62,893 bases of DNA from Bacillota bacterium (GTDB taxonomy: Bacteria; Bacillota; Sulfobacillia; Sulfobacillales; Sulfobacillaceae), in contig JAJZZH010000147.1 of NCBI GenBank assembly GCA_021797675.1, forward strand, positions 1 to 62,893. The letters run 5' to 3'. Every line of letters begins with the position of its first letter. Position 1 is the first letter of the stretch. A program made the position numbers and the translations under genes. The notes under the pieces were generated by a model that ran no database searches, was not told the DNA's origin, and worked only from the letters and a program-made list of their open reading frames with translations. Positions 1 to 62,893 of this stretch are shown piece by piece.

Positions 1-29
1 TCGAATCATGCCAACCATATCCACAATAT

Positions 30-983
30 ATGGTACCGTTTCCAGAAACTGTGGAATATATTGTAGTTTTGCACGTGCTCATGGGGATTTATGGACAAGC
101 TCCTAGGGACTTTCCGGCGTACGGGCGTCTTTTTCATCCAGCCTATGACCGAGAGGGTCGTCCCGTTCGCTGGGCCGAAATTGCCCGGGCTTCGCACGGT
201 GAATTCGGACCGAAATCCGACTTTATCCACGTGGCTCTGGTTCCTCATGTCCCACCGGGCACCACCCTTTGGGATGGAAATACCCCGGATCGCGGTTCCT
301 TGGACCCTGCGGACGCCATGTACTTGGTAGAAGTGCTCACCAGGTTCACCGATCCCACTCAAACGATTTGGTACGGTCTGTGGGAAGGCTTGGGCTGGGA
401 CCATTCGATGACGTACATCGAGGGATGCCCCCCAATACACACCCCGGACCCAGTCCCTGAGCAGGTGCGCCAGGGTCCACGGATTTGCTCGCCAGTCCGG
501 AAGTACCTGATGTACTCGGGAACATTGGCCGACGCCTTGGCATGGATGTCCTCGAAGCATCAAACGCCCCATCTCTGGTGGCCGTCCGATCACCGGTGGT
601 GCGTAGCCAGCGATGTTGACTTGCCCTGGTCAATCGTCGGTGGAGAGACCGAGGTCATTACGCAACTGGTCCACCATTCGCACCTGGAAGTGTTAGCGAT
701 AACCCCGGATGACGAATTGGACCCAGTACCCTCGTGGTTTTCGTCGGGGATCAGCGTCGCCGTTGCGGAACTGGTCACGAATGGTGTCGCCGCAGTACAA
801 ACCCCGCGCGGAACTGTCGAATTCGCGCTTAGCGCCAGCCAGAACTCTCTTACGGATTGGCCAGCTGAGTCCCCTGATGAGAAACGCACCCGGCGCCTAT
901 TAGCCTACGATGAGTCATCGAGGATGAGGGAGCTCCATACCAGCATCAAGCTTGCCCTATATGATCGACTGGAACTCTACTGA
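30..983 (+). CDS. Conserved hypothetical protein, possibly 5'-incomplete
   Basis: I do not recognise a named family. The frame encodes about 317 residues rich in Trp, Pro and acidic residues, with no clear membrane segment or signal peptide. The stretches around residues 115-125 (WYGLWEGLG) and 180-205 (WWPSDHRWC followed by SDVDLPW) resemble uncharacterised proteins that I associate with actinobacteria; that is memory, not a search. The reading frame stays open to base 3, so the true start may lie before the window; no good ribosome binding site precedes the ATG at 30. It is followed by a decayed transposase, so it may be an acquired cargo gene. Confidence 0.55.
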   Translation: MVPFPETVEYIVVLHVLMGIYGQAPRDFPAYGRLFHPAYDREGRPVRWAEIARASHGEFGPKSDFIHVALVPHVPPGTTLWDGNTPDRGSLDPADAMYLVEVLTRFTDPTQTIWYGLWEGLGWDHSMTYIEGCPPIHTPDPVPEQVRQGPRICSPVRKYLMYSGTLADALAWMSSKHQTPHLWWPSDHRWCVASDVDLPWSIVGGETEVITQLVHHSHLEVLAITPDDELDPVPSWFSSGISVAVAELVTNGVAAVQTPRGTVEFALSASQNSLTDWPAESPDEKRTRRLLAYDESSRMRELHTSIKLALYDRLELY

Positions 984-1164
984 AAGACGGTGTTTGTAGT
1001 ATTCTATTCTAAGCGGCCTGTCCGGCGCGGGGTCCAGGCTGAGTCATCTCCACTTTTGTTGACGATATTTAGTGACTCATCTGTATATTCTGAGTAAGGG
1101 ATTTCTGGGGTTTCATGGCGAATCTTGTTCAAGACGCCAGCTTGGCGACAAGAGGAGGATTTGA

Positions 1165-1797
1165 ATGATTTCCCTGGGATCGATAACCGAGTTTTTCACC
1201 AACACGGGTCAGCTTCGGCTGTCGCAGCGCAAAACCCTCGCGGCCCTCGTCTGGGCTGTCCTATATGAACCCTTGCTGGGCATTGCAAAAATCGGCCGGC
1301 AGTGCAGCCTGTAAACTAAGATATCTCGCCGGTGGAAGTCCGGTCGTGGCAATTTCCCGTTCGGCCACGTAGCGAATCGCGCGCTAACGCTCGCGGACCT
1401 CCTCACCGCGTATAAGTACCAACCTCAATTGGAGCAGCGCCACGAAGAACTCAAAGGGCCGATGGCGGTTTCCCCGGTATTGCTGAAAGACAACGCACGC
1501 ATCGAGGGTCTGTGGTGTCTCGAGTTTCTGGCGTTGTTGATCCGGGCCCTCATCGAGCGGGAAATTCGGCAGGCGATGGCCCGGGAACACCTGGCTGAAC
1601 TCTCTCTATACCCTGAAGACTGGGGATGTGCCACGCCGACGGCTACCCGGGTACTGGCCATCTTTGATGATCTGGCCCGGCACCGCCTCTTCCACGGCGA
1701 AACCCTCGTGCAAAGCTTTCCGCCTGAAGTCATTCCGCTCCAGGAGCCGGTGCTCACCCTGCTCGACGTGCCCTCGTCCGTCTGCACCGCCATCTGA
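1165..1797 (+). pseudogene. Decayed IS4/IS1634-type transposase
   Basis: An ATG at 1165 with a strong GAGGAGG site at 1152-1158 begins a typical IS4-superfamily N-terminus (residues LSQRKTLAALVWAVL), but it meets a TAA at 1312-1314. In the same frame, from about 1384, the reading resumes as a transposase C-terminus: a YKYQPQLEQRHEELKG segment, then RIEGLWCLEFLALLIRALI, the end typical of IS1634-like enzymes. The catalytic middle is missing. This is an internally deleted relic that cannot transpose. Confidence 0.75.
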
Positions 1798-2129
1798 ATT
1801 CTCGGGCTGATTCTTCGGATGGGGGAAGAAATGGTCTCTGAAATGTGCGGAAAAAGAGTTTACAACGCCACCAATTCTTTATGACCGAATATGTAGCAGG
1901 CAAGTTTGGGGTTGCTGTTCCTCGCGGCATTTCGCGTTAACGCGTCCAGACGCGCAGGAACAGCCTGTCTTGGCGACGAACCGCTGAACTGGACATGGAT
2001 GTGTCCGGGCTAGTCAATGGCCCACAGCGAGGCTCTGCGTGGCTCCGACAGGTACTGGGATACCGACCGGGGGGTGCCCCGAGGATTTTCTCGGGGAGTG
2101 GGCAAGACATCTGGAAATTGGACGCTGAT
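1798..2129. other. Noncoding stretch before the leuS leader
   Basis: About 330 bases between the transposase relic and the leuS promoter. I see no convincing gene, RNA or insertion-sequence end. A short GC-rich inverted pair (GGGGTGCCCCG near 2080) is the only local structure. Confidence 0.4.
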
Positions 2130-2157
2130 TTGCTTTTTTGGGGGGCATCGATACAAT
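2130..2157 (+). promoter_or_regulatory. Sigma-A type promoter for T-box/leuS
   Basis: TTGCTT (2130-2135) and TACAAT (2152-2157) are separated by 16 bp and lie about 30 bp upstream of the start of the T-box leader. Called by eye. Confidence 0.5.
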
Positions 2158-2187
2158 AAAAGAGTAATCTGGTCGATAGCACGGTGG

Positions 2188-2395
2188 TGCTGACGAAGCG
2201 GAACAATAGGCCAATTTGCCGGTCAAGAGAGTCGGCGGACAGTGCAAGCCGAACCGCGACAACTGGCTGAACTCGCCGCCGAAGCGCCGGGGAGTGGCCC
2301 GATATAGCCATAGCGAGGGGGCGGTTGCGCGGCTAACCGCCAAGCAGGGTGGTACCGCGGATTTTCCGTCCCTAGGTGTTAGGGACGTTTTCTTT
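2188..2395 (+). promoter_or_regulatory. T-box leader controlling leuS (Leu specifier CUC)
   Basis: The conserved T-box AGGGTGGTACCGCG is at 2346-2359. Upstream, AAGAGAGTCGGCGG and AGTGCAAGCCG (2224-2250) match the apical part of stem I. The specifier loop reads GAA-CTC-GCC, with CTC at 2272-2274, a leucine codon, which agrees with the downstream gene. A terminator hairpin (CGTCCCTA at 2367-2374 with TAGGGACG at 2380-2387, then a T-rich run to 2395) overlaps the antiterminator partner. Uncharged tRNA-Leu (GAG anticodon) is expected to bind and permit read-through into leuS. Confidence 0.93.
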
Positions 2396-2419
2396 ATGAT
2401 GGGAGAGAGCGCGATCGAC

Positions 2420-4897
2420 ATGCAAACCGACAGTGAAACGCTGGTGCGTCCTCAGCGGCCCGATCGATATGACGTCAAGGCCGTCGAAAGTCGCTGGCAG
2501 ATAGAGTGGGAGCGGCAACACCTCTATACCGTCGGATCAGCCAAGGATCTGCCGAAATTCTATTGCCTGGAGCAGTTTCCCTATCCCTCGGGGCACCTCC
2601 ATATGGGTCACGTGCGGGTATATACGCTGGGCGATGTGGTCGCGCGTTACCGGCGGATGAACGGATATCGCGTGCTCCATCCCATGGGATGGGACGCGTT
2701 CGGCCTGCCTGCAGAAAACGCGGCGATTAAGAGCGGGGTGGCACCGCGGGTATCCACGATGGCCAATATTGCCTATATGAAAACACAAATGCGGCAAATG
2801 GGGCTATCTTTCGATTGGGCGTGCGAGGTGACCACTTCCGAACCGGACTACTACCGGTTTACCCAAGAGCTGTTCTTAATGTTTTACGAACGCGGACTCG
2901 CATATCGCAAGGCCGGTCCCGTCAACTGGTGTCCATCGTGCGAAACCGTCCTGGCTAACGAACAGGTGGAGGACGGAGTCTGCTGGCGATGCGAGGCTCC
3001 GGTCACCAAGCGCGATCTCACCCAGTGGTATTTCAAGATCACCGACTATGCCGAACGGTTATTGCAGGATCTTGATGGCTTGGATTGGCCGCAGGACATC
3101 GTGACCCAGCAGCGCAACTGGATTGGCAAGAGCACTGGCGCGGAGGTGGTGTTTAAGGTTCCAGCCACCCAAGACGCCATTACCGTATTTACCACCCGGC
3201 CGGACACGTTGTTTGGTGCCACTTACGTCGTACTGGCGCCTGAGCACCCGCTGGTTACCCGCCTCATTGCCGGCTTGCCGTCGGAGCAGGCGGTGAACGA
3301 CTTTGTGGCGCGAGAACGGGTGATTAGCGACATCGAGCGCACTGCCGAAACGTCAGAAAAGCGTGGGATATTTACCGGGGCGTATGCCGTGCATCCGCTA
3401 ACTGGGGCGCAAGTGCCCATTTGGGTAGGGAATTATGTGCTGGCCGACTATGGAACCGGCGCTGTGATGGGGGTCCCTAGTCACGACGAGCGGGACTTCC
3501 GGTTTGCCCGTCAGTATCACTTGCCCATGGTGACGGTGGTTCGGCCTCCCGGTCAGGGCGGGGGCGATTTGGAGGCGCCGACGGAGGCCTACACCGGTGC
3601 CGGGATATTGGTCGGCTCGGGAGAATTTTCGGGGCTTGACAGCGAGGCCGCCAAGGCGGCCATCGCCGGTCGCTTGCAGGACAAGGGGCTTGGCGGCCCT
3701 CGGATCACCTACCGCATGCGTGATTGGCTGATCTCGCGCCAACGCTACTGGGGAGCGCCGATTCCCATCGTCCATTGTCCCCAGTGCGGGATCGTTCCCG
3801 TCCCGGTGTCCGAACTGCCGGTTCGTTTGCCCGACGAGGCAACCTTCACCGGCCGCGGGGAATCGCCGTTGGCTCAGGACGAACAATGGGTGTGCACGAC
3901 GTGCCCGCACTGCGGTGGGGCGGCCCGGCGCGAAACCGACACCATGGATACCTTTGTTGACTCCAGCTGGTACTACTACCGTTACACGTCATCGGATTCG
4001 GATCGCCCCTTCGACGCAAGGCAGGTAAGGTACTGGATGCCCGTTGACGAATACGTGGGGGGGAAGGAGCATGCCGTGCTCCACCTCCTGTATTCGCGCT
4101 TTTTTACGAAGGTGCTGTACGATGTAGGATGGGTTCCGACGGCGGAGCCGTTTCAGCGTTTGCTGCCGCAAGGCATGGTCGTCTACCGCGGCAAGAAAAT
4201 GTCGAAGTCCAAGGGCAACACGCTCAGTCCAGAATCCATCATGAACGACTGGGGAGCGGATGCCACGAGGGTGTTCATGCTGTTTGCGGCTCCGCCCGAA
4301 AAAGACTTCGAGTGGAAAGAAGCAGGTGTAGAAGGCGCCTATCGATTCCTGCAGCGCGTCTACCGTCTGGCCGTGCGCGACCTGGAGCCTGAGGACGGTA
4401 AACGAGCAGAGGCTGACCCGATAGTTCGGCGGTTAACCGCGCGAACGGCGTACAAGGTCTCCGAGGATGTTAATCGGCGATCGTTCAACACCGCCGTGAG
4501 CGCCTTGATGGAGCTTACCAATGGCCTTTACCAGCATTGGTCGGACCTCAGCCTGGAGGTGCGCCGTCAGGGATTAGAGACCCTGGTCGTCCTCTTAGCG
4601 CCGTTTGCTCCGCATCTCGCCGATGAGCTTTGGCATGAACTCGGCCATCAGGAAAGCGTGCACCGGGAGCCGTGGCCGGGGTACGACGCCAAGCTGCTGG
4701 TCGACCCGGAAGTTGAGGTGGCCGTGCAAATCAACGGCAAGGTACGTTTCAAAATGACGGTGTCCGCCGAGCTGGATGCAGACGGCCTGGGCGCCCAGGC
4801 CCTGGCCGATTCGCGGATGGCCCATTACGTCGAGGACCGGCAGCTCGTCAAACTCGTAGCCGTCCCGGGACGCCTGGTTAACGTGGTGGTCCGTTGA
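2420..4897 (+). CDS. leuS: Leucyl-tRNA synthetase
   Basis: Charges tRNA-Leu with leucine in the cytoplasm. The class I HIGH motif appears as HMGH at residues 61-64 and the KMSKS motif at about 593-597; the insert between about 225 and 420 is the CP1 editing domain, and two zinc-knuckle-like Cys pairs (CPSCETV and CWRC) lie near residues 170-195. At 825 residues it is normal length. I chose ATG 2420 because GGGAGAG lies about 12 bases upstream; ATGs at 2396 and 2399 sit at the end of the terminator T-run and lack a site. Expression is controlled by the T-box leader. The stop overlaps the next small gene. Confidence 0.97.
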   Translation: MQTDSETLVRPQRPDRYDVKAVESRWQIEWERQHLYTVGSAKDLPKFYCLEQFPYPSGHLHMGHVRVYTLGDVVARYRRMNGYRVLHPMGWDAFGLPAENAAIKSGVAPRVSTMANIAYMKTQMRQMGLSFDWACEVTTSEPDYYRFTQELFLMFYERGLAYRKAGPVNWCPSCETVLANEQVEDGVCWRCEAPVTKRDLTQWYFKITDYAERLLQDLDGLDWPQDIVTQQRNWIGKSTGAEVVFKVPATQDAITVFTTRPDTLFGATYVVLAPEHPLVTRLIAGLPSEQAVNDFVARERVISDIERTAETSEKRGIFTGAYAVHPLTGAQVPIWVGNYVLADYGTGAVMGVPSHDERDFRFARQYHLPMVTVVRPPGQGGGDLEAPTEAYTGAGILVGSGEFSGLDSEAAKAAIAGRLQDKGLGGPRITYRMRDWLISRQRYWGAPIPIVHCPQCGIVPVPVSELPVRLPDEATFTGRGESPLAQDEQWVCTTCPHCGGAARRETDTMDTFVDSSWYYYRYTSSDSDRPFDARQVRYWMPVDEYVGGKEHAVLHLLYSRFFTKVLYDVGWVPTAEPFQRLLPQGMVVYRGKKMSKSKGNTLSPESIMNDWGADATRVFMLFAAPPEKDFEWKEAGVEGAYRFLQRVYRLAVRDLEPEDGKRAEADPIVRRLTARTAYKVSEDVNRRSFNTAVSALMELTNGLYQHWSDLSLEVRRQGLETLVVLLAPFAPHLADELWHELGHQESVHREPWPGYDAKLLVDPEVEVAVQINGKVRFKMTVSAELDADGLGAQALADSRMAHYVEDRQLVKLVAVPGRLVNVVVR

Positions 4898-5172
4898 AGG
4901 ATTTGTTGGCCTTGTTGCTCGCCGGATCATCGAGCGTGATTGGGGTGATGGTTGGACGGTGGATACGACCATGGAGTCCCATAGCGCTGAAGAGCGTCAT
5001 CGCGGTCGCGGTTGTCGCCGGTCTGTTGTCGGAAGGGGCGTCGCTGATCGCGGTGGGCCCTCCCTCAATAGCTTTTGAGCCGACCCTGGCGGGGTTCGTG
5101 CTGGGCGGGTTAGCCGCGTTTTTTTCCGGCCGCAAGCCGCCCGGATCGGGGCCGAAGTCCCGAGACGGGTAG
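4894..5172 (+). CDS. Small integral membrane protein, unknown
   Basis: A 92-residue protein starting at TTG 4894, which overlaps the leuS stop by 4 bases, so it is probably translationally coupled. It has three hydrophobic segments (about residues 3-23, 33-57 and 67-80) and a basic C-terminal tail ending in SRDG. I do not recognise a family. It sits before a bidirectional terminator, so it would be the last gene of the leuS transcript. Confidence 0.5.
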   Translation: MKDLLALLLAGSSSVIGVMVGRWIRPWSPIALKSVIAVAVVAGLLSEGASLIAVGPPSIAFEPTLAGFVLGGLAAFFSGRKPPGSGPKSRDG

Positions 5173-5178
5173 AAACGG

Positions 5179-5204
5179 AAAAGCCAGGGATTTCCCTGGC
5201 TTTT
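5179..5204. terminator. Bidirectional terminator between leuS unit and hsp20
   Basis: Perfect inverted repeat AAAAGCCAGGG / CCCTGGCTTTT with a 4-base loop. The A-run on one side and T-run on the other make it work on both strands, so it can end both convergent units. Confidence 0.85.
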
Positions 5205-5209
5205 CGGCG

Positions 5210-5617
5210 TCAATGCTTCTTGGCGATATTCAGTTGCCGGCGTTTAGCCTGGCTACGATAGGCGCGGATGGTCAACAGGCCGTGGCGCGATTCTGCCTCG
5301 GCGCTCTCCGGGTCGATCTCGGTGGGAAAATTCACCGTTGCCGAAAACTCTTCACCCACCCCCTGATCGCGTTCTGTCGAGCGGGCGGGAAACTGACCGC
5401 TTACGGTTACCGAATCGATGTCCACTTGAATGTTGACGGCATCGGGGTCGACGCCTGGCAGTTCAAATTCCACCACGTACCCGTCCTCGGTCCGGTGCAG
5501 ATGGGTTCGAGGCCGGGTTTGGTCCAAATTCCAGTCTTCCCTCATGCGAGTCCACAGTCGGTTCATGTCCGCTCGGAAATTGTCGAAATCAGTGGGGTCC
5601 CAACGCATCAACGACAT
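5210..5617 (-). CDS. Hsp20/alpha-crystallin small heat-shock protein
   Basis: ATP-independent holdase chaperone of 135 residues. The alpha-crystallin domain spans about residues 40-128, including the VEFELPGVDPDAVNIQVD strand pair and a FPTEIDPESAEAESRHGLLTI segment, in which the usual A-x-x-x-N-G-x-L reads AESRHGLL. The start ATG is preceded by GAGGAGG. It lacks a perfect I-x-I at the C-terminus (QLNIAKK instead). Stand-alone gene; a TATACT-like -10 box lies near 5655-5660 on the minus strand. Confidence 0.93.
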   Translation of the reverse strand: MSLMRWDPTDFDNFRADMNRLWTRMREDWNLDQTRPRTHLHRTEDGYVVEFELPGVDPDAVNIQVDIDSVTVSGQFPARSTERDQGVGEEFSATVNFPTEIDPESAEAESRHGLLTIRAYRSQAKRRQLNIAKKH

Positions 5618-5741
5618 AGTGGTTCCTCCTCAGCGCGCGACGCTTAAAGTCCCGAGTATATTCCTGGCCCATAGCGGTTGATCGTGGCCACATCGGGCTT
5701 AGTTGCAGGATGCCCATCACCGCGGGGCAATATGTGGGAAA

Positions 5742-7112
5742 TCACCGTACAGCGGTATCCCAGTCGCCCGCCTCCGCCAGTTGGTCATCGGCCAGATACA
5801 GGAGTTCGCTGTCGGTGTCGTAATGGAATAAGTCTGCAAACCGGGCCCAGTTAATGGCTAGCGCAAGTTGTCGCTCGGCTTGGTCCTGGGAGAAGTGCTC
5901 TTCGAGAATGTCGGTGAAAAAATCCTTGGACATGGCGTGGTTCGTCTTGGCCGACAACACGCGGAGAATGAGTCGAAACAGGGGGATATTTAGCAGTTCT
6001 CGCCGGATAATCTGCTTCCTTGCACTGACATCGACTTCCGCGAACTGGCGACCTTGTTCGGTGAGAATCAAGTCGCCCTCGGCGACCGTGGCCAAATGAA
6101 AGAGTTCTGCGGTGTCGGTGACAGGAAGTAGACCATCGACTTCCAATAACAGTTCGGATCCCAGACGGTACAAATCGTCGCGCCCGCCACGGTCGCTGAC
6201 CAGCTCCAGAAGGCCGCTGAGCATGGAAAGATGGCCGTAAGGAATCGGCTTCAGTTGCGCCCGATCCTCACTTTCGGGATCCTGGAGCCGACTGGGCACG
6301 AGGTTCAGCGGGGAATGGGGAGGACGGTCGCCGGCGGTGACAATTTTGTAGACGTGATCGACCAGGTAGATGAAATCGCTGGACTTGCGATTGCGAGGAT
6401 GGGGCAGATTCACGGCCAGGTCAGCGACAATCCGGGCTGGATTCGTGGATAGGACAATAATGCGGTCAGCCATGTAGACGGCTTCTTCAATCCCGTGGGT
6501 CACCATGAGGATAGACTGCAGGGAGATTTTGTCGTCAAGCCAGAGATCCAGCAATTCGGAGCGCAAGTTTTCGGCCGTCAAGAAATCGAGGGCGGAAAAC
6601 GGTTCGTCCATGCACAGAAGTTCGGGGTCGACGGCGAGCGCGCGGGCAAATCCCACCCGCTGGCGCATGCCGCCGGACAGTTCCTTGGGAAAGGCTTCTT
6701 CATATCCATTGAGCCCGATGAGATCGATGAGGCGGAGCGCTTTTTGGCGGCGTTCTGCCAACGGAATTCCTTTAGCGGTCAGTCCGAGTTCAACGTTTTG
6801 CTGGACGGTCAGCCACGGGTAGAGGGCAAACGACTGAAATACCATGGCGGCGCGCGGATTGGGACGCGTTACCGGCCGGCCCCGATACAAAACGGTCCCG
6901 AATGAGGGCTGGGAAAGCCCGGTGACGATACGGAGCAAGGTGGACTTGCCGGATCCCGAGGGCCCCAACAGGGCGACAAACTGCCCCTTAAAAATCGTGA
7001 GATTGATGTCGTCCAGCACTAAAATATCGTAGTGGTCGGGCTGGGAATACATTTTGGTGACGCCTTGCAACTTGGCCAGGATATAGTCCGCAGACTTCCG
7101 GGTATCCGTCAT
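5742..7112 (-). CDS. ABC transporter ATPase, NitT/TauT-like, with C-terminal AAA-associated domain
   Basis: Cytoplasmic ATPase of an importer. Walker A GPSGSGKS is at residues 50-57, the signature LSGGMRQR near 150, Walker B LLCMDEPF near 166-173, and the switch His in VTHG near 205. This core resembles nitrate/sulfonate/taurine transporter ATPases. About 170 extra residues follow (about 285-456), a helical, winged-helix-like region matching the AAA-associated C-terminal domain known in some NitT/TauT-type ATPases. AGGGGG precedes the ATG. It lies 28 bp downstream of the permease gene in one operon. No substrate-binding protein is encoded nearby, so the substrate cannot be inferred. Confidence 0.9.
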   Translation of the reverse strand: MTDTRKSADYILAKLQGVTKMYSQPDHYDILVLDDINLTIFKGQFVALLGPSGSGKSTLLRIVTGLSQPSFGTVLYRGRPVTRPNPRAAMVFQSFALYPWLTVQQNVELGLTAKGIPLAERRQKALRLIDLIGLNGYEEAFPKELSGGMRQRVGFARALAVDPELLCMDEPFSALDFLTAENLRSELLDLWLDDKISLQSILMVTHGIEEAVYMADRIIVLSTNPARIVADLAVNLPHPRNRKSSDFIYLVDHVYKIVTAGDRPPHSPLNLVPSRLQDPESEDRAQLKPIPYGHLSMLSGLLELVSDRGGRDDLYRLGSELLLEVDGLLPVTDTAELFHLATVAEGDLILTEQGRQFAEVDVSARKQIIRRELLNIPLFRLILRVLSAKTNHAMSKDFFTDILEEHFSQDQAERQLALAINWARFADLFHYDTDSELLYLADDQLAEAGDWDTAVR

Positions 7113-7140
7113 GGTTGTTGCCCCCTGGTAAGGTCGCTGC

Positions 7141-8856
7141 TCAAGACAGCGAATAACGATTGGTGGCGTGCTGATATAGCCGCCGCCAGATCAAGCGGTT
7201 AATCACCACGACGGTGATGGAGAGCAGGGAGGTGGCCGCCAGGAGGGCGGCGAACCGCCCGTGTTGGGAGTCTTGGGCGATCATGGCGCCCACGCCGAAC
7301 GTGGTGTAGATGTGGCCGCGGAAGGCGACGTATTCGGCGACGATGCTGGCATTCCAGGCACCTCCGCCAGCGGTAATCAGACCGGTGATGAGATAGGGAA
7401 AAATGGCGGGCAGAATAAGCGTTCGCCAGATGCGGGAACCCTTCAGACCGAACATGCGTGCCGCTTCCTTTAAATCTTCGGGGATAGCCGAGGCGCCCGC
7501 TATCACGTTAAACAAAATATACCATTGGGTCCCTAGCACCATCAACAGGACCGAGGCAAAGGTGAGCCCCCCGCCCAGGCGAAAGAGCAGAGCAACCAGG
7601 CCTGGAAAGAGGGCTGTAGCCGGCACCGAGGCCGCGATCTGGGTAATCGGCGTGAGAAGCTTCGCAAGGCGCGGGCTCAAGCCGATCAACACGCCGACGG
7701 GGACGGCCCAGGCCACCGAAAAGGCCAGAGACACTACGACCCGAATCAGGGTGGCGCCGACGGCCAGGGCGATCAGGCTCACCGTGTTGGCCGAGAGATG
7801 GGACATCAGCCGCAGGCCGTCTTCGAGAGCGCTGAAGAGGAGAAAAATTGTCCCCGCCGTGGCGAGCGTGCGCGCCAGGCCGAGGAGGCTGCCCAGCCAG
7901 GCGGCTTGCCGGCGCCACCGGGGCAAACCGACCCCCAGCCAAGCGTCTACCGCTTCCACCAGGGGGACCAAGAGGCTGGTGCCCATCCATTGCGCCAGCC
8001 GGGAGCGGCGTAGGATAACGAGCACCACCGAGTGAAATTGCTGGTCGCCTTCCACCATTTCGAGTTTGAACTTATCGGCCCAGGCCAGCAGCGGACGCCA
8101 CACCAATTGGTCCATAGCGACGATAACGCCAATCAAAGTCAGCAGAGCCACAATTTCGTGGCCCCACCGACTCTGGTTAGCCGCCGTCTGCAAGTACGAG
8201 CCGAGTCCGCGCAAGCGATAGCGGTGGTCGTTCAGCGAAAACATTTCGGCGGCCATCAGGAAAAACCAGCCACCGGCCCATGACATCATGGAATTCCATA
8301 CCAATCCCACCATCCCATAGGGCAATTCCAGGGTGCGAAAGCGTTGCCAGGGAGAGAGCTGCAAGGAAAGCGCTGACTCCCTGAGGTCACGGGGGACGGT
8401 AATCAACCCGTTATAGAGGGCGAAGACCATATTCCACACTTGCCCAGTAAAAATCAAGACGATAGAGGCCAAATTGACCCCCAGGGAAGAATGGGGAACG
8501 AGATGGATAAAGGCCAGCAGTACAACCGGTAAGAAGGACAACACGGGCACGGACTGCAGGATATCCAGCAGGGGGATCAGGATTCGCTCCGCGCGGCGAT
8601 TGTGGGCAGCGGAATATGCGTACACCATGGTAAAAACCAAGGAAATGGCGTAGGCGGCAGCCATCCTCAGCCAGGAGAAGAGCGCGTCGATAGGCAACCG
8701 GGAATAAGCCAAAGAAATCGCGGCAGGAGCCCCCGTGCTGGCCGGTTTGTGGGTTGCCCAGGCTACAGCGAGGGAGATGAGGGCCAGGATGCCGACGCCG
8801 ATCACGGCGTCGGCATAGCTGCTGGACGAGGATTCAAAGGACCGCGAGCCGAACAA
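7141..8856 (-). CDS. ABC transporter permease, two fused BPD domains
   Basis: Two binding-protein-dependent permease domains in one chain of about 571 residues with some 12 hydrophobic segments. Each half carries an EAA-like loop: VPRDLRESALSLQLSPWQRFRTLELP in the first half and IPEDLKEAARMFGLKGSRIWRTLILP in the second. A single polypeptide thus replaces the usual dimer. I chose TTG at 8856 because GGGAGG sits 8 bases upstream; an ATG at 8940 is in frame but has no ribosome binding site and would add a non-membrane leader. First gene of the two-gene importer operon. Confidence 0.9.
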   Translation of the reverse strand: MFGSRSFESSSSSYADAVIGVGILALISLAVAWATHKPASTGAPAAISLAYSRLPIDALFSWLRMAAAYAISLVFTMVYAYSAAHNRRAERILIPLLDILQSVPVLSFLPVVLLAFIHLVPHSSLGVNLASIVLIFTGQVWNMVFALYNGLITVPRDLRESALSLQLSPWQRFRTLELPYGMVGLVWNSMMSWAGGWFFLMAAEMFSLNDHRYRLRGLGSYLQTAANQSRWGHEIVALLTLIGVIVAMDQLVWRPLLAWADKFKLEMVEGDQQFHSVVLVILRRSRLAQWMGTSLLVPLVEAVDAWLGVGLPRWRRQAAWLGSLLGLARTLATAGTIFLLFSALEDGLRLMSHLSANTVSLIALAVGATLIRVVVSLAFSVAWAVPVGVLIGLSPRLAKLLTPITQIAASVPATALFPGLVALLFRLGGGLTFASVLLMVLGTQWYILFNVIAGASAIPEDLKEAARMFGLKGSRIWRTLILPAIFPYLITGLITAGGGAWNASIVAEYVAFRGHIYTTFGVGAMIAQDSQHGRFAALLAATSLLSITVVVINRLIWRRLYQHATNRYSLS

Positions 8857-9044
8857 CCTTGAGCCCTCCCTTCCTGCCTCGAGCGCCCAGGGCCCCAGGG
8901 CCATCGCAGGCGGCAGGATTATGATACCGAGCTTAGGCAAAAAACAAAAGTCAGCGAGCAGGATTCTCGGTCAGAAATCCAGAAATAGATCGATAATAAT
9001 ATCCTCCAGGGAATTTCCCTCCCAGGAGAACCAAATGGGGAGAT

Positions 9045-10406
9045 GTGGTGAGTCTGATAGCGCAGTTTGTGTATGAACCCTGGCCGGGAATTTCGGTGGC
9101 CAATACATTTATGATGCTGGACGAGGTTTTGGACGCGCTGGGAGTCGGATGCCTGTTTTTTGATCCTACGGGGCACTTGCTGTGGCAGAGTTCCGTGGCG
9201 CAAGGGTTACGGATGGAGGCCGAGCCGGTAGCCCGCATCGCGGAAGCGATTTCCCAACTCGACTGGCGGCAAGATCCATGGCCGGAAGTCGACGCGCATT
9301 CATTCAAAGTACGGCTGTACCCCGTCCGCAACTTGGTGGGCACAATGCAAGGCATTTTGGCCTACACCTTGACACAGGGGAACGCGGCATCCCATTACGA
9401 ATGGCTCAATGTGGGCATTGTGGTGTTTCGGCGCGGGCGAGCGGTGTTGGCCAACCAGGCGGCTTCGGAATGGTTCGGCGACGATATCGCGGGAACGGCG
9501 TGGGACGACGTATCTGGCCTGCCGGACTGGGAATCGGTGATACACTTCGAGGGCCAGAGTTGGCTGGTGGATCTCGACGCCAGTCGGAAAATTGCCCTGC
9601 ATCGTCAGGACGCCGAGTCCGTAATGGTCGAATGCCTGCCGTCGCCGAGGCTGATGGAGGGGGCGATTAGCCTCACCACAGCTGCGGAAATGGTGCATGA
9701 AATCCGTAATCCGCTGACGGCCGTCAGCGGCTTTATAGAACTGGCTAGGCAAAATGTCACGAAAGATGAAACCTTAGGCTGGTTGAACCGGGCGCTGGCC
9801 GAAGTCAACCGTCTCGAACGCATCGCGAACACGCTGCTATTAATGTCGCGATCGCCGATGCTCCGGCGGCAGCGCATTGCGATTGGTGTTTTGGTGGACC
9901 GGGCTTGGTCGGTGATTGCTCCCGTGTTGATGACGGGGGTATCCCTACGCTTTGAGCGATCGGATACCATGCTCTGGGTGGACGCCGACGCTTTTGAGCA
10001 GGTGTTAATCAATCTGTTCAAGAATGCCGCGGAAGCAATGGGTGGTCAAGGCACGGTTACCGTAGAGGCCGGGGAGGACGGTGACCTGGCGTGGGTTCGC
10101 GTGAGAGATGAGGGGCCGGGGATTGCTCCCGATGCAATGCGGGGTTTATTTCAAGGGAGTATCAGTGCTAAGCCGAATGGGGCAGGCCTAGGCTTACTGG
10201 TTGTCAAACGCTTGGTCTTGGCCCATGGGGGCAAAATCTCCGTACGCTCCGGCAGCCAGGGGACGACGGTGGAGATGATGCTGCCCAGCGCAGGCGAAGA
10301 AAACTCCGAGAATCGAGACTCGGGGCAAGGTCGGCAGTCTAACGGCGTCGATGGCCGTGAGCAAGCGGGAGATTGGGACTCCTCGGCGGTTCCCCGGTTA
10401 CGATGA
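9045..10406 (+). CDS. Soluble sensor histidine kinase (sporulation-kinase-like)
   Basis: No membrane segment is visible, so it is probably cytoplasmic. The N-terminal 200 residues look like two divergent PAS-type sensory domains (about 20-105 and 115-195). The HisKA domain holds the phospho-accepting His at residue 218 in MVHEIRNPLTAVSGF. The ATPase domain shows the N box (NLFKNAAEAM), G1 (DEGPGIAPD) and G2 (GAGLGLLVVKRL). The architecture resembles Bacillus KinA/KinE-type sporulation kinases. The tail after about residue 415 is polar and low complexity. GTG 9045 follows GGGGAGAT; a second GTG at 9048 is equally possible. No response regulator gene is nearby. Confidence 0.88.
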   Translation: MVSLIAQFVYEPWPGISVANTFMMLDEVLDALGVGCLFFDPTGHLLWQSSVAQGLRMEAEPVARIAEAISQLDWRQDPWPEVDAHSFKVRLYPVRNLVGTMQGILAYTLTQGNAASHYEWLNVGIVVFRRGRAVLANQAASEWFGDDIAGTAWDDVSGLPDWESVIHFEGQSWLVDLDASRKIALHRQDAESVMVECLPSPRLMEGAISLTTAAEMVHEIRNPLTAVSGFIELARQNVTKDETLGWLNRALAEVNRLERIANTLLLMSRSPMLRRQRIAIGVLVDRAWSVIAPVLMTGVSLRFERSDTMLWVDADAFEQVLINLFKNAAEAMGGQGTVTVEAGEDGDLAWVRVRDEGPGIAPDAMRGLFQGSISAKPNGAGLGLLVVKRLVLAHGGKISVRSGSQGTTVEMMLPSAGEENSENRDSGQGRQSNGVDGREQAGDWDSSAVPRLR

Positions 10407-10436
10407 GGCAGAGAACAGGGAAGTGAGGATAATGCG

Positions 10437-11429
10437 GTGCATGTGATTGAAGCCATCGACCAGCTGCGCGGGAAAGCCTTGGCGCCGATTTACGTGATGT
10501 TCGGGGAATCAGACTACTGGACCGACCAGTGGGTGAATGCCGTGACAGAGCGAGCGCGGGAAGTCTACGGTGACGTCGAACGCGTGGATCTGGGACGACA
10601 AGAGGCGGTCAGCGGGAACCAGGTGCTGACCGCCTGGAATACGCCCAATCTGTGGGGAAAGGCGCAAGTCTTCTGCCTTGATCAGGTCAGCCGGGCTTCC
10701 GGAGTGGCGGAAGCCCTGCGTGCCATCGCGGGTCATCGTGCTGACGGCCGCCATTTGCTGTTACGGGAAAGGAAGCCGCAACCGGGGTCGAGACGAGAAT
10801 TTTCGGCCCCCGTGATTGAAGTGGGGCCTCCTGCGGCTGCCCGGTGGCGCAAATGGACGGCCGCTATGGCCGGGGCGCGGGGAGTGAAACTCAGTACCGA
10901 TGGGCTGGGCGCCTTGGTGCGCTTGATACCTCAAGATGGCTACCACTTGGAGCACGAGTTGGAAAAAATGCGCCTGGCCGACCAAAAGGGTCTGTGGACC
11001 CACGAAGAGGTACTCGCTGCCGTCTTGCCAGAAATGGGTGAACAAGCCGTGTGGGCGGTCACCGATGCGTTGATGACCAAGGATCCGGCGAGATTGGCGG
11101 GAAACCTTAGCCGCGCCTTGGACCAGGGGAAGACGCCGGTTATGTTACTGGCGCTGTTGGGCCGGCAGTTGGCACAGTTGCGGCGGGCTCGCGATGCTGC
11201 TTCGCCGGCTGCCTTTCAGGCGGCGGAGAAGCTGCCCGACTTCGTCTGCCGTAAAATAATCCAAGCCGCTCACCACTGGAGCCCCGAGGAGTTAGCAACG
11301 GCAATCTTCTGGACAGCCGATTTGGACCGCTGGTTTAAGCAAAGCTTGGGCGATCCGCGCGTGGCGTTGACGGAATATGTTGTCCTAATTCTGTCCCGCG
11401 GATCGCACGAGCGCCGTACGGGATCGTGA
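10437..11429 (+). CDS. holA: DNA polymerase III delta subunit
   Basis: Clamp-loader delta subunit that opens the beta clamp. The 330-residue protein starts with a degraded P-loop-like region (APIYVMFGESDYWTDQW), followed by a middle domain and a C-terminal helical domain with MLLALLGRQLAQLRRARD, typical of HolA. GTG start with GAGGATAA just upstream. In Firmicutes holA usually faces rpsT on the opposite strand; here the two are still convergent but 1.4 kb of mobile-element debris has come between them. Confidence 0.9.
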   Translation: MHVIEAIDQLRGKALAPIYVMFGESDYWTDQWVNAVTERAREVYGDVERVDLGRQEAVSGNQVLTAWNTPNLWGKAQVFCLDQVSRASGVAEALRAIAGHRADGRHLLLRERKPQPGSRREFSAPVIEVGPPAAARWRKWTAAMAGARGVKLSTDGLGALVRLIPQDGYHLEHELEKMRLADQKGLWTHEEVLAAVLPEMGEQAVWAVTDALMTKDPARLAGNLSRALDQGKTPVMLLALLGRQLAQLRRARDAASPAAFQAAEKLPDFVCRKIIQAAHHWSPEELATAIFWTADLDRWFKQSLGDPRVALTEYVVLILSRGSHERRTGS

Positions 11430-11538
11430 TCAAATCAAAAGCCCGCATGTCCGAAAAAATACCCGAGCTTCCGCCGGAGAGGTTCGGCGAATTCGAATGA
11501 CCCGCTGCTTCCCCGGAAGGGATGGGTCTTTCACAAGT

Positions 11539-11558
11539 CCCCGGCTTTAGCCGTGGGG
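11539..11558. mobile_element. IS200/IS605-type end hairpin
   Basis: CCCCGGCTTTAGCCGTGGGG forms a stem-loop of the kind recognised at the ends of IS200/IS605 and TnpB-only elements. It lies just upstream of a decayed tnpB and is probably its left boundary or that of a neighbouring relic. A near-identical hairpin occurs at 15563-15580. Confidence 0.7.
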
Positions 11559-11597
11559 CAGATAGCTGCTCAAACAAATCCCATGATATTTCTGTAA

Positions 11598-12059
11598 ATG
11601 GATTCGGCGGTTCAACTTGGGCCGGACGAAACTGAAGGCGCGCAGCGTCAAGGGCTAAGCCGAAGCGAGGCGCTGCATGCCCGGCCTGATGTGCTGATCA
11701 TGGAAGATCTCAGCCGAATGCGTGGCCGAGCCCCAAGCCGGAATCTCTCGCGCGTGGTCTCACGGTGGATGCGGTCAAACCTGAAGAAACGCTCGGCGTT
11801 CCTGTCCCAAGGGGGGAGGTTCCCGGTCGGAGACGGAGAATGCGGCCTACCCTTCCCAGGCGTGTCCGCAGTGCGGTGACGTCCCTAAGCATATCCGTCA
11901 GGGCGCCCTTTCCATCGTCAGCATGGCCATGGCACCGCCCACGCTGACACGGTGGGCGCGAGGAGCGTGGGGCACCGGTATATCGATCCCGCCCTGCGGG
12001 AACGGATTCAGGTGTTCACGCCGAAGGAGGGGTTGAAGATTCTCCGGGAGATTTTCTAG
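11598..12059 (+). pseudogene. Decayed TnpB (IS605 OrfB) relic
   Basis: Only the C-terminal part of a TnpB RNA-guided nuclease is recognisable. In one frame are VLIMEDLSRMRGRAP and LSRVVSRWMRSNLKKR (the RuvC-II-type Glu segment). After a frameshift near 11820 come NAAYPSQACPQCG (zinc ribbon start) and, after another shift, HADTVGARSVGHRYID and LKILREIF up to a TAG at 12057-12059. At least two frameshifts and loss of the N-terminal half make it nonfunctional. It lies directly upstream of the 48-bp tandem repeats. Confidence 0.8.
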
Positions 12060-12264
12060 CGCAAGCAAGCGCTCGCTCCCTGATTGCGTGGCAGGGATGC
12101 TCCCCGCCTGAGCAAGCCAACCACCGGACTGCGTGACCGGCCAAGAGGAAAACCCCCGGGGAAATCGGCCGTGCATCGCACGGCATACCCGCGTGGAGGC
12201 CCGCTTTCCCCGCAAGGGGACGGGATAGGATCCACAGGGTAACGGTTGGGGGCCGGATCTCCTC

Positions 12265-12408
12265 TGTCCCCATGCTTTGGGGTTATTCTGGGGATTTCCT
12301 CCTACCGTCGGTTGTCCCCATGCTTTGGGGTTATTCTGGGGATTTCCTCCTACCGTCGGTTGTCCCCATGCTTTGGGGTTATTCTGGGGATTTCCTCCTA
12401 CCGTCAGT
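12265..12408. repeat. Three tandem copies of a 48-bp unit
   Basis: Units at 12265-12312, 12313-12360 and 12361-12408; the first two are identical and the third differs at one base near its end. Each unit contains an internal stem-loop, CCCCATGCTTTGGGG. A single diverged copy is at 53001-53048. No spacers lie between units, so this is not a CRISPR array. Confidence 0.97.
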
Positions 12409-12665
12409 GGTCGCCGGAAGGAAGAAGCCACCGTACGGAGACGGGCTGCCTCTGGCCTGTTGATGAAGGAAATGGCACCCGGCTCCCGGCAGGACTTGTC
12501 AGGTCGCAGTCCCACTCCGGCGGAGGAGTATGGGGCCGGAGATCGTCACGGGATGTCATTGCGGCCTGGGAAGAGCGAACCATTGCAGACGTGCTGGGGA
12601 ATGCGTAGATCGGTAAGGTTTCTGCGTAGCGATGCATAGAAACGCTTAAGCGCGTTATAGCGGTT
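12265..12665 (+). repeat. TnpB-linked dispersed element, copy 1
   Basis: The 48-bp repeats continue into about 250 bp that reappear at 53049-53298 with scattered substitutions and small indels. Shared landmarks in order are TCGCCGGAAGGAA, GATGAAGGAAATGGC, CGGCTCCCGGCAGGAC, CGTCACGGGAT, GGGAAGAGCGA and TAGCGGT. Possible reading frames are not conserved between copies, which argues for a noncoding function. Each copy lies 80-210 bp downstream of a decayed TnpB C-terminus. It may be an insertion-sequence right end or the DNA for a TnpB guide RNA scaffold; the strand is assumed from the adjacent tnpB. Confidence 0.7.
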
Positions 12666-12759
12666 GATGACCATTTCGCAAGACGCGCCATCCTGTTCGC
12701 TCGCTCGGCCCGCTAAGGGGATTCAGCGCTAAATCCTGACACTGCCCTCGGAAACCACA

Positions 12760-12805
12760 GACGCTTTCATCCCTCGACCGAGAATCGGATGGGGATGAAA
12801 GCGTC
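12760..12805 (-). terminator. Probable terminator of rpsT
   Basis: Long inverted repeat, GACGCTTTCATCCC (12760-12773) with GGGATGAAAGCGTC (12792-12805), just after the rpsT stop. It lacks a strong T-run, so efficiency is uncertain. Confidence 0.6.
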
Positions 12806-12811
12806 GGCCTG

Positions 12812-13084
12812 CTAAACGGCCTGTCGTCGTTTATTCAGCTTTCGCGTTAGGCGCGCCTTGTGCCGGTTTGCGTTGTTGCGATGAATAACGCCTCTTTGCG
12901 CCGACCGGTCAAGTCTGGCGTAGACGGTTCGCAAAGCTTGCTCGGCTGCCGTCAGATCCCCTTGGCTTAACGCATTCTCGAATCGCCGGATTGCCGTTCG
13001 GAACATGGTTTTCCGGATTCGGTTGCGCAGCGTACGCACCTTGGTTTGTCGGATGCGCTTTTTCGCAGATTTAATATTGGCCAC
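12812..13084 (-). CDS. rpsT: 30S ribosomal protein S20
   Basis: Small basic primary-binding protein of the 30S subunit, 90 residues, with the family N-terminus (M)ANIKSAKKRIRQ and the HRNNANRHKARLTRKLN C-terminal helix. It starts at GTG, 7 bases after a perfect AAGGAGG. Single-gene unit with its own promoter and a hairpin after the stop. Confidence 0.97.
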   Translation of the reverse strand: MANIKSAKKRIRQTKVRTLRNRIRKTMFRTAIRRFENALSQGDLTAAEQALRTVYARLDRSAQRGVIHRNNANRHKARLTRKLNKRRQAV

Positions 13085-13103
13085 ACGGATACCTCCTTAG
13101 CGG

Positions 13104-13132
13104 AGTATAGCAAATTGTTTTGACTCGGTAAA
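13104..13132 (-). promoter_or_regulatory. Sigma-A promoter of rpsT
   Basis: On the minus strand TTTACC (13132-13127) and TATACT (13109-13104) are 17 bp apart, about 20 bp before the start codon. Confidence 0.65.
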
Positions 13133-13264
13133 GCGCCATTGCGGCGGGAGCAATAGCCGCAGCGGGGCGACGACCTTGGCGCTCACGCGGACAGGGAATA
13201 ATACCCTAAGATTTACCATATTCATCGGTAAGCCGAAAAACGAACGGTCGGGGAGGGAGCAGGC

Positions 13265-14467
13265 TTGGGAAAGCGGTGGCGGAGCCCGCGGATAATATGG
13301 CTGCCCGGTACGCGAGAGCGGCGGCGTCCGACCCGCATTGCCGGGGAGTCAGAATCTGGAGGGGACAGGGCCGGCCACGGCGTGGGCAGCCAAAGGATTC
13401 CGCCACGGTCGTATGCGGCGTTGGCCCTGTACATTAGCGCTCTGGCGGCCGTAGGCGGCATTTTGTGGGCCACCCCGCGATCGACGGGGCGGGCAGTTCC
13501 CGTGAGCGCGCCCGCGTATGCGAACCGGATCGGGCCGGGGTTGGGAGGTTGGCTGGCTTCCTCGCGGATTACGCTCGCTTCGGCCGATGCTTGGCTGCGT
13601 TCCGGGGTTCCCCTGTACCGCCTGGTAGTTCCCCGACCCGTCCCCGCCACCTGGTCCAGTTGGTTGGCAGCGGGCCTCGCCGCTGCCGCCGGAACCCGCA
13701 TCAACTCCGTACAAAGCCTTCTGGCAGAAGAAATTCCGCAACTCAAGGGGAAATCGGTTGAGGTTCGCCCCTCGCGGCCAAGGAAGAGGAATCCGCGTGC
13801 TTCCGCGGCCACCATGGCTGGACTTCCTGGCGATGGTCAGCGGGTCTTGGCCGTTTTAGGCAGCCATCCCTCGGTGGGTATCTATCAGACCCGGAGCACG
13901 GAGTCATTTTGGCCCGTCCTGCCCTCGGGTCAAACCACCGCCACCACAACCGCGTGGCGTAAGACCGTGGTCGCGGTGGGATGGGCCCTGGCACAGGATC
14001 TTCATCGAAAAGGGATGGCGGTGGTTCAGGCGCGAGTGGACAACATGGCCGGAGGATTGTTGGCAAGCTACTATCATGCGTACCGAACCGCTGAGCAACT
14101 TAAGCGGCGCTACCGGAGTCTGAAGGTGTTGCTTGACATCAACCGGGCCACGGTCAACGTGCCCGCGGACATCGTTGACGGCTTGCCGACTGCCCGAATT
14201 ACCTTGATCGTCGGCACGAACACGGTGCTGCCGGACCCCACCTGGCACCAGGACTATGCCTTTGCCCGAGCCTTGGCGGCAGAGTTGAAGCGTACCGCGC
14301 CGGGGATCCTCGGCAATCCGGCCATTGAGCGGGTGCCGTACCGGTACAACGAGGAGGTAATGCCGTTGGATCTGGTGGTGCAGATCGGCGGACCCAACAA
14401 CACCCTGGCCGAGGAGATGGCGGCGGTCCATGACCTTGCGACGGCTCTGCAGATGGTTCGCCGCTAG
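13265..14467 (+). CDS. SpoIIP-like protein lacking the usual catalytic histidines
   Basis: SpoIIP is a membrane-anchored amidase/endopeptidase that, with SpoIID and SpoIIM, remodels septal peptidoglycan during engulfment. This 400-residue protein lies where spoIIP normally is (between rpsT and lepA), has one membrane anchor (about 49-70) and a C-terminal domain (about 195-398) with the SpoIIP fold pattern. The family motif Y-H-T-H-x-x-E-S-Y reads YQTRSTESF (207-215) and D-I-H-R-D reads DINRA (291-295), so the three signature His residues are Gln, Arg and Asn. The C-terminal N-x-x-x-P-L-x-L-V-Q-I-G-G segment remains. It may be a structural paralogue or an inactive relic. TTG start with GGAGGGAG upstream. 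The usual neighbour gpr is absent. Confidence 0.75.
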   Translation: MGKRWRSPRIIWLPGTRERRRPTRIAGESESGGDRAGHGVGSQRIPPRSYAALALYISALAAVGGILWATPRSTGRAVPVSAPAYANRIGPGLGGWLASSRITLASADAWLRSGVPLYRLVVPRPVPATWSSWLAAGLAAAAGTRINSVQSLLAEEIPQLKGKSVEVRPSRPRKRNPRASAATMAGLPGDGQRVLAVLGSHPSVGIYQTRSTESFWPVLPSGQTTATTTAWRKTVVAVGWALAQDLHRKGMAVVQARVDNMAGGLLASYYHAYRTAEQLKRRYRSLKVLLDINRATVNVPADIVDGLPTARITLIVGTNTVLPDPTWHQDYAFARALAAELKRTAPGILGNPAIERVPYRYNEEVMPLDLVVQIGGPNNTLAEEMAAVHDLATALQMVRR

Positions 14468-14543
14468 GGCTTGACCCGGTCCTCGGTCCGAGGGAGAGCC
14501 GGCTGCTAGCAGAAGTTTCCTACTTAAAAGATTGAGGAATAAT

Positions 14544-14562
14544 AAACCCCTTGCTGGGGTTT
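14544..14562. terminator. Hairpin terminator after the SpoIIP-like gene
   Basis: AAACCCC-TTGCT-GGGGTTT, 75 bases after the stop and symmetrical enough to act on either strand. It also bounds the transposase relic that begins at 14585. Confidence 0.6.
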
Positions 14563-14584
14563 CGAACCGCGTATTGTATACGGA

Positions 14585-14940
14585 TTATTGGACTGCGGGC
14601 ATCGGAATGGACAAGCGCTTCATCAGCTCTTGTTGCCGAGCGGAGCGATTCGTCGGGGTAACGTAGGAGTCCGTGCGATGATGCGACGGAACGATCCACG
14701 CTACCTCCCGAATTGTCGTCAATTCTTCCAGCAAGGCGGGCAGGCTGAGATCGACGCCCGTCCGCACATATCCCCGACGCAAGAGATGCGCCAGCGTGAC
14801 TGCCAAGATGCAGATCAGGCCGTGTACCCGAATTTTGTCATCCGTCCAGTGAAATCGCGGTTGCCGATGAATCCACAACGGGTGCTTGAGATCGCGAAAC
14901 GTCGATTCCACAGGCCAGGCGTCAGACGGAAGCGGGTCTC
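14585..14940 (-). pseudogene. C-terminal fragment of an IS1634-type transposase
   Basis: The minus strand encodes VESTFRDLKHPLWIH, then FHWTDDKIRVHGLICI and TLAHLLRR, the C-terminal signature of IS1634-family DDE transposases, ending at a normal-looking stop. Everything upstream of about residue 10 before VEST is replaced by a TnpB relic on the opposite strand, so only about 115 residues remain. Confidence 0.8.
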
Positions 14941-15558
14941 GCAGCGTGCTATCGGCGGGAAGCGGCGCATCGCAAAACGTCCCACGGTCACTTTGCTAAC
15001 CAGATCCTCACCCGGGGCGCCACCATTCACACTGAGCGGTTGAGCTACAAAGCATTTCAAAAGCGCTTTGGCCGATCCATCAGTGTTTGGGCTCCCAAGT
15101 TGTTTCTGACGATGCTGACCCGCAAGGCTGAAAGCGCCCGCGGGCAGGTGGTCGAATTCAACACCCAGACGACGGCCTTGTCGCAAACCAGTGTCTGCGG
15201 ACGGCGCGCGCCCAAGCGATTGTCCGAGCGCGTGCATCGCTGTATCTGCGGCGTGGTAATGCAACGCGATCTCTTCAGCGCCTATTTGGCCCGCTTTGTG
15301 CGGGACGATACTCTCCAACTCGCCAAGGCTTCCGAGTCTTGGCCAGGAGCGGAACTGCTCCTGGACGGCTTGGCGGCAGGCTACCCAAAACCAACCTGCG
15401 AGACGAGGGCCGAGGCCCTCGTGCTTTGTCCGCTTTTTCAGCGGTCTGAGTCAGAGCGGGTCGCCGGAGAAAGAATTCTTGCCTGGTTCCAACACGGCGG
15501 ATCCGGGGACGCAAGTCCCCGTGGAAGGCGCCGAGAGGGCGAGGGCTTAGGTTTTTAG
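14941..15558 (+). pseudogene. C-terminal fragment of a TnpB-like transposase
   Basis: From about 14941 the plus strand encodes HGHFANQILTRGATIHTE, then LSYKAFQKRFGRSISVWAP and FNTQTTALSQTSVCGRRAP, followed by RCICGVVMQRDLFSAYLARFV. The C-x-C zinc-ribbon pattern and the terminal QRD (RuvC-III Asp) match OrfB/TnpB-type proteins. The N-terminal half is missing, cut off by the oppositely oriented IS1634 relic. The C-terminus runs into an IS605-like end hairpin at 15563, as expected for an intact right end. Confidence 0.8.
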
Positions 15559-15562
15559 AACC

Positions 15563-15580
15563 CCACGGCTTTAGCCGTGG
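15563..15580. mobile_element. IS605-type right-end hairpin
   Basis: CCACGGCTTTAGCCGTGG is a perfect stem with a short TTTA-type loop, 5 bases after the TnpB relic's stop. It is almost the same as the hairpin at 11539-11558. Confidence 0.75.
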
Positions 15581-15589
15581 AGACTGGTT

Positions 15590-15740
15590 CAGGAGACGTC
15601 CATGCCCCGGGTTCGGGGCATCCACAGGAATGAAAAATGGGGACGGCCACCCCGGAAGGTCGCGTGGTCGCGATCGAGATATTGTGGTGGCCAGGATGGA
15701 GCCGTCTAGATGTGGTGGTCGGCAAGGATTTTTCAGAGGA
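15590..15740 (+). repeat. 151-bp dispersed repeat, copy A
   Basis: This segment recurs in inverted orientation at 53842-53992 with the same length and about ten mismatches by eye. It begins with a GC stem-loop (ATGCCCCGGGTTCGGGGCAT, 15602-15621), followed by an ATG-led open stretch in two frames (beginning MKNGDGH or MGTATPEGRVVA). It is unclear which frame, if either, is coding. It is probably the end of a mobile element. Confidence 0.9.
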
Positions 15741-16257
15741 GGTGAAGACCCGGGGTGTTCCCCTGCTCTCAACCTGACCTGTGTGGGCATGTAGGTACGG
15801 ATGTCATCCGGCGCGATGGGGTCTAACGCAGACCCTTGAAGGCCGTTGACCCCAAGAGGGCCAACGGGGTTGTTTGCCCACGCCTAAAGACGCGGGCTTT
15901 ACGCCCAGGTAAGGAGTTACTTTTCAACTATGGGGCCTATGGTTCAAGGGCTTGGCGAAACATATTTGAGGCGTGCTTCCAGGCGCTTCATCGAGAAACT
16001 CCCCCTCGCCACCGAATCCGTCAAGACCAGGAGGGGCGTTGTTTTATTTTTGGGCACCGATTGGTCAAGGAATACGCGAACCGAATCGCCGCAAACGGCA
16101 TCCCGTCATTCGGTAGCGATTTCGTGCCTGCCGGCCCGAACAATCCAGGCGTCGTGTTCGGCAACCAAAACCCGTCGAGCCGCCAACGTCGACTTTTCAA
16201 GCTGACGACGAGTTGCTACCATAGCGAGGAGGGGATGGAGACCGAAGGAGGTCATTT
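15741..16257. other. Noncoding debris upstream of lepA
   Basis: About 500 bases with no convincing gene. The motif CGCCTAAAGACGCGGGCTTT at 15881-15900 resembles the end sequence of IS605/TnpB-type elements, so another truncated element probably ended here. The last 50 bases supply the lepA leader and ribosome binding site. Confidence 0.45.
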
Positions 16258-18057
16258 GTGGATTCAGCGCACATCCGAAATTTTTGCATCATTGCCCATA
16301 TTGACCATGGGAAGTCGACCCTGGCCGACAGGATTTTGGAACGCACGGGTGCGGTGGCCGAACGGAACATGGCCCCCCAGTTGTTGGATTCGATGGAACT
16401 GGAGCGGGAGCGGGGCATCACCATCAAAGCTCAGGCGGTGTGCCTGAGCTGGGAGCACTTGGGCCAGACCTACAAGCTCAACTTGATTGATACCCCCGGT
16501 CACGTGGACTTTACATACGAAGTATCGCGCGCGCTGGCAGCATGCGAGGGGGCGCTGTTGGTCATTGACGCCTCGCAGGGCATCGAAGCTCAGACCTTGG
16601 CTAACTTGTACCTGGCACTCGAACACGATCTGACGGTGGTGCCGATTATCAACAAGATCGACTTGCCGAGCGCGGATGTCGACCGCGTGCGCGAAGAACT
16701 GGTCGAAATCGGAATTGACGGTACCGAGGCACTGGCAGTGTCGGCCAAGCAGGGTATCGGCATCGATGAGGTGTTGCTGGCCATTGTCAATAGGATTCCG
16801 CCACCCGCAGGCAACTTGGAGAACCCCTTGCGGGCGCTGATTTTTGATTCGCGTTTTGACAGCTATAAAGGAGTCCTGGTGTTCGTCCGGGTGGTGGATG
16901 GACGGGTAGCCGTCGGCGACCGTATTCGGTTTATGGCCACCGAAAAAGATTTTGACGTGACCGAGGTCGGGGTCTTCCGGCCCGAGTTGACACCGGTGGA
17001 TGCGTTGGAATGCGGAGAAGTGGGGTATTTGGCGGCGCAGATCAAGACGGTGCTGGATACGCGGGTGGGCGATACGGTCACGCTGGCCCAGCGCCGAGCG
17101 CTAGCGCCGCTGGCGGGATACCGACCCGCACATCCGATGGTCTTTTCTGGCTTGTACCCGGTGGAATCGGGGGATTATGCTCGATTGCGAGAGGCCTTAG
17201 AGAAACTGAGGCTCAACGACGCCGCGCTGACCTTTGAGCCGGAGACCTCGCTGGCCTTGGGCTTTGGCTTCCGGGCGGGGTTTTTGGGCCTGTTGCACCT
17301 GGAGATCGTTCAAGAACGCCTGGAGCGCGAGTACGGCCTGACGCTGATCACGACGGCGCCCAACGTGGTCTACCAGGTTAGCCTTGCCAACGGCCAGACT
17401 CTACGGGTCGACAATCCTTCGATGATGCCGTCAGCGGGGGAAATCACCGAAATCTTGGAACCGGTGGTGGACGCCAGCATCATTACCCCGTCCGAATATA
17501 TCGGAGCCGTGATGGAACTCGCCCAGGAGCGGCGCGGTACATACCGGGAGCTTACCTATCTTGACCCCCAGCGCGCCATGCTCACCTATCGGCTGCCGCT
17601 TGGGGAAATTATGTTTGATTTCTTCGATCAATTGAAAAGCCGGACGCACGGCTACGCCTCATTAGATTATCAGCTGGTGGGCGCGGAACCGGCAGACCTG
17701 GTCAAAATGGATATTTTGCTTAATGGAGAGGCGGTCGACGCGCTGTCTAGCATCGTCCACCGCCAGCGCGCATACCTCAAAGGCAAGGCCTTGGTGGCCA
17801 GGCTTCGCGAGCTGATACCGCGTCAGCTCTTTGAAGTACCCATTCAAGCCGCCATCGGCAACAAAGTCATTGCACGGGAAACGGTCCGCGCTCTGCGCAA
17901 GGACGTCCTGGCCAAGTGTTACGGCGGAGATATTACGCGAAAGCGCAAGCTGTTGGAAAAGCAAAAGGAAGGCAAGCGGCGTATGAAATCGGTGGGTAGC
18001 GTCGAGATCCCTCAAGAGGCCTTCATGGCAATTTTAAGGGTTGAAGACGAATTGTAA
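16258..18057 (+). CDS. lepA: Elongation factor 4 (LepA)
   Basis: Ribosome-associated translational GTPase of 599 residues. GTPase motifs are AHIDHGKS (G1, near residue 12), DTPGH (G3, near 80), and NKID (G4, near 133); the C-terminal LepA-specific domain begins near residue 490 and includes the basic [17 protein letters not shown] stretch. GTG start, 8 bases after GGAGG. Followed by hemW, the usual Firmicutes order. Confidence 0.97.
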
Positions 18058-18239
18058 GCCCAGGGGAGCCATGGGCGCGGGTTCGACCGCTGGGCGTTGC
18101 GCGGACCATCGTCCTGCGTGGCGTCCGGGGAACCAGCGCGAGTCGGGGCTGGTCCGTGGTAGGTCGTCGGCGATCGCTTAACCGCCCGCAGGCCCCCAGG
18201 ACCGGTGCGCCGAGACGGCTTGACGGGAGGGGTGGTCGG

Positions 18240-19490
18240 ATGTCGCATCAAGGCCGCGATGGAGCGGCCGGCCCCAGCCAGCCCTGCCTCGAGGGTAGGG
18301 TCAACCCGCTGCGGGAGCCTGCGCTCGAGGCATGGGGGGTATACATTCATATTCCCTTTTGTCCCGTGCGTTGCACGTACTGCGACTTCCCCACCGTCCT
18401 GGTCCGCGATGAGGAGGTCACCACCGCCTATGTGGATGCGGTGATCCGCGAATGGTCAGGGGAACGTATTCCCCATCGCCCCCCACTAGCCGTGTATCTG
18501 GGAGGGGGTACGCCTTCTTTGCTAGGACCGGATGCGGTCGACCGGTTGTTGGGGGCGATTCGACAGCGCACCGGCAGCGTGGGCGCCGAAGTGACGTTGG
18601 AGGCCAACCCCGGCACGGTGGACCAAGATGACCTGAACGGATTTCGGCAGGCGGGGATTACCCGGCTTTCGATAGGCGTGCAAGCACTGCAAGACCGTTT
18701 ACTGCGGGAGATGAACCGCGGCCATGGTGTCGACGCCGTTTTGGAGACGCTTGCCGCAGCCAAGCGGGTGGGTTTTCCGACCGTCAGTATGGACGCGATC
18801 TACGGCTGGCCGGGGCAGACCTGGCGGCAGTGGCAGGAGACGGTGGAAGAATTGATACGCCTTGAGCCCGACCATGTGTCTCTCTATCAGTTGCAGGTGG
18901 AGCCCGGAACGCAACTCTATCGCAAGATTCGGCGGCACGAACTGGCGCCGCCGAACTTCGACGAGGCCGCCGACATGGCCGACTGGGCTAGCCGGCGGCT
19001 CACGCAGGCGGGTCTTGCCCGTTACGAGATTTCGAGCTTCGCACGTCCCGGCCGACACGGACGGATGAACCAGCTGTACTGGACGCTAAATCCCTATGTG
19101 GGGCTGGGGATGGCGGCGCACGCGTTTGACGGACGGCGCCGCTGGTGGAACGCCCGCTCGCTGCACGGATATCTGAACCGGGTGCGCGCCGGCCGGGACC
19201 CTGTTGCCGGAAGCGAAGAGCTCAACCGGCCGGCATTGATGCGCGAATACTGCTGGTTGGGGCTGCGACAGGTCAGCGGGCTTACCCGCCAGCGCTTTGG
19301 CCAGCGCTTTGGCGCCGACGCGCTGCCGGTGTTTCATCGCGTCTGGGAGGAACTCCGGCAAGATGGATTGATCACATGGGACGCTGAGCGCATTGCCTTG
19401 ACCGCCAGAGGGTTGGACCTGGCAAATCTGGTGATGGGCCGCCTGATCGGCGCCCCATTGGACGCGGACGGGACGGGAAAACGGGGCTAA
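18240..19490 (+). CDS. hemW: HemW-type radical SAM protein
   Basis: Radical SAM protein related to oxygen-independent coproporphyrinogen oxidase; HemW family members are thought to be heme chaperones. The C-x3-C-x2-C cluster motif lies at Cys41, Cys45 and Cys48 in IPFCPVRCTYCDF, followed by the GGTPS motif near residue 86. The protein is 416 residues from ATG 18240, chosen because GGGAGGGG lies about 8 bases upstream; a GTG at 18156 would add a basic, unconserved leader. It lies between lepA and hrcA as in other Firmicutes. HemW has the single aromatic F in the C-x-x-C-D-F context, so it is not a typical HemN. Confidence 0.93.
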   Translation: MSHQGRDGAAGPSQPCLEGRVNPLREPALEAWGVYIHIPFCPVRCTYCDFPTVLVRDEEVTTAYVDAVIREWSGERIPHRPPLAVYLGGGTPSLLGPDAVDRLLGAIRQRTGSVGAEVTLEANPGTVDQDDLNGFRQAGITRLSIGVQALQDRLLREMNRGHGVDAVLETLAAAKRVGFPTVSMDAIYGWPGQTWRQWQETVEELIRLEPDHVSLYQLQVEPGTQLYRKIRRHELAPPNFDEAADMADWASRRLTQAGLARYEISSFARPGRHGRMNQLYWTLNPYVGLGMAAHAFDGRRRWWNARSLHGYLNRVRAGRDPVAGSEELNRPALMREYCWLGLRQVSGLTRQRFGQRFGADALPVFHRVWEELRQDGLITWDAERIALTARGLDLANLVMGRLIGAPLDADGTGKRG

Positions 19491-19508
19491 ATGGGGTCTT
19501 CTCCGCTC

Positions 19509-19538
19509 TTGACAGCCCATAGAGGAGGATGCTACCCT
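19509..19538 (+). promoter_or_regulatory. Candidate promoter of the hrcA operon
   Basis: A perfect TTGACA at 19509-19514 is followed, 18 bp later, by a weak TACCCT (19533-19538). The CIRCE operator lies just downstream, so HrcA would block the transcription start. Confidence 0.5.
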
Positions 19539-19551
19539 CAATGCACTAGCA

Positions 19552-19578
19552 TTAGCAGTCGTGTGTCCCGAGTGCTAA
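19552..19578 (+). promoter_or_regulatory. CIRCE operator (HrcA binding site)
   Basis: TTAGCAGTC, nine bases, GAGTGCTAA: the CIRCE inverted repeat with one mismatch in the left arm (G for C at 19558). It lies 18 bp before hrcA, implying autoregulation of the hrcA-grpE-dnaJ unit by HrcA. Confidence 0.95.
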
Positions 19579-19595
19579 TTGTGAGGTGATGAACG

Positions 19596-20609
19596 GTGGA
19601 CGAACGTAAGCGGCGCATTTTGGAACTCCTGGTTGAGGACTACGTCAACATGGGAGAACCCGTGGGATCGCGCACCCTTTCCCGGAAATACCAGTTGGGG
19701 GTCAGCCCTGCCACCATCCGCAATGAGATGGCCGATCTCGAAGAGCAAGGATATTTGGAGCACCCGCATACCTCTTCCGGCCGGGTTCCCTCCGACAAGG
19801 GATACCGGTATTACGTCGACCAACTGTTGGAGCGGCCGGGTTTGGATCGTTCACTCATCGAAGGGATTCAGGCCAGTTATCGGGCGAAGGCGCGGGAAAT
19901 CGCCTGGTTGATTCACCAAACGGCTCGACTGGTTTCCGACATTACGGCTTATCCGACGGTAGTGTTGGCCCCGCGAGGGGAGGACGCCCGCCTCGCCGGC
20001 TTGAGCGTGGTCATCCTGGCGCCGGCACTCGCGGTCCTCGTGTTACAGACGGACTCGGGCTATATCGAAAGCCGAACCGTCGGGGTGCCTCCAGAACTTA
20101 TGGGGTCGGATCTGGCGGCGATGGTAGCCGAGATTAGTAATACGCTGGAGGGCGTGCCTCTCCGGGACCTGGAAAACGCCATGGTAAAGCGGCTCCGAGG
20201 CGATTTGTGGCGTCACCACGGGTTTTGGCTGGAGGTCATTCAGCGTTTGGCCAGCCGCGGCGATGACGAGGAGCGGGTGGCGCTTTCGGGAACCCGCAGC
20301 ATGCTGAACTATCCCGAATTTCGTGACGTTGAACGATTGAAGCGGGTGCTGGGATTTTTGGAAACGGAGTCGGAGATTGACCGGCTTTTGCGTACGCGGG
20401 TATCGGGGCGGGTTGAGGTGCTGATCGGAACGGAAGTGCCGGCTGACGATATTCAGGATTGCAGCGTGGTGACGGCTGCCTACCGCGCCGGAGACCAAGT
20501 CGTGGGCAGGCTCTTGGTGTTGGGACCGCGGCGTATGCACTATGGCCGGGTGATAGCCGTGTTGGAAGCCGTTTCCGAAGAACTCTCGAGGGCGTTAGAA
20601 TGGGCATAG
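19596..20609 (+). CDS. hrcA: Heat-inducible transcription repressor HrcA
   Basis: Repressor of class I heat-shock genes that binds CIRCE. The 337-residue protein starts with a winged helix (about 1-75: DERKRRILELLVEDYV, VGSRTLSRKYQLGVSPATIRNEM, SSGRVPSDKGYRYYVD), followed by the dimerisation and GAF-like domains. GTG start with GAGGTGAT upstream. First gene of hrcA-grpE-dnaJ. Confidence 0.97.
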   Translation: MDERKRRILELLVEDYVNMGEPVGSRTLSRKYQLGVSPATIRNEMADLEEQGYLEHPHTSSGRVPSDKGYRYYVDQLLERPGLDRSLIEGIQASYRAKAREIAWLIHQTARLVSDITAYPTVVLAPRGEDARLAGLSVVILAPALAVLVLQTDSGYIESRTVGVPPELMGSDLAAMVAEISNTLEGVPLRDLENAMVKRLRGDLWRHHGFWLEVIQRLASRGDDEERVALSGTRSMLNYPEFRDVERLKRVLGFLETESEIDRLLRTRVSGRVEVLIGTEVPADDIQDCSVVTAAYRAGDQVVGRLLVLGPRRMHYGRVIAVLEAVSEELSRALEWA

Positions 20610-20640
20610 AAAAGACTGGCAGGGGGGGCACAAATCGACG

Positions 20641-21318
20641 ATGAGTGAACAAAACTCAGCAGCCGAGCATAAATATCAGGCAACGCACAAGGACGCCGAG
20701 TCGGACGCGAGCGAAGCCGAGGCGGATCGCGAAGGGACCGCGGCGAACGAGATGAACGGGGAAACTTCCGCCGGCGGTGAGTCGACCGATGCTGAAACTG
20801 GGGAAGGCCAGGGCGAAACCGGGACCGAACCCGAGGCCGATTGGCGCAGCATTGCCGACAGCCGCTATGAACAGCTGATTCGCCTGCAGGCGGACTTCGA
20901 AAATTTTCGCCGCCGCGCCGAGCGAGACCGGGTGGAAAGCGAAGCGCAAATCATTGGCCGGATATTGCACGATCTGCTGTCGGTATACGATAACTTGGAG
21001 CGAGCAGTGAAATTCATGCCAACCGAGGGAGAAGCCAAGGCGTGGCGGGTAGGGGTGGAAATGACCTTGAACGGCTTTAACGAGGTGTTGGGTCGGCTCG
21101 GCGTCCAACCTGTCGCCACCGTGGGTGTCCTGTTCAACCCATCGCTTCATGAGGCCGTGCAGCAGGTGGAGAGTACCTGGCCGGAAGGCGTGGTTGCCGA
21201 AGAGGTTCAAAAGGGATTTCGTTGGCGGGATCGCGTGTTGCGCGCGGCGCTGGTTAAAGTGTCGTCAGGCGGGGGGCAACAACCAGATGCACAAGCACCA
21301 ACCGATGACGAGAAATAG
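20641..21318 (+). CDS. grpE: Nucleotide exchange factor GrpE
   Basis: Exchange factor for DnaK. 225 residues: an acidic, Ala/Glu-rich leader of about 65 residues, a long coiled coil (about 75-120: YEQLIRLQADFENFRRRAERD) and the C-terminal beta domain (LGVQPV, FNPSLHEAVQQV, GFRWRDRVLRAALVKVS). Unusually, dnaJ follows after only 28 bp, with no dnaK between. Confidence 0.96.
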   Translation: MSEQNSAAEHKYQATHKDAESDASEAEADREGTAANEMNGETSAGGESTDAETGEGQGETGTEPEADWRSIADSRYEQLIRLQADFENFRRRAERDRVESEAQIIGRILHDLLSVYDNLERAVKFMPTEGEAKAWRVGVEMTLNGFNEVLGRLGVQPVATVGVLFNPSLHEAVQQVESTWPEGVVAEEVQKGFRWRDRVLRAALVKVSSGGGQQPDAQAPTDDEK

Positions 21319-21346
21319 GTCTGGGCGTCGATAGGGAGGAACGGGC

Positions 21347-22462
21347 ATGGCGAATCGAGATTATTACGATGTGCTAGGCGTAAGCCGGAACGCGTCAGAA
21401 GACGAGATTAAAAAGGCTTTTCGCCGGATGGCCCGGAAGTACCACCCGGACGCCAACCCGGGGGATGATCAAGCCGAAGAAAAGTTTAAAGAATTGAACG
21501 CAGCGTACGAGGTGTTGAGCGACCCTAACAAGCGCGCGCAGTATGATCAGTTTGGCACCCAAGGTCCGGGGCAGAATTTTGGCCAGGCCGATTTTGGGGG
21601 ATTCGGCGGGTTTGGCGATATTTTTGATATGTTTTTCGGTGGCGGAGGACCTGGGGGGCGGCCGGGACCCGAGCGTGGTCCCGATTTGCGGTCGGACGTC
21701 ACCATTGACCTGGAAGACGTGATGACGGGGGTTGACCGTGAGATTCGGGTGGTCCGGGACGAAGTGTGTCCCCGTTGCCATGGCAATGAGGCCGAACCGG
21801 GGACCCGGATTGAAACTTGTACACGTTGCCATGGGCGAGGCCAGGTTGAATACCTTCGCGACAGTTTATTGGGTCGGGTGCGGCAGATTGAAACCTGTCC
21901 CCAGTGCCGAGGCGCTGGCAAGACGGTGAGCACTCCCTGCCGTGAATGCCGGGGCCGGGGCCAAATTCGCGCGGAAAAACGTCTCACCATCACCATCCCC
22001 CCGGGAATTGAGGACGGAACCCGGCTCAGGGTGCCTGGCGAGGGTGGGGCCGGTCAGCGGGGCGGGTCTCCCGGAGACTTGATGGTGTTGGTGCACGTCA
22101 AATCGCACGCCAAGTTCCGCCGTCAGGGGCAGGATCTGGTTATGGACCTCGGTATAGGATTTGCCCAGGCAGTTCTGGGCGCAGAGGTCGAAGTGGAAGG
22201 CATCGGGGCCCGGGAGACGATTCATATCCCGCCGGGGACGCAGCCAAGCACGGTGTTTCGGGTGCCGAGGTTGGGCTTTCCCCGTCTGGGTAGTCCCTCT
22301 ATCCGCGGAGATCTGCATGTGCGGATAACCATTCAGGTGCCCACGCAACTCTCGTCCAAAGAGCGTGAATTGATGCGGCAGTGGGCGGAATCGCGTCATG
22401 AACCGGTGCTGACCGAGGATCGCAGCATTTTGCGCAAGGTGAAAGATGCCTTCGGCCGTTGA
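21347..22462 (+). CDS. dnaJ: Chaperone DnaJ
   Basis: Hsp40 co-chaperone. The J domain (residues 1-70) carries HPD in KYHPDANPG; a Gly/Phe-rich linker follows; the zinc domain contains four repeats (CPRCHG, CTRCHG, CPQCRG, CRECRG), and two substrate-binding domains complete its 371 residues. GGGAGGAAC precedes the ATG. Its end overlaps prmA by 17 bp. Confidence 0.98.
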
Positions 22463-23342
22463 CTATTGGCGCGTCCGGATCGCGGTCGAACCGTCGGAAA
22501 TTGAAGCCGTCGCGGCATGGCTGATGGAGTTTGGAGTCGGCGGGGTGGAATTTGAAGACGGTGAGCCACCTCGGATGTCTCGGTTCACCGACATCGCCCT
22601 GGCAACGCCGGCCGCTCCGTTTGTGGCAGGATATTTTGCGGACGACGAACGCTGGCCGGACACGGCATCGAGGATTCGCCAGCGGGCGGCGGCCGCCGGG
22701 TGGGCGGTGGTGGTCGAACGAATTCCCACCCAAAGCTGGGAAACGGCATGGAAGCAGTATTACGGTCCCGTGGCCCTGCCGGAGGGGTATGGGATCGTGC
22801 CGACGTGGTACATAGGTTCGCCGTTTGCTGCCGAGAAAACCATTTGGTTGGACCCCGGCATGGCCTTTGGCACCGGGACCCACGCGACCACACGGTCCTG
22901 CTTGGAGATCCTGATTGCCCAGGGGGCGGCCAAGCCGCGAGTCTTGGATTTGGGAGCGGGGTCGGGCATCTTGTCGTTGGCGGCCGCCAAGCTGTCAGCC
23001 ATGACCGTGGATGCGGTGGAACCTGACCCGGTGGCCGTGCGTGCGCTGACGGACAATATTCGCGCGAACGGTTTGGAGCGGAGGATTCACGTGATCTGCG
23101 GAACGTTTGCGGATCTGCCCGTCGGACCCCCGTACGATCTGGTCTTGATGAATCTGACTCGCGAATTGATTAGGGAGTGGTGGCCCTCGGTGCAACAGCG
23201 CCTGACCGGTTGGGCCGTCCTCTCCGGTCTGCTCGAAGATGCGGTGCCCGAGATGGAGACGATGGTGCGTCGGCATGGCGGGTTTCAGGTTGTCGAATAT
23301 CGGATCCGGCAAGGTTGGGCCACGCTTCGGATCGCTCGATGA
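22446..23342 (+). CDS. prmA: Ribosomal protein L11 methyltransferase
   Basis: SAM-dependent methyltransferase acting on L11. The 298-residue protein has the N-terminal recognition domain, the family linker [14 protein letters not shown] (about 138-151) and the SAM motif [11 protein letters not shown] (about 166-176), then the LMNLTREL motif corresponding to N-[LI]-x. ATG lies inside the end of dnaJ; the TGA overlaps the next ATG. Confidence 0.95.
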
Positions 23343-24070
23343 TTCGCATGATATTTGAGGCCTCGCGGCTCCAGCACGGGCAGATTGGGCTTCGCGACGA
23401 CGAGGTCCACTACCTGATCCAAGTGATGCGAGTCGGCCGACGCCGGCTCGAGGCTATGATTGAAGGGGTTGGCTTGTTTGAGGCCCAGTTGGACGAAGCG
23501 GGGGTCAGCTTGCGGATCGGAAAGGCGTTGGGGTCTCCGCCGCGCTTGCGGCTGGCGATAACGGTGGCTCCCGCCTTGATTAAGCATGACTTGATCGGCC
23601 AGGTGATCGAAAAGGGCACCGAGGTGGGAGTTGTGCGCTTTCAACCCTGGGTGGCCGAACGGAGCGTTGTCCGCGCGGCGGGACCAAGCAAGCTCCAACG
23701 GTGGCGGCGGATTGCCAAAGAGGCTAGCGAACAGTGTCGACGGGCCGCGGTGCCGGATATTTTGCCGGTAGCGGTCGGGGTTGAGGATCTGGGCCGTGAC
23801 GAGGATGAGCTGGGGGTGCTGTGGGACCCCGACGGCGAGCCGCTGGACCATTGGTGGGCGGCGTCGGCCGGGACCATGAAGCGGGTCAAGACGGTGGTGG
23901 GCCCTGAAGGCGGTATCACGGAGGACGAGCGGGCCGCTTTCCATCGCCACGGGTTTTGCTCGGTCCGCCTGGGCCCGCAGACATTCCGCGCCGAAAATGC
24001 GGGGGTCTTCGGCGCCCTTCTCCTATTATGGCTCAACGGCGAATTGATCAGACCTGTCACCCTTCCATGA
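23339..24070 (+). CDS. rsmE: 16S rRNA (uridine-1498-N3)-methyltransferase
   Basis: SPOUT methyltransferase modifying U1498 of 16S rRNA. About 243 residues with a short PUA-like N-terminal domain and a knotted C-terminus showing VVGPEGGITEDE and RLGPQTFRAENAG. The start at ATG 23339 forms an ATGA overlap with prmA; longer open frame upstream lies within prmA and is not conserved. Confidence 0.95.
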   Translation: MIRMIFEASRLQHGQIGLRDDEVHYLIQVMRVGRRRLEAMIEGVGLFEAQLDEAGVSLRIGKALGSPPRLRLAITVAPALIKHDLIGQVIEKGTEVGVVRFQPWVAERSVVRAAGPSKLQRWRRIAKEASEQCRRAAVPDILPVAVGVEDLGRDEDELGVLWDPDGEPLDHWWAASAGTMKRVKTVVGPEGGITEDERAAFHRHGFCSVRLGPQTFRAENAGVFGALLLLWLNGELIRPVTLP

Positions 24071-24135
24071 TTGGTCGAGACTGCTAGAGTGGCGGTTATC
24101 GGATTCGGTGATGCTAGCCCCTGAGGAGGCGTGTC

Positions 24136-24285
24136 GTGGGCAAGCTCATCGAACTCAAATTTTGCGATATCTGTCATAAGCCGGTAGTCAAAAAACCCGT
24201 TCAGTTGATGCCGGGGGGATTTTTGGATAGTACCCTATGCAAAGAGTGCTTGAGCAAGTACGGCCACCTGTACCGCCCATGGTAA
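24136..24285 (+). CDS. 49-residue two-CxxC zinc-ribbon protein
   Basis: Starts at GTG 24136, 6 bases after a perfect GAGGAGG at 24123-24129. The protein has two C-x-x-C pairs (CDIC near residues 10-13 and CKEC near 35-38), enough for one zinc ribbon, and a basic middle. I do not recognise a family. It lies between rsmE and rpsU; its ribosome binding site and codon usage make it credible. Confidence 0.65.
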   Translation: MGKLIELKFCDICHKPVVKKPVQLMPGGFLDSTLCKECLSKYGHLYRPW

Positions 24286-24338
24286 CGCCGTAGCGGAGTG
24301 CGCACGGTCCCACGCTCAGGTTTTCCCGATGGTTAGGT

Positions 24339-24367
24339 TTGACGAGTTTTTGGGCCCGCCCTATAAT
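24339..24367 (+). promoter_or_regulatory. Strong sigma-A promoter for rpsU-yqeY
   Basis: TTGACG (24339-24344), a 17-bp spacer and a perfect TATAAT (24362-24367), about 47 bp upstream of rpsU. The inverted pair CCCCGACC/GGTTGGGG (24381-24397) lies in the leader. Confidence 0.85.
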
Positions 24368-24413
24368 AAAATGAAGGTCACCCCGACCCGGTTGGGGAGA
24401 GGGGAGGGAGCAA

Positions 24414-24593
24414 ATGTCAGAGGTCAAGGTCGGCAAAAATGAAAGCCTAGACAGCGCATTGCGGCGGTTTAAGCGGCAGATCCAAAAGGCTGGCGTGTTG
24501 GCGGAAGCGCGTCGACGGGAACATTACGAAAAGCCTAGCGTTCGGCGCAAGAAAAAGTCGGAGGCAGCACGCAAAAAGAGTAGCAAGCGCTAG
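24414..24593 (+). CDS. rpsU: 30S ribosomal protein S21
   Basis: 59-residue, highly basic S21: [20 protein letters not shown] and the [21 protein letters not shown] tail are the family signature. GGGAGGGAG precedes the ATG. It is co-transcribed with yqeY, as is common in Firmicutes. Confidence 0.96.
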
Positions 24594-24669
24594 CACTTTT
24601 CACTGCCTTATAGGTTGGTTGGGAAATGGAAGTTTTGGGCCTTGCAGAGCGGCCCCACGGAGGTTCGGA

Positions 24670-25125
24670 TTGTTGCTCAGAGAACGCTTGAACGACGATT
24701 TGAAGTGTGCGCTGCGAGCCAAGGATGCGACGCGGTTGGCGGTGATCCGCGGAATTAAGGCGGCTGTCCTGGAGGCGGAGACGAAAGATCGTCGGACGTC
24801 TCTGGAGGACGGCGACATAGTTGGCTTGATCGCCAAAGAGGTGAAGGAGCGCCGCGATGTGATCGGCGAGTTCGAACGAGCTGGGCGCCGCGATTTGGTA
24901 GACAAGGCCCGCGCCGAAATTGCGATCTTGACCGAATATCTGCCGCAACCGCTGTCAGAAAGCGAGCTATCTCGTCTGGTGGATCAGGCGCTCCAGGAGA
25001 CTGGGGCACGGGGGATGGCAGACATGAAGAGCGTGATGGCCTGGCTGACTCCTCGCGTTCAAGGGCGGGTCGAAGGAGCGGCGGTAGCCGTAAAGGTGAA
25101 GGCCGCTTTAAGCCGTGGATCGTGA
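24670..25125 (+). CDS. yqeY: GatB/YqeY domain protein
   Basis: 151 residues of the YqeY family, a helical domain resembling the tRNA-binding tail of GatB; the function of the free-standing form is uncertain. Visible signatures: LNDDLKCALRAKDATRLAVIR, then AEIAILTEYLPQPLSESEL and the GMADMKSVMAWL tail. The start is TTG 24670, 6 bases after GGAGG; the longer open frame from 24619 has no such site. A strong terminator follows. Confidence 0.93.
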   Translation: MLLRERLNDDLKCALRAKDATRLAVIRGIKAAVLEAETKDRRTSLEDGDIVGLIAKEVKERRDVIGEFERAGRRDLVDKARAEIAILTEYLPQPLSESELSRLVDQALQETGARGMADMKSVMAWLTPRVQGRVEGAAVAVKVKAALSRGS

Positions 25126-25159
25126 GGGTGGGCCTGGCGGCCCATGGGTTCATGCACTG

Positions 25160-25197
25160 AAGAGGCTCCGAGGACACATTCCTCGGAGCCTCTTGGT
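25160..25197 (+). terminator. Terminator of the rpsU-yqeY unit
   Basis: A 15-bp perfect inverted repeat, AAGAGGCTCCGAGGA / TCCTCGGAGCCTCTT (25160-25174 and 25180-25194), loop CACAT, then GGTTTC. Its position makes it unlikely that the next gene starts at the upstream ATG-like sites. Confidence 0.8.
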
Positions 25198-26197
25198 TTC
25201 CGGGCTGACGATTGCCGTCGCGGGCGGTCGGTTGGCGTCGGTGACCGGAGAAGTTCGGCCGGCAGGGATCGCGGCGCTCTATGCCGTGCCTCGGGGCACG
25301 ACGGAAACCGCCCGGGTAGCCCTATATCCCGCCGGGGGCAGCCGCCCCATGGCCACCGTGGGACTGGGACCGCTCGGCTTAGTCGGACAGCTAGGGACCA
25401 TGGCGAGCCGGGGCATGACGTGGCAGGCCACGACGGGTTGGCGTGTGGTATGGGGGCGCGCAGGCCGGATCCTGCGGATAACGCGGGCACCGCGCGGACG
25501 CACCTGGATTTCGGTGGCTTGGGCAAACCGCGTCCTCTATGGGGTGAGTGCGTCGTGGTCAGGCCGATCGGTGCGCATCGAACGATGGTCAGATGATGTC
25601 GATGGTGACGGAAGGGCGAGGGAGGAAATCGGGTCCGTGTCCCTCGTGCGGAGCGTGCCGGCGGGAATCGTCCAGGTGTGGAGTTCGCGCTCGGGGGCCG
25701 TGGCCACGGTGATTCAGCCTGGTCATCTCGCTTGGTATCCGCTTAGCCATCGCGCGGAGATCCGCCGAGTGGCTGGGGTGGAGGCGAGCTTTTGGTTCGG
25801 GTTTCCCGGTTTCCGCCGAGCCGCAGCGTTTTCCACGCGGGCCGGAACCCTGGGCATGATCTGGGTCGGCCGCAGGATTCACCGGGTCGTGTTTGCGAAC
25901 CCATCCCGGGCGATTTTGGGCATGACCGATGCTCAGCGGGTCTGGGGAATTTCGACGGTGGGGATGGTTCCGCTCGAGAACGGGCGGTTTGCGTTCCCCG
26001 CGCGGGTGCCCTGGCCGGGGCCGATGCCCACCACCATCGCGTTAGCGGAATCTCCCGGCAGTTGGTGCTTGGTACTGGGCGGGCCGGGACAGGGATACTG
26101 GTTCGACACCCGCGGTGGATGGTTCGGTCCGCCGTTTCGTTTGCGGCTCCCGGCCGGCGCGGTGATCCGGGCGGTGGTCCCCTTGACGACCCGCTAG
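25193..26197 (+). CDS. Unrecognised protein, possibly secreted or beta-rich
   Basis: About 334 residues dominated by short beta-strand-like segments with many Gly, Val, Arg and Trp, for example repeated W-G-R and G-x-W patterns; this could be a beta-propeller-like fold, but I cannot assign a family. A hydrophobic N-terminus (LVSGLTIAVAGG) could be a weak signal sequence. The frame stays open back to 25115, but the rpsU-yqeY terminator lies there, so I prefer TTG 25193 (GGAG four bases upstream); a GTG at 25238 is another option. Its stop overlaps the convergent gene on the minus strand by 4 bases. High-GC frames can stay open by chance, so the call is tentative. Confidence 0.5.
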   Translation: MVSGLTIAVAGGRLASVTGEVRPAGIAALYAVPRGTTETARVALYPAGGSRPMATVGLGPLGLVGQLGTMASRGMTWQATTGWRVVWGRAGRILRITRAPRGRTWISVAWANRVLYGVSASWSGRSVRIERWSDDVDGDGRAREEIGSVSLVRSVPAGIVQVWSSRSGAVATVIQPGHLAWYPLSHRAEIRRVAGVEASFWFGFPGFRRAAAFSTRAGTLGMIWVGRRIHRVVFANPSRAILGMTDAQRVWGISTVGMVPLENGRFAFPARVPWPGPMPTTIALAESPGSWCLVLGGPGQGYWFDTRGGWFGPPFRLRLPAGAVIRAVVPLTTR

Positions 26198-26841
26198 ATC
26201 CAGTTGGTGGGCACTGGATCGTGTTTCCAACGCGCTCGCGCCCTGGGGTTGGGCGCAAATTCGGGGAGTGGTTCGACCGGCAACGGCCCCCGGGCGAAGT
26301 CGGTCACCCAAAGGGGACGATGGAGCGCCTCGGCCAGCGCTAGGGCGTCGACGAGATCGAGAGCCCCGTATACTCCCCAGGTCGGATAGCGGCTGAGGAC
26401 CCAGTAGCAGGCGGCAAAGCCAAAGCTCGTCCCCTCTACCCAACAGCGTAGCGAGGGGAGTGCGATGGCGCCCGCGACCGCATAACTCAGGGAATGCAGA
26501 CTCATCCCCGGTGGCCGCCGCAGCATGAGGTTGGCTGCCCTGACGGCGACGGCTGTCCAAGCGGCACGGTCGCCCGGCACTTCGGCCTCGATGTCCGCCG
26601 TCAGGGCGTCGAGATCGCCGGCGTTTTCTCGAACCCAGGTGCGGGCACCGGTGACCGGTGCGGTACTGCCCAGGGAGGGAAGAGAGGCTGCCGCTGCGGG
26701 CACGGCGGAGGGGGCGACGATGATGTGGCCACGGCCGGCCGAGCGGTTGACGAACCGTTGACCAAGGCGTACCAGCCATGGATCGTCGTCATGGCGTGGA
26801 CTGAGATCGAGGGTCGGGAGCCAGAGCAAGGGGCGGTTCAT
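26194..26841 (-). CDS. Unknown partner of a radical SAM enzyme
   Basis: 215 residues, no recognised family. The N-terminus is LWLPTLDLSPRHDDDPWLV; the middle has LMLRRPPGMSLHSLSYAVAGAIALPSL and CYWVLSRYPTWGVYGALDLVDALALAEAL, giving a helical, Trp-rich protein without a clear membrane span. The ATG overlaps the stop of the upstream radical SAM gene (ATGA), so translation is coupled and the two products probably act together. It does not resemble MqnA, MqnB or MqnD to my eye. Confidence 0.65.
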   Translation of the reverse strand: MNRPLLWLPTLDLSPRHDDDPWLVRLGQRFVNRSAGRGHIIVAPSAVPAAAASLPSLGSTAPVTGARTWVRENAGDLDALTADIEAEVPGDRAAWTAVAVRAANLMLRRPPGMSLHSLSYAVAGAIALPSLRCWVEGTSFGFAACYWVLSRYPTWGVYGALDLVDALALAEALHRPLWVTDFARGPLPVEPLPEFAPNPRARARWKHDPVPTNWI

Positions 26842-27737
26842 GGCTCAACCTCCACTACCGTCTCGATGACGCGATCCACCCCGGCATCCGCGAGCAAGAC
26901 CTCGGCGTCGGCCGACCTAATGTGGCGACGATGGATATGAAGCGGGAGATTTGGCAACAGCTGCTTGGCGGCTACCGCCACCCGCAAGAGCTGATCGAGT
27001 TGAGGTGGCCGGACGGGAGCCAGCGCGGTGTGGTCAGGCTCCAGGGGTTGCAATTCGAGATAGTCCAAGCCCTCGGCCAGCTCACGGAGGTGGTTGAGAT
27101 GCTCGATGATGTCGGGGGCGGGTGTGCGGGCATCAAGCATTAGCCCCGCCGCCGTCCTCAGCCCCAGCGTGTGAGCCACCCGATGGATTTTAAGCCAGCG
27201 CTCCACGGAGATACGGTAACGGGCCAGCGATGGCCGTACGGTGGGCACCAAAAGGTCGGCGCCACCAGGACCTAGCCGGTCGAGTCCGTGGAGCTTCCAT
27301 TCGGTGAGGATGTCCCGCCCCGAGCAGGCCAGCCGCCGGGCCAGGTGGTCCACTTCGACGGCGGAAAAGGCTTGCACCGGCCGCCCGGTCGCTTGGCGCA
27401 ACGTGCTGATCAGGTGTGTAAAATATTCCAGCGGAGTTTGAAAACTGAGGCCGGTGACGATCTTTACCATGTCGAAGGCAGGCGCTCGCTGGAGTTCCGC
27501 TGCGGCGTCGGCAATACCGAGAACGGGCGGAACCGTCTTATCCAACGCCAGGGGGACAAACCGGCTGAAATGGCAAAATTCGCAACCCGCCCAACAGGCG
27601 CGAGTCACGATGACCTTGGCCTGTCGCCAGCGGGCGGGCGGCTGTGGTCGGGGATGCACTGGCGTGGGCGTCGGCCCGTCGGTCAAGCGATGCTGCATCT
27701 CCGCATCGAAATCTGTCAATGATTGCGCACTCGTCAT
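26838..27737 (-). CDS. Diverged MqnC/MqnE-like radical SAM protein
   Basis: 299 residues with a radical SAM C-x3-C-x2-C motif, CWAGCEFC, near residues 48-55, in a TRACWAGCEFCHFSRF context typical of the MqnC/MqnE/CofH group. Further matches to that group are the GLDRLGPGGADLL and WLKIHRVAHTLGLRTAAGLML segments. It is about 70 residues shorter than usual MqnC or MqnE, and no other futalosine-pathway gene is in the window. The substrate is unknown. First gene of a two-gene minus-strand unit. Confidence 0.8.
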   Translation of the reverse strand: MTSAQSLTDFDAEMQHRLTDGPTPTPVHPRPQPPARWRQAKVIVTRACWAGCEFCHFSRFVPLALDKTVPPVLGIADAAAELQRAPAFDMVKIVTGLSFQTPLEYFTHLISTLRQATGRPVQAFSAVEVDHLARRLACSGRDILTEWKLHGLDRLGPGGADLLVPTVRPSLARYRISVERWLKIHRVAHTLGLRTAAGLMLDARTPAPDIIEHLNHLRELAEGLDYLELQPLEPDHTALAPVRPPQLDQLLRVAVAAKQLLPNLPLHIHRRHIRSADAEVLLADAGVDRVIETVVEVEP

Positions 27738-28132
27738 AAGGGGATGTTCGACGTCATGGCGATTTTTCCTGCTGGGCGACCAGCAATCGTGCCGTGTTAG
27801 CGCGCAGGTCTGAACGAGGCTACGACCCGCGGCCTAGAGCCCGGCATGGCGAAAATCCGTCGGGTCGAAACGCGGGGGTGAGCAAATACACCCATCGGCT
27901 AGCCCGAAGAACGGCCCAGGCAGCGAGAGGAGTCGGAGGGCGGCATGGCGTGCAGCCTCGGTGGCAGCATCCGACGCGCCTGACCAGCGGGCAGCTTGCG
28001 GAGGGGTTTCGGGCCCGTCTCATGCCCGAGAGAGCTTTCGCATAGCATGAAGCAACACCGCCCATGATCATGGGAACTGGGCGTGGGGGGAGGGTCCCGC
28101 CGAATGCCGCAAGGCCCGGTGGCAAAGAAGGG
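27738..28132. other. 395-bp gap between divergent units
   Basis: Separates the radical SAM pair (minus) from yqfC (plus). Short open frames exist but none has a ribosome binding site or recognisable product. Several GC-rich local inverted repeats occur (for example ATGATCATGGGAAC near 28063). I did not recognise a known riboswitch. Confidence 0.4.
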
Positions 28133-28417
28133 ATGAAGAAGCTGGCCCGGTATAGCCGGCTTGCCGAAATGGCTGAGATTCCCGCCGAGGTGCTTTTTAG
28201 CGTGAGCCGCGTTGAGATCGTCGGCGGTTCGAAGGTCCGGATCGAAAATCAACGGGGAATCGCTCACTTTGAGCGCTCCCAAGTCATCGTTATCGTGCCC
28301 GAAGGGCGGCTGGTGATTGAGGGCCGCGCGTTGACGATAGACTGGGTGGACCGTCCGACGATGGTGATCACTGGACAGGTGAATACGCTTCGCTTCGAGG
28401 GGAGGCCGGAAGCGTGA
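28133..28417 (+). CDS. yqfC: Sporulation protein YqfC
   Basis: 94-residue YqfC-like protein of endospore formers; the role is poorly known. Visible: an amphipathic start (MKKLARYSRLAEMAEIPAEVLF) and the VSRVEIVGGSKVRIENQRGI core, with repeated short beta strands. I chose ATG 28133 (AGAAGGG just upstream); the frame extends to 28064 but the added residues are unlike the family. GTGA overlap with yqfD. Confidence 0.88.
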   Translation: MKKLARYSRLAEMAEIPAEVLFSVSRVEIVGGSKVRIENQRGIAHFERSQVIVIVPEGRLVIEGRALTIDWVDRPTMVITGQVNTLRFEGRPEA

Positions 28418-29607
28418 CCGAATGGATAGGTCGATATCTCGCTGGATCGGTGCGGATTCGGCTGAACGGCGCGGGCGGCGAACAGGTGCTGGACGACCTC
28501 AATCGCGGAGGATTTCGAATCTGGAGGGTGATGCGTGATGAGGGCGGGGCTATATGGTGCACGGTATTGCGGGACACGGTGCCCGCCTTACATCACAGTG
28601 CGCGCATCCATCACGTTCGGGTGCATTTCGAAAGGCGGCAAGGCCTGGCTCGAACCGTGCGCCAAGCGGCAGAACGCCCCTGGCTATGGGCGGGTTTGCT
28701 GGCGGCGATGACGGGAGTCTGGTGGCTCGCGGGGCACGTATGGATCGTAGACGCTCCTGCCCTCAGGGCCGAGCCCAAGGCCCGCCAGGAACTTCTCGCC
28801 GCGGCGGCCAAGGCCGGGCTACGAGCCGGGGTGCGTCGCGACGGGCTCAACTTGCGCTGGATCAGCACGGCGATGGAACGCCAGTTGGACCACTTCTTTT
28901 GGGTCCGGGTTAGTCTGACGGGCATCGTAGCCAGGATTCAAGCCGTGGAGCTGATCGGGCGGCCGTCCCTTCCCGGATCGGCACAGTTGGTGGCCGCGCA
29001 AGCGGGTCGGGTGCTCAAGATCGAGGCCTACCTAGGCGAACCGCTGGTTGCGGTGGGCGACCGGGTGATCAAGGGACAGCCGCTGATTGGCGGTGAAGAG
29101 TTTGCCCTAGGCCGACATCGGGTGACCACGCCGGCGGTTGGGCGCGTGATAGCCGAAGTGACCTACCGCACCCGCGTCTCCCAACCCTTGCGTGAGCACC
29201 GGGTGCAATTGCAGGACCGGCGTCGCATCGATTACCAACTCTTGATTGACCATGGGCCTGCCATTCCGCTGAGTTTGCCCCGTCCACGCTTTCGACATTA
29301 CCTCCGGACCGCGAAAGTTCGCGCCATGGTTTACCGCGGAGTGGAAATGCCGTTAGAATGGCGTCAGGTAGTATATAATGAAACCAAAGTAAGTACGCGC
29401 CAACTCACGGTGAGGGAGGCCACAATCCAAGCGATGGAACGGGCTGCGCGGAGGATGGCGTCGGATTTGCCTGCAGGCGGGCGATGGTTGCAGCAAGCAC
29501 GGTATGTTCGTCGAAGTCGAACGGGGGTTACGGTTACGCTCGTCCGGCACGCCGAGCAAAATATCGCCGTGATGCCTGGGCCATCGTCCGGGAAGGCCCG
29601 CCAGTAA
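28414..29607 (+). CDS. yqfD: Sporulation protein YqfD (stage IV)
   Basis: 397-residue member of the YqfD family, a sporulation membrane protein in Bacillus. One membrane anchor near residues 88-108 (LWAGLLAAMTGVWWLAGHVW), an extracytoplasmic C-terminal domain with hairpin-like repeats (VTTPAVGRVIAEVTYRT). GTG start overlapping the yqfC stop. Part of the conserved yqfC-yqfD-phoH block. Confidence 0.9.
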   Translation: MTEWIGRYLAGSVRIRLNGAGGEQVLDDLNRGGFRIWRVMRDEGGAIWCTVLRDTVPALHHSARIHHVRVHFERRQGLARTVRQAAERPWLWAGLLAAMTGVWWLAGHVWIVDAPALRAEPKARQELLAAAAKAGLRAGVRRDGLNLRWISTAMERQLDHFFWVRVSLTGIVARIQAVELIGRPSLPGSAQLVAAQAGRVLKIEAYLGEPLVAVGDRVIKGQPLIGGEEFALGRHRVTTPAVGRVIAEVTYRTRVSQPLREHRVQLQDRRRIDYQLLIDHGPAIPLSLPRPRFRHYLRTAKVRAMVYRGVEMPLEWRQVVYNETKVSTRQLTVREATIQAMERAARRMASDLPAGGRWLQQARYVRRSRTGVTVTLVRHAEQNIAVMPGPSSGKARQ

Positions 29608-29628
29608 ATATTTGCAAGGAGGTTCGGA

Positions 29629-30621
29629 TTGCCACAGACCCAATGGGTGATTGCGGATAATCATGCGGCAACAACGCTCTTCGGACGCGGCGACGAACAT
29701 TTAAAATTGATTGAGGAAGCGTTGGCGGTCAGGTTGACGGCGCGCGGCAACATCATTTCCATTCAGGGTACGGCGCACGCCGAATCGCAAACCCGCAAAG
29801 TCTTGGATCTTTTGGCGCAATGGGCCTATGCTGGCGAGGCCGTGCGCCAGGAGACGGTGGAAAATGCCCTGTTGGCCGTCAAAGAGGGTGCGCAAGAGGA
29901 ATTTTTGCATCTCTTGACCGAAAATGTATTTACCACGGCCCAAGGCAAGATCGTTCGCCCGAAGACCATCGGGCAGCAGCGGTATATCGAGGCCATCCGT
30001 CGCCATACGCTGGTGATCGCCATGGGCCCGGCGGGGACGGGTAAAACCTATTTGGCCATGGCGATGGCTGTCCAGGCGCTGAGGACGCAGTTGGTGGAGC
30101 GGATTATCCTGACCCGCCCCGCCGTGGAGGCCGGAGAAAAACTGGGGTTTTTGCCCGGCGACTTGGAGGAAAAGGTGCACCCCTATCTGCGGCCGCTCTA
30201 CGACGCGTTGTATCAGATGCTCGGGATGGAGGCGGTGGAGCGCGCACGGGAGCGGGGACACATCGAGATCGCGCCCCTCGCCTATATGCGGGGACGGACG
30301 CTGCACAGCAGTTTTATCATCCTTGATGAGGCGCAAAACACGACCCGTGCTCAGATGAAAATGTTTTTGACCCGTTTGGGCCATGGCTCGCAGATCGTCG
30401 TCACGGGGGATGCGACGCAGGTGGACCTACCTCACGGTGAGCGGTCGGGATTAGCCGAAGCGGCGGTAATTTTGGCCTCGATTCCCGATATTGCGGTGAT
30501 TCAGCTGAGCACCCGCGACGTGATCCGGCACCCTTTAATCACGCGGATTATCGCAGCCTATGACCAATACGAGGAGGATAGAGAGGCAGACGGGCATGAG
30601 CACGATTCTGAAGGGGCGTGA
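29629..30621 (+). CDS. phoH: PhoH-like ATPase
   Basis: 330-residue PhoH family P-loop ATPase. Walker A GPAGTGKT is near residues 134-141, Walker B IILDEAQN near 235-242, followed by VVTGDATQVDLP. The family is linked by conserved gene order to ybeY and rRNA maturation. TTG start 6 bases after GGAGG. The end overlaps pgpH by 26 bp. Confidence 0.95.
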   Translation: MPQTQWVIADNHAATTLFGRGDEHLKLIEEALAVRLTARGNIISIQGTAHAESQTRKVLDLLAQWAYAGEAVRQETVENALLAVKEGAQEEFLHLLTENVFTTAQGKIVRPKTIGQQRYIEAIRRHTLVIAMGPAGTGKTYLAMAMAVQALRTQLVERIILTRPAVEAGEKLGFLPGDLEEKVHPYLRPLYDALYQMLGMEAVERARERGHIEIAPLAYMRGRTLHSSFIILDEAQNTTRAQMKMFLTRLGHGSQIVVTGDATQVDLPHGERSGLAEAAVILASIPDIAVIQLSTRDVIRHPLITRIIAAYDQYEEDREADGHEHDSEGA

Positions 30622-32698
30622 ATGGTGGTCCGCGATGACCGGCGAACGGCGCCCGTGGCTGTTGGGCAAGGCGGCACGGCAACTTTCGGTGGCCGTGCTG
30701 ACTTGGCTCGCCATTGCCGCGATCTTTTCGGGGACCCTGCTCTCGCAACGGATTGACGTGCACGTGGGGGATTTGGCTCCGCGGACCGTATATGCTCCGT
30801 ACGGAGTGGTTGACTGGGGGGCTACCGAACACGCCCGCAAGGAGGCGATGGCGTCGGTTGGCCGGGTGTTGACGGTGGATCGCCATGTTCTCGACCGCGC
30901 CCGTCAACAAGTGGTCAATCGCTTTAATTTGCTGTCCGCGCTGAGTATGGACAAGGCAGCGCCGCTGAAGGCGAGGGAAGCCGTCGCCGCCCAGGATATC
31001 CCCATCAATTTGCCAGCCGCGGTCTGGGGCCAGGTGCTGCGTCTGCCGCCGAACGCGGCCAACGGTATCTCAATCTTAGAGCAGCAGGCAATGGTCATTA
31101 TTTCATCTGTCCTCGGCAATGAGGATGTACGCAATACCCCGGTGGCGCTGACCTTTGCCCGCGATGGGGCAGCCCAGCTGGCGGCGGACGAACAGGCCGA
31201 TCCCGGCCTGAGACTCTTTTTGACCGATTTTACCCGCAACCTCATTTCGCCCAACACGTTCGTTAACCATACGGCGACGCACGAGCGCCGGCAGTTAGCG
31301 GCCAGCCGCGTGCCCTTAGTCAAGATTTTGCGCGGCGAAACCGTTTTGGTCCAGGGCCAGCGGGTTACGGCCAATGACATCCGGGTTCTGCGCGAACTCG
31401 GTCTGCTGAGCCGAGGGATTAACGTGGCCCCGTATGCTGGCTCTTTGCTGCTGAGTGCCGTGCTGGTGGGCATTTTGGGCGGATATTTATGGTTTCAGCG
31501 CCGCGGATTGTTGCAGGAGACCACCGAAGTGGCGGCCACCGGGGCGATCTTCGTGTTATTTTTGCTGGGATCCGACTTGCTCAAGAATTTCTCCGTCGTG
31601 AGCTATCTGATGGTGCCCACGGCCGCGGTCATGATCGCCGTGCTCTACGATGCGGGTCTGGGAATGATTTTGGCGGGCGTGTTGAGCCTGGCGATCGCGG
31701 CGCTGACCGATGCCAGCATTACGGTGGCGCTGGTATCGTTCTTGGGCGCGGTCGCTGGGGTCTTGGGGGTTAAGCGTCTGGCTCATCGCTACGATATTCT
31801 GTGGGCCGGAGTGGCGGTGGGGGCGGTGAACGTGCTCGGACTGGCCGGAATGGACTGGATGCAGGGGGCTTCGCTGGCACAGTATCCGGTCTGGCAGGGA
31901 CTCGTCTACGCAGCCGTCGACGGGCTCTTGGCGGCGTCGCTGGCGGGAGGGCTGCTGCAGTTAGTGGAAGGGCCGCTAGGACTGGTTACGGCGATGAAGC
32001 TCATCGAACTTTCCAATCCCAACCAGCCCTTGTTGCGCAAGCTTGTCGTGGACGCGCCGGGCACCTATCACCACAGCATGGTGGTAGGCAATCTCGCCGA
32101 AGCGGCGACGGAGGCCATTGGCGGCAACTCGCTCTTGGCCCGCGTCGGCGCGTACTATCACGATGTGGGAAAGTCCAAGCGCGCCTATTTCTTTGTCGAC
32201 AATCAATTCGGGGGAGAAAATCCGCACGACGATCTGCCACCCAACCTCTCGGCGGTGATTATCGCTTCGCATGTTCGCGACGGGGTTGAACTAGCTAAGA
32301 CCCACCATCTGCCGGAGGCCCTCGTCCAGTTCATTCGCGAACACCATGGCACGACCTTGATCCGCTATTTCTATGACAAGGCGTTGCAAAGTGATACCGG
32401 AGACGGGGTGGTCGAAGAGGATTTTCGTTATGAGGGTCCGCGCCCGCAGTCGAAGGAAACGGCGGTGGTGATGTTGGCTGACGCCAGCGAAGCCACCTGT
32501 CGAACCCTGAAGCAACCGACGACCGCGGTCATTGAGCAGACGGTGCGGCGTCTGATTGCGGACCGCCTGCACGATGGGCAGCTCGATGAATCGCAGCTGA
32601 CCTTAAGGGACCTGGACACCATTGCGAGAACCTTTACCCGGGTGCTGACCGGGGTCTTTCATCAACGCGTGGAGTATCCGGAAATTGAGAAGGAGTAG
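30596..32698 (+). CDS. pgpH: 7TM-HD domain protein (PgpH-like c-di-AMP phosphodiesterase)
   Basis: About 700 residues: an N-terminal membrane span, a large extracytoplasmic domain (about 40-265), a seven-helix membrane block (about 275-470) and a cytoplasmic HD domain with HHSMVVGNLAEAA, YHDVGK and HVRDGVELA. In Listeria and other Firmicutes this architecture hydrolyses cyclic di-AMP. I chose ATG 30596, with GAGAGG about 9 bases upstream, over an ATG at 30560 within phoH. Confidence 0.93.
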   Translation: MSTILKGREWWSAMTGERRPWLLGKAARQLSVAVLTWLAIAAIFSGTLLSQRIDVHVGDLAPRTVYAPYGVVDWGATEHARKEAMASVGRVLTVDRHVLDRARQQVVNRFNLLSALSMDKAAPLKAREAVAAQDIPINLPAAVWGQVLRLPPNAANGISILEQQAMVIISSVLGNEDVRNTPVALTFARDGAAQLAADEQADPGLRLFLTDFTRNLISPNTFVNHTATHERRQLAASRVPLVKILRGETVLVQGQRVTANDIRVLRELGLLSRGINVAPYAGSLLLSAVLVGILGGYLWFQRRGLLQETTEVAATGAIFVLFLLGSDLLKNFSVVSYLMVPTAAVMIAVLYDAGLGMILAGVLSLAIAALTDASITVALVSFLGAVAGVLGVKRLAHRYDILWAGVAVGAVNVLGLAGMDWMQGASLAQYPVWQGLVYAAVDGLLAASLAGGLLQLVEGPLGLVTAMKLIELSNPNQPLLRKLVVDAPGTYHHSMVVGNLAEAATEAIGGNSLLARVGAYYHDVGKSKRAYFFVDNQFGGENPHDDLPPNLSAVIIASHVRDGVELAKTHHLPEALVQFIREHHGTTLIRYFYDKALQSDTGDGVVEEDFRYEGPRPQSKETAVVMLADASEATCRTLKQPTTAVIEQTVRRLIADRLHDGQLDESQLTLRDLDTIARTFTRVLTGVFHQRVEYPEIEKE

Positions 32699-32703
32699 AT
32701 GCA

Positions 32704-33159
32704 ATGCCGGTACACGTCACCAGCGGCGAAGCAACCTGGGAACGCTTCGAGCCGGAAGTGAAAAGGGCGGTATGGGCGGCTTTAGCGGCCTCGGGAGAAG
32801 CCAATGACGACACGGAAGTCAGCGTATTGCTGACCGATGACGCCGAGATTCGCGCGCTTAACCGCACCTACCGTGGCCTTGATCAGCCGACCGATGTGCT
32901 CGCGTTTGCCCAACGGGAGGGCGAGGATGGTGATATGCATGATCCGTTCTTGGGCGATGTGGTGATCTCGGTCGAGCGCGCCGAACGTCAAGCGGAGGCC
33001 TTTGGCCATTCGCTGGCGCGCGAGTTGGGATTCTTGGCGGTCCATGGCACGCTCCACCTGATAGGCTGGGATCACCAAATGCCCGAACAGGAGCGCGCGA
33101 TGATGACGAAGACCGAAGACATTTTGACAGCGGTTGGGTTGCGGCGTGAAACGCGCTGA
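32704..33159 (+). CDS. ybeY: Endoribonuclease YbeY
   Basis: Metal-dependent RNase that matures the 16S rRNA 3' end. 151 residues with the zinc motif HGTLHLIGWDH (H-x3-H-x5-H, about 118-128) and the FLGDVVIS segment. Starts 5 bases after the pgpH stop; the end overlaps the next gene. Confidence 0.97.
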   Translation: MPVHVTSGEATWERFEPEVKRAVWAALAASGEANDDTEVSVLLTDDAEIRALNRTYRGLDQPTDVLAFAQREGEDGDMHDPFLGDVVISVERAERQAEAFGHSLARELGFLAVHGTLHLIGWDHQMPEQERAMMTKTEDILTAVGLRRETR

Positions 33160-33643
33160 GTCGTTAGGCGAATCGTTTGGTTATGCTTTTCAAGGCTTAT
33201 GGTACGCTTTGAATACCCAGCGCAATTTGCGAATCCACTTCCTGGCGGCGGTGGCGATCCTGGTGTTGGGATGGTTCGTGGCGCTGCCGGACGCGATCTT
33301 CGTCAATGTGCTGGTTGCGGTCGTGGTGGTCATGGTAGCGGAGATGATCAATACCGCCGTGGAATCGGTCGTTGACTTGGTCAGTCCGGAATTTCACCAA
33401 CTGGCTAAGACGGCCAAGGACGTGGCAGCCGGGGCGGTCTTGCTGGCGGCGGTGGGCGCGGTGGCGGTGGGGGTTTGGTCCTTTGGACCCATCCTCGGCG
33501 ACCTGCCCCGCCGACTTATGTTAAGATTTGACCACGAACCGCGCGTGGCCGTGATGCTCTTGGCACTGGTTGGGGTCGTTAGCGGCTTCGTGTTGTGGAT
33601 TCCCGGGCAGAGGGTCCGCCCCCCGGGTGATCGGTCTAGCTGA
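33146..33643 (+). CDS. dgkA: Diacylglycerol/undecaprenol kinase
   Basis: Small integral membrane kinase, about 165 residues. The YAFQGLWYALNTQRNLRIHF start and the catalytic AEMINTAVESVVDL helix match the Firmicutes undecaprenol kinase type. There is an extra C-terminal membrane helix (RVAVMLLALVGVVSGFVLWI). GTG 33146 is preferred because it aligns with family starts; TTG 33134 is possible. Overlaps ybeY by 14 bp. Confidence 0.93.
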   Translation: MKRAESLGESFGYAFQGLWYALNTQRNLRIHFLAAVAILVLGWFVALPDAIFVNVLVAVVVVMVAEMINTAVESVVDLVSPEFHQLAKTAKDVAAGAVLLAAVGAVAVGVWSFGPILGDLPRRLMLRFDHEPRVAVMLLALVGVVSGFVLWIPGQRVRPPGDRSS

Positions 33644-33727
33644 GAAAGGGGAGGCCTGACTCGTGGCTAGGTTCCGCCCCGTCCTGACGGCTGATGGCTT
33701 CGGGCGAACCATTGGGCTCAGACGGTC

Positions 33728-35014
33728 GTGAAACTACACTGGATCAGAATCGTCGTCTTAATTTTGTTGCTGATCTTATCCAGCCTGTATTCGATGGCAG
33801 AAACGGCGATGATGGCGTTATCGCGAGGTAAAGTCCGCCATCTGGCCGAAGTGGGCGATCCGCACGCGCATTGGCTGGAGAGGCTGGTTCGGGAACCCAA
33901 TCGGCTGTTGGCCACCGTGTTGGTGGGCAACAATATCAGCAACGTGGTCGCCTCTACGCTGGCCACCGCCTTGTTCATCGCCTATTTCGGGAAATTGGGC
34001 GTTGCCTGGGCGACCATCGTCATGGCTATTGCCATCTTGCTTTTTTCGGAAATTATGCCGAAGACGTATGCGGCGCATAATCCCGATAAGGTGGCATCGC
34101 GTTTGGCTCCATTCCTCGAGGGGTCGGCCCGCGTGTTCTTTCCGTTTGCACGGGCGTTGACCTGGGTTGCGGTGCGCGTATTTCGGGTGTTCGGCGCTAC
34201 CGCCGAGGGCGGACGCCTGGTGACCGAAGAGGAGATTCGCAACCTGGTCGAAGTCGGTGAAGAAGAGGGGTTGCTGGAAGCGAACGAGCGGCAGATGATT
34301 CAAGGCATTTTTGACTTTGGGGATACCGTGGTACGGGAGGTGATGGTGCCCCGTATCGATGTCAATGCCCTGGAAGACACGGCGACGCTCGGCGAGGCGG
34401 CTGACGCGGTGGTGCATTGGGGACACTCCCGATTGCCCATCTATCGCAAGACGGTGGACGATATTGTGGGGGTGATTTATGCACGCGATATTTTGGCCTA
34501 TTTGAACGAACGGCCGCCGGACACGCTGGTTCGGGACCTGATGCGCCCAGTCCACTACGTGCCGGAAACCAAGAAAATTGACGAATTATTGGCCGATTTT
34601 CGGCGTCAGCGGACCCATATTGCGATAGCGCTGGACGAATATGGAGGAACCGCTGGGATAGTCACGATCGAGGATCTGCTGGAAGAGATCGTCGGGGAGA
34701 TTCAGGATGAATATGACGCCGAAGAGCTGGGAGTGCGTCCGATCGACGCCGACAGCTACGAGGTCGACGGCCGCATTCAGCTGGACGAACTGGACGAGCT
34801 GTTGCATGTCGCGCTCGCCCATGAGAGCGTGGACACGGTAGGCGGGCTGATTTTGCACCTGCTGGGCAGGGCACCCGTCGAGGGGGAGCAGGTGTGGACC
34901 GATGGCATCCGGTTTACTGTGGCCAAAGTGGTCGGCCGGCGGGTAAAGCGGGTGGTTGTGCAGTGGTTTGAGGACGCCGGGGACGAAACGCCCAGCGGGG
35001 GAGATGAGGGTTGA
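33728..35014 (+). CDS. CNNM/HlyC-CorC family transporter-like protein
   Basis: 428 residues: DUF21 membrane domain with three or four helices (about 1-150), a pair of CBS domains (about 195-320, including [20 protein letters not shown]), and a CorC/HlyC C-terminal domain (about 340-420). Members are linked to magnesium or cobalt efflux; the ion is not shown here. GTG start. The TGA overlaps cdd. Confidence 0.92.
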
Positions 35015-35430
35015 TGGTGAACCATGCGGAAATCGACGAAGAGACGGTTGCCGCCCTGATCGCGACGGCCCGGCAGGCTCGAGCACAAGCCTACGCTCCC
35101 TATTCCCGGTTTGCGGTGGGGGCGGCGTTGCTGGCGGCGGATGGCACCATGATTGCAGGCTGTAACGTGGAAAATGTCAGCTATCCCCTCGGCTTGTGTG
35201 CGGAGCGAGCGGCGGTGGCCGCTGCCGTGGTCGGCGGACATCGTCGGTTTCGCGCCATCGCCGTGGTCGGAGGGGATGGGCCGCTTTCGCCCTGTGGCGG
35301 CTGTCGCCAGGTGCTGCGGGAATTCGGCGACTTATGGGTGATCGGCGGGAGTGCGGCCGGAACCGCGCTCGAACGCTGGCGGCTCTCGGAGCTCCTGCCC
35401 GCCGCCTTTGGCCGGGAGCGGGGCGAATGA
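35014..35430 (+). CDS. cdd: Cytidine deaminase
   Basis: Zinc enzyme converting cytidine to uridine in pyrimidine salvage. 138 residues; the active site is CAERAAVAA (Cys zinc ligand, catalytic Glu) and SPCGGCRQ. The YAPYSRFAVGAAL N-terminal motif is intact. ATG 35014 overlaps the upstream stop by one base; TTG 35011 is an alternative. The TGA overlaps the era ATG. Confidence 0.97.
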   Translation: MVNHAEIDEETVAALIATARQARAQAYAPYSRFAVGAALLAADGTMIAGCNVENVSYPLGLCAERAAVAAAVVGGHRRFRAIAVVGGDGPLSPCGGCRQVLREFGDLWVIGGSAAGTALERWRLSELLPAAFGRERGE

Positions 35431-36314
35431 TTACCCACTCCGGCTTCATCGCCCTGATCGGGCGACCCAACGTGGGCAAGTCCACCCTGCTCAATGCGAT
35501 TTTGGGCCGTAAAATTGCTATTGCCACGCCTAAACCGCAGACGACGCGGATTAGCATCCGGGGAATCTTGCACAGCGGCGGGGCGGAACTCATCCTCATC
35601 GATACCCCGGGCGTCCACCGAGCCAAGCATTCGTTGGACCGCCACCTGGTGCGCGGGGCGCGGCGGGCGGCCCAAGCCGTCGACGGCTTATGGCATGTGG
35701 TGGATGTTAGCCGCCCGCCGCGCGAGGAGGACGGCTGGGGTGCCGACCTGTGCCGGGCGGCGGGGGCGCCGATCTGGCTGGTGGCCAACAAGAGCGATTT
35801 GGTGGCGGCGCGCAATGAGCGCATCGAGCCTTATCGAATGCTGGCCGAATATGAGCGGGTCTACGCCGTCTCGGCCTTGACCGGTACCGGCATAGACTCC
35901 TTGTTAGCCGACGCCCTGGCGGGTTTGCCGGAAGGGGTCGCGTACTTTCCGGAGGAAATGGTTACCGATCAGACCGAAGACACCTATGTGGCGGAAACGG
36001 TACGGGAACAAATCCTCTTGGCGACCGAAGACGAGGTGCCGCACTCGGTGGCGATCGTGGTCGAGGAGCGCGCGCTGCGCCCGAACCACACGATGTATAT
36101 CCGGGCCACGGTGTATGTCGAACGGGAAAGTCAAAAAGCAATTCTCATTGGGGCCGGCGGGCGCATGTTGCGTCGGATCGGCGAAGCGTCTCGGCGCGGG
36201 TTGGAAGAATACTACCAAGGGCGCGTCTATTTGGACTTGTGGGTCAAGGTGCGGCGACACTGGCGCGACCAAGAGGAATGGCTGCGGCGGCTAGGCTTTG
36301 CGCAAACGGAGTGA
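35427..36314 (+). CDS. era: GTPase Era
   Basis: Ribosome assembly GTPase binding the 16S 3' end. 295 residues: GRPNVGKST (G1), KPQTTR (G2), DTPG (G3), NKSD (G4) and a C-terminal KH domain (about 205-285, GAGGRMLRRIGEASRRGLEEY). The start was set at ATG 35427, in an ATGA overlap with cdd; the longer frame reaching 35196 is within cdd. Confidence 0.97.
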   Translation: MITHSGFIALIGRPNVGKSTLLNAILGRKIAIATPKPQTTRISIRGILHSGGAELILIDTPGVHRAKHSLDRHLVRGARRAAQAVDGLWHVVDVSRPPREEDGWGADLCRAAGAPIWLVANKSDLVAARNERIEPYRMLAEYERVYAVSALTGTGIDSLLADALAGLPEGVAYFPEEMVTDQTEDTYVAETVREQILLATEDEVPHSVAIVVEERALRPNHTMYIRATVYVERESQKAILIGAGGRMLRRIGEASRRGLEEYYQGRVYLDLWVKVRRHWRDQEEWLRRLGFAQTE

Positions 36315-36317
36315 GGA

Positions 36318-37079
36318 ATGGCCGCATATCAAGATCAGGGAATTGTGTTGAGAGGCCGGGTCTATCGGGAAAACGACAGTTTGGTGACGTTGTTTCTGAT
36401 GAACCAGGGTAAGGTGGCGGCGGTGGCCAAAGGCGCGCGCAAGCCGCGGAGTCCGTTCTTGGCGGGCCTGTATCCGCTGTCTTATACGGATTTTAGTTTG
36501 TACCGGGGACGGAGCGCCTTGGAATCGGTGGTCGGTGCAGAAGTGATTCATAGCTTCGGCCGGATTCGGGAGAATCTGGACCGCATTGGTTGGGCAGCGC
36601 TGATGGCGGATGTCGTGGACGAATGTTTTTCGGACCATGACCCCTCGCCCGAGGCATTTTACGCCCTGGTGGCGGGGTTGGAGGGGTTAAATGACGGCCA
36701 CCATGCTCCGTCGGTGGCGATGGCGGCCGTGTGGCATTTGCTGCGCACGGCAGGATTCGCGGGTCCGTTCACGTGCTGCACGGCCTGTCAAGCCGTGCTG
36801 ACATCGGGCATGGTGATTCTGACCGGGCATTTCGAGCCGCTCTGCCAAGACTGTGCACGGGGCCGGGGCGTGCGCTTTTCCGCAGGCGCAATGAAGACGG
36901 TCAACCGCTGGCTTGAGCTTCCGCCAGCGAAGTTTGGGGGCGTCGAGACGCGCGGGCGGTTGGTGGGAGAGATGGTCCGGTTGTTGACCTTGAATCTCAC
37001 CGCGCATCTCAACCGCACACCGCGCGCATTGCATTTTCTCGGTCAGCTTATGGAGACAGAAGTGGAGGAACCCCGTTGA
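36318..37079 (+). CDS. recO: DNA repair protein RecO
   Basis: RecF-pathway mediator that anneals single strands and loads RecA. 253 residues: OB fold at the N-terminus ([22 protein letters not shown]), helical body, and a four-Cys zinc site (CCTACQ at about 154-159 and CQDC at about 175-180). Starts 3 bp after era and overlaps glyQ by TTGA. Confidence 0.96.
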
Positions 37080-37945
37080 CGGTTACATTACAAGACGTGG
37101 TGATGCGCCTCAAAACCTATTGGATGCAGCAAGGATGTATGCTGGCCGAGCCGTATGACCTGGAGGTCGGGGCCGGAACCATGCATCCGCTGACCTTTTT
37201 TCAGGCCTTGGGACCGGCCCCCTGGAAGGTGGCCTACGTCCAGCCGTCGCGGCGTCCGGTGGACGGTCGCTATGGGGAAAATCCCAACCGGCTCTATCAA
37301 CATCACCAATTTCAGGTGCTCTTGAAGCCGTCGCCCGAAGATGTCGTTGAACGCTACCTGGAAAGTTTGCACGCGTTGGGTATCGAACGCCGGCAGCACG
37401 ACATCCGCTTGGTCGAGGACAATTGGGAAAACCCCAGTCTGGGGGCCATGGGGTTAGGATGGGAGGTGTGGCTGGACGGGATGGAAATTACCCAGTTCAC
37501 CTATTTCCAGCAGATTGGGGGGCAAGAATGCAGGCCCGTCTCCGCGGAATTGACCTATGGATTGGAACGCTTGACCAGCTACCTGGCCGGCGTCGATGAT
37601 GTCTGGTCCATTGAGTGGTCGCCCGGCGTGCGCTATCGGCAGCTGTTTGGCCGGGTGGAATGGGAACAGGCCAGCTACAGTTTCGATCAGGCCGACCCCA
37701 GTCTGTTAAGCGACCTCTTCATCCGCTACGAAGGCGAAGCCCGCCGTCTCCTCGATCTGGACCTGGTTCGGCCCGGCTACGAATGCATATTGAAGGCGTC
37801 GCACGTGTTCAACACCTTGGATGCCCGGGGAGCGATCGCGGTCACCGAGCGTCAGGCCTACATCGGGCGGATGCGGACCTTAGCCAAAAAAGCCGCCGAG
37901 CGTTGGCTCGAACGCACGGCGGGGGAAATGGAAGGGGGGCGATGA
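37076..37945 (+). CDS. glyQ: Glycyl-tRNA synthetase alpha chain
   Basis: Catalytic subunit of the two-chain GlyRS. 289 residues with [42 protein letters not shown] (motif 2) and the [17 protein letters not shown] helix. TTG start overlapping the recO stop. No T-box was seen. Confidence 0.98.
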
Positions 37946-40023
37946 ATCCGGTGCTGATGGTGCTGGAGGTCGGCTGTGAGGAGATTCCCAGCCGCTATGT
38001 GGACGGGTTGGCCAACGAACTGGCGGAAAGGGTAACCGCCGAGTGTATGAGTGCGCGGATTGGCATCGCCCCGTTGACGGCGGGGGCGACCGCGCGACGT
38101 TTCACCGTGTGGGGCGACGTGCGCGATCGGCAAGCAGAGCGGGTTGCCGAGGTGCGGGGTCCTCGCTGGGAAACCGCCTACCAGGACGGACGACCGACCG
38201 CCGCGTTAGCCGGATTTTTGCGCCGGGTGCATCCCCGCCCCGAGGAGCTGACGGAAGCCACGGTCGACGGTAAGCGCTATGTCGTGGTGCGTCGCCAAGA
38301 GCCTTCGCTATCAGCCGCTGACGTCCTGCCGGGAGCCGTGGAGCGCGCATTTGCTTCCCTCGCCCTGCCTCGCGGTATGCGCTGGGGCGCCGGGGAGGCG
38401 CGTTTCGTGCGGCCGGTGCGGTGGGTCGGCCTTTGGCTCGGTGATCAGATTCTGCCGGTGGAACTGGCGGGAGTCCTCTCCACGGGAACGACCCGCGGCA
38501 ACCGCACGGATCACCCGGAGGCGGTGGCGATCGGCAGCGCAGCCGAATACTTGGCCGTCCTGGAGCCGTTGCTGGGAGTCATGCTCGACGGGCAGCGCCG
38601 ACGGCGCGAAATCACCCAACGGGGCGGGGAACTGGCTCGAGCCCTCGGCGGTCGGATGGACACTGACCCGGAGTTGTTGAATGAGGTGGCCAATCTGGTA
38701 GAGTGGCCGGTACCTTTTAGCGGGGCGTTTGATCCGCGCTTTCTGAGCGTGCCGGAGACCGTGCTGGTGACGGCGATGAAGGTGCATCAGCGCTATTTTC
38801 CCGTCATTGCCGTCAAGGGCGACGACCCACGCCAATCAAGCCTCTTGCCCTACTTTATCGGCGTGCGCAATGGGCAAGGCGAGGCCCTGGACGCGGTGCG
38901 CCACGGCAACGAAAAGGTCCTGGGCGCGCGGCTGGCCGATGCCGAGTATTTTTACCGCCAAGACGGGAAGACCCCGCTCGCGGATCGCCGCCAACGGCTT
39001 GGCCAGGTCGTGTTTCACGCCCGTTTAGGGACCTATGCCGATAAGGTGGAGCGGATGCAGGCCATCTTTCGGATGACCGCGCCGCGATGGGAATTGGGGA
39101 GTCAAGGCGAGCGCCAGGTGCTGCGGGCGATGGACTTGGCCAAATGCGACCTGCTGACCCATGTGGTGGAGGAATTCCCCGAGTTGGAGGGCGTCATGGG
39201 CGGAATTTATGCCGCCCAGGATGGCGAACCCGCCGAGGTTGCGGCGGCGGTGCGGGACCAGTACCTTCCGCGCTGGCAGGGCGACCCCATTCCAACGGGC
39301 CGGGTTGGTCAAGTGCTCGGCATCATCGACCGGGTCGACACCTTGGTGATGGCCTGGGCCCACGGGATGCAGCCAACGGGTTCAGAAGACCCGTTCGGTT
39401 TGCGCCGCGTCGGTCTCGGCATCGGACGCATCTGGACGGAGTCCGGCATAGCACCGTCGCTGGGGCTTCGCGAGCTGTTGGAACAGGCCAAGGCGGTGGC
39501 TGGGCTAGCCAATCTCGACGTGTCTTCGGTGGCGGCGGCGATTGTGCTGCGGCTGAAAAGCGCTTGGAATCACTCCGGCGAGGCCGGCCTGCTCGACGCG
39601 CTGGTCGCGGTGGATGACCGTTTGGGCACGCTGGTTGGGCGAGCGACGTGGTTGGCCGAACGGTGGTCCGAGGCCGATTTTTCCAGGTATCTGACGGTGG
39701 CCAAGCGCGTGGGCCGGGTTTTGGGAGATCGCCGGGAAGCGGTGTGCGAAGGAGACTATCCGCTCCCCGAGGAGGACCAGTTGCGCGACGTGACGATTCA
39801 CCTGGCGGCGGCGGCCGGGCGAGGAATGGATGCCTGGTGGGCAGAGCTGCCACGGGTGAGCGAGTTCGTGGAACGGTTTTTCGATCGGGTATTGGTGATG
39901 GATCCGGACCCGGCGGTGCGCAATCGCCGACTGGGGCTGCTGGCCGCGTTGCGGCAAGAACTCGGCCGTTTTTGGGATCCCGAGCAATTGCCGACAGCGG
40001 ACAACTCGGTGGGAAAATGGTAG
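37942..40023 (+). CDS. glyS: Glycyl-tRNA synthetase beta chain
   Basis: 693-residue tRNA-binding subunit of Gly[15 protein letters not shown] at the start, HD-like region with [25 protein letters not shown] near 395-420, and a C-terminal anticodon-binding domain ([20 protein letters not shown]). ATG overlaps the glyQ TGA. Confidence 0.98.
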
Positions 40024-40037
40024 CGGGGGGAAGCGCG

Positions 40038-40874
40038 ATGACCAAGACGTCACCGCTGTCAAAAGTCTATATCGTCTCAGATGCGCTCGGCGGCACGGCG
40101 GAGCGAGTTTTCCGGGCGGCGATCGTGCAGTTCACGGACGAAGCGATGGTGGCCGTCGAACGGGTTACGTATGTGCGCACCAAAGAAGCCGTCGACCGAG
40201 TGGTCGCCTCGGCGGCGAATGAGGCTGGTGCCATGATCGTCTATTCACTGGTTCGTGAGACCCTGGGGGAATACCTATGGACGACGGCCCAAGTCCGGGG
40301 AATTCCCATCGTGGACGTGCTGGGACCCATGATCCAGGGGTTGAGCCACGTGTTTGGGCGCGCTCCCCAGGAAGTAGCCGGGCTTACCCATCGGGCCGAT
40401 GGGAATTACTTTCAGCGCGTCGAGGCCGCGGAATTTGCCGTGCGCTATGATGACGGCAAGGATCCCAGCGCGCTCTTGGCGGCGGAAGTGGTCCTGCTTG
40501 GGGTGTCGCGAACCTCAAAGACTCCGCTCAGTCTGTATTTGGCCAATCGGCGGCTGAAGGTAGCCAACGTCCCCCTGGCACCGGAATTGCCCCTCCCCGC
40601 GAGCCTGAGCGCGGCGGCGCACAAGGTGGTAGGCTTGACCATTGCTCCCGAGGCGTTGCTGTCCATCCGGAAAAAACGGGTAGGATCCCTTGGCCTCGGC
40701 GAATCGGCGGGTTATGCCTCCTGGCCTCGCATCATCGAGGAGCTGGCTTATGCCCGCGGCGTCTTTGATCGAGTCGGGTGTCCTGTGGTCGACGTGAGCC
40801 ATCAGGCGGTTGAAGAAACGGCCGAACACGTGTTGACGCTGTTGAAGCGTCGTCGACAAAATCCGACAGGGTAA
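40038..40874 (+). CDS. ppsR: Pyruvate,phosphate dikinase regulatory protein
   Basis: DUF299 bifunctional kinase/phosphorylase that switches PPDK (or PEP synthase) on and off. 278 residues with SDALGGTAERV at the start and the P-loop-like GVSRTSKTPLS near 156-166. The GGGGGG run precedes the ATG. ppdK, the usual partner, is not next to it. Confidence 0.93.
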   Translation: MTKTSPLSKVYIVSDALGGTAERVFRAAIVQFTDEAMVAVERVTYVRTKEAVDRVVASAANEAGAMIVYSLVRETLGEYLWTTAQVRGIPIVDVLGPMIQGLSHVFGRAPQEVAGLTHRADGNYFQRVEAAEFAVRYDDGKDPSALLAAEVVLLGVSRTSKTPLSLYLANRRLKVANVPLAPELPLPASLSAAAHKVVGLTIAPEALLSIRKKRVGSLGLGESAGYASWPRIIEELAYARGVFDRVGCPVVDVSHQAVEETAEHVLTLLKRRRQNPTG

Positions 40875-40953
40875 TCGTGGGGTCTAGCCAAAATAGAAGC
40901 AGGAATATCGTCATCGACGGCGAACCTTCTTGAAGACGGGGGGTGACGCTCTG

Positions 40954-42678
40954 ATGGCCGACCCCGAATATGATGCTTGGATTACGGATGTTCGCCAGGC
41001 GACGGACATCGTCGAAGTGGTTTCGCGATCGGTGGCGCTTCGCCGCCGTGGCAAGCACTACTGGGGACTTTGCCCGTTTCACACCGAAAAGACGCCTTCA
41101 TTCAGTGTCGATGCCGAACAGCAACTGTTTTATTGCTTTGGTTGCCACAGCGGAGGTACCGTTTTTACCTTCTTGATGCATCGCGAAGGCGCCGAGTTCA
41201 TCGACGTTGTCCGACGTCTAGGGGAAGAAGCGGGAATTAGCGAACCCCAACGGAGATCCCGCGAGACGGCGCACGAGTCGTTGTATGGCGTGTTGAGCTG
41301 GTGCCAGGAGTATTTTCAACGTGAGCGGGAACGCGTCGAACCGTTTTTGGCTGAACGGGCGCTGCCGTGGAGCGTGGCCGAGCGTTTTCAACTGGGGTAC
41401 GCTCCACGCGGTTGGGATGGTCTAGTGGCTTACTTGCGCGAACACGGCGTGTCCGACCGGGAGATGGTGGCGGCCGGGGTGGCGGTTGCCGGTAAGCAAG
41501 GAGGAGTGTACGACCGCTGGCGGCACCGGTTAATGTTTCCGATTTGGGACGCCCGCGGGCGTATTTGCGCGTTTGGTGGACGATCCCTGGAGCCAGGAAA
41601 AGAGCCCAAGTACTTGAATTCGCCCGAGACGGCGATTTTTCGCAAGGGCCAAATCCTCTATGGGTTGCACTTGGCGCGGCCGCGGTGGCAGGCGGGCGTG
41701 GTGCCGGTTCTGGTGGAGGGCTATTTCGATGTCGTGGCGTGTCATGCGGCCGGGCTCGAACAGACCGTAGCCACCCTGGGAACAGCCCTTGCCAGCGGAC
41801 AAGCCCGTTGGCTGGCCCGGTTTGGCTCGGAGGTGACGCTTGCCTATGATTTGGACACCGCCGGCCAAGAAGCCACCAAGCGCGCCTTCGTGATTTTGTC
41901 GGAAGTGGGTTTGAAAGTCAACTGGGCACGTTGGGACGAGGCCTGGAAAGATCCAGACGAGGCGCGCCGGGCGGGGGGCGAGGAAGCTCTGCGTGCCGCC
42001 GTGCAAGCCAACACGCCGTATCTGGCGGCGGTGGCCGAAACGCTTCACGGTGCCACGCCTCGGGAAAAGGCGTACGCGGTGCAGGCAGTGCGGCCCCTGC
42101 TGATGGCGGTAAGCGATCCGGTGGAGCGAAACGGCTACCTGGAAATCATCGCTAGGAAGTTGAGAGTAGATCCTAGCATTTTAGCACAAAGCACGGACGA
42201 TTCGCAAGGGGTCAAGGATACATTCGGAAAAAATAGGCATAATATGAGGAGAACAGGGGAGAAACCGTCGCCGACCCTGCCGAGTGTTGATGTGGAGCTG
42301 TTGGCGGCGCTCCTCAAGCATCCCGAGGCCATCCCGGGCGTTCGTGCCAAAGTGCCGGAATGGCCGCGCGACCGCCACTTGGAGACGGCGCTTGATTTTA
42401 TTGTGTCTCGAGGCGCCGATGACTTGGCTGACTGGATCGACGTCGTGGAAGCCGACGCCCGCTGGCTGGTATTGGAGGCGTTGGAGTGGCAAGGCCCCGA
42501 CGGGGGCCAAGCGGCCATCGACGATTTTGTGGAGTGGATTCAACAACGCACGGAGCAGGAGCGATTACAGACGTTGCAAGAACGAGTACGACGGGGCGAA
42601 TACGCCGAGGAATTGATGGGCGAAGTCCGGGCCGCGATGGAGCGGCTTGGCCGGCAAAAAGCGCGAAAGGAGGGATAA
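40954..42678 (+). CDS. dnaG: DNA primase
   Basis: Synthesises primers at replication forks. 574 residues: CHC2 zinc finger (Cys40, His43, Cys61, Cys64), Toprim domain with [10 protein letters not shown] and [10 protein letters not shown], and a helicase-binding C-terminal domain. ATG 40954 is preferred because GGGGGGTG lies about 9 bases upstream; a TTG at 40930 is in frame without a site. Overlap-free junction with sigA of one base. Confidence 0.96.
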
Positions 42679-42679
42679 C

Positions 42680-43777
42680 GTGGTGCAGGGAAAGAAGGAC
42701 GTTCCGCAAATTGACGAAGTCAAAGACCTTATCCGCCGCGGTCAGGAGCGGGGAAAGCTTACGTACGGGGAAATTGTCGACACGTTGCAGTCGATTGAGC
42801 TGCCGCCCGAACAGATTGACAACATCTACGAGATGTTCAACGAGATGGGCATTGAACTGGTGGGCGAGCAACTGCATCCCGATGGCACCCATCCCTCTGG
42901 CAACGCCGACGAAGAAGCCGAAGAGAATATGGCCGTACCCAGCGGGGTGGCGATCGATGATCCGGTGCGGATGTATCTGAAGGAAATCGGACGGGTACGC
43001 CTATTAAATGCGGAGCAAGAGGTGGACTTGGCCAAGCGCATCGAGCAAGGCGATGAAGAGGCGCGGCGAGCGCTGGCCGAAGCCAATTTGCGTCTGGTGG
43101 TATCGATTGCGAAACGCTATGTAGGCCGTGGGATGCAGTTTTTGGACTTGATTCAAGAAGGCAATCTGGGCCTGATTAAAGCGGTCGAAAAGTTTGACTA
43201 CCGCAAGGGGTACAAGTTTAGCACCTATGCGACGTGGTGGATTCGTCAGGCGATCACCCGCGCTATCGCTGACCAGGCGCGGACGATTCGGATTCCGGTG
43301 CACATGGTGGAGACGATTAACAAGCTGATTCGTGTTCAGCGGCAATTGCTGCAGGAATATGGACGCGATCCCCTGCCCGAGGAAATCGCCAAGGAAATGG
43401 GTATTACGGTCGAGCGCGTGCGGGAAATCCTCAAGGTGGCCCAGGAGCCGGTATCGTTGGAGACTCCGATTGGCGAGGAGGAAGACTCGCATCTGGGGGA
43501 CTTTATCGAAGATGAGGATGCGCCCGCACCGGCAGAAGCGGCCGGTTACCAACTGTTGAAGGAGCAATTGGAAGAAGTGTTGGATACGCTGACCAATCGT
43601 GAGGAAAAGGTGTTGCGCCTGCGCTTTGGACTGAACGACGGCCGAGCACGCACCTTGGAAGAGGTTGGCCAGGTGTTCGGCGTCACGCGAGAGCGCATAC
43701 GCCAGATTGAAGCCAAGGCGCTGCGCAAATTACGCCATCCCACCCGGAGCAAGAAGCTCAAGGATTATCTGGATTAA
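42680..43777 (+). CDS. sigA: Primary sigma factor SigA (RpoD)
   Basis: Vegetative sigma factor of about 365 residues. Region 1.2 ([17 protein letters not shown]), 2.3-2.4 ([22 protein letters not shown]), region 3, and 4.2 ([29 protein letters not shown]) are intact. GTG codons at 42680 and 42683 both follow AAAGGAGGG (42667-42674); either may start. dnaG-sigA is the usual Firmicutes pairing. Confidence 0.98.
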
Positions 43778-43886
43778 TAAGCGATTTCTTAGGCGGCGCT
43801 CAGACTGTTTTCAGGGAGCCGGGGTATCCTAGCCCTAGAATTCCCCGGGAGGAGTCTGTCGCTGGGGGCGCTGAGGAGGTCAAGAC

Positions 43887-45773
43887 ATCTGCGGGATAGC
43901 GGGAATGTGGCGGAAGGACGGCGGCCCGATCGACCCGAGCCAGGTCAGCGCGATGCTGGCCGTGTTGGCGCACCGGGGACCGGACGGAGAAGGACGCTTC
44001 GTTGAACACGGAATTGATCTAGGCATGCGGCGGTTGGCCGTGCGCGATGTGGAGCATGGGACGCAGCCGTACCGGTCGGAGAACGGTCAGATCGTGGCCG
44101 TTTTTAACGGAGAATTGTACAACTACCCCGCGTTGCGCAGGCATATCGAAGAGCAAGGCCACCGGGTGGCGAGCGAAACGGACGGCGAGGTCCTGGTGCA
44201 CCTGTATGAGATTTATGGCTCGGACATGCTGCCGCGCTTGCGCGGCATGTTCGCGATAGCGTTGTGGGACCGGCGCACGCAGCGGTTACTGTTGGCGCGC
44301 GATCATGTGGGCCAAAAGCCGCTTTATATGACGGAATTGGGGCAGAGCGTGGCCTTCGCGTCCGAACTGAAGGCGTTTTACGCGCTGGCGGGCTATGATC
44401 CGGCGGTGGATCCGGCTTACCTGTCCACCTATTTGGCGCACCGGTTTGTTGCCGCCCCCCACACGTTGCTCGACGGCGTAACCAAGTTGGAGCCCGGCGA
44501 AGCCATGGTGTTCCAATCCCACCACCGTCGCCAGCGCTGGCACTACTGGCAACCAACGATGGCCGAACCGTCGGCAGCCATCGAGGGGCAATCCTGGGAA
44601 CAAAGGCTGGACGGGTTGCTGAGTGAGACCGTGGCTGATCATTTGACCGCGGATGTCCCGGTTGGGGTGTTTCTCTCCGGTGGACTCGATTCGAGCCTGT
44701 TGACGGCTTTGGCGGTCAAAGCGGCGGGGCGACCGCTGGAGGCGTTTACCGCCGTGTTTCCCCGCCATTTCGAAGGCTATGACGAATCGGCATGGGCCGA
44801 ACGGGTGGCCACAGCGACGGGTGTCCGCCTCCACCGCGTCGACGTCAGCGAAACGATTACGCCAGAACGCATCAGGCAGTTGGCCGAGGTTTTGGACGAG
44901 CCAATGGCCGATCCGACCGCGTTGCCGTTGGATGGCCTGGCCCGGGCGGCCAGGCAAGTGGTCACGGTCATATTATCCGGCGAGGGCGCCGATGAAATCT
45001 TTGCCGGGTACGCGGGATATGGTGAGGTATTGAGTCTCGAGCGGATCAAAAAGATTCCCGCCGCGCTGCGGGCAACCTGGATGGCCCTGGGCTTGCCCGG
45101 AGCGGGGGCGATTCAACGCTCCTTCGGGTCCATTAGCCAACGCTACCGGGGGGTGGGATTCACCTTTGATTTTTTTGCCCAACAGGCACTGTTGCGTCCG
45201 GAGTGGCGGCAAAATGATCGCACGGGCGCCATGCAGCGCTATTGGGAACAAACCGAAACCCTGTCCGAATTGCAGGCCATGCAGGGGTTTGATGCCCGCT
45301 GGTTTCTCGCTGATGACGTCCTGGTCAAATCGGATCGCATCGGGATGCACCATAGTTTAGAAATCCGGTCACCGTTTTGCGACTATCGGGTGGTGGATTT
45401 TGCCCTGCGCACGCCGATCGCGCTTCGACGCACGCGGCGCGAGGACAAGGTGTTGTTGCGACAGGTTGCGCGGGCTCATCTCCCCGGGTCCGTGGTCCAC
45501 CGCCCCAAACAGGGTTTTCCCACGCCGCTTACCCGCCTATTGGCGGGCCCTTTGCAAACCCTGGCGTGGGACGTGCTGACCGATCCCGGGGCTGAGATTC
45601 GTCAATGGCTCTTCCCGGACCAAGTCCGAAAGGTTTTGCAAACCATGGCGCCCGACCAGCCGACCGCATCACGGCAAGTCTATGCGTTGCTGGTGCTCGA
45701 GCTGTGGCTGAAGAACGTGCGCAGCCGTGCCGCGCGCCCGGTTAATCGCGAGGCTCCTTCGATCCACGGCTAG
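43887..45773 (+). CDS. asnB: Asparagine synthase (glutamine-hydrolysing), apparent ATC start
   Basis: Transfers amide nitrogen from glutamine to aspartate. N-terminal amidotransferase domain with HRGPDGEG and FNGELYNY, and C-terminal synthase domain with PP-loop FLSGGLDSS. AsnB must begin M-C-G, since Cys2 is the nucleophile. Here the codons before the first ATG (43905) read ATC-TGC-GGG-ATA-GCG-GGA, giving CGIAG, with GAGGAGG at 43873-43879 seven bases before the ATC. An in-frame TGA at 43872-43874 and only GGA-GGT-CAA-GAC between leave no ATG, GTG or TTG. So translation probably starts at ATC 43887, or there is an ATG-to-ATC mutation or sequencing error. Starting at ATG 43905 would delete the catalytic Cys. 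Confidence 0.9.
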   Translation: MCGIAGMWRKDGGPIDPSQVSAMLAVLAHRGPDGEGRFVEHGIDLGMRRLAVRDVEHGTQPYRSENGQIVAVFNGELYNYPALRRHIEEQGHRVASETDGEVLVHLYEIYGSDMLPRLRGMFAIALWDRRTQRLLLARDHVGQKPLYMTELGQSVAFASELKAFYALAGYDPAVDPAYLSTYLAHRFVAAPHTLLDGVTKLEPGEAMVFQSHHRRQRWHYWQPTMAEPSAAIEGQSWEQRLDGLLSETVADHLTADVPVGVFLSGGLDSSLLTALAVKAAGRPLEAFTAVFPRHFEGYDESAWAERVATATGVRLHRVDVSETITPERIRQLAEVLDEPMADPTALPLDGLARAARQVVTVILSGEGADEIFAGYAGYGEVLSLERIKKIPAALRATWMALGLPGAGAIQRSFGSISQRYRGVGFTFDFFAQQALLRPEWRQNDRTGAMQRYWEQTETLSELQAMQGFDARWFLADDVLVKSDRIGMHHSLEIRSPFCDYRVVDFALRTPIALRRTRREDKVLLRQVARAHLPGSVVHRPKQGFPTPLTRLLAGPLQTLAWDVLTDPGAEIRQWLFPDQVRKVLQTMAPDQPTASRQVYALLVLELWLKNVRSRAARPVNREAPSIHG

Positions 45774-45984
45774 GCAGACGGTGCCGGCGCGGGGGCCGAT
45801 CGGGGACCTCCGGGTCGGGGGCGTTGCTTCGCGCCCTCCGCAGAGCCGAGGCCAGATTGGCCTCGGCTGCCTGTAACTGGTCAATGGCAGAGTCGAGGCA
45901 CTCGGCGTCGGCCTCGTTGAAGGCGGCGACGGCGGTGCGCCAGTCGTCCAGGGCTTCCCAGAACGGGTTTCGCGTAGGTAGCAT
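45742..45984 (-). CDS. DUF2508/YaaL-like small protein
   Basis: 80 residues, largely a two-helix coiled coil: WEALDDWRTAVAAFNEADAE, then LDSAIDQLQAAEANLASALRRA, which resembles the DUF2508 (YaaL) family found near recR in Bacillus; function unknown. GGGAGGT lies just before the ATG. Its 3' end overlaps convergent asnB by 32 bp. The basic, Pro-rich tail is not conserved as far as I know. Confidence 0.7.
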   Translation of the reverse strand: MLPTRNPFWEALDDWRTAVAAFNEADAECLDSAIDQLQAAEANLASALRRARSNAPDPEVPDRPPRRHRLPSRGSKEPRD

Positions 45985-46063
45985 AAAGACCTCCCGGGCG
46001 GGCGGGTGACGTCCGCGTTTCGGAGATTGCTATGCGAAGTTCGGAGCAGGTATTCCTCCGGCC

Positions 46064-46099
46064 AGGCAGGCGCACCCCCGTAGCAGGGTGCGCCTGCCT
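46064..46099 (-). terminator. Hairpin after folE
   Basis: 14-bp perfect inverted repeat AGGCAGGCGCACCC / GGGTGCGCCTGCCT (46064-46077, 46086-46099) directly after the folE stop. No T-run, so it may be a Rho-type or partial terminator. Confidence 0.6.
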
Positions 46100-46101
46100 C
46101 G

Positions 46102-46695
46102 TTACAGGTCGAGGAGGCGAAGGATGGCGTCAGTTTGCGCAAGGTTGCGATAGACGCCGCGAGTGGCGATGGTCACGGTCTGACTACCGGGTTTTTTGAC
46201 GCCGCGCAGAGTCATGCAGAGATGCTCAGCCTTGACCGCTACCAAGACGCCTTGCGGTTCGAGGGCTTGGTCGAGCGCGTCGGCAATTTGATTGGTCATC
46301 CGCTCTTGGATCTGTGGCCGCTTGGCCACGGCATCGACCAATCTGGCCAACTTTGACAGGCCGGTCACCACGCCGGCCCGCGGCTGGTAGGCGACGTGGG
46401 CTTGTCCGTGAAACGGCAGCAAGTGGTGTTCGCAGATCGAGTGGAACGTGATGTCCTTGACCAAGACGAGTTCATCATGATCGACGTGAAACCGGGTGGT
46501 CAAGACGGATTCCAGGTCCTGGCCGAGGCCGGCGGTAATTTCTTCATAAAAGGCGGCAACCCGCCGCGGCGTTTCCATCAACCCTTCGCGGTCGGGGTTC
46601 TCGCCGATGGCTTCCAAGATGGAGCGGACGGCTAATTCGATTTGCCGCTTATCGACTACGCGGCGGCCGAGCTTCGGTTGGATCTTAGAATTCAT
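46102..46695 (-). CDS. folE: GTP cyclohydrolase I
   Basis: First enzyme of tetrahydrofolate synthesis. 197 residues; zinc ligands in CEHHLLPF and EHLCMTLRG, and the [23 protein letters not shown] helix. Start ATG 46695 with AAGAGG seven bases upstream; longer frame upstream overlaps the decayed MFS gene and is not used. Confidence 0.97.
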
Positions 46696-46771
46696 CCCAG
46701 GCCTCTTTCTAGTGGCATCGTCTGCCAAATACCCATCGTCCCGATCGCCGATCCGAATGCTGGCCGACGGC

Positions 46772-48131
46772 TTAGCATTCGGTGGCCTCGTTGGCTTTCG
46801 CGAGAACCATCGCCGCCGGTGGAGTACGCACCGCGGAGGCGATGGCCGCGAGCACGAGGGCCGCGATGGAGCGATAAAACGCAATGTGCAGTCCGCCCAG
46901 GGAAGCGCGCTAGCGCGTAGGCCGGGAGATGACGGCTGCCCACGAAAATGGCGTACGCGAGTCCGCGGGGAATACGCGTCGACGCCATGATCAAGGCAAG
47001 AGCGAACGAGAGGACCATCCCCGGGTTGGCGAACGTTCTTAACATGCCGGAAGCGATGCCATACTCACCGGTAGGCGTGGCTAGCATCACGGCCATGTTG
47101 TTAGCAGGGAAGAAGCCGCCTGCGCCCAGGTCGACCGTAGCGGGCGTCGCGGGGCCCAGCCGACCGGCGAGGCGGCCAGCAACGGGTGCGGCTAGGGCAC
47201 CAACCAGGTAACCGGGTACGAGCAACAATGAAGTGTCGAACGGAGTGAGGTTGCGTACCCCCTGCAGGTACATGATGATCAAGAAGAGCACGGCAAATCC
47301 TCCCAGGCCCTGCAAGAACGCGGCCAGCAGGGAAAAGGTCGGCGTTCGGACCCGAAAGAGACTGAGGCGCAGCAATGGTTCGCGCTGTCGGGACTCGACC
47401 CGGACAAACACCAACAGGCCGACTGCTCCCAGTCCGCCCAGGAGTGCGATGGTGTCCGACCAGCCTTGAGACGCCAAACGGGTCGTCGCCAGCAACCAGC
47501 AGGACACGCCTGAGGCCAAGGTTACCAGGCCCCAGACGTCAAACTGGTGGCTCCGGCGGGGGATGTCCGCGTGAAAGGCATGTCCGGCCAAACCAAGGGC
47601 CACGGCGCCGATCGGCAGATTGATGAAAAAAATCCACCGCCAGGAGAAATAGGTGGTAAGGAATCCGCCCAGCAAAATGCCCAAAATCGCGGCGAGATTC
47701 CACCCGATGGCGTTATCGCCATAGGTCGGGCCTCGTTGCTGGGGAGAAAACACATCGGCGATCACCGCCCCGCTGTTGGCGCCGATCAGGCCTCCCCCGA
47801 TGCCCTGCACAATCCGTGACAAGACGAGGCCGAGCCATGCGGTTGATATGCCGCATACGGAGGATCCGGCAAGAAAGACGACGAATCCGGCCGTGTACAT
47901 ACGCACGCGCCCAAAAACATCGCCCAGTCGCCCTACTTGCGTCGCAAGCAGAGTCATCGTCAACAGGTAGCCCATCACAATCCAGACCGCGCTGGTGAGT
48001 GAGGTGTGCAGCGTGCGCATCATGGTGGGCAGGGCCAAGACGACGATGGTGCTGTCAACGGCCGTGATCAGCACCCCGATCACAATCACGGCAAGCGCCC
48101 AATTGGGGCGAGTGGTGGTGGGATGAGACAT
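46772..48131 (-). pseudogene. DHA2-type MFS transporter, frameshifted and internally deleted
   Basis: The N-terminal two-thirds is a good drug/H+ antiporter: ITAVDSTIVVLALP, GRLGDVFGRVRMY and GWNLAAILGILLGGFL are family motifs. At VDLGAGGFFPANNM (near 47120) roughly 40 expected residues, about one and a half helices, are missing. Near 46900 the frame shifts: the correct ending [18 protein letters not shown] up to a TAA at 46772-46774 is in another frame. Both lesions point to a recent pseudogene, unless the sequence is in error. Confidence 0.75.
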
Positions 48132-48417
48132 CTGCAGCCCTTTCTAGCCCTTACGGGGTCCCAGCACGGCATCGATTGCCTGCCATCATTTTATCATGCA
48201 ACCTGGGGCGACCGAATCGAGACGATCTTCTGGTGGAGTTGGCCATCCTCGGGACAGCGGGCGGGGGCGGCGAGGATATCTCTAGGGATGTGCTAAGTCT
48301 CAGCGACATAGTACGGTATTACAATAGAGACGGAATCAGCGGGTCGGGATCGGCGCGTGGATACGTCATTGGAGACGCGCGAGTGCTCACCAGCATGGGC
48401 AAAGGAGGGGACAGGCA
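48132..48417. other. Divergent intergenic region
   Basis: 286 bp between the MFS relic and the epimerase. A TACAAT at 48320-48325 may be a -10 box for the epimerase, without a convincing -35. No RNA structure recognised. Confidence 0.35.
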
Positions 48418-49434
48418 ATGAAAATGCTGTTTATCGGCGGCACCGGTACGATTAGCGAGGCCGTATCCCAATTGGCGATGGAACGCGGCATCGAACTGGT
48501 GCTGCTCAACCGCGGCCGAATGATGGACCGGGTGGTCCCCGGCGCCAGGATGATCCAAGCGGATATCCGGGGCGACGAGGCCGAGCGGGCTCTTTTCGGC
48601 GAGAAGTTCGACACGGTCGTGGATTGGGTATGTTTCACGCCCGAACATGCTGCGGATGACATACGCAGATTCATGGGGAAAACCCACCAATTTATCTTTA
48701 TCAGCAGTGCATCGGTGTACCAAAAGCCGCCGACGCAGGCAGTGGTTACCGAGTCCACGCCGCTGGCCAACCCGTTTTGGGACTATGCCCGCAACAAGAT
48801 TGCCTGTGAGCTGATCTTTCTCCAAGCTTACCGCGACAACGGATTTCCGGTGACCATTGTCCGACCGTCGCATACGTATGGAATGCGCTCGGTGCCCGCC
48901 GGGCTCAACAGCAGTCGCCATCCCTGGTCGCTGGTTGACCGCATGCGGCGAGGAGAACCGGTGGTAGTGCACGGGGATGGCAGCGCCGTGTGGACCATGA
49001 CGCACAATACGGACTTTGCGCGGGGATTTCTAGGTCTGGTGGGAAACCCGGTGGCGCTGGGTCATGCTGTGCATATCACCTCCGATGAGCTCTTGAGCTG
49101 GGATCAAATCTATCGTACCATCGGCGAGGCGGCCGGGGTGACTCCGAATCTTGTGCACATCGCGTCGGATTTCATCGCCCGCGTCCTGCCGGCCCGAGCC
49201 GGCAGCCTGCTCGGGGACAAGGCGGTCAGTGTGATCTTCGACAATCACAAGATTAAACGGATGGTCCCGGGGTTTGCGGCGGTCGTGTCGTTCGCCGAGG
49301 GCATGCGGCAGAGTGTGGACTGGTTTAGCAAACATCCCGACCAGCTAGCGGTGGACGCCGAATGGAATCGGGAAATGGATGCGCTGTTGCACCGTTATCG
49401 GGAAATCGGCAACGGCGCAGCGCATCTCACGTGA
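48418..49434 (+). CDS. NAD-dependent epimerase/dehydratase (extended SDR)
   Basis: 338 residues. Rossmann motif GGTGTIS (residues 7-13), catalytic Tyr-Lys in YARNKIACE (about 122-130), and RPSHTYG after it. Substrate is probably a nucleotide sugar or similar, but not visible. GGAGGGGACAG precedes the ATG. Resembles uncharacterised epimerases annotated in many acidophilic Firmicutes. Confidence 0.88.
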   Translation: MKMLFIGGTGTISEAVSQLAMERGIELVLLNRGRMMDRVVPGARMIQADIRGDEAERALFGEKFDTVVDWVCFTPEHAADDIRRFMGKTHQFIFISSASVYQKPPTQAVVTESTPLANPFWDYARNKIACELIFLQAYRDNGFPVTIVRPSHTYGMRSVPAGLNSSRHPWSLVDRMRRGEPVVVHGDGSAVWTMTHNTDFARGFLGLVGNPVALGHAVHITSDELLSWDQIYRTIGEAAGVTPNLVHIASDFIARVLPARAGSLLGDKAVSVIFDNHKIKRMVPGFAAVVSFAEGMRQSVDWFSKHPDQLAVDAEWNREMDALLHRYREIGNGAAHLT

Positions 49435-49452
49435 GATGCGGCCCAAAAATTG

Positions 49453-49814
49453 GAGCAGGAGCCAGCTGTAAGCCGAGTTCTGTCGAGGACGATCATTTAT
49501 CTTGGACGACAGTTACCTGCCGCCTCCAGCGACCAACCCGGGAAGTCGGCGAGCAGCTTCATCCTTCCCCTATTCGGTCTTGCTGCGGGTGGGGTTTGCC
49601 GAGGGATACAGTCACCTGCTCCCTAGTGCGCTCTTACCGCACTGTTTCATCCTTACCGTCCCCATCGCGAAGACGGCGGTTTGTTTTCTGTGGCACTTTC
49701 CTTAAGGTTACCCTCACTGGACGTTATCCAGCACCCTGCTCTGTGCAGCTCGGACTTTCCTCACGCACCGATTGATAGGTCGGCGCGCGCGATCGTCACG
49801 CTGACTCCTTGCTC
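49453..49814 (-). ncRNA. rnpB: RNase P RNA
   Basis: Catalytic RNA of RNase P on the minus strand. The universal block GAGGAAAGTCCGAGC is at 49763-49749 and the 3' block AGAACTCGGCTTACAGCTGG at 49482-49463. The ends pair (GAGCAAGGAGTCAG with CCAGCTGGCTCC-type sequence up to GAGC at 49453) to form P1. Ends are approximate. It lies upstream of nothing on its strand and beside rnhA. Confidence 0.93.
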
Positions 49815-49869
49815 GCGCCCTTATTATCCGCAGTTTTCCGATCAACGTCAATGTCAAAGCGTGGTCCGC

Positions 49870-50316
49870 TTAGCGGGTGGTCGCCAGATCGTTCATTGCC
49901 TGGACGGCCAGGGCATCCGCACGTTCGTTCAAGGGGTTTCCGGCGTGTCCCTTGACCTTGACCCAGCGAACCGCGCGTTGGGCTGATAGCGTCCGCAACT
50001 CGCGCCAAAGATCCTGATTTTCCACGGGCCGCCCCTTGGCGTTCTTCCAGCCTTTCCGCTCCCAGCCCGTGAACCAGTCTTGCAGGAACGCATTAACAAC
50101 GTAGGCCGAATCGCTATACAGCGTAACCTCGGCTTGCCTGGGCGTATGCTTCAGCGCCTCAATCGCCGCTGTAAGCTCCATGCGGTTGTTGGTGGTCGAT
50201 CCATCCGCGCCGGAATATTCGCGACCGTCTACGAAAACGCAGGCCCAACCGCCTAGCTGTCCGCCTGGCGCCTGATTGTTTCGGCATGCGCCGTCCGTAT
50301 ATACTTCGTACGCCAT
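49870..50316 (-). CDS. rnhA: Ribonuclease HI
   Basis: Removes RNA from RNA-DNA hybrids. 148 residues with all acidic catalytic residues: YTDGACR (Asp), RMELTAA (Glu), YSDSAYV (Asp) and NERADALA (Asp), plus the HAGNPLN loop. ATG 50316 follows GGGGGAAGAC; ATG 50328 is in frame and also plausible. Confidence 0.95.
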   Translation of the reverse strand: MAYEVYTDGACRNNQAPGGQLGGWACVFVDGREYSGADGSTTNNRMELTAAIEALKHTPRQAEVTLYSDSAYVVNAFLQDWFTGWERKGWKNAKGRPVENQDLWRELRTLSAQRAVRWVKVKGHAGNPLNERADALAVQAMNDLATTR

Positions 50317-50486
50317 GTCTTCCCCCATAAATTTGTCCGCCCTAGGAATCTCTGTCACCATAGCTGGATGGGCAGATCTTGTCAACGGGAGGCTGGAAAA
50401 AGGAAACATGTGGGTTTAAGCGGGAAGATGGCGGGGAGCAGCCAAGTTCGGTTGGCCATAATAGGTAAGATTTTTCGCTGATGGTC

Positions 50487-50515
50487 TTGATCTCGACGAC
50501 CGACTCTGCTATCAT
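50487..50515 (+). promoter_or_regulatory. Promoter of the tRNA cluster
   Basis: TTGATC (50487-50492), 17-bp spacer, TATCAT (50510-50515), 15 bp before tRNA-Asn. Confidence 0.75.
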
Positions 50516-50530
50516 TCAGCGTGTTGGCAC

Positions 50531-50606
50531 TCCTCGATAGCTCAATTGGTAGAGCACCCGGCTGTTAACCGGGTGGTTGCAGGTTCGAGTCCTGCTCGAG
50601 GAGCCA
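50531..50606 (+). tRNA. tRNA-Asn (GUU)
   Basis: Cloverleaf with acceptor TCCTCGA/TCGAGGA, anticodon GTT, TTCGAGT loop and encoded CCA; 76 nt. Confidence 0.97.
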
Positions 50607-50613
50607 GTTTATT

Positions 50614-50688
50614 GGGCCCATAGCTCAGCGGTAGAGCTGCCGGCTCATAACCGGTTGGTCGGAGGTTCGAATCCTTCTGGGCCCACCA
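50614..50688 (+). tRNA. tRNA with CAU anticodon (Met, or Ile2)
   Basis: Acceptor GGGCCCA/TGGGCCC, anticodon CAT in GGCTCATAACC, encoded CCA; 75 nt. The 5' G-C pair excludes initiator tRNA. Elongator Met and lysidine-modified Ile2 share this anticodon; the sequence alone does not decide. Confidence 0.93.
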
Positions 50689-50721
50689 GAAGTGGCCCGA
50701 CCATCCGCCTAGTTGATATGG

Positions 50722-50796
50722 GGGCGCGTAGCTCAGTGGTAGAGCGCTTGACTCACATTCAAGAGGTCACAGGTTCGATACCTGTCGTGCCCACCA
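50722..50796 (+). tRNA. tRNA-Val (CAC)
   Basis: Acceptor GGGCGCG with CGTGCCC, anticodon CAC in ACTCACATT, TTCGATA loop and encoded CCA; 75 nt. An integrase relic begins 27 bp downstream on the opposite strand. Confidence 0.95.
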
Positions 50797-50814
50797 CGAA
50801 AATTTGAAGCTCTG

Positions 50815-50837
50815 AGCCCATCTCAGGGCTTTTTATT
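50815..50837 (+). terminator. Terminator of the tRNA cluster
   Basis: AGCCC-ATCTCA-GGGCT hairpin followed by TTTTTATTTT, 18 bp after tRNA-Val. Confidence 0.8.
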
Positions 50838-51090
50838 TTCCCGCCAACCTCCCGCCAATCGTAGAAATCCCGCCAAATTCAATCGGACACCTCCAGCAAA
50901 CAAAAAACGGTCCAGTTGCTCGGTCGCTTGCCGTTGCAACATAGGCGTGACATGCTGGTACAAGTCTTGCGTAATTTGCGTATTGGCATGCCCTAACTGC
51001 CCGTTCACCGGCTCCTGCTTCGAGACGACGGGTCGCAGTGGTGTGGCGGCAGAGATCGTGAATCGTAGTCGTGGATGGAAGAGGCCTGCC
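50823..51090 (-). pseudogene. C-terminal relic of a tyrosine integrase at tRNA-Val
   Basis: The minus strand encodes HDLCRHTTATRRLEAG (the H-x-x-R box of tyrosine recombinases), then, after a frameshift near 51015, GQLGHANTQITQDLYQHV, the C-terminal box containing the catalytic Tyr. Everything upstream is missing. Its position beside a tRNA 3' end is typical for an integrative element. Confidence 0.75.
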
Positions 51091-51569
51091 TTAAAATGCC
51101 GCAGAACACTCCGTGGGTCATCTTAACAAGAGGACCAGCCGCTCTGTCGCTGTCGCGCCGGCGGCTATCCCCTTGTTTTTAGGGGCCTTCCAACGGGTTA
51201 CAGATCGCGGCTGAACCCCGCCGAGGTTGCTTGCGGAATAAGCGAAGGGTCTCATGACCCGCGACCGGTTGCCCCAAAATCTTCGCCTTTTAGGGCGGTG
51301 CGGGAAAGTTCTACCGCCGCGCTTAATTGGTGCCGCCGAAGCGGCGTGCCCAATCAAGCCGTGAGCGGCGCGCGATAGGATGTCCAATTTTCCGAGTCTG
51401 TGCGATGATTATGAAGAAAAATGGTGCTGAACGCGGTCAAGGATGACCGTGTGTTGGGACGGATGGGCCGACACAGGCTGCAGGTGCTGGCTAGACGGGA
51501 AAGTTTCGCTATGATAGTTGCAGGACACACACTGACTGAACGCGCGGTCGGCCAAGTACATTCCGAAAG
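51091..51569. other. Noncoding remnant region
   Basis: 480 bp with no credible gene. It contains the large hairpin at 51321-51359 and a GC-rich segment around 51280-51320 (CTTCGCCTTTTAGGGCGGTGCG) that resembles TnpB-element ends. Possibly what is left of the integrated element. Confidence 0.4.
51321..51359. repeat. Long interrupted hairpin
   Basis: GCTTAATTGG...GCCGCCGAAGCGGC...CCCAATCAAGC: an outer stem of about 10 bp and an inner GCCGC/GCGGC stem around CGAA. No T-run. Could be an insertion-sequence end or a structured RNA element. Confidence 0.75.
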
Positions 51570-52601
51570 GTGGCGCAAAAGGTGCCGATATGGGCAGAAG
51601 AATCGTGGCAACCGCTTTCGACAGACGGCCCTTTATGGCGCTGGTTGGTGCGCTGGGTACCGTCGTGCCAATCATTGCCGGGGATGTGGGAAATACAGGG
51701 TGACGATACCGAGCCTGACGTGGAATGGGCGGCTGGAGCGGAGATCGAGCGGGTGGTCGAGGTCCTGCGCCATATGAACCCTGAGGATGCTCGGCCCGTC
51801 GTGATTCGCCTGGGCTCGCAGACAATTCGGTATCTGCCACCGGCCATCGTGCAGCCGAAACGCGCGAAGCGCGGCCTGCTGGGACGATTTTGGACCGTCG
51901 TGGTGGGGATTCTGGTCAAGCTGAAGATGGTCGTGGTGTTCGGTTCGATGCTGATTAGCCTGCTGGTCTACGGGTTTGCCTTTGGATGGGCGTTCGGAGC
52001 CGGTTTAGTCGGGTTAATCGCCATTCATGAGTCGGGACACGTGGTAGCCAATCGGCTTAAGGGGATTCGCGCCAGCTTGCCGTTGTTCATTCCGTTTCTG
52101 GGGGCTTTCATCCAACTCAAGGAATATCCTCGGGATGCGGCTGACGAGGCCTTCATCGGCATCATGGGCCCGCTGTTCGGGTTGGGGGCGACGCTGGTGG
52201 CCGTATTGATCGGGCTTTGGGGTCGTATTCCAGTGTTTTTAGCCATTGCAGAAATGGGATTTCTGCTGCACGTCTTCAATTTGATGCCCGTGCTTCCGCT
52301 GGACGGCGGACGCACCGTGGGGTTTTGGCGCTGGAAGGCGTGGATCCCAGGAATCTTTGGGGTGCTGGTGGTTCTGTTTTACAATCCGGTGACCAATCAG
52401 TTTACCATCGATCCAATCACCGTGTTCATTGTCGTGTTGATTGCTGTTTCGCTAATTCGTGAGCCGCGCCGGCATAGCCGGGATTATGCTGCGATCGCTC
52501 CCCGCAGCCGATGGACCTATACCGTGGTCTGGATGGCCGCGCTGCTCGTGAGTTTGGCTGGGTATTGGGAGATTGGCCATTTGCATCCCTTTATCGGCTG
52601 A
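51570..52601 (+). CDS. M50 family (site-2 protease-like) membrane metalloprotease
   Basis: 343 residues: about 120 cytosolic residues, then six or more membrane helices. The zinc motif HESGH (HExxH) starts at residue 153 and the third-ligand motif LPLDGG lies near 247. An inserted hydrophobic-polar segment (LKGIRASLPLFIPFLGAF) follows the HExxH helix as in S2P relatives. The substrate is unknown. GTG 51570 or GTG 51582 may start. Confidence 0.88.
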   Translation: MAQKVPIWAEESWQPLSTDGPLWRWLVRWVPSCQSLPGMWEIQGDDTEPDVEWAAGAEIERVVEVLRHMNPEDARPVVIRLGSQTIRYLPPAIVQPKRAKRGLLGRFWTVVVGILVKLKMVVVFGSMLISLLVYGFAFGWAFGAGLVGLIAIHESGHVVANRLKGIRASLPLFIPFLGAFIQLKEYPRDAADEAFIGIMGPLFGLGATLVAVLIGLWGRIPVFLAIAEMGFLLHVFNLMPVLPLDGGRTVGFWRWKAWIPGIFGVLVVLFYNPVTNQFTIDPITVFIVVLIAVSLIREPRRHSRDYAAIAPRSRWTYTVVWMAALLVSLAGYWEIGHLHPFIG

Positions 52602-52607
52602 CGCTGC

Positions 52608-52920
52608 GTGCGCCCCAGGCAAGGGCTGCCTGCAAGTGTGCCTGCACGGTCACTTTGTAGCCCATGCCGATACGGTCAGGGCCATGCATGTGACGCGTCG
52701 GCATAACTCCGGGAGCGGATCACGCTCCGAACGCCCAAAGAGCAGGTCAAGAAATCCTGAAGGTGAGATTTCAGCGCGGGCAGGCGTCTCGGTCGCGTCC
52801 TGGCTGAAATCGCACGATATGGTGAGGGGGGCCCTCGCCCAGGCCAGCCAATCCGTCCGACCTTCCTCACCCGCTAAGGATTCGACGGCTGCGGATCTCC
52901 GCGTTCACGGTGCGCAGTAA
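52608..52920 (+). pseudogene. TnpB C-terminal relic
   Basis: The frame encodes CLQVCLHGHFVAHADTVRAM, a damaged zinc-ribbon and RuvC-III end of a TnpB (compare HADTVGARSV in the relic ending at 12059), then a basic tail (SRSERPKSRSRNPEG). No start or upstream domain. It precedes copy 2 of the repeat element. Confidence 0.6.
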
Positions 52921-53000
52921 GGGGCGATTCACTCGCAAGAGGATGAGAGAGGAACGAAGGCGGAGGCTGGGGATGGCGGGGTCATCCCGCGATATCCCCC

Positions 53001-53298
53001 TGTCCCCATGCTTTGGGGTTATCCTGGGGATTCCTTCCTACCGTCAGTTGTCGCCGGAAGGAACCCCGAGTACGGAGAGGGCTGCCTCGGGACCCTCGAT
53101 GAAGGAAATGGCCACGGCTCCCGGCAGGACGTGTCAGGGCGCATTCGCGCCTTCGCTAAGGGTGGGTGACGGAAGACCGTCACGGGATTACGGTGCGGAT
53201 TGGGAAGAGCGACCATCCCAGATATGTTCAGCAATGGGTAAAGCCCTACAGTGGTATAGAGCTCTGTGCAGATACGTCTAAACCCGTTGTAGCGGTGG
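53001..53298 (+). repeat. TnpB-linked dispersed element, copy 2
   Basis: Begins with one unit of the 48-bp repeat (53001-53048, about five differences from the first unit of the 12.3-kb array) and continues with the same ordered landmarks as copy 1, ending at GTTGTAGCGGT. As in copy 1, it follows a TnpB C-terminal relic, here by about 80 bp. Confidence 0.75.
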
Positions 53299-53517
53299 GA
53301 CGTGGATGAGGATTCCCATGTCTCCAACCACGGCCAGGCGAGCCGTGGGTACCAGGATTGGTGATTGCGATTGAACCCATCGCAACCCAAGGGGCGCATC
53401 ACGTGGATGTTGGCCCTGACGGCGGAATCGTGACCACCCGGGCTCGTAGTCTGGTGGCCCACTTCGCACATGCCGTGTTCATCGAGGAAAACGGTCCTGA
53501 GGTACTGACAGCTCGGT

Positions 53518-53851
53518 GTGGAGAAATCTCGGGCGAGTGCGTTACGGCAGCTTTGCAAGGAGCGGTGGTCCCTGATTTTCACGGGTGGGGATCGCGAGCA
53601 TCTTCGATCCACCTTGATCGCCAGGGGCCGAGCCGATGAACGTATTGCCGCGGGATCCATCACGGGATCGGTAGCGGTCGGCCGCGAAGATCGGTGGTCA
53701 GACATCGACTGGCGTTTGGCCTCACGGATCACTCCCCTGTGTTCGAGATGCTGGACGCCTTTAGGCAAGACATGGATCAGATTCACGACGCGAACCATCA
53801 TGTCGACGTGGTCTGCGGCGCCACGATCTATCGCGTATTTCTCCTCTGAAA
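53518..53851 (+). pseudogene. Nucleotidyltransferase-domain relic
   Basis: Encodes ERWSLIFTGGDREHLR and GSVAVGREDRWSDID, the G-S-x(n)-S-D-I-D motif of MNT/KNTase-like nucleotidyltransferases. A frameshift near 53720 moves the rest to another frame, where HHVDVVCGATIYRVFLL is readable before a stop. The C-terminal two-thirds is replaced by the 151-bp repeat. Confidence 0.65.
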
Positions 53852-53992
53852 AATCTTTGCCGACCACCATATCTAGACGGCCCGGTCCTGACCACCACAA
53901 TATCCCGATCGCGACCACGCGACCTTCCGGAGTGGCCGTCCCCATTTTTCATTCCTGTGGGTGCCCCGAACCCGGGGCATGGGCGTCTCCTG
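53842..53992 (-). repeat. 151-bp dispersed repeat, copy B
   Basis: Inverted copy of 15590-15740, same length, about 93% identical by eye. It abuts the nucleotidyltransferase relic and carries the same end stem-loop (CCCCGAACCCGGGG). Confidence 0.9.
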
Positions 53993-54038
53993 TCGGGTGT
54001 CCGCGTCTCACAAATCAGGCAAAGATCATCGGCACCGC

Positions 54039-54067
54039 TTGCTGTTTCAAACGGATATTCGTATAAT
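54039..54067 (+). promoter_or_regulatory. Sigma-A promoter of mrfA
   Basis: TTGCTG (54039-54044), 17-bp spacer, TATAAT (54062-54067), 17 bp before the mrfA ATG. Leader is very short. Confidence 0.75.
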
Positions 54068-54084
54068 GCCGACAAGGTGATAGA

Positions 54085-56361
54085 ATGCAGGTGCGAGCCA
54101 GCCTTCGAGAGGTTTTGCAGCGCTTTCAGGACGACGAACGTTTCAAGAACCATATTACGTACTGGAAGACTATTCCCGCGCAGTCAGCCAGAACGGTGCC
54201 GTTTCCAGACGATCTGGACTGGAAGATTCGCAACACCTTGCAGCAGCAGGGAATTTCTGCCGTGTACACCCACCAGGCAGCGGCGTTTGCCCATGTGCGA
54301 CAGGGACGGAACGTCGTGACCGTCACCCCCACCGCGTCCGGAAAAAGTCTTTGCTATCATTTGCCCGTCTTGCAGCGTCTGACGGAGGCACCCGAGACGC
54401 GTACGCTGTACTTGTTTCCCACCAAGGCGTTGGCCCAGGATCAGAAGAGTGAATTGCAGGCCCTGGTTGAGGAGGCGGGACTCCCCATCGCCTCAGAGAC
54501 CTACGACGGCGACACGCCTTCGAGCACCCGCCAAAAAATTCGTACCGCCGGCAATATCGTGATCACCAACCCGGATATGCTGCACACGGCGATTTTACCC
54601 CATCACACCCAATGGGTGTCGTTTTTCGAGCATCTGGAGTACGTCGTCATTGATGAACTCCATACCTACCGCGGTGTTTTTGGCAGCCACGTAGCCAATG
54701 TGCTTCGCCGTTTGAAGCGGATTGCCGCCTATTACGGAGGGGCCCCGCAGTTCATCTGTACTTCGGCGACCATCGCCAATCCGCAAGAGTTGGCCGAACG
54801 GTTGATTGAAGCGCCGGTGGAAGTAGTCGATAACAATGGAGCACCCTCAGCCACGAAGCATTTTCTATTTTACAATCCGCCTGTCGTCAACCATCGGCTG
54901 AATATTCGCCGCAGCGCCCTCTTGGAAGCCCGTGACATAGCGCAGCAGTTTCTCCAAAATCGGATCCAGACCATCATTTTCGCTCGCAGTCGGGTGCGCG
55001 TGGAGCTGTTGCTGACGTATTTGCAGCATCGCCAGCTGGGCGCCCCTCCCATTCGTGCCTATCGTGGCGGCTACTTGCCTTCGGAGCGGCGAGAGATTGA
55101 ACGAGGGTTGAGGCAAGGGGATATCCTGGGCGTGGTCAGTACCAACGCGCTGGAATTGGGAATCGATATTGGACAGTTAGAGGCGTGCGTGATCACTGGC
55201 TATCCAGGGTCCATTGCGAGCACGTGGCAACAGGCCGGGCGTGCTGGCAGACGACAGGGAGAATCCGTGGTGGTGCTGATCGGCGGCTCGACGCCGACGG
55301 ATCAATATGTGCTGCAGCATCCTGAGTACTTTTTCGGGCGTAGCCCGGAGACCGCGCGGATCAATCCGGACAACCTGATTATTCTGGTTGATCATCTCAA
55401 GTGTGCCGCCTATGAACTGCCCTTCACCGATGGCGAACGCTTCGGAGGCGTCGAAGTGGGGGGGATTTTGGAGTTTCTGCGCGACGCGCAGATTCTGCAC
55501 CACGCTCAGGGCAAATGGTTTTGGATGAGCGACGCATTTCCCGCCCACGAGATTAGCCTCCGTTCGGCTTCCCAGGAAAATGTGGTCATCATTGATATTA
55601 CCCACCGTGGGTCAGAACGAGTGATGGGAGAAATGGACCGTTTTAGCGCGCTTACGCTCCTGCACGAAGAGGCGATTTACCTGCATCACGCCGAGCAATT
55701 CCAAGTCGAAAAACTGGATTATGCAGAGAAGAAAGCTTACGTTCGCGCCGTGCAGGTGGACTATTACACGGATGCCAATCTCGCGGTCGAACTCCGGGTA
55801 CTCAGCGAAGATGCCACGACGCCGGGTGAGCGCATCGCGTTCGGCCTGGGCGAAGTCTCGGTCCACGCGATGGCCACAATCTTTAAGAAAATCAAATTGG
55901 AGACCCATGAAAACATCGGCTCGGGTCCGATTCATCTCCCGGCCGAAGAACTACATACCAGCGCGGCGTGGATGACCTTCTCCGAGGACCTCTTTCATCA
56001 GATGGGGCCCGCCGATCTGGAACAGGGACTGGTCGGCCTGGCTCATGTGTTTCAACACGTGGCGCCGCTGTTCGTGCTCTGCGATCCTGCAGATCTGCAT
56101 GTGGTGGCGCAGCGAAAGGCGGTGCATTCGGGCGAGCCGACCATTTTCCTCTACGACCGCTATCCAGGCGGCGTGGGGCTTTCCGAACAAGTGTATCACG
56201 ACTTCGAGCGCCTATTAACCGAAGCCCAAAGCGTGATTGAGGACTGCCCGTGTGAGGCTGGTTGTCCTGCCTGCACCGGCATGGGAAGCGCCCGGAGCAA
56301 ACTGCTGGCGCGCACGCTGTTGAATCACGCGCGCCAGGGAGGTGGCGAGCGTGTCGGATGA
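54085..56361 (+). CDS. mrfA: MrfA-type DEAD/DEAH helicase with DUF1998 domain
   Basis: Superfamily 2 DNA helicase of 758 residues, equivalent to Bacillus YprA (MrfA), which repairs mitomycin-type crosslinks with MrfB. Walker A TPTASGKS near residues 80-87, DELH box near 189, SATIANP (motif III), QQAGRAGRR (motif VI) and a C-terminal zinc site in CPCEAGCPACTG (about 722-733). Overlaps mrfB by 11 bp. Confidence 0.93.
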   Translation: MQVRASLREVLQRFQDDERFKNHITYWKTIPAQSARTVPFPDDLDWKIRNTLQQQGISAVYTHQAAAFAHVRQGRNVVTVTPTASGKSLCYHLPVLQRLTEAPETRTLYLFPTKALAQDQKSELQALVEEAGLPIASETYDGDTPSSTRQKIRTAGNIVITNPDMLHTAILPHHTQWVSFFEHLEYVVIDELHTYRGVFGSHVANVLRRLKRIAAYYGGAPQFICTSATIANPQELAERLIEAPVEVVDNNGAPSATKHFLFYNPPVVNHRLNIRRSALLEARDIAQQFLQNRIQTIIFARSRVRVELLLTYLQHRQLGAPPIRAYRGGYLPSERREIERGLRQGDILGVVSTNALELGIDIGQLEACVITGYPGSIASTWQQAGRAGRRQGESVVVLIGGSTPTDQYVLQHPEYFFGRSPETARINPDNLIILVDHLKCAAYELPFTDGERFGGVEVGGILEFLRDAQILHHAQGKWFWMSDAFPAHEISLRSASQENVVIIDITHRGSERVMGEMDRFSALTLLHEEAIYLHHAEQFQVEKLDYAEKKAYVRAVQVDYYTDANLAVELRVLSEDATTPGERIAFGLGEVSVHAMATIFKKIKLETHENIGSGPIHLPAEELHTSAAWMTFSEDLFHQMGPADLEQGLVGLAHVFQHVAPLFVLCDPADLHVVAQRKAVHSGEPTIFLYDRYPGGVGLSEQVYHDFERLLTEAQSVIEDCPCEAGCPACTGMGSARSKLLARTLLNHARQGGGERVG

Positions 56362-57643
56362 CCGCGCGGTTTTGCTCCAGGAGCGTCTCGCCCGCTATCG
56401 CGCCCATCTCGGGATGGCTACCGACCACGGCGAACGGCTGCTGAAACGTCGTGAAACTCCGCCTTCCGCGTTGGCGGAGTCGGACGGAGTGACGACCGTG
56501 GAAAGGCGTTTTTCCCTGAGTGACCGGCATGGCCGCTACCGCTTGGGGCAATTTCGGGACGCGGTTAGCGCCTGGCAGACGGTGGACGCCGATCATCCGT
56601 TGTCAGCGCCGCACTTGGCGGCCGAGGATCTGCTGTTTTTTGATACCGAAACCACTGGATTGCATCACGGGGCGGGCACCCTGATCTTTCTGCTGGGATA
56701 TGCCCGTCTCCTCGATGAGGCAATCGTGGTGCGCCAGCATTTTCTTGCCTCCCCGGCTGCCGAGAAAGACCTCTACGCAACCTTCTTGGAGGGCGCGCGG
56801 GGTGGTCAACATCTCGTCACCTACAACGGGAAGGCCTTTGACTGGCCGCTAGTGTGCTCGCGCCATGCTCTCTTGCGCAGAGAAGTGCCTGACTTGCCGA
56901 ACTTTGGGCATTTCGATCTCTTGCCAGCTTGTCGCCGACTTTGGGAGAGCGAACTGCCTTCGTGTCGGCTGGCGGTCGTGGAACGCGAGAAACTGGAAGT
57001 CATCCGGGTTGGCGATATCCCCGGCTCCATGGCTCCCGCGCAATATTTTGCGTATCTGAGGAAGCAAGATTTCGAAACCATTCGGCCAGTGTTGGCCCAC
57101 AATGTGATGGACGTCTTGTCGCTCATTACGCTGTACACGCATTTGTCGGTGCTGATTGCGGGCTATCGCCGACGAGAGGGCATCACGAATCGGGAACGCA
57201 TGGCGGTGAGTCGCTGGTATGAAAGTCTGGGGCAGTGGGCCCTGGCCGGAGAAGGGTATCAAATCGTCGCCGAAAGTGCGGGGCCATGGCAACTGGCTGC
57301 CCGCGTTGCGCTGGGCCGTTGTCTGAAACGTCAGGGCGATTGGCAGGGCTCCTTGTCCACTTGGGAGGCGTGCCTTCCGCATCTGCAAGTGGCTCCGACG
57401 CGTGAGGCGGTACTGGTCGAGGTCGCCAAAATCTACGAACACCGCCTTGGCGACAATGCGTCGGCCTATCGTTATGCATGCCAAGCACGTGACGCGTGGC
57501 GAGCGAAGTGGCGGGCCCTGCGCCAACCTCCGGCGTCTCCTTGCCCTCACGATCGCCGCTTAGCGCGCCTGCAAGCGAAACTGGGCTGCCAGGGATCTGT
57601 AGAGCAGGGGGGGACGCGGAACATGGCCATGGATGGTCGTTGA
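56351..57643 (+). CDS. mrfB: MrfB-type RNase H-like exonuclease
   Basis: 430 residues equivalent to Bacillus YprB (MrfB), the exonuclease partner of MrfA. DEDD-type residues are visible in FFDTETTGLHHG, YNGKAFDWP and AHNVMDVLSL. A C-terminal TPR-like helical region (about 280-400) follows. GTG 56351 is preferred, 8 bases after GGGAGG; GTG 56342 lies inside that site. Confidence 0.92.
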   Translation: MSDDRAVLLQERLARYRAHLGMATDHGERLLKRRETPPSALAESDGVTTVERRFSLSDRHGRYRLGQFRDAVSAWQTVDADHPLSAPHLAAEDLLFFDTETTGLHHGAGTLIFLLGYARLLDEAIVVRQHFLASPAAEKDLYATFLEGARGGQHLVTYNGKAFDWPLVCSRHALLRREVPDLPNFGHFDLLPACRRLWESELPSCRLAVVEREKLEVIRVGDIPGSMAPAQYFAYLRKQDFETIRPVLAHNVMDVLSLITLYTHLSVLIAGYRRREGITNRERMAVSRWYESLGQWALAGEGYQIVAESAGPWQLAARVALGRCLKRQGDWQGSLSTWEACLPHLQVAPTREAVLVEVAKIYEHRLGDNASAYRYACQARDAWRAKWRALRQPPASPCPHDRRLARLQAKLGCQGSVEQGGTRNMAMDGR

Positions 57644-57674
57644 GGCGATGGGACAGCAGTCCCACGGTTCAACG

Positions 57675-58466
57675 CTATTGGGCGCCACCAGCCTGGGGTC
57701 TTGGCTGCCCATCAGAATCCTGACCGGTATCATTCGACGCGGGCCGACGGGGAGTCGGGCGTGCGAATAGCCTGTGCCCTCCTTTGGGCGATGGCAACGA
57801 GCGCTCGGAGGCTAGCTTTCCCTGGAACAGGGCTCTTCCGACAATGGCCCCCTGCAGGCCAGCTTGGTGCAGAACGACAAGGTCTGCGGCGGAGCGGACA
57901 CCGCCCGCCGCCCATACCTGGCGTCCCTCTACGGGCCAGCGAGTGAGCACGGAGAAATCGATGTTGCCCCGCGCCGTCTGGGCGGAAATGAGAAATCGGC
58001 GGATGCCCGCGGCTTCCGCCTCCGCCAGCACGGCGGCCGGCTCTCGGTGGGCTTGCCCGTGATCGGTCACCAGCCTGCCGCTTCGGAAGTCTAAAGCCAG
58101 AGCAACGTGCTCAGCGCCCACCGCCTCGGTCAGCCGACGCAGATGGCCCCGTTCCATGGCCAGCGTGCGGACAACAATCTGCTCCGCGCCCAGGGCCAGC
58201 AGCCGGCGCGCAACCGCAGGCGTACGGATGCCGCCACCAACCCAGAGCCGCAGGTCGGCGTGGGCCAAGCCTAGCAAGACAGCCGGCGCGAAGGCGGGAA
58301 GGGCTTCGATATGGTCTAAGTCTACCAAATAGAGCGTAGCTGCCCCCTCTGCTTTGAGGCTTAGGGCCAGCCGAAGGGGATGGCGCGAGATCGGGTGATC
58401 AGTATTGGCCGGGGGCAGCCAGACTGCCCCCCGGCCAATAGCCAGACACGGAATGATTTCAAACAT
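57675..58466 (-). CDS. HisA/HisF-like TIM barrel lacking expected catalytic Asp
   Basis: 263 residues with clear similarity to HisA (ProFAR isomerase): LYLVDLDHIEAL, LWVGGGIRT and AIVGRALFQGK align with the phosphate-binding and barrel motifs. But the first catalytic Asp (IIPALDL in HisA) reads IIPCLAI, and the TDISRDGT motif with the second reads SAQTARGNI. Asp in ALDFRSG is kept. A basic, Pro-rich tail of about 40 residues follows the barrel. AAGGAGG precedes the ATG. It lies 57 bp downstream of amt on the same strand and apart from any his operon. Probably a paralogue with a different role. Confidence 0.8.
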   Translation of the reverse strand: MFEIIPCLAIGRGAVWLPPANTDHPISRHPLRLALSLKAEGAATLYLVDLDHIEALPAFAPAVLLGLAHADLRLWVGGGIRTPAVARRLLALGAEQIVVRTLAMERGHLRRLTEAVGAEHVALALDFRSGRLVTDHGQAHREPAAVLAEAEAAGIRRFLISAQTARGNIDFSVLTRWPVEGRQVWAAGGVRSAADLVVLHQAGLQGAIVGRALFQGKLASERSLPSPKGGHRLFARPTPRRPASNDTGQDSDGQPRPQAGGAQ

Positions 58467-58523
58467 AGCAACCTCCTTGGTTCGAGTGCACTGGCTCGAC
58501 GCACCGCGGATAGGGTGGCTAAG

Positions 58524-59918
58524 CTAGCTGTCGGCCTCTAATTCCGCGTCGCCAGATACCCGCGTCCATTCGGGCGCACTCCGGTGCACAGCCACCTCGT
58601 CGTCGTCATACGCGGTCTCCCCATGGATAACCCGGTCGCCGCCCTCCAGCGCGATCTGCGGCAGGCGCAAGGGGACAAAGAGTCCGACGAGTTTAAGCAC
58701 ACCCCAGGTGGCGATGCCGTCCCAGGCGACCACGACGATCAGAGCGATGAGCTGGACCAGGAACTGGTGAGGATTGCCGTATAAGAGTCCGGTGACGCTT
58801 ACCGGCGCGTGGGTCTTGGCGTTGAGGTATTCGGCCATGGCCGGATCGGCTAGAAGTCCGGTCATTAGCCCGCCCACGGCTCCCGCTACGCCATGTGTGT
58901 GGATGACGCCTAAGGTGTCATCGACGCGCGCGAAGATCCCGCGTCGTCCCAACACATTCATCGTTATCCAGGGCAATAGGCCGGCGGCAACGCCAATCAA
59001 GATGGCTCCCACGCCGTTCACGTAACCCGCAGCAGGCGTAATCGCAACCAGGCCCGAAATCATGCCGTTGATCGCGCCGCTCAGGGATGCTTTGCCGGTG
59101 CCGTAGACGTCGGCCACCATCCACACCAGGGTAGCGGTGGCAGCGGCAAGATTGGTGTTGATGACGGCAGCGGCAGCGTCGGCATTGGCGAAATACGGGT
59201 CGCCGCCATTGAACCCGTTCCAGCCCAGCCACAAGATGCCAGCTCCCAAGAGCGCCATGAGCAGATTGTTAGCCGTAAAGCTTTCCCGGTCCCGGCGGAT
59301 TCGAGGTCCAATCACTGCGGCAGCCACAAACCCCGATACGCCAGCAGCGACGTGGATGACGTAGCCTCCGCTGTAATCCACCGCGCCCAACTGGGCCAGC
59401 CACCCGCCGCCCCAAAGCCAAAAGGCATTCACTGAGTACACCACGGTTGACCACAGCGGCACGAAGAGAACCCAGGCCTTAAAGTTCATGCGGCCCAACA
59501 CCGCCCCGGCCAGCAAGGCCGGGGCAATGGCGGCGAAGACGAACTGAAAGTAGATCAGGGCCGATCCTGGAAAATGCAATGAGGGCATCAAGCCGTGGAG
59601 CAAGGGAATGCCGGCTCGAGCCTCTTCAGCCAACGGACCCAAAACGGGTCCCGGGACGCCGATCAGGGAGGACCAAAAGCCGGGTCCGAAATGAACGGGG
59701 CTGCCGAAACCGAGGCGGTAGCCCCATAGCACCCAAACCACCAGGACGGCCGCAAAGGCATACACGACCATTAACGCGGAATTAACGGCAAATTTCCGTT
59801 TCACTAATCCGCCGTATAGTACAGCCAGTCCAGGAATGGACATCAGCCCGACCAACGTGGCGGCGACCAACTGCCAGGCGGTATCTCCCGCGCTGAGAAA
59901 TGGCAAGGAAGGTATCAC
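58524..59918 (-). CDS. amt: Ammonium transporter
   Basis: Amt/MEP family channel of about 464 residues and 11 membrane helices. Conserved: YGGLVKRK, the DYSGGYVIHVAAG helix (first pore His) and VIHTHGVAGAVGGLMTG (second pore His). The family N-terminal DTAW is present. GTG 59918 is preferred since AAGGGGG lies 8 bases upstream; GTG 59963 has none. No glnK follows; a HisA-like gene does. Confidence 0.95.
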   Translation of the reverse strand: MIPSLPFLSAGDTAWQLVAATLVGLMSIPGLAVLYGGLVKRKFAVNSALMVVYAFAAVLVVWVLWGYRLGFGSPVHFGPGFWSSLIGVPGPVLGPLAEEARAGIPLLHGLMPSLHFPGSALIYFQFVFAAIAPALLAGAVLGRMNFKAWVLFVPLWSTVVYSVNAFWLWGGGWLAQLGAVDYSGGYVIHVAAGVSGFVAAAVIGPRIRRDRESFTANNLLMALLGAGILWLGWNGFNGGDPYFANADAAAAVINTNLAAATATLVWMVADVYGTGKASLSGAINGMISGLVAITPAAGYVNGVGAILIGVAAGLLPWITMNVLGRRGIFARVDDTLGVIHTHGVAGAVGGLMTGLLADPAMAEYLNAKTHAPVSVTGLLYGNPHQFLVQLIALIVVVAWDGIATWGVLKLVGLFVPLRLPQIALEGGDRVIHGETAYDDDEVAVHRSAPEWTRVSGDAELEADS

Positions 59919-60249
59919 TGACAAATCCCCCTTCGTCGGGCTCGTTACTTTGTAATGTTTCACCCGAATATCGATATCTTATGTAAGTATTCTGCCGATG
60001 TCAAGCGAAAAAATTACAAAACAGGATCGGGTAATGTAAGATAATCCGGAAAGCTACGGAATCCGGGTCAGTTCGGGATCTCGGCCATGGTCTGGAGTGG
60101 GGTCAAAAATAAGGGGCTGGGCACCACGCGGGTCGCGTACTTGGTTTTTGGCGTTCGTGGGAAAGTGGCTAGCAAGGGGCGGCTGGGGAGGAATGCTCAG
60201 CGTCTAGGGGACCGAGTATCAAGCCGAACCTAAGCTGTCTGTCGCCGGC
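59919..60249. other. Noncoding region upstream of amt
   Basis: About 330 bp. AT-rich just before amt (59960-60050), including TTATGTAAGTAT and GTAATGTAAGATAAT, likely holding its promoter; no confident pair of boxes. Confidence 0.4.
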
Positions 60250-61130
60250 GGTCGCCCGCGAGTATGGGGCTGCCAGCGATGGATGGTCCTGAACAGCGGC
60301 CAGTTCAGGAGTTTGGGCAGGGAACGAAACGTGTAGCAGACAGCGCGTATGCGCGTCAACTTTGGGTGAGGTGTCCGAACTGCGGCGTGAACACCGTTCC
60401 GATCCCGAACCCGGGAGCAGACTTGCGCTCCGGTTTGAAGCATTTACGCTGAGCGTGATGTAGGAAATGCCCGTCCGAGCGGTGAGGGATCGCAAGGGAG
60501 CGGGGGGCCGCATTCTATCGCCCTCCTTGTTGGCCCGGCCGAATCGGCCGTGATGTTCGCCACGCCAGGCAAACAAGCCGTCACGGCCACCCGGCGGCCG
60601 TGAACGCCGTCACCGTGGACATGTCGCCCGCCCACCTTCAAGGCGTTACCTCGCACTGCCCCGAGACCGACATCACCTTCGACACATTTCACGTGATGAA
60701 ACTCCCTGGGCGACGCCCTTGATGCCGTGCGGAAGGTCAAGGCGCCCAGAACTCGCGGGCCCCCCAGTCGATCGACGCGTTCGCCAACTTGCGCCACGCC
60801 CATCCCCGAATGCGACGCGTTTAGGCCAGCCAAGAAACGATCCAGGAATTCTGGGACCAGCCGCCGGAAACGGCCGAAGCCTGCTTACGCCGTGGGGATT
60901 TTTGGTTCATCCGGTGCCGCCTCGATCCCCCTCGTCAGGCCTCCAAAGGCCCGCTAGGCCGGCGTCCTGCAGTATGCTCAGAGTCATCGGACGCGTGCGA
61001 TCTTGGAAGGCATCCATAGCCCACAAAGCTGCCAAAGCTCGGGTCCGTGGCTACCGGACGTGCACCATTTCATTCGTGTCATTCATCTGGCCGGCAAACT
61101 ACCGCGCCTCGTGGTGGGACGTACGGAAGT
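60250..61130 (+). pseudogene. ISL3-family transposase relic
   Basis: Scattered pieces in different frames, in the right order: CPNCG zinc-finger start near 60378, VTVDMSPAHLQGVTSH followed by ITFDTFHVMK at 60612-60710, GDALDAVRKVK near 60712-60742, ETIQEFWDQPPETAEACL near 60836-60890 and ILEGIHS with HFIRVIHLAGKLP near 60995-61100. Many frameshifts; dead element. Confidence 0.8.
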
Positions 61131-61226
61131 GGCGGTGACTCAGGACCACGCATTTAAGACGGCAAGAGCTTTGTCTGATTGTTGAACGGGGTGCCGTCCA
61201 AACGGCAGGTTCCTCGCGATAGGCCG

Positions 61227-62411
61227 TCATGAGCGGGAGGCCCGCGCTCTTGGGGCTGAGGGCCCCCAAGACTCGTTCCGCATTTCTTTCTGAACGACTG
61301 GGCGGCGGCCCCAGCCGAGCCTGTCGATGAGAAGTCGCCCTAACGCTATGCCGGGTTGCTCGACGATGCGAAAGGTGATTTCCGAAATTGCGAGACTGAC
61401 CGCAAGTCCCAGCAGCAGGCGCAGCAACCATCCGGATGTGGTGGGTGTGCTGGCGAACGCGAGACGGGCAATTTGGGCAAGAACGAGCCAGTGGACCAGG
61501 TAAATACTATAGCTCCGAGTCCCAATATATTGCAGCCAGCGATTTTGAATCAGCCACCGAATGCCACGGTAGTTGTGCCAGGTGAGCCAAACCAGGAGCA
61601 CGTTAGGCGCCACCCAGAGGAGGTTCGCTGCGTGAGCCGTCCATTGGCGTCCACCTAGAAACAGGGCAGCCAAAAGCCACAGAGTTGCCCAACCGGTCTT
61701 GGTTGGGCGTGCGCGGCAAGCGACGACGAGAAAGCCAGCGGCAAACCAGATCCACTGCACAGGAAAGGACCAGAGCAGAAAGGATTTGGCCCATCGCGGC
61801 CAGGGAAACCAGAGGTGATGCAGGAGCCACGGCCAACCCAGCGCTAGGACGAGGCCGGTGGCGAGCAAGATGCGGGAATCCACGCGCGGGAAGACCTTTT
61901 CCATAAGCCAGGGGAATAGGAAATAAAAGGTCATTTCCACGCCAATTGACCATTCCACCCCGATCCAGGAGTTTTGAAACCACGGTAACCAGCCGAAAAC
62001 AAAGGTCACATGGGTTAAAAGATTGGCCCAAGTAAAAATATGGTGTTTCATCGATGGCGGGACCACCGTGGGGTTGCCCGCATGAAGCAAGAACGCGGCG
62101 AGGAGGGTGAGATAGAACAGCGGAGCGATGCGCATGAACCGTCTTAACCAAAAAGCCTTGCGGGGCTCACGATCCACCTCGCTTCGGTGCTTCCAACTAA
62201 GGGCCAGAGTCAACGCGCTCACCATATAGAACAAGCCGACGCCTTCAGCGCCCTGACCGACAAAATCCATCCACCAGGGGCCATGGAAGAACGGCCGAAT
62301 GATATAGGCGTGAAAAATGACTACGCTTAAGATGGCAATGCCACGGAGTGCATCTAATTGGTGGTAATGCGGAGGCGAGACGGTAGCAGCCCGAGTTTTT
62401 TGTGTGATCAT
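61227..62411 (-). CDS. Acyltransferase-3 family membrane protein (OafA/YrhL-like)
   Basis: 394 residues with about ten membrane helices. The family R-x10-H motif is at ALRGIAILSVVIFH near residues 18-31. Such proteins O-acetylate or acylate sugars of the cell surface. ATG 62411 lies 7 bases after GGAGG; ATG 62417 is too close to the site, and a longer frame to 62468 adds an extra hydrophobic leader. Confidence 0.9.
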   Translation of the reverse strand: MITQKTRAATVSPPHYHQLDALRGIAILSVVIFHAYIIRPFFHGPWWMDFVGQGAEGVGLFYMVSALTLALSWKHRSEVDREPRKAFWLRRFMRIAPLFYLTLLAAFLLHAGNPTVVPPSMKHHIFTWANLLTHVTFVFGWLPWFQNSWIGVEWSIGVEMTFYFLFPWLMEKVFPRVDSRILLATGLVLALGWPWLLHHLWFPWPRWAKSFLLWSFPVQWIWFAAGFLVVACRARPTKTGWATLWLLAALFLGGRQWTAHAANLLWVAPNVLLVWLTWHNYRGIRWLIQNRWLQYIGTRSYSIYLVHWLVLAQIARLAFASTPTTSGWLLRLLLGLAVSLAISEITFRIVEQPGIALGRLLIDRLGWGRRPVVQKEMRNESWGPSAPRARASRS

Positions 62412-62460
62412 CGTCATCCCTCCAAGCAGAAGCATGGAAAACGGCAACAAAAAAATAAAG

Positions 62461-62501
62461 CTCGGCAAAGATGAAGGAAAAAACCTTTCATCTTTGCTGA
62501 G
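62461..62501. repeat. Long perfect-arm palindrome upstream of the acyltransferase
   Basis: GCAAAGATGAAGG and CCTTTCATCTTTGC flank AAAAAA, with CTC/GAG outside. It lies 50 bp before the start codon. It could be an operator, or a terminator for transcripts entering from the right. Confidence 0.75.
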
Positions 62502-62586
62502 AAATAGAAATAGACCTCATCAGAGGTTACCGGTCCAATTCGGTGGCTAACGCCCAAAGTCGCGGATGTCTGTGGCTTTATGCTAA

Positions 62587-62893
62587 CAGGAGGATTTTGG
62601 CGGAGGAAGCCAACTCGGCGATCTTCAGGAAGACTTCAAGGGCATTGGCTCAAATTGGCAGGGCAAGATGACGCCGGAGAAGCCCCAGATGCCCAACGTT
62701 ATGAGGCTTTTGCTCAAATCCGATAATTGGGAATGGCACCAGTTTACCTACCGAGCATTTTTGACCGCATTGGCACGTCAAGCCGCCCGGGAGGGGGTCG
62801 AAGTGCGGAAGGTGAAGCCCGCTTACACATCCATGATTGGCCGATTCAAGTACCAACCGCAGTACGGGATCAGCGTTCATCACGCGGCCGCGT
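62587..62893 (+). pseudogene. Transposase fragment cut by the window edge
   Basis: Open frame from 62587, running off the right edge. It encodes FTYRAFLTALARQAAREGVE, then KPAYTSMIGRFKYQPQYG and HHAAA, resembling the middle (RuvC-I to II region) of some TnpB/OrfB-like transposases. The TAA at 62584-62586 precludes an upstream N-terminus, so it is truncated or frameshifted unless it starts at ATG 62668. Confidence 0.55.

Follow-up and report, generated by a model that had tools for sequence, protein, structure and literature searches.

To our knowledge, very few genes in bacteria have been shown to keep a conserved start codon outside ATG, GTG and TTG. The initiation factor gene infC starts at AUU in E. 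coli, at ATC in Streptomyces and at AUA in S. aureus (PMC5472188, PMC13009471), and it resembles the asnB gene described here in pairing an AUH start with a strong Shine-Dalgarno (SD) sequence, but differs in being autoregulated through its own product, a loop that asnB does not have. In Streptomyces, sigR starts at GTC behind a long SD that contains an in-frame GTG, and its repression by IF3 is proven; the GTG within the SD had been wrongly annotated as the start (PMC5472188). Like sigR, asnB has a conserved non-canonical start and a long SD, and in many of the asnB relatives studied here an in-frame GTG within the SD misleads annotation. The third position varies in both genes, with GTC and GTT found in sigR and ATC and ATT in asnB. 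The two differ in that sigR encodes a stress regulator for which IF3 repression has been demonstrated, whereas asnB is a biosynthetic enzyme gene with an AUC codon, for which we infer IF3 control. Other described cases are ordinary genes whose AUH starts lower yield, a likeness to what we propose for asnB, namely pcnB of E. coli, in which AUU limits expression, and ccpN (AUA) and cvfC1 (AUU) of S. aureus, where a genome-wide retapamulin map lists four non-canonical sites (PMC13009471); these are, however, different genes from other lineages, and their codon is not AUC. Non-canonical starts detected by proteomics in one bacterium, Deinococcus deserti, are the subject of Baudet 2010. A literature search, with most subscription journals outside its reach, returned no paper on such asnB or Sulfobacillus start codons, nor any that describes ACG as a conserved bacterial start.

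The window analysed here comprises positions 1–62,893 of contig JAJZZH010000147.1, from a draft genome of 4.06 Mb in 242 contigs that its named relatives place in the Sulfobacillaceae. The features around the start of asnB are as follows.

42647..43777, + strand: sigma-70-like gene (RpoD/SigA), named from its sequence, upstream of asnB and ending 109 nt before the ATC
43872..43874, + strand: TGA stop, in frame and upstream of the ATC, read directly from the sequence
43873..43879, + strand: SD sequence GAGGAGG, 7 nt before the ATC
43887..43889, + strand: ATC start codon of asnB, assigned by position, SD spacing and family conservation
43890..43892, + strand: TGC, encoding Cys2, the glutaminase nucleophile after fMet removal
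43905..43907, + strand: first in-frame ATG of asnB, the standard gene-finder choice, with which Cys2 is lost
43887..45773, + strand: asnB, glutamine-hydrolysing asparagine synthase of 628 aa (PF00733, PF13537; TIGR01536)

Positions 43872–43907 read TGA GGA GGT CAA GAC ATC TGC GGG ATA GCG GGA ATG, with the 7-nt spacer TCAAGAC (43880–43886) separating the SD from the ATC. From the TGA to the ATC, the asnB frame contains no ATG, GTG or TTG, and the ATC is the sole start-like codon with a properly spaced SD ahead of the conserved AsnB protein. These readings agree with the original prediction, which had placed the CGIAG peptide 5' of the first ATG and the ATC 7 nt behind GAGGAGG, with no canonical codon between stop and start; the in-frame TGA that it described is also present, but not at its distance of 13 bases, as 15 nt separate the first base of the stop from the ATC, with 12 nt intervening. 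The expected annotation error was reproduced as well, since ORF calling limited to ATG, GTG and TTG began asnB at 43905, omitting CGIAG and with it the catalytic Cys. We regard the ATC at 43887 as the start of asnB with near certainty. RNA structure at the start showed nothing special (z of 0.75 and −1.25 in the window and −0.52 in one relative), and no consensus sigma-70 promoter was found in the 109-nt gap before the ATC.

Read from the ATC, asnB encodes (M)CGIAGMWRKDGG..., a complete asparagine synthase of the glutamine-hydrolysing type. It scores 433 bits against TIGR01536 (cut-off 267) in a match that starts at residue 2, and from residue 2 onward it can be aligned with a solved AsnB-like amidotransferase. 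The Cys2 nucleophile and both the glutaminase and synthase domains are present, Cys2 being retained only through the ATC start. Elsewhere in the window, the C-terminus of an MFS-type transporter ORF (46692–48131, − strand) is no longer membrane-protein-like and overlaps a FolE-like ORF, possibly owing to a frameshift or assembly fault, and in a HemW-like ORF (18045–19487, + strand) the closest canonical codon in frame lies 25 codons ahead of the point where the conserved region begins.

The start is conserved across this family of acid-loving bacteria. A match to AsnB was found in 60 of the 61 genomes searched, and among 33 Sulfobacillaceae asnB genes from 32 genomes the start codon is ATC in 22, ATT in two and ATG in nine. 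ATC or ATT, the same peptide and an SD at the right spacing thus occur together in 24 of 33 family genes, an arrangement that is far from chance; this family-wide conservation strongly supports the prediction that asnB begins at ATC. ATC is found in a genome of the same genus (85% protein identity), in the complete genome of Sulfobacillus thermotolerans Kr1 (L036) and in the isolate S. harzensis (L057). One genome, G006, carries two asnB copies, one with ATC and one with ATG; its ATC-started first copy (L009/L042) reads CAIAG for CGIAG, and the second combines ATG with CGIAG. The sister-family asnB (G035) starts at GTG, and the order-level outgroups included in the tree start at ATG.

On a maximum-likelihood tree of the AsnB protein, built without the first residue, start codons change six times, compared with 13.1 changes when labels are shuffled. 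The base of the ingroup has ATC, two ingroup clades carry ATG and ATT appears twice, making it likely on the basis of the tree that ATC was the ancestral asnB start and that ATG was regained in two clades. The 24 non-AUG genes use ATC 22 times, ATT twice and ATA never at the start, and at the fourth codon (Ile4) they use ATA 15 times, ATC seven times and ATT twice. The preference for ATC at the start over Ile4 (22 of 24 against 7 of 24) gives a Fisher P of 1.7e-5, which serves as a guide only, the rows being related.

These patterns bear on the possibility that the AUC start is nearly neutral, a strong SD being sufficient and the codon having been inherited without regulatory meaning. The return of two clades to ATG would suit this explanation, as would the alike SD energies before ATC and ATG starts (−14.4 and −12.8 kcal/mol, respectively; P 0.23). 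However, the start stays ATC along long branches even as the Ile codon nearby changes, ATA is never used, and known non-canonical starts cut yield (PMC13009471, PMC5472188), so that we consider neutrality unlikely, albeit worth keeping in mind. The same energies do not support the idea of a stronger SD compensating for ATC, as the difference from ATG-start relatives is not significant.

We favour instead an AUC-started, weakly translated and IF3-repressed asnB, selected for low AsnB levels, and assign this reading as a whole a probability of about 0.65. The ordinary fMet initiator tRNA would start asnB at AUC 43887, positioned by the strong SD, and fMet removal would then expose Cys as the N-terminal nucleophile of AsnB. 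Ribosomes would initiate less strongly at AUC than at AUG, and IF3 would discriminate against this codon, so that AsnB would remain scarce, with its synthesis following IF3 activity, as for infC. In Sulfobacillaceae asnB the AUC would be of old standing and under selection, and the gene would be one of a few there that start at AUC, AUU, ACG or CUG. The start and its conservation are read from sequence comparison; we infer fMet at AUC, low yield, IF3 repression and selection for low expression. The gene displays the sequence features of the IF3-controlled class, namely a start other than ATG, GTG or TTG, conservation of the odd codon, and a strong or extended SD. By analogy with the described genes, the ATC start likely lowers AsnB yield, and IF3 is rather probably the relevant control. 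The effect of IF3 would then be expected to be repression and not the dependence on IF3 originally proposed, and the conserved AUC is probably a built-in brake on enzyme amount.

Outside the family, a phylum-wide search of about 297 genomes for GAGG followed by ATY-TGY-GGN-ATH-GYN-GGN, in which GAGG was obligatory and other SDs would be missed, found no genuine case; two other matches to the pattern were internal or non-coding. Six Syntrophomonadaceae drafts (L071–L076), a biased sample found with a query containing ICGIAGMW, have ATC before the CGIAG of asnB; two of the six have no canonical start up to the upstream stop, and the other four have a GTG 9 nt upstream that overlaps an SD-like stretch.

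Within Sulfobacillaceae, asnB is accompanied by other genes with near-cognate starts. Every one of the 33 genomes read starts infC at ATT or ATC. A strict SD-based scan of 800 kb from each of two genomes (G023 and G016), comprising 368 ortholog pairs, returned asnB as the clearest outlier. Three further genes in this pair of genomes have near-cognate codons at SD spacing and lack a workable canonical start: tsaD (ACG/ACG), rsfS (ATC/ATT) and an alpha/beta hydrolase gene (ATT/ATT). A CrcB-like gene (pair A360/B100; regions L221–L260) with CTG/CTG at SD spacing is less sure; in one of the two genomes it has no canonical start upstream. Names were taken from Pfam, except for CrcB, which was named by eye. 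Shared near-cognate starts therefore amount to four or five of 368 ortholog pairs, as judged manually with one method.

Of 27 family genomes, 15 start rsfS at ACG, the source genome among them (L391, G000:C105, near 53180; the others are L336, L337, L341, L344, L346, L348, L350–L353, L356, L359, L392 and L393), and 14 of these 15 calls were also made by a mechanical rule, with one (L344) made by eye. The other family genomes have ATG in the same column (six), ATG one codon earlier (two) or ATC/ATT (four). Outside the family the picture for rsfS is mixed, with CTG or ACG perhaps serving as the start in one order-level genus. For tsaD (loci L301–L305, L310, L312 and L326), ACG was read in five g8 genomes and CTG in two g3 genomes; the mechanical rule favoured another codon in L305 and erred in two genomes with ATG starts by preferring an ACG further upstream. 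The tsaD gene of the sister-family genome G035 perhaps starts at ATC. In each of the five g8 genomes read, the hydrolase gene (L361–L365) has an ATT start; its relatives have ATG or GTG in that column or close to it. The statement in the original prediction that AUC starts are very rare consequently needs changing, given the AUC, AUU, ACG and CUG starts of several other Sulfobacillaceae genes.

Control genes within these genomes begin conventionally. The glmS gene, whose product likewise needs Cys2, starts at ATG or GTG in every genome with a readable start, the one mechanical 'ATC' call adjoining a real ATG, and the AsnB paralogues examined also start at ATG or GTG, indicating that the odd start belongs to asnB itself and not to Met-Cys proteins generally. 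This observation also weighs on the suggestion that AUC avoids the overlapping AUGUG of Met-Cys proteins and thereby prevents out-of-frame GUG initiation. Cys2 does force AUGUGY, and in E. coli overlaps of this kind can be initiated in two frames (PMC9841429), but E. coli asnB starts at AUG only, glmS and the AsnB paralogues studied here retain ATGTG or GTGTG, and the non-AUG starts of rsfS, tsaD, infC and the hydrolase gene are not followed by TG, leaving this suggestion very improbable.

At least 11 of the 24 non-AUG asnB genes have no ATG, GTG or TTG from the upstream stop to the ATC or ATT, and in several of them a TGA lies at −9. In most of the remaining genes a GTG (once ATG) lies in frame at −9, within or right at the SD, and wherever such an upstream GTG or ATG occurs in these genes it either overlaps the SD or has no SD of its own. 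A mechanical SD-spacing score favours ATC or ATT over every canonical codon in all 24 genes. A start at such an upstream codon, producing a short propeptide (for example MVAI-CGIAG) that is cut before Cys as in some PurF enzymes, would account for the GTG or ATG found 9 nt before the ATC in many relatives; it is contradicted by the genes, the source asnB included, whose upstream stop is not followed by any canonical start before the ATC or ATT, and by the −9 GTG itself, which falls within or right at the SD that serves the ATC and has no good SD of its own. We hold it to be even less probable than avoidance of AUGUG, and reject it for the genomes with close stops.

An error of sequencing or assembly, with ATG as the true codon, had been named originally as what would overturn the assignment, in the form of raw reads with ATG at 43887 or of relatives with ATG at this position and an error here; both objections fail. 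Although the source genome is a draft of 242 contigs, ATC was found in 22 of the 33 family genes read, among them that of G001 at 85% identity and 20 other family genes, one of them in a complete genome; because ATC recurs in independent genomes, we consider such an error excluded for practical purposes.

The initiation machinery appears ordinary. The initiator tRNAs found carry CAT as anticodon, with the GGG/CCC stem that is usual for them, the 16S P-site and decoding bases checked in five genes are those of E. coli (neighbouring position 1335 is C for T), the anti-SD CCTCC is intact in the 16S of relatives, and IF3 is well conserved. We accordingly rejected an altered 16S P-site, anti-SD or IF3, since the positions checked are unchanged. 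A dedicated initiator tRNA with a GAU anticodon, for which nothing more than the AUC codon itself speaks, has a negligible likelihood, as the initiator tRNAs found carry CAT, GAT pattern matches are at chance level and those checked are not tRNAs, and the ACG, CTG and ATT starts would require still other tRNAs. With no sign of recoded or relaxed initiation, the simplest reading is that particular genes have weak starts while IF3 discriminates as normal.

For the family as a whole, it is conceivable, although we lean slightly against it, that AUC, AUU, ACG and CUG are stable starts in about one in 100 Sulfobacillaceae genes, with ACG prevailing in rsfS, and that the genes for IF3, RsfS, TsaD and AsnB are co-tuned by IF3 activity; that several genes form an IF3-tuned set is speculative. 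Such proteins are shortened by gene finders that accept only ATG, GTG and TTG, and in AsnB the catalytic Cys is lost. The asnB start offers a testable system for whether the level of IF3 sets a regulon. If true, a family-wide AUC start in an enzyme gene, together with ACG as the start of rsfS and tsaD, would make initiation codons of this kind a routine tool of some lineages.
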